Assembly (NCBI GenBank): GCA_938022935.1
Contig: CALIHL010000211.1
Location: forward strand, 1-33,476
DNA length: 33,476 bases
Direction: 5' to 3'
DNA from: an uncultured Saprospiraceae bacterium
GTDB lineage: Bacteria; Bacteroidota; Bacteroidia; Chitinophagales; Saprospiraceae
Within the stretch, counting starts at the first letter, position 1, and the number at the start of each line of letters is the position of its first letter. Shown here piece by piece: positions 1 through 33,476 of this stretch. Both the position numbers and the translations under genes were made by a program. Under the pieces are notes generated by a model. It was not told where the DNA came from and searched no databases. It saw only the letters and a list, made by a program, of their open reading frames with translations.

Positions 1-52
1 GAAGATTGTCCTACCGAAAGAGCTAATAGACTCTCTTGTGCTGACCCGTTAG
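1..52 (+). CDS. Possible 3' end of a CDS truncated by the window edge (...KIVLPKELIDSLVLTR*)
   Basis: Frame 2 reads KIVLPKELIDSLVLTR then TAG at 50-52. Too short to assign a family; other frames are also open. Confidence 0.25.
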   Translation, partial: KIVLPKELIDSLVLTR

Positions 53-119
53 TTAGTAAGCCAAAGGTGAGCAGTATGTATATCGTTAAGTTCTTCATAT
101 TTCAATCTTGCGATAAATG

Positions 120-629
120 TTATTGAGCCTCTCTCTTATATATGAACGGTACTTCTTGAACCTTACCGTCTTCTTCAATATTGACATAGACGTGGAGTTC
201 ATCATTCGATATCCGCTCAAACGTGATGCCATCGAAGTATACGGCATCCTTCGTTATCTTGACAAAAGGGAAGTCCACAGTCTTGTTTTGTTCTTCCCAG
301 CCTGTTAGATCAGCGTTAAAGTGCTTGAGCTGAAACAAAACGGTCTTATCCACTTCTCGAAAGACGCATAGCTCATAGAAGATAACCTTATCTCCTTCGC
401 TCAACTTAAACGATCCCATCATAGAACCAGCAGTTGGCTTTGACCATATCTCTTCTGTCTGTCCTCCAAAGGCTTCTCCTTTCCAGTGTCCAGCTATCCA
501 AGCAAATTGTTCTATCGATGCTTCAGGCGAAGATGCTCCTTCTTCAAGGCTCATGACATGGGACTGCCCAAAGATCATATTTGGCGCAAGCCACAAACTC
601 AAGATGAGTGAAAAGTACCGCATAGTCAA
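120..629 (-). CDS. Secreted DUF6265-like hypothetical protein
   Basis: ORF of 169 aa with signal peptide (MTMRYFSLILSLWLAPNMIFGQ) and FAWIAGHWKGEAFGGQTEEIWSKPTAGSMMGSF..., a DUF6265-like pattern. Confidence 0.75.
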   Translation of the reverse strand: MTMRYFSLILSLWLAPNMIFGQSHVMSLEEGASSPEASIEQFAWIAGHWKGEAFGGQTEEIWSKPTAGSMMGSFKLSEGDKVIFYELCVFREVDKTVLFQLKHFNADLTGWEEQNKTVDFPFVKITKDAVYFDGITFERISNDELHVYVNIEEDGKVQEVPFIYKREAQ

Positions 630-664
630 TCGTTTGCATGCAATTTAAGATAATTGTTAAACCC

Positions 665-724
665 TTAACAGGGTCCTTAACACTTCTTGACAAGATCTTA
701 ACTGGATCAAAGGAGCCTTTAACA
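665..724. promoter_or_regulatory. Array of TTAACA-like direct repeats, about 10-12 bp period
   Basis: TTAACA at 665, TTAACA at 677, TTGACA at 687, TTAACT at 698, TTAACA at 719, in the intergenic region between divergent genes. Confidence 0.5.
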
Positions 725-835
725 TCTATAAAGTAGAGATTGGAAGTATGAAATGAATAAGTAGTAAATGATGAGTAATAATTGACCCATCATCACTACG
801 TCAAGAATATTACTTAACCATTAAATCTAGCAGTT

Positions 836-1366
836 ATGAATGCAATGAAATTAGTTATTCTGCTGGCCTTGGTACCTACACTTTTACTTTCATCAGACTC
901 CAGAGGAGAAGAACTTTATGGCTTATGGTATGACGATTACTCAGACACCAAATTGGAAATCAAGCATACTCGAAAGGGTATAAAAGTCAAACATCATGGA
1001 GGTCTATTTAGTCGATGGCGCACCTACAATTATATGGGGCGCGGACTCTATGACGACTGTGATGGGAAAGTGATCATCTTACGAGGTTATGATCAGATCG
1101 AGTGGCGCAAAGGCCGGAGACGCTCTATTGTACTGAGTCGGTATGGTGACTATGGCGGTTACAATCGCTATCGTGATAGAGATTACTATCCGACCAGTAG
1201 AAGTCGATCCTATGATCGCAATTATCGTAGACCAATTACTAGGAATTCCTACTATGGTAATTGGTACAATAATGATCGAGGTTTCAACTTGTCTATCGAG
1301 TCTTATGGACGTCGTGGCTTTAGAGCGTGGTTTGATAACAGATGGACCTACTATGAAACCATATGA
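836..1366 (+). CDS. Secreted Arg/Tyr-rich hypothetical protein; probably frameshifted, with the true reading continuing to 1472
   Basis: Signal peptide (MNAMKLVILLALVPTLLLSSDSRG). An N-terminal ~75 aa unit recurs as a C-terminal unit that is interrupted by the stop at 1364-1366. Confidence 0.65.
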   Translation: MNAMKLVILLALVPTLLLSSDSRGEELYGLWYDDYSDTKLEIKHTRKGIKVKHHGGLFSRWRTYNYMGRGLYDDCDGKVIILRGYDQIEWRKGRRRSIVLSRYGDYGGYNRYRDRDYYPTSRSRSYDRNYRRPITRNSYYGNWYNNDRGFNLSIESYGRRGFRAWFDNRWTYYETI

Positions 1367-1472
1367 TGATCACTACAGAGATCGACGTGGCAACCGCTAT
1401 TACTTTACAGATGGATATCTGAGTTGGCGAAGCTCAGATGGCAGACGCCGCATACGGTTTAGAAGACGCTAA
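1359..1472 (+). other. Out-of-frame continuation of the 836..1366 ORF (PYDDHYRDRRGNRYYFTDGYLSWRSSDGRRRIRFRRR*)
   Basis: The +1 frame has the same composition and aligns to the first repeat unit (DGKVIILRGYDQIEWRKGRRRSIVLSR). Confidence 0.6.
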
Positions 1473-1501
1473 GATTGTTTTTTGTTGTTATAATATGATG
1501 A

Positions 1502-1540
1502 GCGGCCTATATTGTAGAGGTATAGGTCGCTTTCTATTTC
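1502..1540 (+). terminator. Rho-independent-like terminator
   Basis: 10 bp stem gcggcctata / tataggtcgc (one G-U pair), 9 nt loop, followed by tttctattt; lies just after 1472. Confidence 0.65.
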
Positions 1541-1590
1541 CTGAGTTTTGTAATCTATAACAACTCTGGGTGTTGCGTCGTTATATATGA

Positions 1591-2430
1591 GTGAATCATC
1601 AGAGACAACTTCATCCTATCTTTCTTGTAGGACTCATAGTCCTCATCATCAATGATGCTTTTTTAAAGTGGCACTATTCTAATTTTCTTACGGGAAAGCT
1701 TTCTGACTTCGCCGGTTTATTGATCTTTCCGATTTTTGTCGCTTTTGTTTTTCCAAGAAGCAAGAAGTACGTGTGTTGTGTAGTTGGATTAGGTTTTATT
1801 TTTTGGAAGTCTCCATACAGTTCTTTCCTTTTAGACTGGCTTAACTCTGTTTCTATATTCTCTTTTAGTAGAGTTGTCGATTGCACCGACTTATGGGCAC
1901 TTGCTATGCTTCCCTTCAGCCACAAGATCATCAATAAGCACAATAGAGCATGGAATCTGAAGCCTGTAATGACCGGTAGCTGGCGAGTTGTCGTTCTTAT
2001 ATTGGCGGCCATGTCATTTATGGCTACCTCCATGTCGAGATTTGAAATACCAAAAGGGACTATCTACATAGGTAAGAGTTATAAAATCAAAAACACGAAA
2101 GAAGGATTATTAGAGAAGTTAAGTGCTCTTGGGTATGAGTGGACGTATCTATCTGATACTTTAAGTTCAGCTAATTACCGGTATGAAGAAGGGTTTTATC
2201 AAGTAGAAAATGTCGTATTGGATAATGGCTTTATGACTGCTGATACGCTTAAGAACGTTAAGTTTTTTGTAGAAGAGATTAATGAATCTAAAGTGCGACT
2301 ACATATTATCAACGTAACATTAATGAAGGAAGGAGATATCCAAGATTGGCGAATCTTAAAGAGCTTTCATCGTAGTTATAAAAAAAGAGTCAAGAAGCAG
2401 CTAATTGAAAAATTACAAGCTACTAATTAA
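1591..2430 (+). CDS. Hypothetical membrane protein
   Basis: 279 aa ORF with a GTG start and several hydrophobic segments in the N-terminal half. Confidence 0.6.
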   Translation: MNHQRQLHPIFLVGLIVLIINDAFLKWHYSNFLTGKLSDFAGLLIFPIFVAFVFPRSKKYVCCVVGLGFIFWKSPYSSFLLDWLNSVSIFSFSRVVDCTDLWALAMLPFSHKIINKHNRAWNLKPVMTGSWRVVVLILAAMSFMATSMSRFEIPKGTIYIGKSYKIKNTKEGLLEKLSALGYEWTYLSDTLSSANYRYEEGFYQVENVVLDNGFMTADTLKNVKFFVEEINESKVRLHIINVTLMKEGDIQDWRILKSFHRSYKKRVKKQLIEKLQATN

Positions 2431-2453
2431 AATTCCTTAGACCGCTCATTGTT

Positions 2454-3908
2454 TTACTTGTTGTCCAATATTGCTAACTTTTTATCAAGCGCTGCTCGAT
2501 CCATGACATTGCCTTGCTTGATGACAGCATCGATCTTGAGTGTGTTGTTGATATCGTCTAATGGGTTAGCATATAGTATCAGTAAGTCGGCAAGCATAGA
2601 TTCTTGTATACGACCGAGCTCGCCTTCTATGTTAAAATATTCTGCTGGACGAGTGGTGGCAGTTCTAAGCACTTCTAAGTTTGAAAGACCGGATTTTGCG
2701 AGAACTGCAAGTTCTTCATGCAAACTTCTGCCAGGCGTTAAAAAGAAAATAGGGCAATCTGTGCCTGCCATAATGCCAATGCCTTTTTCGTTGATCTGAT
2801 TGATCATTTTATAATTATACTCTGTCCAAGCATGATTGGTCTCTGAAGCGGGATTGGCTGAGAAAGCTGCGATCCGCTCTTTCCACTTTCGTTCGGTAGA
2901 ATCAGGAAGATATTGAAAGCTTTCTTGAAACTCTGCTCTAACAAACGGCCGTTCAGTCATCGCAGTATTCAACGCTGAAGTAGGTATCTGCCAAGTTTGA
3001 TTTTTATAAAGAGCATCTAAAACTTCGTCTGCTTTTTCTTGACTATAGTTTTCGACGGCTATGGTACGCTGTGCACTATGGATACGTGACCTTAAGATGC
3101 CTCCTTGGTCTTTACGACCATCATGAAGTAGCTTTTTTCTTTGCTCATAGAGTACATCACTATTGGTGGCGCAGGACAACTCTAAGTTGCGCATGTGCTC
3201 GATACTATTGAGGCCGGCATCAGAAGCACTGATGACATCCATACTAAGCGGTACGTGACCAGTTACTTTTAGATTGTTCTTTTTTGCCGATGCAGTTAGC
3301 GCTTTGAATTGTTCTGGACTGAGCATCTCGTAAGCTTTGAGGAGATCTACTTCATTGTCTACTAAGTTATTAATCACTGATTCTACATCTTCTATCGTAG
3401 CTAACCCAACAGACAACTCAGGCCGTGTTGGAGCGCTTCCATCGTAGACATTGGGCATGCCATCAAGTAGGGGGCCTGCATACTTGACACGTGGTGTTGT
3501 GGTTGGGTTTTGTAAGGACTTGTCTCGCCATTTTTTGACAAAAGCTGTCTTGCCGCCCGTGTCCCTTACACTGGTGATGCCATAGACTAAGAACAAATCG
3601 AACATCCGTGGAGCTAAGTTTTCCATGTAAGCAAAGTGTACATGTGCATCCCACAAACCTGGTATCATATACTTTCCTGTCCCATCGATGATGTTGTTGT
3701 CTTTCGACAAATGCAGTTCATTTGTCGCTGCCACCTTTGTGATCTTGCCATCCTGGATGACGACTGTCTGACTACTTTTTAAGCCATCCTCAGGGTCAAT
3801 AGTCGATATGTTGGTGATGCAAGTAGCTTGATCAAAGTATAGCTCATCTTTTTTGCAACTGAAGAAGCATAAAGTAGTCGCTAATAGGAGTAGGATAGAC
3901 TTTTTCAT
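2454..3908 (-). CDS. Amidohydrolase family lipoprotein (imidazolonepropionase-like)
   Basis: Lipobox-like FFSC; GKYMIPGLWDAHVHF metal-binding motif, GHVPL, NSIEHM, MAGTDCP, ATTRPAEYF. Confidence 0.9.
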   Translation of the reverse strand: MKKSILLLLATTLCFFSCKKDELYFDQATCITNISTIDPEDGLKSSQTVVIQDGKITKVAATNELHLSKDNNIIDGTGKYMIPGLWDAHVHFAYMENLAPRMFDLFLVYGITSVRDTGGKTAFVKKWRDKSLQNPTTTPRVKYAGPLLDGMPNVYDGSAPTRPELSVGLATIEDVESVINNLVDNEVDLLKAYEMLSPEQFKALTASAKKNNLKVTGHVPLSMDVISASDAGLNSIEHMRNLELSCATNSDVLYEQRKKLLHDGRKDQGGILRSRIHSAQRTIAVENYSQEKADEVLDALYKNQTWQIPTSALNTAMTERPFVRAEFQESFQYLPDSTERKWKERIAAFSANPASETNHAWTEYNYKMINQINEKGIGIMAGTDCPIFFLTPGRSLHEELAVLAKSGLSNLEVLRTATTRPAEYFNIEGELGRIQESMLADLLILYANPLDDINNTLKIDAVIKQGNVMDRAALDKKLAILDNK

Positions 3909-3987
3909 AAGCGTAAGTTATAAGATGCTTAGAATTCTTTGAGTATGACGTTAAGAATATTAACCTTCGATAATTAGATGATTCTTA

Positions 3988-6045
3988 TCAATTGACTAAA
4001 ACCTCATCAATAAACAACCAGCTCTTGCCGCCAGGATTTGGATGCCATTCTGGATTATTCAATTGGCTCTTCACTTTTATCTTGACATATCTGGCCACTT
4101 CAGGTTCAAATGATTCCGTAAAGTTTTTCATTGAAGGTGCTGGCGCTTTTTCTTCTCTTTCGAAAGAAGTCTCTTTCTGAAACGTATAATTTGAGCCATC
4201 TTTTGAAGTCCAGATCGTCATACCTGTTGGATAAAAGATCCAAGATCCAAATGCATCTAAAGCACTTATGCTTACACTTGATATCTCTTCTGTTTTCCCT
4301 AAGTCTAAGACAGCGTTCATATGCTTCCCTTCAAAGCCAAGCCAGTTACCATCAGTAAAAGCGCTGGTCCCTTTTTTGAAATCAGTGATAGTCTTGCCAC
4401 CTTCACCTTTGTATTTATCAGCTGGCTTGGTATTGAGCGCTACATTTGCGACAGTATACTTAGCTTGTATAAATTGCTTCTCAGCAACCTCGCTACTTCC
4501 CCAACCTTCTTTAGAGCTGATTACTTTTATTAAGGCGGAGTTGTTGATTGTAAAAGGATCAGTGTACTTCAATGATAAACTATCCGGTTCGCTACCATCT
4601 ACTGTGTAGTAGAAGTCAACGTTCTTAAAGTTTAAGTCAAACTCTATCTCTAAAGAATCTTTAAAGATGTCCTTCTTTGCAACGATGAGTGGCGGTCTAA
4701 GGGATGCATCTCCAAAGATGCCATCGTCTTGTTGGAAGGTGATGTCCAGCAGAGGTTTTTGAGTTTGAAGTTGAGCCACTCCTTCAGTTGTTAGTTTAGT
4801 TTGCCAGAGATAAACGGACTGAAGAGCGGGTAACGCGGCTAATGCCTCCACAATATCATCAGTTACGTCGGTATCATAAAGGTTGAGCGTCTTTAGATAC
4901 TTCAACTTGGATAGGCTCTTGACTGTTTCATCTGTGATTTGTGTGCCTTGCAATTGGAGGTTACGCAGGTTCTTTAAAGATGATAAGGAAGAGAGCATCT
5001 TGTCCGTAACATTGGAAAACCCAAGATCAAGAATAGAAACTTGATCATTTACACTTTTTAAGTTTTGTATAGTTGACTTGGTAAGATCTTTTCGATGAGA
5101 TAGACTTACATCTATAAATGGACTTTCTTTAGAAAGTGTATTCGCGACAATACCTGCAGATAATAAAGTTGCCATCTTGGATGCCGTTGGCATTTCTACT
5201 TCAAGACTAAAGTAGTTGTCTTTAGCTTGAGCATATTTGTCAAGTATGGCACTAATCTTTTCTGATGGTTTTAATGATCCTATAGAAGCGTCATATGAAG
5301 CGCCCTCATTGATCCACCATTCTATCAATGATATCTCATCTTCTGAAAGTTGTTTCTTGCTCTTAGGAGGCATGTGTTCTTTCTCCTCCAGTGGCAGATG
5401 AATCCTTTGGATCATCGTACTTTTTTTCGCATCGCCGGCAACATAGATTACTCCGTTTTTACCTCCAAGTGCTAAACGTTCTGGAGATGTCATCATCAAG
5501 TCTCCTTTAGTTTTAGACTCATTGTGACAAGAGACACATTTTTTCTTTAAGATAGGCTGGATGATGTCTTTATAAGCCAGAGCGCTATTGATATCTACAA
5601 TATTGCTGGCTTCGTTTTGCTCTTGGTCACGCCATAAAAATCCATCGCCATGAGTAATGCTTCCTCCCTGATGCCCAGTTATGGTAAGTAACACAATGAC
5701 CAAGCAGAAGGAGGGAAAATATAATTTGCTCTTTTCTGGGCCTTGTTTCTTTTGTAAGAAGTAAAGTGCACCTGACGCGATGGTCATGGCTATAGCCAGA
5801 TATTTATGCTGATCTACAAGTTCTCCTTGGTAGTCGCCTGTTTCTGCAAGGATGTATCCTGTGATACATGTGCCGATTGAGATAACAAACCCAGACAGTA
5901 ATCCCAAGTTTATAGAAACACGATAATCGTCAGTCTTTTTTAATCTTGAGATGATCTCAAGTAGAAATACAAATAGAAATATACCAATCGGCAAATGCAG
6001 AATAACTGGATGAAATCTACCTATGAAGTCAAAGGTCTCTATCAT
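3988..6045 (-). CDS. DUF2231 membrane domain + planctomycete-type cytochrome c motif + LRR + chitobiase-C/discoidin-like C-terminal module
   Basis: N-terminal TM helices (GRFHPVILHLPIGIFLF); CVSCH with HMPP; repeated LRR-like NLRNLQLQGTQITDETVKSL; C-terminal FYYTVDGSEP...WLFIDEVLVN. Confidence 0.85.
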   Translation of the reverse strand: MIETFDFIGRFHPVILHLPIGIFLFVFLLEIISRLKKTDDYRVSINLGLLSGFVISIGTCITGYILAETGDYQGELVDQHKYLAIAMTIASGALYFLQKKQGPEKSKLYFPSFCLVIVLLTITGHQGGSITHGDGFLWRDQEQNEASNIVDINSALAYKDIIQPILKKKCVSCHNESKTKGDLMMTSPERLALGGKNGVIYVAGDAKKSTMIQRIHLPLEEKEHMPPKSKKQLSEDEISLIEWWINEGASYDASIGSLKPSEKISAILDKYAQAKDNYFSLEVEMPTASKMATLLSAGIVANTLSKESPFIDVSLSHRKDLTKSTIQNLKSVNDQVSILDLGFSNVTDKMLSSLSSLKNLRNLQLQGTQITDETVKSLSKLKYLKTLNLYDTDVTDDIVEALAALPALQSVYLWQTKLTTEGVAQLQTQKPLLDITFQQDDGIFGDASLRPPLIVAKKDIFKDSLEIEFDLNFKNVDFYYTVDGSEPDSLSLKYTDPFTINNSALIKVISSKEGWGSSEVAEKQFIQAKYTVANVALNTKPADKYKGEGGKTITDFKKGTSAFTDGNWLGFEGKHMNAVLDLGKTEEISSVSISALDAFGSWIFYPTGMTIWTSKDGSNYTFQKETSFEREEKAPAPSMKNFTESFEPEVARYVKIKVKSQLNNPEWHPNPGGKSWLFIDEVLVN

Positions 6046-6047
6046 TG

Positions 6048-7991
6048 TTATTCAACGATTATTTCATCAATAAATAACCAAGCAGGAGTACCTTTTCCTT
6101 GGTGCCATTCAGGTAGTTTGTTCAAGGCTGTGATAGATATGAACAACTCATCAGTTGTAACATCTTGAAGAGGGACTTCGATATATTTTGATTCTGGAGA
6201 CAATTCCTTTTGAGGTATATCTACTTTTGTTGTATAAGACATGCCATTTATATCAACAGTTACTTCCGTAGGTAAGAATATCCATTGGCTATTGGCAGAG
6301 AGTGCGCTGAGCTTCACTTTGCTTATGTTCTTTTTCTTTTTTAAACTGACATGCACTTGCACAGTGCCGCCTTCAAAACCCATCCATTCTCCATTGCTAA
6401 AGCTGGTAGTGCCTTTGATCATATCAAAAAGAGAGTAGGGGCCACCACCTTGATATTTAGAAGAAGGCTGACGAGATAACGTTACTTCTTTTACATCTTT
6501 TAATTGTGAGGCTTTTGTAAAAGTGACACTTGTTATATCACTTTTCTTGGCATCAGGATGTATAGCAAGCGCTTTGAGCATGCATGATTGATCTATTGAT
6601 ATCTGATTGGTATATTGCTTACTTGAAGTGTTAGGTGTTGTGCCGTCAGTTGTATAGTAGATCTTTCTGCCTGGATAGTCCAAGTCAAAAGTAACAGCTA
6701 TATTTTCTTGAAAAAGAGAAGATGAGAATCGAGGTATAGGCTTAGAAAGTTTGAGTTGATTGGATTGTACAACACTTGGATTAATGACCTTTTTTACCCA
6801 AGCCTTCTTACTATAATTTTCTCCACCTAAGAGCCACTCCATATTGAAAGAAGCGTAATGGATGCCTTCATTATTGCCATGCTCATAAAGCACACCAATG
6901 TCATCATTGTCTTGGATGACGAGATCAGAATAAGCAGACTCACCAGTTCTAACTGTGCGCTTGACCGGCCATGATTGACCTTGGTCGAAACTCATTTTTA
7001 TAGTTAGATTCTCTCTTCTTTTCTTGCTTTCTGGATTAGAGAATAAAATAACCTCCCGTCCTGTAGAAAGTGTATGAGAGATGATGCTCGCTTGGCAGAC
7101 TGGAGAGATCAATGTGCTATCAAAGTAAGTCTCTGACCATGTCGCTCCACCGTCATGACTTTTTGCAACAAGCCTATGTCTCTTTTCTCCGTTTTGCTGT
7201 CTGATGTTTTGCATGATGCTGCCATCTGGTAGTTCTACTGCTATTGATTCGTTAGAGCTTGGTATATCTACGTTTTCTGTAAGCTGCCAAGTTTCGCCAT
7301 GATCATCGCTGTAGAATGCATGTGCTCTATAATCATTGAAGCCTGATTGCGGTTCTCCTTCTGAGTGATTGGCAGGTATAAAGAGTCTTCCTTTATGACT
7401 TCCTTTTTTTAATTGTATCGCATGGCCAGGTGTATTGGCATATGATCTCCAGTCTTCTTTAAAGTTATAGTCTCGGTTTAGATCAGGACGTCGTGGCTTG
7501 TGCACGGATAGAGTGATATCCGTTGGGGCAGACCAAGTGTTGCCAAAGTCCGTACTGGTGATATACAGTATATTTCTCAATCCTTGTCCCAATCTTGTCT
7601 CATGTTCAGATGCGATACCGTTATTATAAACTAAGAATATCCGACCATCCTTGTATCGTGGATCCAAGAGGTCCTCTACGGGAGCTGGATTTCCAGATTG
7701 TAACGATCCGTTGTCTGCAACAACCTTGAGGTTACTCCATGTCTGACCGTTGTCCTTACTGGTTTTTGAAACAATATCCACATCACCAAAGTCATTACAT
7801 CCACTTACGCGTCCTTCTGCAAAAGCAAGGAGATGGCCATTAGACACTTTTATAATAGCAGGTATCCTAAAACAAGCATAGCCGTCTGATCCGTTTCTAA
7901 ATATCGGTTGCTCTTGAAATGACTGTACGTCTTGACTAATACCAACAAAACATACAAGTTGGGCGATAAGAATGTAGAGTACACTTTTCAT
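6048..7991 (-). CDS. GH33 exo-alpha-sialidase with a C-terminal chitobiase-C/discoidin-like module
   Basis: CFRIPAI, AFAEGR, GNPAPV, Asp boxes (SKDNGQTWS, STDFGNTWS, SDDHGETW, SHDGGATWS), RENLTIKMSFDQGQSW, AYSDLVI, VLYEHGN. Confidence 0.92.
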   Translation of the reverse strand: MKSVLYILIAQLVCFVGISQDVQSFQEQPIFRNGSDGYACFRIPAIIKVSNGHLLAFAEGRVSGCNDFGDVDIVSKTSKDNGQTWSNLKVVADNGSLQSGNPAPVEDLLDPRYKDGRIFLVYNNGIASEHETRLGQGLRNILYITSTDFGNTWSAPTDITLSVHKPRRPDLNRDYNFKEDWRSYANTPGHAIQLKKGSHKGRLFIPANHSEGEPQSGFNDYRAHAFYSDDHGETWQLTENVDIPSSNESIAVELPDGSIMQNIRQQNGEKRHRLVAKSHDGGATWSETYFDSTLISPVCQASIISHTLSTGREVILFSNPESKKRRENLTIKMSFDQGQSWPVKRTVRTGESAYSDLVIQDNDDIGVLYEHGNNEGIHYASFNMEWLLGGENYSKKAWVKKVINPSVVQSNQLKLSKPIPRFSSSLFQENIAVTFDLDYPGRKIYYTTDGTTPNTSSKQYTNQISIDQSCMLKALAIHPDAKKSDITSVTFTKASQLKDVKEVTLSRQPSSKYQGGGPYSLFDMIKGTTSFSNGEWMGFEGGTVQVHVSLKKKKNISKVKLSALSANSQWIFLPTEVTVDINGMSYTTKVDIPQKELSPESKYIEVPLQDVTTDELFISITALNKLPEWHQGKGTPAWLFIDEIIVE

Positions 7992-9026
7992 TTATACTCT
8001 CATTAGTTTTATCGGGTAAGACTGACCTGAGTTCCATTGGCAGACATAGATATCTTCATTCTTATCAACGCATACATCATGTGGATGCTTGAATAACTGA
8101 AGAGCTTGATGCATATGGTTTAATTGACCTTTGTTATAAATTGGTGTACTTCCTCCGGGAGCAGAGATGAGCTTGTCATTTTCGTCAAGGATAGATATAA
8201 AGCCAGTGTTGTTACCGCGATCGTTGGACCATATTGTAGCCAAGTAGATGTTATCGCCATGTATGACAGGTCTACAGATGTAAGCTCCAGGGAGATCGAT
8301 CTTAGAGATGTACTCGCCCGACATTGTATACCTTTTAAGTTGGTTTCTATTGCGATCGGTGATCAGTAAGATTGGATCTTTTCCATTTCTCGTATCTATA
8401 CAGATGCCGTGTGCATTGTCTAACGAAGCATCATCTGTACCTCTGCCTCCAAAAGTGTTTTTCAATTTGCCTTTAGCATCATAATGAAGGATATATTGGG
8501 CACCATAGCCATCTGCGACATAGATGTCACCATTGTCGGCTATAGTTGTCTCCGTTGGATCATACTCTTTCGCTTCTTTATAAAGTCCACTTTCTTTTGG
8601 ATATTCCATTGTCATCACAACTCTACCATCCAATGTTGTTTTTACAACTTTGTGAAGGTTTGTATCTGTGATGTATAGAAACTCTTCTCCTCCTTCATCT
8701 CTAAGAGTTAAGCCATGAGCACCTGGAAACTCACTACCCCAGACTTCGATTAAGTTGCCCCCTGAATCATAGATGATGACATTGTTCTTGGTATGATTGG
8801 TCAACATGATGATACGGGCTTTGGCATCGATGACCATTTCGTGACAATCTTTAACCGGATGTGTTCTTGGATTGAGCGCACCCCAGTCTAGGTCTATCTT
8901 GTATTGATGTGATCCATGACCGATTATTAAATCTTTCAAATTATAATCTTTGTTGAGCGGACTCCAATTACTTGATAGTCCAGCAGCTGCTATACCTGTA
9001 TTGATTATAAAGTCTCTTCTCCTCAT
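7992..9026 (-). CDS. NHL-repeat/six-bladed beta-propeller protein, exported by a Tat-like signal
   Basis: MRRRDFIINTGIAAAGLSS signal; repeated YITDTNLHKVVKTTLDG, GDIYVADGYGAQYILHYDAKG, LLITDRNRNQLKRYTMSGEY blades. Confidence 0.8.
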   Translation of the reverse strand: MRRRDFIINTGIAAAGLSSNWSPLNKDYNLKDLIIGHGSHQYKIDLDWGALNPRTHPVKDCHEMVIDAKARIIMLTNHTKNNVIIYDSGGNLIEVWGSEFPGAHGLTLRDEGGEEFLYITDTNLHKVVKTTLDGRVVMTMEYPKESGLYKEAKEYDPTETTIADNGDIYVADGYGAQYILHYDAKGKLKNTFGGRGTDDASLDNAHGICIDTRNGKDPILLITDRNRNQLKRYTMSGEYISKIDLPGAYICRPVIHGDNIYLATIWSNDRGNNTGFISILDENDKLISAPGGSTPIYNKGQLNHMHQALQLFKHPHDVCVDKNEDIYVCQWNSGQSYPIKLMRV

Positions 9027-9027
9027 T

Positions 9028-10506
9028 CTATGCTAATATGTCATTGACAACCTTGCCATGAACGTCGGTCAGGCGGAATCTTCTTCCTTGGTACTTATAA
9101 GTAAACTTCTCATGATCGATGCCCAGGAGATGAAGCATTGTGGCTTGGAAGTCATGTACATGTACAGGTTTGTCTACGATATTATACCCGAACTCATCAG
9201 TTTGTCCATACACCATGCCTGGCTTGATACCTCCTCCTGCCATCCAGATGCTAAAGCATCGTGGGTGATGATCTCGACCATAGTTAGTATCTGTAAGTGC
9301 ACCTTGTGAGTAATTAGTTCTTCCAAACTCTCCTCCCCAGATGACCAAGGTATCGTCCAACATACCTCTTTGTTTGAGATCCATGATCAGTGCAGCAGAG
9401 GCTTGGTCAACATCTTTGGCTTGCTTAGCTATTGCTCCGGGTAAGTTGTCATGATGATCCCAACCCATGTGGTACAATTGTATAAACTTGACATCTTGTT
9501 CTGCAAGTCTTCTTGCCAGTAGGCAGTTGGCTGCAAAGGTGCCCGGTTGTGTAGAATCAGGGCCGTACATTTTATATATATGGTCTGGCTCATTTTCTAT
9601 GTTCATGACATCAGGTACAGAAGTCTGCATTCTGTATGCCATCTCATATTGAGCGATGCGACTGCTGATCTCAGGATCTCCAAACTCTTGTAGTTGCTGA
9701 TCATTGAGGGCTGCGACCTTGTCTAACATAGACCTTCGGCTCTCTCTGGTAACACCGATTGGGTCATTGAGATAGAGTACAGGGTCTTTGCCTGATCTAA
9801 ACTGTACACCTTGATGGAGAGAATGTAAAAAGCCATTGCCCCATAATCGAGAGTATAGGGGTTGCCCCTGTGGACGTCCAGTTCCTCTTGAAAGAAGTAC
9901 AGTGAAAGATGGTAAGTTTTGATTATCACTTCCTAAGCCATAGCTCAGCCAGGATCCTATACTTGGGCGTCCTGGTTGTTGTGATCCAGTTTGGAAAAAT
10001 GTAATCGCTGGATCGTGGTTGATCGCTTCTGTATACATCGAGTTGACGATGCAGATCTCATCTGCTACTTTAGCTGTGTAGGGTAGAATCTCACTTATAT
10101 AAGCGCCACTCTGTCCATGTTGACCAAATTTAAATATTGATCCAGCCAAAGGAAAAGAATCTTGACCTGAAGTCATGCCAGTTAGTCGTTGTCCTTTTCT
10201 GATAGACTCTGGGAGATCCTCACCCATTCGCTTTACAAGCGTAGGTTTATAATCGAATAATTCTAATTGTGATGGCCCACCGCTTTGAAAAAGATAGATG
10301 ACTCGCTTGGCTTTTGGGGCTAAGTGCATATGATCCAATATCCCTCTTGAGCTTTCAGCTATCCCATCTGTTCCTGGGGAAGACATACACCCTGGTCCAA
10401 AAAGGGAAGCCAGTGCAGCGGTGCCTATGCCAACACTGCTCTTTGATAAAAAGGATCTCCTGTTCATCAAGTAAGCTTGCTCGTCTAATATCTTTTTATG
10501 TCCCAT
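9028..10506 (-). CDS. DUF1501 family protein (sulfatase/alkaline-phosphatase-superfamily-like), Tat signal
   Basis: [24 protein letters not shown] Tat signal; [69 protein letters not shown]. Confidence 0.92.
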
Positions 10507-10507
10507 A

Positions 10508-12856
10508 TCAACCTCTGGTTATCGTCTCATCAAGATTCATGATCGCACTTGCAACAGAAGCGTATGCTGCAAATACAGAAGTGTCGACATCGATTCTATC
10601 AATTGTAAAGTTTCCAATTGATAGATACTCTTCAGCCGCTTTTTCATTGTTAGTATACCTTTCTAACTCTTCGTCATAATACGATCTAAGCACACCAACT
10701 TCTTCTTGGTTTGGAGTTCTGGAGGTGGCTAGTTGGAACATATATGAGATTCTATCTTCAGTGGAATTGCCCATTTTATCTATGCTACGCGCTGCTAACA
10801 TGCGAGCGGCTTCTACTATCTGAGGATCGTTAAGCAGAACAAGTGCTTGTAGTGGTGTGCTCGTGTTTTGTCGCTTGACAGTGCAAAGGTCACGAGAAGC
10901 AGCATCAAATGTCATCATGCTCGGTGGTGGAACTGTACGCTTCCAAAAAGTATAAATGCTGCGCCTGTATAGGCCTTCTTCGCTGTCTTCTACATACTTG
11001 GCTGTACTTCCTCCTCCGCCACCGGTGGTCTCTTGCCAGAGACCTTTTGGCTGGTATGGTTTTACACTTGGACCTCCAACTTCTGCCACTAAGAGATCGC
11101 TTATTTTGAGTTCATGATCTCTTATCATTTCTGCGTGAAGTCTTAGTCTAGTGGCTCTTGCCAGTAATCTATTTTCAGGATCTAATTCTAAAAGATCCTG
11201 ATCTATATTGGTCGCTTGCTGATAGGTTGCTGACATCATCATATATTTCAATATCTCTTTTATGTTCCAGCCTTCATTTTGAAATTTTAAAGCCAAGTGA
11301 TCCAAGAGTTCTGGATGTGAGGGTAGTGACCCTTGATTGCCAAAGTCATAAGATGAAGCGACAATACCTGTCCCAAATAATTGTTGCCAATATCTATTGA
11401 CTGCAACTCTTGCTGTCAACGGATGGTCTGGTGAAAACAGCCATTTTGAAAGTCCAAGTCTATTAGATTCGTATTCTTTTCCAAATTGTAATATGCTCTC
11501 AGGGGTATTGGGCTGGACTGGTGTTGTTGGTTTGTCGTAAGCACCTCGGTTGAGTATGTGAGCTTGCCTTGGTTTGTCCATATCTTTCATCACCATATAG
11601 GTGATCTCACCGACAGAATCCAAGGTGTTTATAAAGTCTACTTTTTCTTTGATAACTTCATCTGTTAAAGTAATCGTAGGCTCTGCTTTTTGCCCACCAC
11701 CAACAAATCCTTCTTCAGGCACATTGTTGAAAAAACTATAAAGTTCGTAGTAGTTTTTTTGTGAGAGCGGATCGTATTTGTGATCGTGGCACTTTGCACA
11801 TTCCATGGTTAGTCCTAAGAACGCTGTCGCAAATGTATTGGTTCGATCAGATACATACTCAACTCGGTATTCTTCAGGGATGACACCACCTTCATTGGTG
11901 ATTTTGTGATTGCGATTAAAGCCGGTTGCAATCACTTGCTCTAAGCTTGCATCAGGCAACATATCACCAGCGATTTGCCAAGTCACAAACTCATCAAAAG
12001 GAAGATTCTTTTGATATGCATGTATCACCCAGTCTCTCCATGGCCAATTAAACCTTTCAAAGTCATCTTGGTATCCATTGGTATCAGAGTATCTTGATAT
12101 GTCAAGCCAGTCAGCTGTCATGCGTTCGGCATAAGCAACAGTAGATAGCAGATGATCTATCACTTTTTCAAAAGCGGTTTCAGTCTCATCATTGACGAAA
12201 GCTTCTACTTCTTCTATGCTCGGAGGTAATCCCGTGAGATCAAAGTATGCTCTACGGATCAGGTGTTCTTTTTTTGCCTTGGATGAAGGTTGTAGGTTAT
12301 AAGACTCTATTTTGGAGAGCACATAATTATCAATGTCATTTTCAACCCAAGTTTGATTGTTGACTGATGGTGATGATGACTCTGCTGGTTTTATAAATGC
12401 CCAATGATCCGTCCATTCTGCTCCTTGATTGATCCACTTTTTTAGTATTTCCTTTTCTGTTTCACTAAGCGACAGATTTGATTCTGGAGGTGGCATAACG
12501 TCATCCATGTTGTCTGTGTAGATCCTTTGGATCAAGTGACTGCTATCAGCGCTTCCAGCTATGATTGCATATCGATCTTTGTTTTCACCAAGTCCAGCAA
12601 AAGCGAATTCTTTTAAGTGAAAAGCTAAGTCAGCTTCTCTCGTGCCTTCATCTGGACCATGACAAGTAAAGCATCTATCAGATAGGATAGGCTTAACATG
12701 AAAGTTGAAGTCAACTACATCCGGTACCACTTCTCCTAATACACCAGCTCTGGAGTTATCATCAAGAGATTTACTATTGTTGGTGCAACTTGCCAATGCC
12801 CAGATTAGTAGGATAATGGCAACACTAACTTTTATATGTAGTCCTTTTTCGATCAA
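10508..12856 (-). CDS. PSCyt1-DUF1549-DUF1553 (PSD1-type) cytochrome c domain lipoprotein
   Basis: Lipobox [13 protein letters not shown] with VMPPPES; second Cxx[73 protein letters not shown]. Confidence 0.93.
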
Positions 12857-12866
12857 TGTTTTTCTA

Positions 12867-15758
12867 TTATACGTTTAAGATATCGTTCTTTTTTATAAAA
12901 GCCACAATTTCGCTGATATACCCAAAAGCTATGGCTATAGATGTATCCGCTGCCCCGTAATAGATAGCTATGCGATCACCATCTTCGATAGAGGCGCAAG
13001 GGAAGATAACATTGGGTACATCACCAGATTGTTCGTACTGAGCTGCTGGAGATAAGAGGTAAGCCCCCGAGCGATATAAGACAACTGAAGGGTCATCTTC
13101 TTTTAGTATAGATCCGCCCATCGCATATCTAAACCCGTTACAAGTTTGTATAACACCATGATAAAGTATCAACCATCCTTCACTGGTTAATACGGGCACT
13201 GCTCCTGCACCAATCTTTTTAGATTGCCATGCACTTACTTCAAAGTCTGAGACCTTCATGACGATCCTATGTTCGCCCCAGTATTTCATGTCAGGACTAT
13301 AGCTGACATAGATATCACCAAAGGCTGTGTGACCATTATCGCTGGGTCTGCTGAGTAAGGCGTATTTCCCATTTATCTTTTTGGGAAACAAGACACCGTT
13401 CCGATTATATGGGAGGAAGGCGTTCTCACATTGAAAGTAATCTTTGAAGTTGTAAGTATAAGCGACTCCGATGGTTGGGCCGTGATAACCATTGCACCAT
13501 GTCACCCAGTAGGTGTCGTCGATCTTTGTCACACGAGGGTCATACTTGTAGTCCGAGTGTAGCATGTTAGTATTGCCGGCTTGCATTTTTATGGGGTCAT
13601 GCTCGATCTCCCAATGGATGCCATCTTTACTGAATCCCGTATGGATATTCATCCTTACATTCTTATCATCACATCTGAACACACCGGCATAACCATCTTG
13701 ATATCTTACAACTGCACTGTTAAATATGCTGTTAGAAGAAGGTATGTCATAACGGCCAACGATAGGGTTATTCTTGTATCGCCATACTACATCTGCATCT
13801 TTAGAGTGTCGGTCTTGCCATGGCATGTGCGGTGCGTTCTTTGTAGTACCTGATATTGCTGCTGATACTATGGTTGCAGCGTTTAAGGCGTGCGTGTCTC
13901 GGTTTGCACTTGTGGGTTCGTTCATAGGAACAATTGAAAGTGTTGAAAGTTTGTCGTACCAGTTTCTTTTTAAAAAGATGGTTGCTATTGCAAATGTTAT
14001 AAATGCGATAATGAAACTGCTACCGTTTTTTAGAATTAGAAAAATCGGCATCACAGTAAGTGTAGTCTGCCATGCTATGCCAACTAGAACATTGATGCTA
14101 TCTTGTTTTAGATTTGGGTTTGCTTTAAACGAAGAATTAGATTTTTGAATGTGGTTGACTACAGGTTTCCAAAATCCCCAAGGGTATGATATTTTATAAA
14201 AGTCAGCTAAGACGTTTATGTCTTGAGGTTCGGTCATTAGTGTGCCCAGTATAGATCCAGCAAATGAAGCTAAAAGTATAGCAGGGAATAAATAGATAGC
14301 AGAAACATCTGGTAATAATGCCGGTAGTAAAGTCGATGCGATCAGTCCTGCAAGCATACCGAAGAAATAACCATATCCGTTGAATCTCCACCATAGCCAT
14401 TTTAAAACATTTGCGGCAGCGTAACCGCCATACAAAGCAGAAGTAATCCAAAGGGTTAGAGAGTTGATAGATTCAACAAAAAAACCAAAGAATAAACCAA
14501 TAACAACAATACCCAAAGAAGAATAATAGCTATACCTGACATAGGTTCTGTCTGTTGCATTAGGGTTGATATACTTTTTATAAAAGTCATTGACAACATA
14601 GGCTGGTGCTGCATTGATAAAAGCTGCGAATGTACTCATAAAAGCGGCTAATAGCCCAGCCAGTAAGAGTCCCTTGAAACCGATTGGTATAAATCGATCA
14701 ATTGCAATTGGAAGAATGGTTTCAAAGTCAATATTAGAACCCATGCTTTCAAATTCTGGGGTGAGATAAACCACAGCCAGAACACCAAAACCAGCGATCA
14801 TAAAGTATCTTGGAAAGTACAATGCTAACATCGTAAGTCCGCTCATCTTCGCTGACTCCATCGGTGTCTTAGTTGACAATACTCTTTGCATGTCATAGCT
14901 CGGCACGGGGCCAGCCATACTTGCAAAAACACCTTTAAACAACATCATCATAAATAGATAACCGAAGAGTTGAAAACCATCAGTTTCTATTTTAGTATTG
15001 ACAGCATCTAGATAGCCTGTCCAGTCTAAGTCCAGCTGCCAAGAAAAGAACAAATCCTCCCACCCTGATGGGACAGCATTGATGATCTGATCTCTAGAAA
15101 CAGAAGTAAGTGCTATTATGCCAACAACGACGCAAGAGATTGTCATGATAAAGAACTGAAGCACTTCAGTAAGTACCACGCTGTACATGCCACCGGTGAT
15201 CACGTAGACAGTTGTGATTAGAATAATAAGTAGGGCATAGGAGTGCTCCGAGGTAAGATTGATAAGCTCAGTTGTTACTGATAAATCCCAAGGGAAAAAT
15301 ACAGTTGCGAACTTGCCAATGCCAACGAAAAAGTAAGCTATAAATCCAAATACACTGATGATGGCAAAGAAAGTGACAATCATATGTGATAGACGCGCCC
15401 CTCTATCATTGCCAAATCTGTGGGTGATCCACTCGGCACCTGTAAGTACGTTGGACCTCCTAAGCCATATCGCCATGAAGATCATGATGAAGACTTGGTT
15501 CCATACCGGCCACAGCCATGGAAGCCAAGTGCTTTGCGCTCCGTAGACAAAAAACAATGTCACCAGCCACATGGTACCGGAGACATCGAACATGCCAGAA
15601 GCATTGGACAGTCCTAAGTAATACCATGAGATCTCATTGTCTCCGAGGAAGTAAGAGCGTAAACTTTTAGAAGCTTTCTTTGACACCCAAAAGCCAAGGC
15701 AAACTGTGATGATTAGGTAACACAGTATAATGCCAAGGTCTAATGGATGAAAGTGCAT
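12867..15758 (-). CDS. Sodium:solute symporter (SSS) fused to a C-terminal GH130-like glycosidase/phosphorylase domain
   Basis: One uninterrupted 963 aa ORF. N-terminus is SSS ([29 protein letters not shown]). From about residue 645 it is GH130-like ([95 protein letters not shown]). Confidence 0.88.
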
Positions 15759-15764
15759 ACTTTA

Positions 15765-15802
15765 TTATAAAAACTGGCGGACAGATCGCTCCGCCCACCA
15801 GT
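15765..15802 (-). terminator. Hairpin plus U-tract between susD-like and transporter genes (terminator/attenuator candidate)
   Basis: Minus strand reads ACTGGTGGGCGGAGCGATCTGTCCGCCAGTTTTTATAA. GGCGGA/TCCGCC stem extended by ACT/AGT across a 4 nt bulge, then TTTTT. Confidence 0.5.
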
Positions 15803-15831
15803 ATGAAAAAACTATCTATTAGTCATAATCT

Positions 15832-17343
15832 TTAATTTACATCCCACCATACTGGCGCAGACATATATGTCGAGAAATCATTGCTCAATCCTTGAGCTGT
15901 TTTAGCAGCTTCAAATGGCTCTCTTCCTGATTCACCTGCAGGATAAGAAAGTCTCTTGGGTATCTGTCCGTTTGTTACATTGCCAGGATAGTTTACGGGC
16001 GTAAGAGCTGGAAAGCCAGATCTTCTCATATTAGAGAAAGCTTCGTATTCATTTAAGAATGTTGCCATCCAATACTCGTATCCTATTTGTTCCATAGCGT
16101 TGCCTGCATCAAAAGCATTTGCCGCAAGGTATCCGTCGATAGCCTCTTGAGGGGCAGCTAATGAAGCATCATAGTGAGCCCACATACCCATGGCATTAGC
16201 AACACCTTGATTGAAATAAGCTTCAGCGTCACCACCAGTCCATCCCCTCATAGAAGCCTCTGCTGCCAAGAGCTGTGCTTCTCCACTGGTCATGAACATC
16301 ATCGGAGAAGAAACAGAAACTATCATTGGATTGATTCTGTCAAAATCATTGATATTAGTACCCGTAGGATTATCAGCTATCGTTGTCTCATCAAGACCAT
16401 TAGGGAGACCATTATGGCCACCACCGTTCTCTGGAGTAACACCGATAATATCTAATCTTGGATCAGCTCTTTCCAATAGCCCATTAACTAATGTTGCGCT
16501 CAATCGAGGACAATCATCTCCAAAACCATTGCTCTTATCTAAAACTTCTCCCAATCCATTACGATTGACACCAGCGGGTCCATTTGTATGTTCTAAAAAG
16601 GCGTCATCACTATTATCTGTCATAATACCTCCAGAGATTGCCTTGCCAGCAAATGATTGCGCTGTTCCTGCATCAACTTCTGAAACTCTCATAGCTAATC
16701 TAAGCATCATTGAGTTGCCAAACTTTCTCCATTTATCAACATCACCGCCAAAGATAAGATCAGCACTTCCGAAGCCGCCCGAGCCAAGTTGGCCAACTGC
16801 AGATTCTAATTCACTAAGCATATCCATATAGATGGATTGTTGAGAATCGTACTTTGGGAAGTCTATCCCAGCAATCGATCCAAGACCAGCTTCGCTGTAA
16901 GGGATATCTCCATACAAGTCAGTTAGTCTATGGAAGATAACAGTGCGCCAGATCCTTGCCATGCCTAACATTGTCTGATCACCAACTTCTCCTTGTTCAA
17001 GTGTGTTAATCAGATCTTGCATGTCCTTCACTTGCTCTGTATATGCACGGTCAAAGAGCGAAGAGTTATAACCTCCATTAAATGTGTATTTGTCTCCATT
17101 CCAATAGCCACAAAGTGCGGCCATGTGTTGGTTGATCATCGAAGAGTAGATTAAGCCTGCTCTCCAGTTTTCATATCGTCCACCAGAAGTTCTAAGTTGT
17201 ACTCTGGAAAATTGAAATCCAGGGTCTATATCTATTGCAACTGTTGGGTTTGTATTTATTTCTGCAAAGTTGTCGTCACAAGAAGTTGTGAAGAGAAACA
17301 TCGAAATAAGCAGTACACCGATTTTATATGATATTTTATTCAT
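15832..17343 (-). CDS. SusD/RagB-like nutrient-binding outer-membrane lipoprotein
   Basis: MNKISYKIGVLLISMFLFTTSCDDNFAEINTNPT lipoprotein signal; GMARIWRTVIFHRLTDLYGDIPYSEAG; WRKFGNSMMLRLAMRVSEVD; YEAFSNMRRSGFPAL. Confidence 0.95.
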   Translation of the reverse strand: MNKISYKIGVLLISMFLFTTSCDDNFAEINTNPTVAIDIDPGFQFSRVQLRTSGGRYENWRAGLIYSSMINQHMAALCGYWNGDKYTFNGGYNSSLFDRAYTEQVKDMQDLINTLEQGEVGDQTMLGMARIWRTVIFHRLTDLYGDIPYSEAGLGSIAGIDFPKYDSQQSIYMDMLSELESAVGQLGSGGFGSADLIFGGDVDKWRKFGNSMMLRLAMRVSEVDAGTAQSFAGKAISGGIMTDNSDDAFLEHTNGPAGVNRNGLGEVLDKSNGFGDDCPRLSATLVNGLLERADPRLDIIGVTPENGGGHNGLPNGLDETTIADNPTGTNINDFDRINPMIVSVSSPMMFMTSGEAQLLAAEASMRGWTGGDAEAYFNQGVANAMGMWAHYDASLAAPQEAIDGYLAANAFDAGNAMEQIGYEYWMATFLNEYEAFSNMRRSGFPALTPVNYPGNVTNGQIPKRLSYPAGESGREPFEAAKTAQGLSNDFSTYMSAPVWWDVN

Positions 17344-17361
17344 GTTATACTTATTTTGAAA

Positions 17362-20300
17362 TTAGAATTTAAGCTTAAGGTTCAAGCCAAATGATCTTGT
17401 CACTGGAACACCAAACATTTCAAGTCCTTGTCCGTTACCTGTTGTGTAGGTAGATTCTGGATCTATGTTTGTCGTGTTCTTAGAAAGGATCAGTAGGTTT
17501 CTACCCGCAAATGATAATGAGCCTGATGCAAAAGGAAGTTTTTCTGTAAGACTACTTGGCAAGTTATAGCTAACTATAATCTCACGTAGTTTTACAAAAT
17601 TTGCATTTTCTACAAATTGCTCAGATATACCAAATGCTATACGTTGGTAGTAATCTTCAACGTTTTCTGAAGAGACAGCTCCTATTCCTGATTCTCTTCC
17701 TTCAAGCGTTTCTTGATGCAAACCTCTGAAGTATCCATATGCATTCGTTGCATTATAGATCATTGCTCCTCTCTTCATGTCTAATAAGAAGCTAGCTCCA
17801 AAGTTTCCAAAAGTAAAGCTGTTGTTGATTCCAATTGTTGTTGGGTGTACACCAGTTCCAAATGTTCTAAGTGCTCCTTGAACGGGCAATCCATTTTCAT
17901 CTACCGTTATATTACCACTGCCATCTCTTTCATATTCAAAAGCCATGACTTGGCTATATGGAAGTCCTTCTACTAAGTGGATATATGCATTACGTGTACG
18001 ACTCTCTTGAAGTCTAATCTCCTCTCCATCATTTTCTGGAGTTAAAAGACTCTCAACATTATTCGTATTGTGTGCTAAATTAAGACCTAAAGTCCAAGCA
18101 AAGTTGTTATTGACGACAGGCTGCACTTCTATAAATGCCTCAATACCTTTGTTAGTTATTTTTCCAACATTGACAGTCTTAGAACCAAATCCTGAAGCGG
18201 CTGATATGGAAGCACTCAGTATACCATCTGTTGTTTCTCTCGTATAGTATGCAAGATCAGCATGAACTTTTCCTTTGAACATTCTGACATCTACACCTAC
18301 TTCAAGTTCAGTATTTGTTGATGGCACAAGTCCTAATGGTGGTACAGAGTTATTGTTGATGCCTCCAAGTGGTTGGCCTAAATGACCTTGGTCAAATATG
18401 CCATAGGTCAATCCTAACTGGTACGGATTAGTGGATCCTCCGACCTGTGCCCATGATGCCCTTACTTTTGCAAAGTCAACTACGCTGGGTAATTCTAAAC
18501 CATTGGCAAGATCATATGCTAATCCAACTGATGGATAGAATATTGAGTTTTTAGATTCTGCACCGTTTGGATCCGTTAAAGCAGAGAACCAATCCTGTCT
18601 ACCTGTAACAGTAAGGTACAACGCGCTATTGACAGAAAATTCTGCCTGGCCAAAAACTGAGTTTACTTGAAATTGTGTAAATCCATATGATACACTTTGA
18701 TTTGCTAAGTTTCTAAGTGTATGAAGGAATGGAACATTGAAGTTGCTACCGCCACCACCTAAGAGTTCGTTAGAGTTCTTTTGTTGGTTGCCTCCCACCA
18801 ATAGGTTGATGCCAAAATTATCATTAATGTCTTTTATGTAATTAAGAGTTGCCTCAAGATTTACTTCTTGTACATTTCTATTTGATTCGCTTAGCTGACC
18901 TAATGTGCTGAAAGCTGTACCATAGGGTGTCAAGTTTCTTCTTGATTCTGTGAAGCGATCAATTCCAACTTTACCACCAAGCGTCAGACCATCTATGATT
19001 TCATAACCTACATTGATGTTCCCGAATACACGGTTTTTCCTATTGTTTGCTTGAAATTGATGAGCAGCCCAATATGGGTTGGTCACAAATACATTATCAT
19101 TAAATTGTAACTCTGCTCCTGCGGCATTGGCTCCTGGCTTGTTAGGATCACCAATCATATCTTCTATATTGATGCTCGGAGGAAGTGACCATGCAGTATA
19201 ATTTGCATTTCCTGGGGAGTCAGAAAGTCGTGGTCTATTGTTTACTCCTTCAATTACAAAAGATCCACTGATGCCAGCAGTAAATTTGCCATGAGCGATA
19301 CTTGTGTTAGTTGAAAAGGTTTTTCTATCCAAGTCTGAGTTAGGTAGAATTCCCTTGTTATCTAAGTTGGTAAATGAAAATCTAAAATTGTGATTATCAC
19401 CACCTCCTGATAATGAGAGTGAATTTGTAAATGTTGAACCACCTCTATAAAAACGTCCAAGATTGTCACCGGTTGCTGAGTAAGGTCTTGACTCACCGTC
19501 AAATTGAATAACCGAACTTCCATCAAGTGGAGCGCCCCATGCATATAATCCTTGTGCAAATGCTTCTTCAACGGTAGATGGCTTAGCGCCATTTCGTCCA
19601 TGGCCATACTGTTGTTGGAAGTCATAGTTGTCGATGATGCTCTCTGCTTGAAAGTTACTATTGAACTCTACATTGAGTCCTCCTTTTTTTCCTTTTTTAG
19701 TTGTGATTAGTATGACGCCGTTATCTGCTCGATAGCCGTATAAGGCACCTGCAGTATTACCTTTAAGTACAGTCATGGACTCTACATCATCGGCGTTTAC
19801 ACTACTGAGGCCATCGCCCCAATCATTTCCACCCCACATACCTGCAGATCCAAGGTTGTCGTTGTTGATCGGTACTCCATCGACAACGATGAGCGGTTGG
19901 TTGTTACCACTGATGTTGCTGTTACCACGGATAACGATTCTACTTGAACCACCAGCTCCTGTCGCTGGGTTGCTTACATTCACACCTGCTACTTTGCCAG
20001 CCAGTGCATTTCCAATGTTGACTTCTTTAGCTGTGGCAACACTCGAACCATCGAGTTCTCCAACAGCGTAAGCCAATGCTCGTTTTTTTCTTCCGATACC
20101 CAATGCAGTTACGACGACTTCATCAAGGTATTCTCCTTCTACCATCGCGATATCAATGTAGGATTGGTTGCCTACAGCGATCTCTTGACTTTGAAATCCA
20201 GAATAGGATACGACGAGTATGCCGCCGTCTTGTACATCAAGAGAAAAGGTACCATCGATATCAGATATCGTTCCGTTACCGGTTCCCTTTTCTAAGATGT

Positions 20301-20418
20301 TAACCCCGATGAGCACATCGCCATCGGCAGTTTTGACTATCCCAGTTACTGTCTTTTGACCAAACAATGATGCGGTCATAAAGAGTAGTGGGATAATAAG
20401 TTTAGATAGTTTTAACAT
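17362..20418 (-). CDS. SusC/RagA-like TonB-dependent transporter
   Basis: Carboxypeptidase-D-like N-terminus (VTGIVKTADGDVLIGVNILEKGTGNGTISDIDGTFSL); DEVVVTALGIGRKKRALAYAV; plug IVIRGNSNISGNNQPLIVVDGVPINN; C-terminal RSFGLNLKLKF. Confidence 0.96.
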   Translation of the reverse strand: MLKLSKLIIPLLFMTASLFGQKTVTGIVKTADGDVLIGVNILEKGTGNGTISDIDGTFSLDVQDGGILVVSYSGFQSQEIAVGNQSYIDIAMVEGEYLDEVVVTALGIGRKKRALAYAVGELDGSSVATAKEVNIGNALAGKVAGVNVSNPATGAGGSSRIVIRGNSNISGNNQPLIVVDGVPINNDNLGSAGMWGGNDWGDGLSSVNADDVESMTVLKGNTAGALYGYRADNGVILITTKKGKKGGLNVEFNSNFQAESIIDNYDFQQQYGHGRNGAKPSTVEEAFAQGLYAWGAPLDGSSVIQFDGESRPYSATGDNLGRFYRGGSTFTNSLSLSGGGDNHNFRFSFTNLDNKGILPNSDLDRKTFSTNTSIAHGKFTAGISGSFVIEGVNNRPRLSDSPGNANYTAWSLPPSINIEDMIGDPNKPGANAAGAELQFNDNVFVTNPYWAAHQFQANNRKNRVFGNINVGYEIIDGLTLGGKVGIDRFTESRRNLTPYGTAFSTLGQLSESNRNVQEVNLEATLNYIKDINDNFGINLLVGGNQQKNSNELLGGGGSNFNVPFLHTLRNLANQSVSYGFTQFQVNSVFGQAEFSVNSALYLTVTGRQDWFSALTDPNGAESKNSIFYPSVGLAYDLANGLELPSVVDFAKVRASWAQVGGSTNPYQLGLTYGIFDQGHLGQPLGGINNNSVPPLGLVPSTNTELEVGVDVRMFKGKVHADLAYYTRETTDGILSASISAASGFGSKTVNVGKITNKGIEAFIEVQPVVNNNFAWTLGLNLAHNTNNVESLLTPENDGEEIRLQESRTRNAYIHLVEGLPYSQVMAFEYERDGSGNITVDENGLPVQGALRTFGTGVHPTTIGINNSFTFGNFGASFLLDMKRGAMIYNATNAYGYFRGLHQETLEGRESGIGAVSSENVEDYYQRIAFGISEQFVENANFVKLREIIVSYNLPSSLTEKLPFASGSLSFAGRNLLILSKNTTNIDPESTYTTGNGQGLEMFGVPVTRSFGLNLKLKF

Positions 20419-20474
20419 AGTTACTAATGTTTAATATTTCACTTGATTGAGCCAATGTAACAACTTTGTTGGAC

Positions 20475-20494
20475 TTTGTGTGCGTGCACACAAA
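20475..20494. promoter_or_regulatory. Palindromic operator candidate for the LacI-type regulator
   Basis: TTTGTGTGC-GT-GCACACAAA, a perfect 9+9 bp inverted repeat between divergent susC-like and lacI-like genes. Confidence 0.7.
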
Positions 20495-20543
20495 AATATT
20501 ATTCCTATATTTATCGCCAGAACATAATATTATTTCTTAAGTC

Positions 20544-21614
20544 ATGGCTCGGATAAAAGATGTAGCACTGAAAGCAGGGGTGTCAGTTGGGACAGTGGAT
20601 AGGGTGATTCATGACCGAGGGAAAGTAGCTAAGGATGTAGAGCTTAAGGTGAAGGAAGCGATCAGGTTGCTTAACTATCAGCCTAACTTGGCAGCAAGAA
20701 GTCTTGCTAAGAAGGCAAATCACAAGATTGCTATTGCCCTACCAGACCATAAGTCCGATGAGTTTTGGGCCGATCAAAATAAAGGAATACATAGAGCACT
20801 TCACAGTGTTAGAAACTTCGGATTCTCAGGTGATATCTTAAAGTTTAATGATCAAAAGAAAGGAGACTTGCTTAGTCTCAGAGTGTCAATCTTCAACGGG
20901 GATTATGAAGCACTTTTGATAGCGCCAACAATAAAAAGTGAGGCATTAGAGATGATGAATCTTTGCGAAGAAAAAGGTATGCCTTACGTGCAGATTAATT
21001 CTTTGATCGAAAGAGAGGAAGATCAATCGCTGGGTTATGTTGGTCAGGATTCGTTTAAGGCAGGATCATTAGGTGCCAAATTGTTGGATTTTGGAACTCC
21101 CAAAGACGCTAAGTTGGCACTGCTTCATATGGAGTATGATGTGGAAAATAGTACTCATTTGTTGGCTAAAGAAGCTGGATTTAAAAAGTACTGGACGGAC
21201 TTAAATGTGGAAAACAAGGCCGTTTATCTACAAATAGCTGATGTCGAACAAAGTGATAAACTAAAGAGCCAGATTATCCAATTGCTCGAAGATTTTCCAA
21301 AGTTGAATGGGTTATTTATTACAACAAGTAGAGTTCATCTGATAAGTGATGTATTAATGCAGCTTGGTAGAGAAGACATTGCTTTAGTGGGGTTTGATTT
21401 GGTCCAAGAGAACATTGAAGCACTTAAGAAATATCAGAAGCTTTTTCTAATTAATCAAAATCCATCTTTACAAGGATACTATGGTGTGATGAGAATATTT
21501 GATCACTTTTTAAAAAATAAAAGCGTCAAAGAATCCAAATATCTTCCACTGGGTATTGTGACACTTGAGAATGTCGATAACTATCTCTACATGAAAGATA
21601 GAGATAACATCTAA
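20544..21614 (+). CDS. LacI-family transcriptional regulator
   Basis: MARIKDVALKAGVSVGTVDRVIHDRGKVAKDVELKVKEAIRLLNYQPNLAARSLAKK HTH and hinge, followed by a periplasmic-binding-like domain. Confidence 0.93.
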   Translation: MARIKDVALKAGVSVGTVDRVIHDRGKVAKDVELKVKEAIRLLNYQPNLAARSLAKKANHKIAIALPDHKSDEFWADQNKGIHRALHSVRNFGFSGDILKFNDQKKGDLLSLRVSIFNGDYEALLIAPTIKSEALEMMNLCEEKGMPYVQINSLIEREEDQSLGYVGQDSFKAGSLGAKLLDFGTPKDAKLALLHMEYDVENSTHLLAKEAGFKKYWTDLNVENKAVYLQIADVEQSDKLKSQIIQLLEDFPKLNGLFITTSRVHLISDVLMQLGREDIALVGFDLVQENIEALKKYQKLFLINQNPSLQGYYGVMRIFDHFLKNKSVKESKYLPLGIVTLENVDNYLYMKDRDNI

Positions 21615-21643
21615 GTACGATTTTCATTATCAGAATTAGGAGG

Positions 21644-22804
21644 CTATGATCTACTTTTTATAATGCTAGCAAGCTCTTCTTTCTGATAGTCTTTTAAGTC
21701 ATGATATGAAAACAAAGTGAAACCTTTTGATCCACCATCATAAGAACTTTGGATAGCTTTAGTAAGAGCACCTTCTTCTTCCATATGTGGTAAAAAGAGT
21801 CCACTGTATATCGGCTTTTTGTGGTTGAGTCGGTCAAGTGCTTTAGTTGTTTCCTTTCCAATCCATGCTATGTCTTCATTATAAAAACCATGGTAGAGCA
21901 TAGGTAAGAAGGCGTCTAAATCAAACTTATGCCATTGTTGTCTTACGCTTTCCCAATTAGGAAAAACTGCGGCTGTTATGGTCTTGTTCTTAGCTTTAGC
22001 TGCCGGGACGAGATAATCATTGACCAGACCAACAACTGCGTCATATCTAAACTGATACCAGTCTTTATCATTTGCTGGATCTTCGATATCCATTGGGTCT
22101 ATGCCTGTCTGTTCTTTAAATGCACTTCTACAAGTCTCGCAGTAGCAGTAGTCATACTCTGGATATTCTTTGTCTTGTACTATGTCATACTTCGGTTGTA
22201 GCGCTTCTGCGAGAATGACATCAGGTAGTCGCACATAATCTAAGTGGACGCCATTTAACTCAGAGATGGAAGCAAGTGCCTCGACTCTCTTTTGTACAAA
22301 TTCTCTGACCTCAGTTTTACGTGGACATAGAAACTTGTAGTAGTTGACATAAGCGGGGGCAGTATCAGCACTTTGCCCTGCTCGATTAACCGCATACCAA
22401 TCTGGATGATCCGCTATAATTCTTGGATTGTTGCAAGGCATCGTCCACATCCATGCATGAAGTTCAAGTCCCGCTTGATGCGCCAATGGAATCATGCGCT
22501 CCAATAGAGGGAGTTCAGTCTCATAGTCTGGGATATTGAAGAGAGCTTTGTTGCTGGCAAAGATTTGCGGAAGCACAGCATCTATGCCTAAAGCCTTCAT
22601 ATCAGCAAATTCTGCTTTGAGTTCGTCATCAGTTGCTCTAGGAGATGGTCTGTGCCATATCCAATATTCTGGAAGCCCTTTATATTCTGATGCTATCTCT
22701 TGTGATACCTCTGCTAACTTAGGTTCATTGCATCCAACTTGAGCACCAATTGATAAGCTAACACCTGTGCCCGCTATATATTTTATAAAGTCTTTTCTTT
22801 TCAA
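21644..22804 (-). CDS. GHL10/DUF187-like putative glycoside hydrolase, lipoprotein or exported
   Basis: WIWHRPSPRATDDELKAEFADMKALGIDAVLPQIF; GLELHAWMWTMPCNNPRIIADHPDWYAVN; LNGVHLDYVRLPD; N-terminal MKRKDFIKYIAGTGVSLSIGAQVGC. Confidence 0.8.
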   Translation of the reverse strand: MKRKDFIKYIAGTGVSLSIGAQVGCNEPKLAEVSQEIASEYKGLPEYWIWHRPSPRATDDELKAEFADMKALGIDAVLPQIFASNKALFNIPDYETELPLLERMIPLAHQAGLELHAWMWTMPCNNPRIIADHPDWYAVNRAGQSADTAPAYVNYYKFLCPRKTEVREFVQKRVEALASISELNGVHLDYVRLPDVILAEALQPKYDIVQDKEYPEYDYCYCETCRSAFKEQTGIDPMDIEDPANDKDWYQFRYDAVVGLVNDYLVPAAKAKNKTITAAVFPNWESVRQQWHKFDLDAFLPMLYHGFYNEDIAWIGKETTKALDRLNHKKPIYSGLFLPHMEEEGALTKAIQSSYDGGSKGFTLFSYHDLKDYQKEELASIIKSRS

Positions 22805-22809
22805 TGTCT

Positions 22810-23925
22810 CTACTTTTTCGTTGATCTAATTTCTAGCTTTCCCTTATCATTAAGCGTAAGTATCTCTTCTTTTTTGCCTTGTACACTGATGTGAAACCCA
22901 TTTTCGCTAACATCTATGGATGGCTCAAATGAATAATCTGATATATCGACAGTTGGAAGTGAGACTTGGCTGGCCCTACATGTTATGTTGCTCTTATGAC
23001 ATTCTTTTAGTTGATAGTAGATTTGCCACAATCCCCATTTTACTTTTTCAATTTCTCTTTCTTTAAATTGAACACCAGCTTCTTTTTCAAATTGAACATA
23101 ACCCCATAACTCTGGTTTGTGCATATTGATATAACCAATAGGAGACCAAACCCAGTTGGCTTCAGGTAGTGGTCTGTTCTTCTTTTTGACTTTAGTATAT
23201 CTGTCGTCTTCGATGCTCATAGTCCAGTCAACTCTTGAGAAGTTGATCCGCCATTGGTCGCCAGTTTCTGGTATCCCGCCTCGAACCATGAGATCTTCAA
23301 ATGTCTGCCAAGGAATAGCAACTTCTACGCTCCAATACTTGTCTTGGTCATCGGGCTGGTTAATAGATCCCTCAATGTGGACGGCGGACTTGATACCTCT
23401 GATGTCATAATTCATCAGATAGTTTCTTCCATCATCTATATAGTATGGATAGAGCATAAGCAGATCCCAGATAGCATTGAAAGCGTTCATCTCAAATTCT
23501 AAATAGTTGTGTCCATCACCATCTGGATCTATGAAGATCTCAAAATCATCGTCATGGTACATGATAGCATCTCTTTCTGTCAAAGTCGCCCATATGTGTG
23601 GATCGTACAGGATGGCTCCAACATAGAAGTACTGGCTGTCCCAGGCCATTTTGGCTTTGGTCTGAAGCGAAGGAATTGATTTTAGTGAGCCTTCGATATC
23701 AACAAAATCTTCTGTCCATGATGCGGACGCCCATTCCTTTGATTCTAATTTTCCATCTATTATTATGGGCTCTTCTATAAATTGACATATGTATCTCTTG
23801 GGATGAAAAGGAATCGGGTGCTTGTATTCTAATTCAGATGAAGGCTTATCAAGAGATGATTGCGCCTCAACCTTAAGTATTGCGAACAAGCATAATACAA
23901 ACCAATACACCCACACCTTTCTCAT
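22810..23925 (-). CDS. CBM9-like carbohydrate-binding protein, secreted
   Basis: IDGKLESKEWASASWTEDFVDIEG..., AKMAWDSQYFYVGAILYDPHIWATLTERDAIMYHDDDFEIFIDPDGDGHNYLEFEMNAFNAIWDLL pattern; signal peptide. Confidence 0.85.
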   Translation of the reverse strand: MRKVWVYWFVLCLFAILKVEAQSSLDKPSSELEYKHPIPFHPKRYICQFIEEPIIIDGKLESKEWASASWTEDFVDIEGSLKSIPSLQTKAKMAWDSQYFYVGAILYDPHIWATLTERDAIMYHDDDFEIFIDPDGDGHNYLEFEMNAFNAIWDLLMLYPYYIDDGRNYLMNYDIRGIKSAVHIEGSINQPDDQDKYWSVEVAIPWQTFEDLMVRGGIPETGDQWRINFSRVDWTMSIEDDRYTKVKKKNRPLPEANWVWSPIGYINMHKPELWGYVQFEKEAGVQFKEREIEKVKWGLWQIYYQLKECHKSNITCRASQVSLPTVDISDYSFEPSIDVSENGFHISVQGKKEEILTLNDKGKLEIRSTKK

Positions 23926-23998
23926 GGTAGTAAGATACGTCCTATTAAGATGATCTACGATATCATAAATAGATAATTATTTCCAAGAGAGAGAGAAT

Positions 23999-24463
23999 CT
24001 ACTTAAAAGTGTACTTATTCTGTAGGAAGTAACTGTAGCCGACCGAGAGGACAATTGTAAGTATCCTCGATGGCGTTGGGTAAAAGTGAAGTAAATCGAC
24101 AAAAAACTTTATAGCCACGTAGCTGACTAAGATGCCACTAACAGATACCATAAAGTACCTGGAGAACTGAATAGGGGTTTTCAGTGTGGAGTCTGGAAAC
24201 GCGATATATTTGTTTAATCCAAAGCCTGATAAAAACGTGATTGGGTATACAAAGAATAGTGATGCAACATGTGAGCTAAGCGTTACAATCTTTAAGTCTA
24301 AGTCTTGCTTTTGAAAAACAAAATGAAAGAAGACGTAATAAAGAACTACGTCAAGTACAAGATTGCCTCCGCCGCATACGGCATATCTGTAAGTCTTTAA
24401 AGGCATGAAGGATTTAAAGATAAAGTAGAAGGTGTCTATGATTGTAATGAAAAGATCCTTCAC
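23999..24463 (-). CDS. GtrA-like membrane protein
   Basis: RYAVCGGGNLVLDVVLYYVFFHFV; C-terminal VGYSYFLQNKYTFK; four hydrophobic segments. Confidence 0.8.
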   Translation of the reverse strand: MKDLFITIIDTFYFIFKSFMPLKTYRYAVCGGGNLVLDVVLYYVFFHFVFQKQDLDLKIVTLSSHVASLFFVYPITFLSGFGLNKYIAFPDSTLKTPIQFSRYFMVSVSGILVSYVAIKFFVDLLHFYPTPSRILTIVLSVGYSYFLQNKYTFK

Positions 24464-25791
24464 CTTCTCCAGAAATTATAAAAGTCAATAATCCGCTCGT
24501 CAACCATGATATCTCTTGGTGTGAGCGGTTGCTTAAGTTGTACACCATGCAATGTCTTACATCTACTGAGCGCTACGTATGTTTGTCCAAACTCAAATGC
24601 ACCACCAGTCATATCGATAAACACTTTTTCAAATGTCTTTCCTTGACTTTTGTGTATCGTCATAGCCCAAGCCAACTTCAATGGATACTGCTCAAATGAC
24701 CCAATGACATCAGCTTCGACGGACTTTTTAGCATCGTCCCATTTGTACTTGATCATTTCCCAAGTAGACTTTTCTAATTCTATGCGATGTACATCTTCGG
24801 CTTCATCTACAATCTCTAAGACAAGATGGTCTATTCCGATTTCAACGATATGTCCTATCGACCCATTTACATATTTCCGTTGAGGGTCATTCTTGAGGGT
24901 CATCACTTGGGCGCCTTTTTTTAAGACTAAGTTAGATTCTGTAGGGTAGACCTTTTGGTCAAACATGCCTTTCACCAAAGCGTAAAAACTGATCCCTTCG
25001 GATTCCAATTCATTCAGTCTGTCTTTATTGATTTGGTTAGCTGTGTCATTTCTCGTTGTAAGCGTGATGCTACCATGTTGTACTTCTTCGCCTTCTTCAA
25101 GAACGCGATGGTTTAGATCTTCTAAGTCTTCCCAGTCGATGGCTTTAGATCTGATTTGATCCAATATGTTGATAAAGTGCCTTTCACTTTGTCTATAGAC
25201 TGTATTCAGCTCTATGATTTCCATCTCGTACATGATGGACTTGTAAGCTCTTGAAGAAAAGAAGTAGGGCGTCTTGTAGCGCTCGGCTAGGTACTTGCGT
25301 TCGAAGTCACTCGCTACAACCGGAGGCAATTGGAACAAATCTCCAAACACGATGACCCTCACGCCACCAAACGGTGCATTCACTTCACGATTGATCCTCA
25401 AGAAGAGATCTATGTTTTCAAACATGTCAGCACGTACCATAGATATTTCATCTATGATCAGTACTTCGAGGTTCTTATATAGCCTCCTGTTTTTGACTTT
25501 CTGTATATCATGAGGAGCCAGGAGCCGTGGCGCAAACTTGAAGAACGAATGTATCGTTTGCCCCGAGACATTAAGCGCTGCGACGCCAGTCGGAGCAACT
25601 ACTGCTATTCTCTTTCTGCTTGTAGATCTAAAGAGCTGGAGTAGAGTAGATTTACCTGTTCCTGCTCGCCCTGATATGAAGACGCTTTTACCCGAATGCT
25701 CTAGTGTATCCAGCGCATACTTCAGCTCGTGACTCAGCGTCAGCGGCTGCTTACTCAGAGAGTTGACATCTGTTTTCTGTGGTAGACTCAA
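24460..25791 (-). CDS. PIF1-like AAA/ATP-dependent helicase
   Basis: Walker A ISGRAGTGKSTLL; IDEISMVRADMFENID; VFGDLFQLPPV; LAWAMTIHKSQGKTFEKVFIDM; YVALSRCKTL. Confidence 0.92.
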   Translation of the reverse strand: MSLPQKTDVNSLSKQPLTLSHELKYALDTLEHSGKSVFISGRAGTGKSTLLQLFRSTSRKRIAVVAPTGVAALNVSGQTIHSFFKFAPRLLAPHDIQKVKNRRLYKNLEVLIIDEISMVRADMFENIDLFLRINREVNAPFGGVRVIVFGDLFQLPPVVASDFERKYLAERYKTPYFFSSRAYKSIMYEMEIIELNTVYRQSERHFINILDQIRSKAIDWEDLEDLNHRVLEEGEEVQHGSITLTTRNDTANQINKDRLNELESEGISFYALVKGMFDQKVYPTESNLVLKKGAQVMTLKNDPQRKYVNGSIGHIVEIGIDHLVLEIVDEAEDVHRIELEKSTWEMIKYKWDDAKKSVEADVIGSFEQYPLKLAWAMTIHKSQGKTFEKVFIDMTGGAFEFGQTYVALSRCKTLHGVQLKQPLTPRDIMVDERIIDFYNFWRR

Positions 25792-25873
25792 GGCTATAAA
25801 TGAAGGATGAAAATATAACTTTCTTATGACACTTTTTGATCATATGTTCTTGAACACCTAATATCTCATGCAT

Positions 25874-25908
25874 AAAAAAAGCGCAACGACTCAAGTCGTT
25901 GCGCTTTT
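25874..25908. terminator. Strong intrinsic terminator (symmetric; at the 3' end of the 25928..26131 minus-strand gene)
   Basis: aaaaaaa-GCGCAACGACT-ca-AGTCGTTGCGC-tttt, a perfect 11 bp stem flanked by A and T tracts. Confidence 0.85.
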
Positions 25909-25927
25909 ACTAAAAAGTGTTTTTTGT

Positions 25928-26131
25928 CTATTGAGCTGGTGATTCATTATCGTCAAACTTCTTGCCGTTCCACTTACCTAACCACTCACAATTCTTACCT
26001 AACTTTTTGTAAGTGTGAAACATGTTAACAGCGGCAGCCTTTTCGATTCTGTGGATGGTCACAGTCTGCGGCCCTGAAAGCACATTGAAGTAATACTTAC
26101 CAACACCCATTTCAAATTTTTTCCTTCTCAT
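25928..26131 (-). CDS. Small hypothetical protein
   Basis: 67 aa basic ORF followed immediately by a strong terminator. Confidence 0.6.
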   Translation of the reverse strand: MRRKKFEMGVGKYYFNVLSGPQTVTIHRIEKAAAVNMFHTYKKLGKNCEWLGKWNGKKFDDNESPAQ

Positions 26132-26187
26132 ATTGATCTTTATGATAAAAACTATTACCCAATTAGATTCTGAGACTTACATCTCTC

Positions 26188-26240
26188 CTCTAAAGAGCCA
26201 CAAAAGTAAGCTTTTTAGCCCTAAAAAGCAACCTTTAGAG
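26188..26240. repeat. Nested inverted repeats
   Basis: Outer CTCTAAAG (26188-26195) / CTTTAGAG (26233-26240); inner GCTTTTTAG-cc-CTAAAAAGC (26210-26229). Confidence 0.6.
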
Positions 26241-26338
26241 TGATCTTGGGCACTATATGGCCATAGATCTACCGTAATTCAAATGAGATATTCTTCCTCT
26301 TTAAGAGACTATAAATATCTTGTGGCTTCAATCCTGAC

Positions 26339-26731
26339 ATGGCCCATATAATCACAAGACCTAAGATCAATATTGATCCTTCCTTACTGGAAGAGCTAAG
26401 TGAGCTCACGTATCCTGAGAGTCAAGTGATCGTGCATTGCATCTATAACTCCCCAGTGGGCAACGATGGCATTCGTATATGGCCAACCACTTATCTCTTT
26501 GATCAGCACAGTGATCATGTCTCGACGCTTGCGCACGCAGAGAAGATCTCGATGTATCCAGTGTGGACTTGGACTACAAAGGGTAACAATACCTTCACCT
26601 TGATCTTCACCGGACTGCCTAAGAGTTGTACCGTATTTGACTTGATCGAAGATTGTAATGGCAGCTCAGGGTCATTTAGGATCACCTCTATCACACGGAC
26701 ACAAGATGATGTCTACTATGTGAGTCTGTGA
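26339..26731 (+). CDS. Hypothetical protein
   Basis: 130 aa ORF abutting/overlapping the TauE/SafE gene start. Confidence 0.6.
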   Translation: MAHIITRPKINIDPSLLEELSELTYPESQVIVHCIYNSPVGNDGIRIWPTTYLFDQHSDHVSTLAHAEKISMYPVWTWTTKGNNTFTLIFTGLPKSCTVFDLIEDCNGSSGSFRITSITRTQDDVYYVSL

Positions 26732-27465
26732 TGGACTTAACAACAGCCCAGTGGTTTATAGTTATTGCAGCTTCGTTTTTAGTGGGGGCTACTAAGGCTG
26801 GTTTGAAGGGTTTGGGCATTATAGTGGTTGCACTATTGGTATTGGTTTTTGAAGCCAAGGCGCAGACAGGGATATTGCTGCCGATCTTGATCATCGGCGA
26901 TATTCTGGCGGTTATCTATTATAAGCGACATGTCAAGTGGCACTACCTCGCTAAGTTTCTGCCTGCTATGATAATGGGTGTATTTATAGCTGGTTACTTG
27001 GGGGACCAGCTTCCAGATGAAGCGTTTAAGAAGTGGCTCGGTGGTGTTGTCTTAGTGAGCGTGATCATTATGTTGTGGTGGGACTATAAGGGCAAAGACA
27101 ATGTACCTAACAACTGGCTCTTTGCTGGTTCTTCTGGTGTTGCTGCTGGTTTCGCAACGATGATTGGTAACCTTGCTGGCGCTTTCGCAAATATGTTTTT
27201 CCTAGCCACAAGACTCCCCAAGAATGAGATCATTGGCACTTCCGCTTGGCTGTTTTTTATCATCAATTTGATCAAGCTGCCGATACACATATTTAGTTGG
27301 GAGACGATCAGTATGGAGACTTTTAAGATCGACCTCTTGATGATCCCTGCGATATTGGCTGGATTCTGGGTGGGACAGAAAATTGTCGCCTTGATCAATG
27401 AGCGATATTATCGATATTTTCTACTGATAGCGACTACGATAGGGGCTATTGTTATACTGATTTGA
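26728..27465 (+). CDS. TauE/SafE family sulfite exporter-like membrane protein
   Basis: AASFLVGATKAGLKGLGIIVVALL; GVAAGFATMIGNLAGAFANMFFLATRLPKNEIIGTSAWLFFIINLIKLPIH. Start is GTG 26728 or ATG 26731. Confidence 0.9.
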   Translation: MMDLTTAQWFIVIAASFLVGATKAGLKGLGIIVVALLVLVFEAKAQTGILLPILIIGDILAVIYYKRHVKWHYLAKFLPAMIMGVFIAGYLGDQLPDEAFKKWLGGVVLVSVIIMLWWDYKGKDNVPNNWLFAGSSGVAAGFATMIGNLAGAFANMFFLATRLPKNEIIGTSAWLFFIINLIKLPIHIFSWETISMETFKIDLLMIPAILAGFWVGQKIVALINERYYRYFLLIATTIGAIVILI

Positions 27466-27549
27466 CCGTTTAGGGATATCATCGCTGCCCAAATAATATT
27501 TTGAGTGGAAAATTAAAGAGACTCGATATCGCGATCCATAAAATATTTG

Positions 27550-27583
27550 AGAATAAAATCTATATTTGCAAAAATTTTATTCT
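27550..27583. promoter_or_regulatory. Inverted-repeat operator candidate flanking a Bacteroidota -7-like box
   Basis: AGAATAAAAT (27550-27559) - N14 - ATTTTATTCT (27574-27583); spacer holds TATATTTG (27561-27568), matching TAnnTTTG. Confidence 0.6.
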
Positions 27584-27604
27584 ACAAAACGTCAACTATT
27601 GGAA

Positions 27605-28072
27605 GTGAAGCTCGACAACATAGACCTGAAGATTATCAAGTTACTTCAGGAGAACAGTAAAATAACAAATCTCGATTTATCTAAGCGTATTGGCCTTTCA
27701 CCTGCACCGACACTCGAAAGAGTTAAAAAGTTGGAACATTCTGGTGTGATCCAATCATACCACGCAAAGGTGGATGCAGATAAACTCGGACTTAATATCA
27801 GCACTTTTGTGCTCGTCTCTTTAGCATGGCAGAAGGAGAATGCCCTCGATAACTTTATCGCTAAGATCAAGATGATAGATGAAGTGACAGAAGCATATAT
27901 CATCACTGGAGATGGGGATGCACTGTTACGTATCATCTGTCCTGATATATCTGCCTATGAGCAGCTATTGTTTAAGAAGTTGTCTCAGATAGAAGAGGTT
28001 GAAAAACTAAGAACCTTGATGACGCTATCTAAGGTCAAGAAGTCTAAAGTACTGCCGTACTCTTACGAGTAG
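27605..28072 (+). CDS. Lrp/AsnC-family transcriptional regulator
   Basis: KLDNIDLKIIKLLQENSKITNLDLSKRIGLSPAPTLERVKKLEHSGVIQSYHAKVD. GTG start at 27605 preferred over the ORF-track TTG (27566), which lies inside the -7-like box. Confidence 0.88.
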   Translation: MKLDNIDLKIIKLLQENSKITNLDLSKRIGLSPAPTLERVKKLEHSGVIQSYHAKVDADKLGLNISTFVLVSLAWQKENALDNFIAKIKMIDEVTEAYIITGDGDALLRIICPDISAYEQLLFKKLSQIEEVEKLRTLMTLSKVKKSKVLPYSYE

Positions 28073-28075
28073 ACC

Positions 28076-28873
28076 TTGAGAGTCAATAGTCTTTTTTGGT
28101 CCTTTTCAACAGCAGAGCGACCTGATCCATCATTCTTATGTGGTACGATTCACTTGGGGACTGAGGAGTGTGTCAAGCACTGGCCGCTGATCGAGCAGTA
28201 TATCGATAGGTATGATCGTATATATACTGAGTCATCGATTGGCCCAGACGCCTTGTCTTACCTTCAGTCATTTACATTATTGGAGCCTGATTGTGACATG
28301 TATGATTATGTCACCCCTCGTAGATGGGCTAAAATGAAATCCACTTTCGTGAAATATTGTAATGTAGACATCGACAAAATGAAAATGTTCCGGCCGCTTT
28401 TCATTTTGGCTGCTGTACAATCCAATCTGGTCGATGGCACTTCCAAAACACCGTTAGACCATATGATCTGGGAGCGAGCTGAAGAGTTGGGTAAGTCAAC
28501 ACATGGCATAGAGTCGCCTCAAGAGCAAGTAGAGATTATGCTACAGATGGATATGAGGCAACAGTATCTCAATCTCATCAGGATTTCTAAAACCATAACA
28601 AAGACTCGTTCGTTCATTAAGAAGCTCTTGAAGACATATGAAGCACAAGACATCAATCGATTGTATCAGATGAGTAAGGCCAGTTTGGGTGTCGACAGAA
28701 GTTTACTCATACAATCAAGAAATGATATAATGGCTAATCGAATCCTTAATCATCATAATGATGAGCCATCATTCTTTAGCTTTGGGGCAGGACACTTAGG
28801 CGGTGGTAGCGGAGTACTCAGAAAACTAAAACAGCAAGGTGCTACCATAAAGTCGATCGTTCATAAAGAATAA
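28076..28873 (+). CDS. TraB/GumN family protein
   Basis: FLCGTIHLGTEECVKHWPLIEQYIDRYDRIYTES; GIESPQEQVEIML; FFSFGAGHLGGGSGVLRKLKQQGATIKSI. TTG start. Confidence 0.82.
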   Translation: MRVNSLFWSFSTAERPDPSFLCGTIHLGTEECVKHWPLIEQYIDRYDRIYTESSIGPDALSYLQSFTLLEPDCDMYDYVTPRRWAKMKSTFVKYCNVDIDKMKMFRPLFILAAVQSNLVDGTSKTPLDHMIWERAEELGKSTHGIESPQEQVEIMLQMDMRQQYLNLIRISKTITKTRSFIKKLLKTYEAQDINRLYQMSKASLGVDRSLLIQSRNDIMANRILNHHNDEPSFFSFGAGHLGGGSGVLRKLKQQGATIKSIVHKE

Positions 28874-28879
28874 ACAACT

Positions 28880-29251
28880 ATGAAAAAAGTAGACATAAAA
28901 CTTCAAGTCGAACTCGACGATAATAACGTACCTAGCTCTATCGTATGGAGTAGTGATGATCCGCCATCCAATGGGCAAGAAGCAGATGCCAAAGCTTTCT
29001 TTCTTTCGATCTTCGATAAGAAGAACCTTGAGACACTCAAGATCGATCTTTGGAATACCGAGTTTGAAGTAGGGGAGATGAACCGTATGACGTACTACAC
29101 GCTCAAGGGTATGGCCGATACTTTCTATCGGGCGACCAACAACAATGAGATGGCCAATGACATCGCTCGCTTTGCGCAATACTTTGGTGAAGAACTGGGC
29201 ATTGTGAAAAAAGAGCAACCTCCTGCAAATCCTCCAGCAGAAACCAAGTAA
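28880..29251 (+). CDS. gldC: Gliding motility protein GldC-like
   Basis: MKKVDIKLQVELDDNNVPSSIVWSSDDPP...LETLKIDLWNTEFEVGEMNRMTYYTLKGMADTFYRATNNNEMANDIARFAQYFGEEL matches the GldC pattern. Confidence 0.82.
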   Translation: MKKVDIKLQVELDDNNVPSSIVWSSDDPPSNGQEADAKAFFLSIFDKKNLETLKIDLWNTEFEVGEMNRMTYYTLKGMADTFYRATNNNEMANDIARFAQYFGEELGIVKKEQPPANPPAETK

Positions 29252-29353
29252 ATTCTCTGGATTTTCAGTCTTCTAACAATAAGCATATCATTTATATATT
29301 ATAAATTTTTCATATGCGAATAATTTTATATATGTTTGACGGGCAGAGCAAAT

Positions 29354-30175
29354 ATGGATACACAGGACCCGATCACAAAAAGATTTATAGAAGTTTTTGA
29401 ATGGCTTAAGGCCAATAACCGAGTTCGATCAGGGCGCCAGTTTGCACTTTCCATAGATACATATCCTCAGAGTCTGAACGACATCCTTAAAGGGAGAAGA
29501 GATGCGACGCTGCAAAACATCCAAAAGACAACTGAAGTATACAATATCAGCTCGCACTTCCTGCTTACAGGGCATGGAGCTTTTGAGCGATCTGATATCA
29601 ACGGTATCAGTACTTCTCCCAAAGTGAATATCACATATCTACAAGCACATGAGTTTTGCGGGTATGCAAGTGCTCGAAAGCATGGTAACTTTGATGATCA
29701 CCAATGGAATGTCTGGGCACTACCTGAGGAGTTAGTAGGACAAAGCATCGGCCTTGCGATACAATGCAATACAGATACAGTCTGCTCAGACATCAGTAAA
29801 GGTGATGTTCTATTTGCGAGAAGCATACCTAAAGAATCATGGAAGTCAAGTATCTCATCTAAGAGAGTGTACGCTATCACTCTTCAAGATTGTATGCACA
29901 TCGTAAGAGTTAATAACAATGATTCAGACGGCATCTATCTCCATACCGATGAAAGAGACCTTCCTTCATTTATATCTTATGAGGATATACTTGAAGTGTG
30001 GAGTAGCATCTCTAAGTGGTCTTATAGTGTCTTGCTCAAAGATCAACCGGAAGTAAGCATCAACAAATTGCAAAGCTTAGAATCATCGATCCAATCTCAG
30101 AACAAGTCAATTGTTACCCTCACTGAGACGGTACAAAGGCTGATGACCCAGCAAGAGCTCCAGAGCCAGTTCTAA
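29354..30175 (+). CDS. HTH (XRE/phage-repressor-like) protein with a degenerate S24-like C-terminal domain
   Basis: SGRQFALSIDTYPQSLNDILKGRRDATLQNIQKTTEVYNISSHFLLTGHGAF. ATG at 29354 preferred over TTG 29336, which lies in a TATGTTTG box (29331-29338). Confidence 0.75.
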   Translation: MDTQDPITKRFIEVFEWLKANNRVRSGRQFALSIDTYPQSLNDILKGRRDATLQNIQKTTEVYNISSHFLLTGHGAFERSDINGISTSPKVNITYLQAHEFCGYASARKHGNFDDHQWNVWALPEELVGQSIGLAIQCNTDTVCSDISKGDVLFARSIPKESWKSSISSKRVYAITLQDCMHIVRVNNNDSDGIYLHTDERDLPSFISYEDILEVWSSISKWSYSVLLKDQPEVSINKLQSLESSIQSQNKSIVTLTETVQRLMTQQELQSQF

Positions 30176-30203
30176 GTCCAGTTCCATAATTAGCGTTACG
30201 CCC

Positions 30204-31031
30204 TTATCTAAAAAATCCAAATGTCCATCGTCGGTTTATAGGAGACATCTTTACTTCGATACTTTCTTTGACTCTTTTATCATGAAACAAGATGCCAAAG
30301 TGCCACAGATCTAAGGCGACGTTATAAGTATCTGAGGACTTCAGTCGCTCCCAAGCTTGAGTCATGTCTGCTGACCAATAGATATCATCTAAGATCAATA
30401 TGGTCTGATGACTTATAAGCGGTTGAAGAAGATTAATCACTTTGTCTAGGATGTCTGACCGATGACCGCCATCGATATAGACCAGATCATAGCTTTGCTT
30501 CTCTTCACTTAGTGTGACTAACACTTCATCAAATGTCCCTACGAGCGAGCGAACCCCTTTTTGCTCCAATGAAGGTTTAACCATCTCTCCGATCTTCGGA
30601 TCTCCTTCAACAGTTGTCAGATAGCCGCCTTGGATAGCTTGCTTCATATACAATGCAGAGATGCCAAGCGAAGTCCCAAGTTCCAGTATGCTTTCTGCCT
30701 TTAAGTGTTGACATGTTTTATAAAGTAACTGACACTTGGATGGACTTGAGACAGCTGATGATGCGATAGACGATATGCTTCTTTGTTTTGATCGTGATGT
30801 AGATGAGCCTGCACCATGGTCAGTGATATTGATGACTTGATGGTCACTCAGATATTTCTTTCTAAGCCCCTCGATATCACCAAAGACCTCACCATTTAAT
30901 TTTGGTTTGACCACTTGATTGTAGAAGTCATATAGGATCGGCGAATCCAACTGATCAATCGTCTTCGCCTTCTTGAACCACTTCAGAAAGATCATGGCTT
31001 TTGCATATTTGCCGTAAGGCTTAACATCCAT
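30204..31031 (-). CDS. Class I SAM-dependent methyltransferase
   Basis: AESILELGTSLGISALYMKQAIQGGYLTTVEGDPK; YDLVYIDGGHRSDILDKVINLLQPLI; LILDDIYWSADM. Confidence 0.85.
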   Translation of the reverse strand: MDVKPYGKYAKAMIFLKWFKKAKTIDQLDSPILYDFYNQVVKPKLNGEVFGDIEGLRKKYLSDHQVINITDHGAGSSTSRSKQRSISSIASSAVSSPSKCQLLYKTCQHLKAESILELGTSLGISALYMKQAIQGGYLTTVEGDPKIGEMVKPSLEQKGVRSLVGTFDEVLVTLSEEKQSYDLVYIDGGHRSDILDKVINLLQPLISHQTILILDDIYWSADMTQAWERLKSSDTYNVALDLWHFGILFHDKRVKESIEVKMSPINRRWTFGFFR

Positions 31032-31156
31032 GGTTCAAATATAAGCTTTGCTCTTGCCCAAGCTCTTCCTCAGATATAATAATGACCAATTGGCATTTAT
31101 AACTATCTTGTTTCTCTACCACATATGGATGGTAGACTTAAACATCGCGATATACT

Positions 31157-31858
31157 TTGGAGGATTATAAAGACATAAAGTTAGCTGCCTTTAAGGCAAA
31201 TATGAGGTTGCCAGAACTCGGTCTCGTGCTCTTTACCTTTGGCAATGCCAGTGTTGCAGATCGATCAAAAGGCGTGTTTGCGATAAAGCCGAGCGGTGTG
31301 CCATATGATGTGCTAAAGCCTGAAGACATCGTGATCATGGATTATGATGGGCAGTTGATCCAAGGTGAGATGCGACCATCATCTGATACCAAGACTCATG
31401 CGTTATTGTATAAACAATGGCCTTCGATCGGAGGGGTTGTGCATACTCATTCTACATATGCGACGGCTTGGGCGCAAGCTCAAAAAGATATACCTATTAT
31501 GGGGACAACTCATGCAGACCACCTTACAACTGACGTGCCTTGCGCGCCTCCTATGTCTGATGAGATGATCAAAGGTGATTACGAACATGAGACAGGTTGG
31601 CAGATTATAAACGAACTTTCTAAAAGAGGGTGGTCTCCTTCAGAAGTGGAGATGATGTTGGTTGCTAACCATGCACCATTTACATGGGGAGCTACTGTTG
31701 ATAAGGCAGTTTATAATAGTGCAGTGTTAGAAGAGGTAGCCAAGATGGCTTATATCTCATTGGGTATCAATCCAGAAGCACCAAGACTAAAAGATGCACT
31801 CATCAATAAACACTACGAGCGCAAGCACGGAGCTGGTTCTTACTACGGCCAAAATTAG
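31157..31858 (+). CDS. araD: L-ribulose-5-phosphate 4-epimerase
   Basis: GVFAIKPSGVPYDVLKPEDIVIMD; SSDTKTHALLYKQWPSIGGVVHTHSTYATAWAQAQKDIPIMGTTHADH. TTG start gives an N-terminus colinear with known AraD. Confidence 0.93.
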   Translation: MEDYKDIKLAAFKANMRLPELGLVLFTFGNASVADRSKGVFAIKPSGVPYDVLKPEDIVIMDYDGQLIQGEMRPSSDTKTHALLYKQWPSIGGVVHTHSTYATAWAQAQKDIPIMGTTHADHLTTDVPCAPPMSDEMIKGDYEHETGWQIINELSKRGWSPSEVEMMLVANHAPFTWGATVDKAVYNSAVLEEVAKMAYISLGINPEAPRLKDALINKHYERKHGAGSYYGQN

Positions 31859-31866
31859 AATGTGAG

Positions 31867-33288
31867 ATGATTTCTGATTTTAAAAATAAAGAAGTCTGGT
31901 TGGCCATAGGAAGCCAAAAACTATATGGTAAAGAAACATTAGATAAAGTAGATCACAATGCTAAGCAAATCGCAGAAGCGCTCAATGATTCTAATTCTAT
32001 ATCAATCGTTTATAAATCTGTCGTTACCACAACCGAAGAGATAACCGCTCTAATCAAAAAGATTAATTATGAAGATGATTGTATAGGATTGATCGTCTGG
32101 ATGCATACTTTCTCTCCTGGTAAAATGTGGCTCAACGGATTAAAGCTTTTACAAAAACCATTGCTTCATCTCCACACTCAGTTTAATGAAAAGATACCGT
32201 GGAGTAAGATAGATATGGACTTCATGAATCTCAATCAATCTGCTCACGGAGGCCGCGAGTTCGGACATGCATGTGCACGAGCTAAGGTACAGCGTAAAGT
32301 TGTTGTTGGGTATTGGAAAGATAAGGCGATCTTAAAGTCGATAGATCAATGGTCCAGAGTTGCACTCGCTTATGCTGATAGTCAAGAGATGCGGATCGCT
32401 CGCTTTGGTGACAACATGCGCGAAGTATCAGTGACAGAAGGTGATAAAGTCAGCGCTCAACTACAGTTTGGATATAGAGTGGATGGATATGGCATGGGCG
32501 ATCTGGTAGCGTATATCGACCAAGTTACCTCTGCTGAGATAACTGATCTCATAAGAGTCTATGATGAGGTTTATAGAATAGAAGAAAGCTTGAAAAGTGA
32601 AAACAACTTTTCACTTATAGAAGCGGCTCGTATAGAGCTGGGGATGAGGGCTTTTCTAATAGATGGGGGCTTCTCTGCTTTCACTACGACCTTTGAAGAT
32701 CTAACAGGCCTTAGACAACTGCCAGGCATAGCCGTACAGCACTTGATGGCAACAGGCTATGGTTTTGGCGCTGAAGGAGATTGGAAAACAGCAGCGCTTG
32801 TAAGGAGCATGAAAGTCATGTCCATGGGGCAATCGGGCGGTAGTTCATTTATGGAAGATTATACGTATCACTTTGATGAGATGGGTTCTAAAGTCTTAGG
32901 TGCGCACATGCTTGAGATTTGTCCTACAGTGAGCCACGGGTTTAGAACGATTGAGTGTCATCCACTTGGAATTGGAGGAAAGGAAAATCCAGTTAGGATT
33001 GTGTTTGACATCGCTCCCGGTGATGCAATCAATGCTTCGATAGTAAGTACAGGTGATTCATTTAAATTATTAGTCAATCCCGTAACTGTAGAACTGCCAG
33101 AAAAGCCAATGCCCAATCTGCCAGTGGCAAGAGGGCTTTGGATGCCACATCCTGATTTAAATACAGCAGCAAGATTATGGATAGAAGAGGGCGGTAGTCA
33201 TCATACTTGCTTTAGTCAGAATGTTACAGTTTCTATGTTGCAAGACTTTGCAATGATGATGGACATACCTTGTAGTGTTATAGGTTGA
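31867..33288 (+). CDS. araA: L-arabinose isomerase
   Basis: EVWLAIGSQKLYGKETLDKV; WMHTFSPGKMWLNGLKLLQKPLLHLHTQFNEKIPW; DFMNLNQSAHGGREFGHACAR; MSMGQSGGSSFMEDYTYHF. Confidence 0.97.
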   Translation: MISDFKNKEVWLAIGSQKLYGKETLDKVDHNAKQIAEALNDSNSISIVYKSVVTTTEEITALIKKINYEDDCIGLIVWMHTFSPGKMWLNGLKLLQKPLLHLHTQFNEKIPWSKIDMDFMNLNQSAHGGREFGHACARAKVQRKVVVGYWKDKAILKSIDQWSRVALAYADSQEMRIARFGDNMREVSVTEGDKVSAQLQFGYRVDGYGMGDLVAYIDQVTSAEITDLIRVYDEVYRIEESLKSENNFSLIEAARIELGMRAFLIDGGFSAFTTTFEDLTGLRQLPGIAVQHLMATGYGFGAEGDWKTAALVRSMKVMSMGQSGGSSFMEDYTYHFDEMGSKVLGAHMLEICPTVSHGFRTIECHPLGIGGKENPVRIVFDIAPGDAINASIVSTGDSFKLLVNPVTVELPEKPMPNLPVARGLWMPHPDLNTAARLWIEEGGSHHTCFSQNVTVSMLQDFAMMMDIPCSVIG

Positions 33289-33309
33289 TAGATATAAAGA
33301 AGTTAGAAA

Positions 33310-33476
33310 ATGGATACGGAAGATTATCAGAAGTTAGCCAGGACAACCTTGTTACAACATCCTGATTTTCAAATCAAAGATAAAGAAGTGATGATATCTT
33401 GGTTTGCACTCGGCCTTACCGGAGAGGCAGGCGAAGTGGCAGATTTGGTTAAGAAAGGCATCTATCACCAACAAGG
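33310..33476 (+). CDS. MazG-like nucleotide pyrophosphohydrolase, truncated by window end
   Basis: Translation MDTEDYQKLARTTLLQHPDFQIKDKEVMISWFALGLTGEAGEVADLVKKGIYHQQ; GLTGEAGEVAD motif. Confidence 0.8.
   Translation, partial: MDTEDYQKLARTTLLQHPDFQIKDKEVMISWFALGLTGEAGEVADLVKKGIYHQQ

Follow-up and report, generated by a model that had tools for sequence, protein, structure and literature searches.

UhgbMP is a hexameric beta-1,4-mannopyranosyl-chitobiose phosphorylase of the GH130 family, and UhgbMP and BT1033 have been described as soluble stand-alone enzymes. We take R150, R168 and K212 of UhgbMP to be its three phosphate ligands. D104 of UhgbMP is the proposed proton-relay residue (PMC4599007; PMC10619541). 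GH130 hydrolases are without the three basic phosphate ligands, and Glu replaces Tyr in them (PMC4599007). SSS proteins have 13–15 helices with the N-terminus outside, and the SSS-STAC sensor kinases CbrA and CrbS are single proteins made of an SSS part and a C-terminal domain that lies in the cytoplasm (PMC7918813). For Muricauda sp., it has been proposed that disaccharides are handled first by a symporter and then by a GH130 phosphorylase, as separate proteins and with beta-mannan as the substrate (PMC9860051). SSS and GH130 proteins are also encoded by adjacent operon pairs in N-glycan-type loci of Bacteroidota (e.g., Aquimarina, Flavobacterium, and Marinifilum).

In this study, a stretch of 33,476 nucleotides from an uncultured Saprospiraceae bacterium (contig CALIHL010000211.1; hereafter the window) was analyzed. 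The same two proteins as in the split operon pairs were found in the same order, but in one gene instead of two, and the GH130 domain was tethered to a transporter, unlike UhgbMP and BT1033. The closest described SSS fusions are sensor kinases (PMC7918813); the C-terminal part of CbrA and CrbS is a histidine kinase, while that of the window protein is a catabolic enzyme. The open-access literature searched yielded no account of an SSS-GH130 fusion. Neither the two domains nor their pairing in operons is unusual; what is new, within the material searched, is their union in a single chain.

The fused gene and its GH130 domain

The fused gene encoded 963 aa from an ATG, with no internal stop. The Pfam SSF profile matched residues 36–471 (E 7.8e-26, 91.3 bits, cut-off 22.8), and the five-bladed propeller profile Glyco_hydro_130 matched residues 640–956 (E 6.2e-62, 209.8 bits, cut-off 26, profile positions 3–319 of 320). 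The TIGR00813 score of the SSS part was 104.9, below its own cut-off of 184. The fused domain was the only GH130 match in the source genome. The initial annotation had described an uninterrupted frame holding an SSS part and a complete GH130 domain from about residue 645, with the YDPRV acid region kept. This description was borne out: both Pfam profiles scored above their cut-offs, the alignment with UhgbMP began at residue 643, and YDPRV was located at residues 739–743. The features of the locus are listed in Table 1.

Table 1. Features of the fused gene and its surroundings in the window.
Feature	Position	Strand	Evidence
Fused SSS symporter-GH130 gene	12867..15758	-	One open frame, 963 aa; Pfam SSF and Glyco_hydro_130; same fusion in L112 and L113
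SSS/SLC5 symporter domain, residues 1–604	13947..15758	-	Pfam PF00474; SGLT/vSGLT sequence matches; 15 predicted TM helices; Foldseek SGLT1/2
Linker, residues 605–644	13827..13946	-	Predicted disordered, pLDDT 30–38; in-frame indels within the genus; 32–47% amino acid identity among the three fused species vs 79–94% in the flanking domains
Met612 codon in MNEPxSA	13923..13925	-	Kept in 3/3 fused species, although the rest of the linker varies
GH130 domain (GH130_2 type), residues 645–963	12870..13826	-	59% identity to UhgbMP over 318 residues; Pfam PF04041; Foldseek 4udk, TMt 0.75
D740, proton-donor Asp (= UhgbMP D104) in YDPRV	13539..13541	-	Alignment; invariant in 14/14 rows covering the domain
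R786, R804, K848 (= UhgbMP R150, R168, K212), presumed phosphate-binding	13215..13403	-	Alignment; invariant in 14 rows
Sialidase-like (BNR) protein, same gene run	6048..7991	-	PDB sialidase 1eur, E 3.7e-45, residues 25–389; Pfam BNR_2
SusD-like lipoprotein, directly upstream of the fusion	15832..17343	-	Pfam PF12771, E 7.7e-83
SusC-like TonB-dependent receptor	17362..20418	-	Pfam Plug and CarbopepD_reg_2; 65% to L086 SusC
LacI-family regulator, divergent	20544..21614	+	Pfam LacI and Peripla_BP_4
GHL10 putative glycosidase	21644..22804	-	Homologue adjacent in L086
CBM9-like protein	22810..23925	-	Homologue between SSS and GH130 in L086

The closest solved structure to the GH130 domain was that of UhgbMP (PDB 4udg, E 4.8e-133, residues 643–960), which has the same catalytic Asp and basic residues, and UhgbMP was also a Foldseek match of the domain. 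Y739 and D740 corresponded to Y103 and D104 of UhgbMP, and Y739, H810, and D938, like D740, did not vary across the 14 alignment rows covering the domain. The initial annotation had named loss of essential GH130 residues as grounds for rejecting its reading, but D740, Y739, R786, R804, and K848 were all intact. Since the basic residues and the Tyr were kept, unlike in GH130 hydrolases, the domain is predicted from its sequence to be a phosphorylase and not a hydrolase.

Maintenance, origin and possible role of the fusion

Two more genomes of the genus carried the same fusion, again in a single open frame: that of G001 (L003/L112) encoded 946 aa with 90% identity to the window protein, and the other (L004/L113) 960 aa with 80% identity. 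An assembly or sequencing artefact, such as the sequencing error joining two genes considered in the initial annotation, was rejected because these two genomes carried the same open frame. In a fourth congener (G004), the contig end cut the locus within the SSS part, and the locus was absent from two congeners examined. Overall identity of the window fusion to its two counterparts was about 79–90%. Among the three fused species, SSS residues 1–530 were 83–94% identical and the GH130 domains 79–89% identical, and dS was high or saturated. The linker of about 40 residues was variable, yet its length changes were all in frame. Therefore, the frame of the junction has been kept over real evolutionary distance, and the SSS-GH130 fusion is genuine and maintained.

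Homologous loci with both parts were compared in other organisms (75 split pairs), and each had separate ORFs for SSS and GH130. SSS was followed by GH130 with a gap of ≤279 nt in 71 of the 75 pairs. Both genes shared a frame in 56 of the 75, often with one stop between them, a count biased upward by a search that favors in-frame pairs. Scans covering 398 genomes of the family, 395 of the class, and 396 of the phylum, each set drawn from a larger group, revealed single-ORF fusions in this genus alone. In the tree of the SSS domain, the three fused proteins fell into a single clade (support 1.0), whose sister was L086, a split Saprospiraceae locus of the N-glycan type (0.992). Therefore, one fusion event occurred in the genus: a conserved operon pair of SSS and GH130_2 from the N-glycan-utilisation loci of Bacteroidota became one gene in the genus ancestor.

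Frames of more than 1000 aa reported in the phylum scan (G900, G984, G696, G485, G972, G944, and G987) were split, the reported length having been read through stops. A 1325 aa frame in G200, apparently the same record as L086, was also split. In-frame read-through rows in the alignment of fused and split proteins were used as alignment aids only. A reversed pair, GH130 first and then SSS, was seen in a Planctomycetota MAG (L109:8010-11062).

The best explanation, which we regard as likely, is that the ancestral SSS/GH130_2 operon pair fused into a protein for Na+-driven import followed by tethered phosphorolysis of Man-GlcNAc; within it, we infer the cytoplasmic side, the substrate, the activity, and any kinetic benefit of tethering. 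The disaccharide would be imported by Na+ symport through the SSS part, and the tethered GH130 would cut it with phosphate at the entry point, giving mannose-1-phosphate and GlcNAc. Phosphorolysis at entry would save ATP and prevent back-flow, and tethering could concentrate the enzyme locally and pull uptake along. Against this explanation, the confidence of the structural model was moderate, the window had no GH92, GH20, or NagB beside the fusion, the G001 locus had no SusC/SusD, and a deletion in the last helix could flip the side of its GH130. The confidence given to the alternatives overlaps with that in the main explanation because they differ from it only in parts.

The most serious alternative, to which we give somewhat less than an even chance, is a neutral or translational-coupling fusion. 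The stop between two co-transcribed genes would have been lost, the halves would work as before, and the disordered 40-residue linker would let GH130 act as a free enzyme, so that tethering had no kinetic role. Few mutations would be needed, given the shared frame and single stop of many split pairs, in a sample biased to in-frame pairs, and the linker was disordered and weakly constrained. However, all three species have retained the open frame although dS is high and the linker has acquired in-frame indels, so the fusion has not been undone.

Beyond import followed by tethered phosphorolysis, a single-chain "transporter-phosphorylase", in which Na+-driven uptake is coupled directly to phosphorolysis and the symporter passes Man-GlcNAc from its exit to the active site of the tethered GH130 as a phosphorolytic counterpart of group translocation, appears doubtful. 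It is unlikely that internal initiation, e.g., at Met612, also gives a free GH130 and therefore two products. Met612 followed closely on the position at which stand-alone SSS proteins finish, in the place corresponding to the start of stand-alone GH130 genes, and its motif was kept in the variable linker of all three species. However, Met612 may be only a fossil, the relic of a former GH130 start codon, and the other internal Met, Met645, was not conserved in the fused species. If tethering in the main explanation speeds flux, the fusion would be a rare ion-driven sugar importer joined to the enzyme committing its cargo, and engineered uptake systems could take it as their natural model.

Substrate

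The neighbors of the split pairs (n = 72) were GH92 (26), CBM9-like (10), Asparaginase_2 (7), GHL10 (7), GH20 (4), NagB, a glucosamine-6-phosphate isomerase (3), PIG-L (3), and GH18 (2). Of the 83 SSS loci that had a GH130 of this type, 70 also had GH92 in the flanks covered. The gene order of L086, the closest split locus, was SusC-SusD-GHL10-NagB/PIG-L-SSS-CBM9-GH130-ROK-three GH92. SusC, SusD, GHL10, and CBM9 were common to L086 and the window, and the sialidase-like gene was extra in the window. Split relatives had the composition taken to mark an N-glycan locus, i.e., SusC/SusD with GH92, GH18/GH20, asparaginase or PNGase; the window had SusC/SusD and a sialidase. No GH92, GH20, or NagB was found next to the fusion within the window; GH92, NagB, and Asparaginase_2 genes were found elsewhere in the source genome, GH92 on another contig.

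The GH92, GH20, GH18, Asparaginase_2, and NagB genes beside the split homologues point to N-glycan catabolism, and by this analogy the substrate is probably the N-glycan core disaccharide Man-beta-1,4-GlcNAc. The initial annotation had proposed phosphorolysis of an unspecified glycoside; this disaccharide is the likely substrate instead.

A beta-mannan fragment (Man-Glc or mannobiose) is an improbable substrate in place of the N-glycan core. GH130_2 enzymes, including RaMP2 and TM1225, also phosphorolyse mannooligosaccharides. Early-branching SSS relatives (L119:5239-9523, also L148 and L149) were followed by a GH130 of about 400 aa, in several with an AGE-type epimerase as well, as would be expected if beta-mannan were used. 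However, the fused clade nested with loci having GH92 and GlcNAc-catabolism genes, mannanase families were absent from the 25 commonest neighbor families of the split pairs, and the best enzyme match was UhgbMP. The early branches with these GH130 proteins and epimerases suggest beta-mannosides as the substrates of the entire SSS subfamily.

To our knowledge, this SSS subfamily is widespread in Bacteroidota but uncharacterised. The fusion can serve as a "Rosetta stone" linking it to beta-mannoside import, and it gives a substrate prediction, Man-beta-1,4-GlcNAc, that is testable for many genomes. In relatives without this GH130 type (L115, L089, L096, L099, L101, and L105), the same SSS had a gene for a DUF4434 protein nearby, which followed it immediately in L115:10783-11724 and L089:9820-10761. 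DUF4434 may be an alternative catabolic partner of SSS in these relatives.

Topology and gene neighborhood

An AlphaFold model, which the initial annotation had proposed as a check, was predicted with AF2 from 39 sequences at moderate confidence (mean pLDDT 68.8). The 15 helices counted were 5–29, 45–82 (broken), 83–106, 119–154, two within 170–219, 262–282, 299–331, 361–397, 403–425, 431–455, 462–481, 487–508, 550–576, and 579–604. Helix 83–106 was poorly modelled in the main AF2 model and helical in another prediction. The last hairpin (550–576/579–604) had high pLDDT and was followed by the disordered linker. The hydrophobic pair called extra in the initial annotation is instead the final helical hairpin normal for this SSS subfamily; stand-alone SSS homologues also have it and stop shortly afterwards, at about residue 605–630. 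All 15 helices were also found in every split relative aligned, with the hairpin conserved.

By Foldseek, the SSS part matched SGLT1/2 and SiaT (E ≤ 1e-11), consistent with the LeuT-type fold common to the SSS/SLC5 sugar symporters vSGLT, SGLT1, and SiaT. At the Na2 site on TM8, Ser375/Thr376 aligned with the serine pair of vSGLT at the hydroxyl position; Ser375 was Gly in several split homologues. Compared with SGLT1 and vSGLT, the fused protein had one more helix and a C-terminal enzyme, and identity in the structural alignment was only 16–19%.

The N-terminal side of the window protein was taken from the SSS family (PMC7918813). With 15 helices and the N-terminus outside, the C-terminus with GH130 should be cytoplasmic according to the model. 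The predicted inner loops 27–55, 100–125, 283–311, and 382–412 were rich in Lys/Arg, and the predicted outer loops 226–263 and 331–347 were acidic. A GH130 domain on the periplasmic side is very unlikely. In SGLT-type SSS proteins, 14 helices place the C-terminus outside, and the G001 fusion was without most of helix 15. However, the window protein and all aligned split relatives had 15 helices, the hairpin was conserved with high pLDDT, phosphorolysis needs phosphate, and the product Man-1-P would be useful only inside. The cytoplasmic GH130 of the initial annotation is thus favored by the helix count, with G001 as the case against it. In G001, the last TM helix was short of 11 residues, an apparent 33-nt deletion, and GH130 was conserved. 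Hence the topology may tolerate the deletion, the assembly may contain an error, or the function of the locus may be shifting.

G001 was also without LacI, SusC, and SusD between GHL10 and the fusion (L112:8533-9306, compared with window 15832-21614). After the fusion, window 7992-12856 encoded PSCyt1/PSCyt2/PSD1 cytochrome-type, DUF1501, and signal-peptide NHL-repeat proteins in the same direction, and these genes were conserved in G001 and partly in G005. A single ORF at window 3988-6045 combined a DUF2231 membrane region, a PSCyt1 cytochrome, leucine-rich repeats, and Fn3-associated and F5/8 type C domains.
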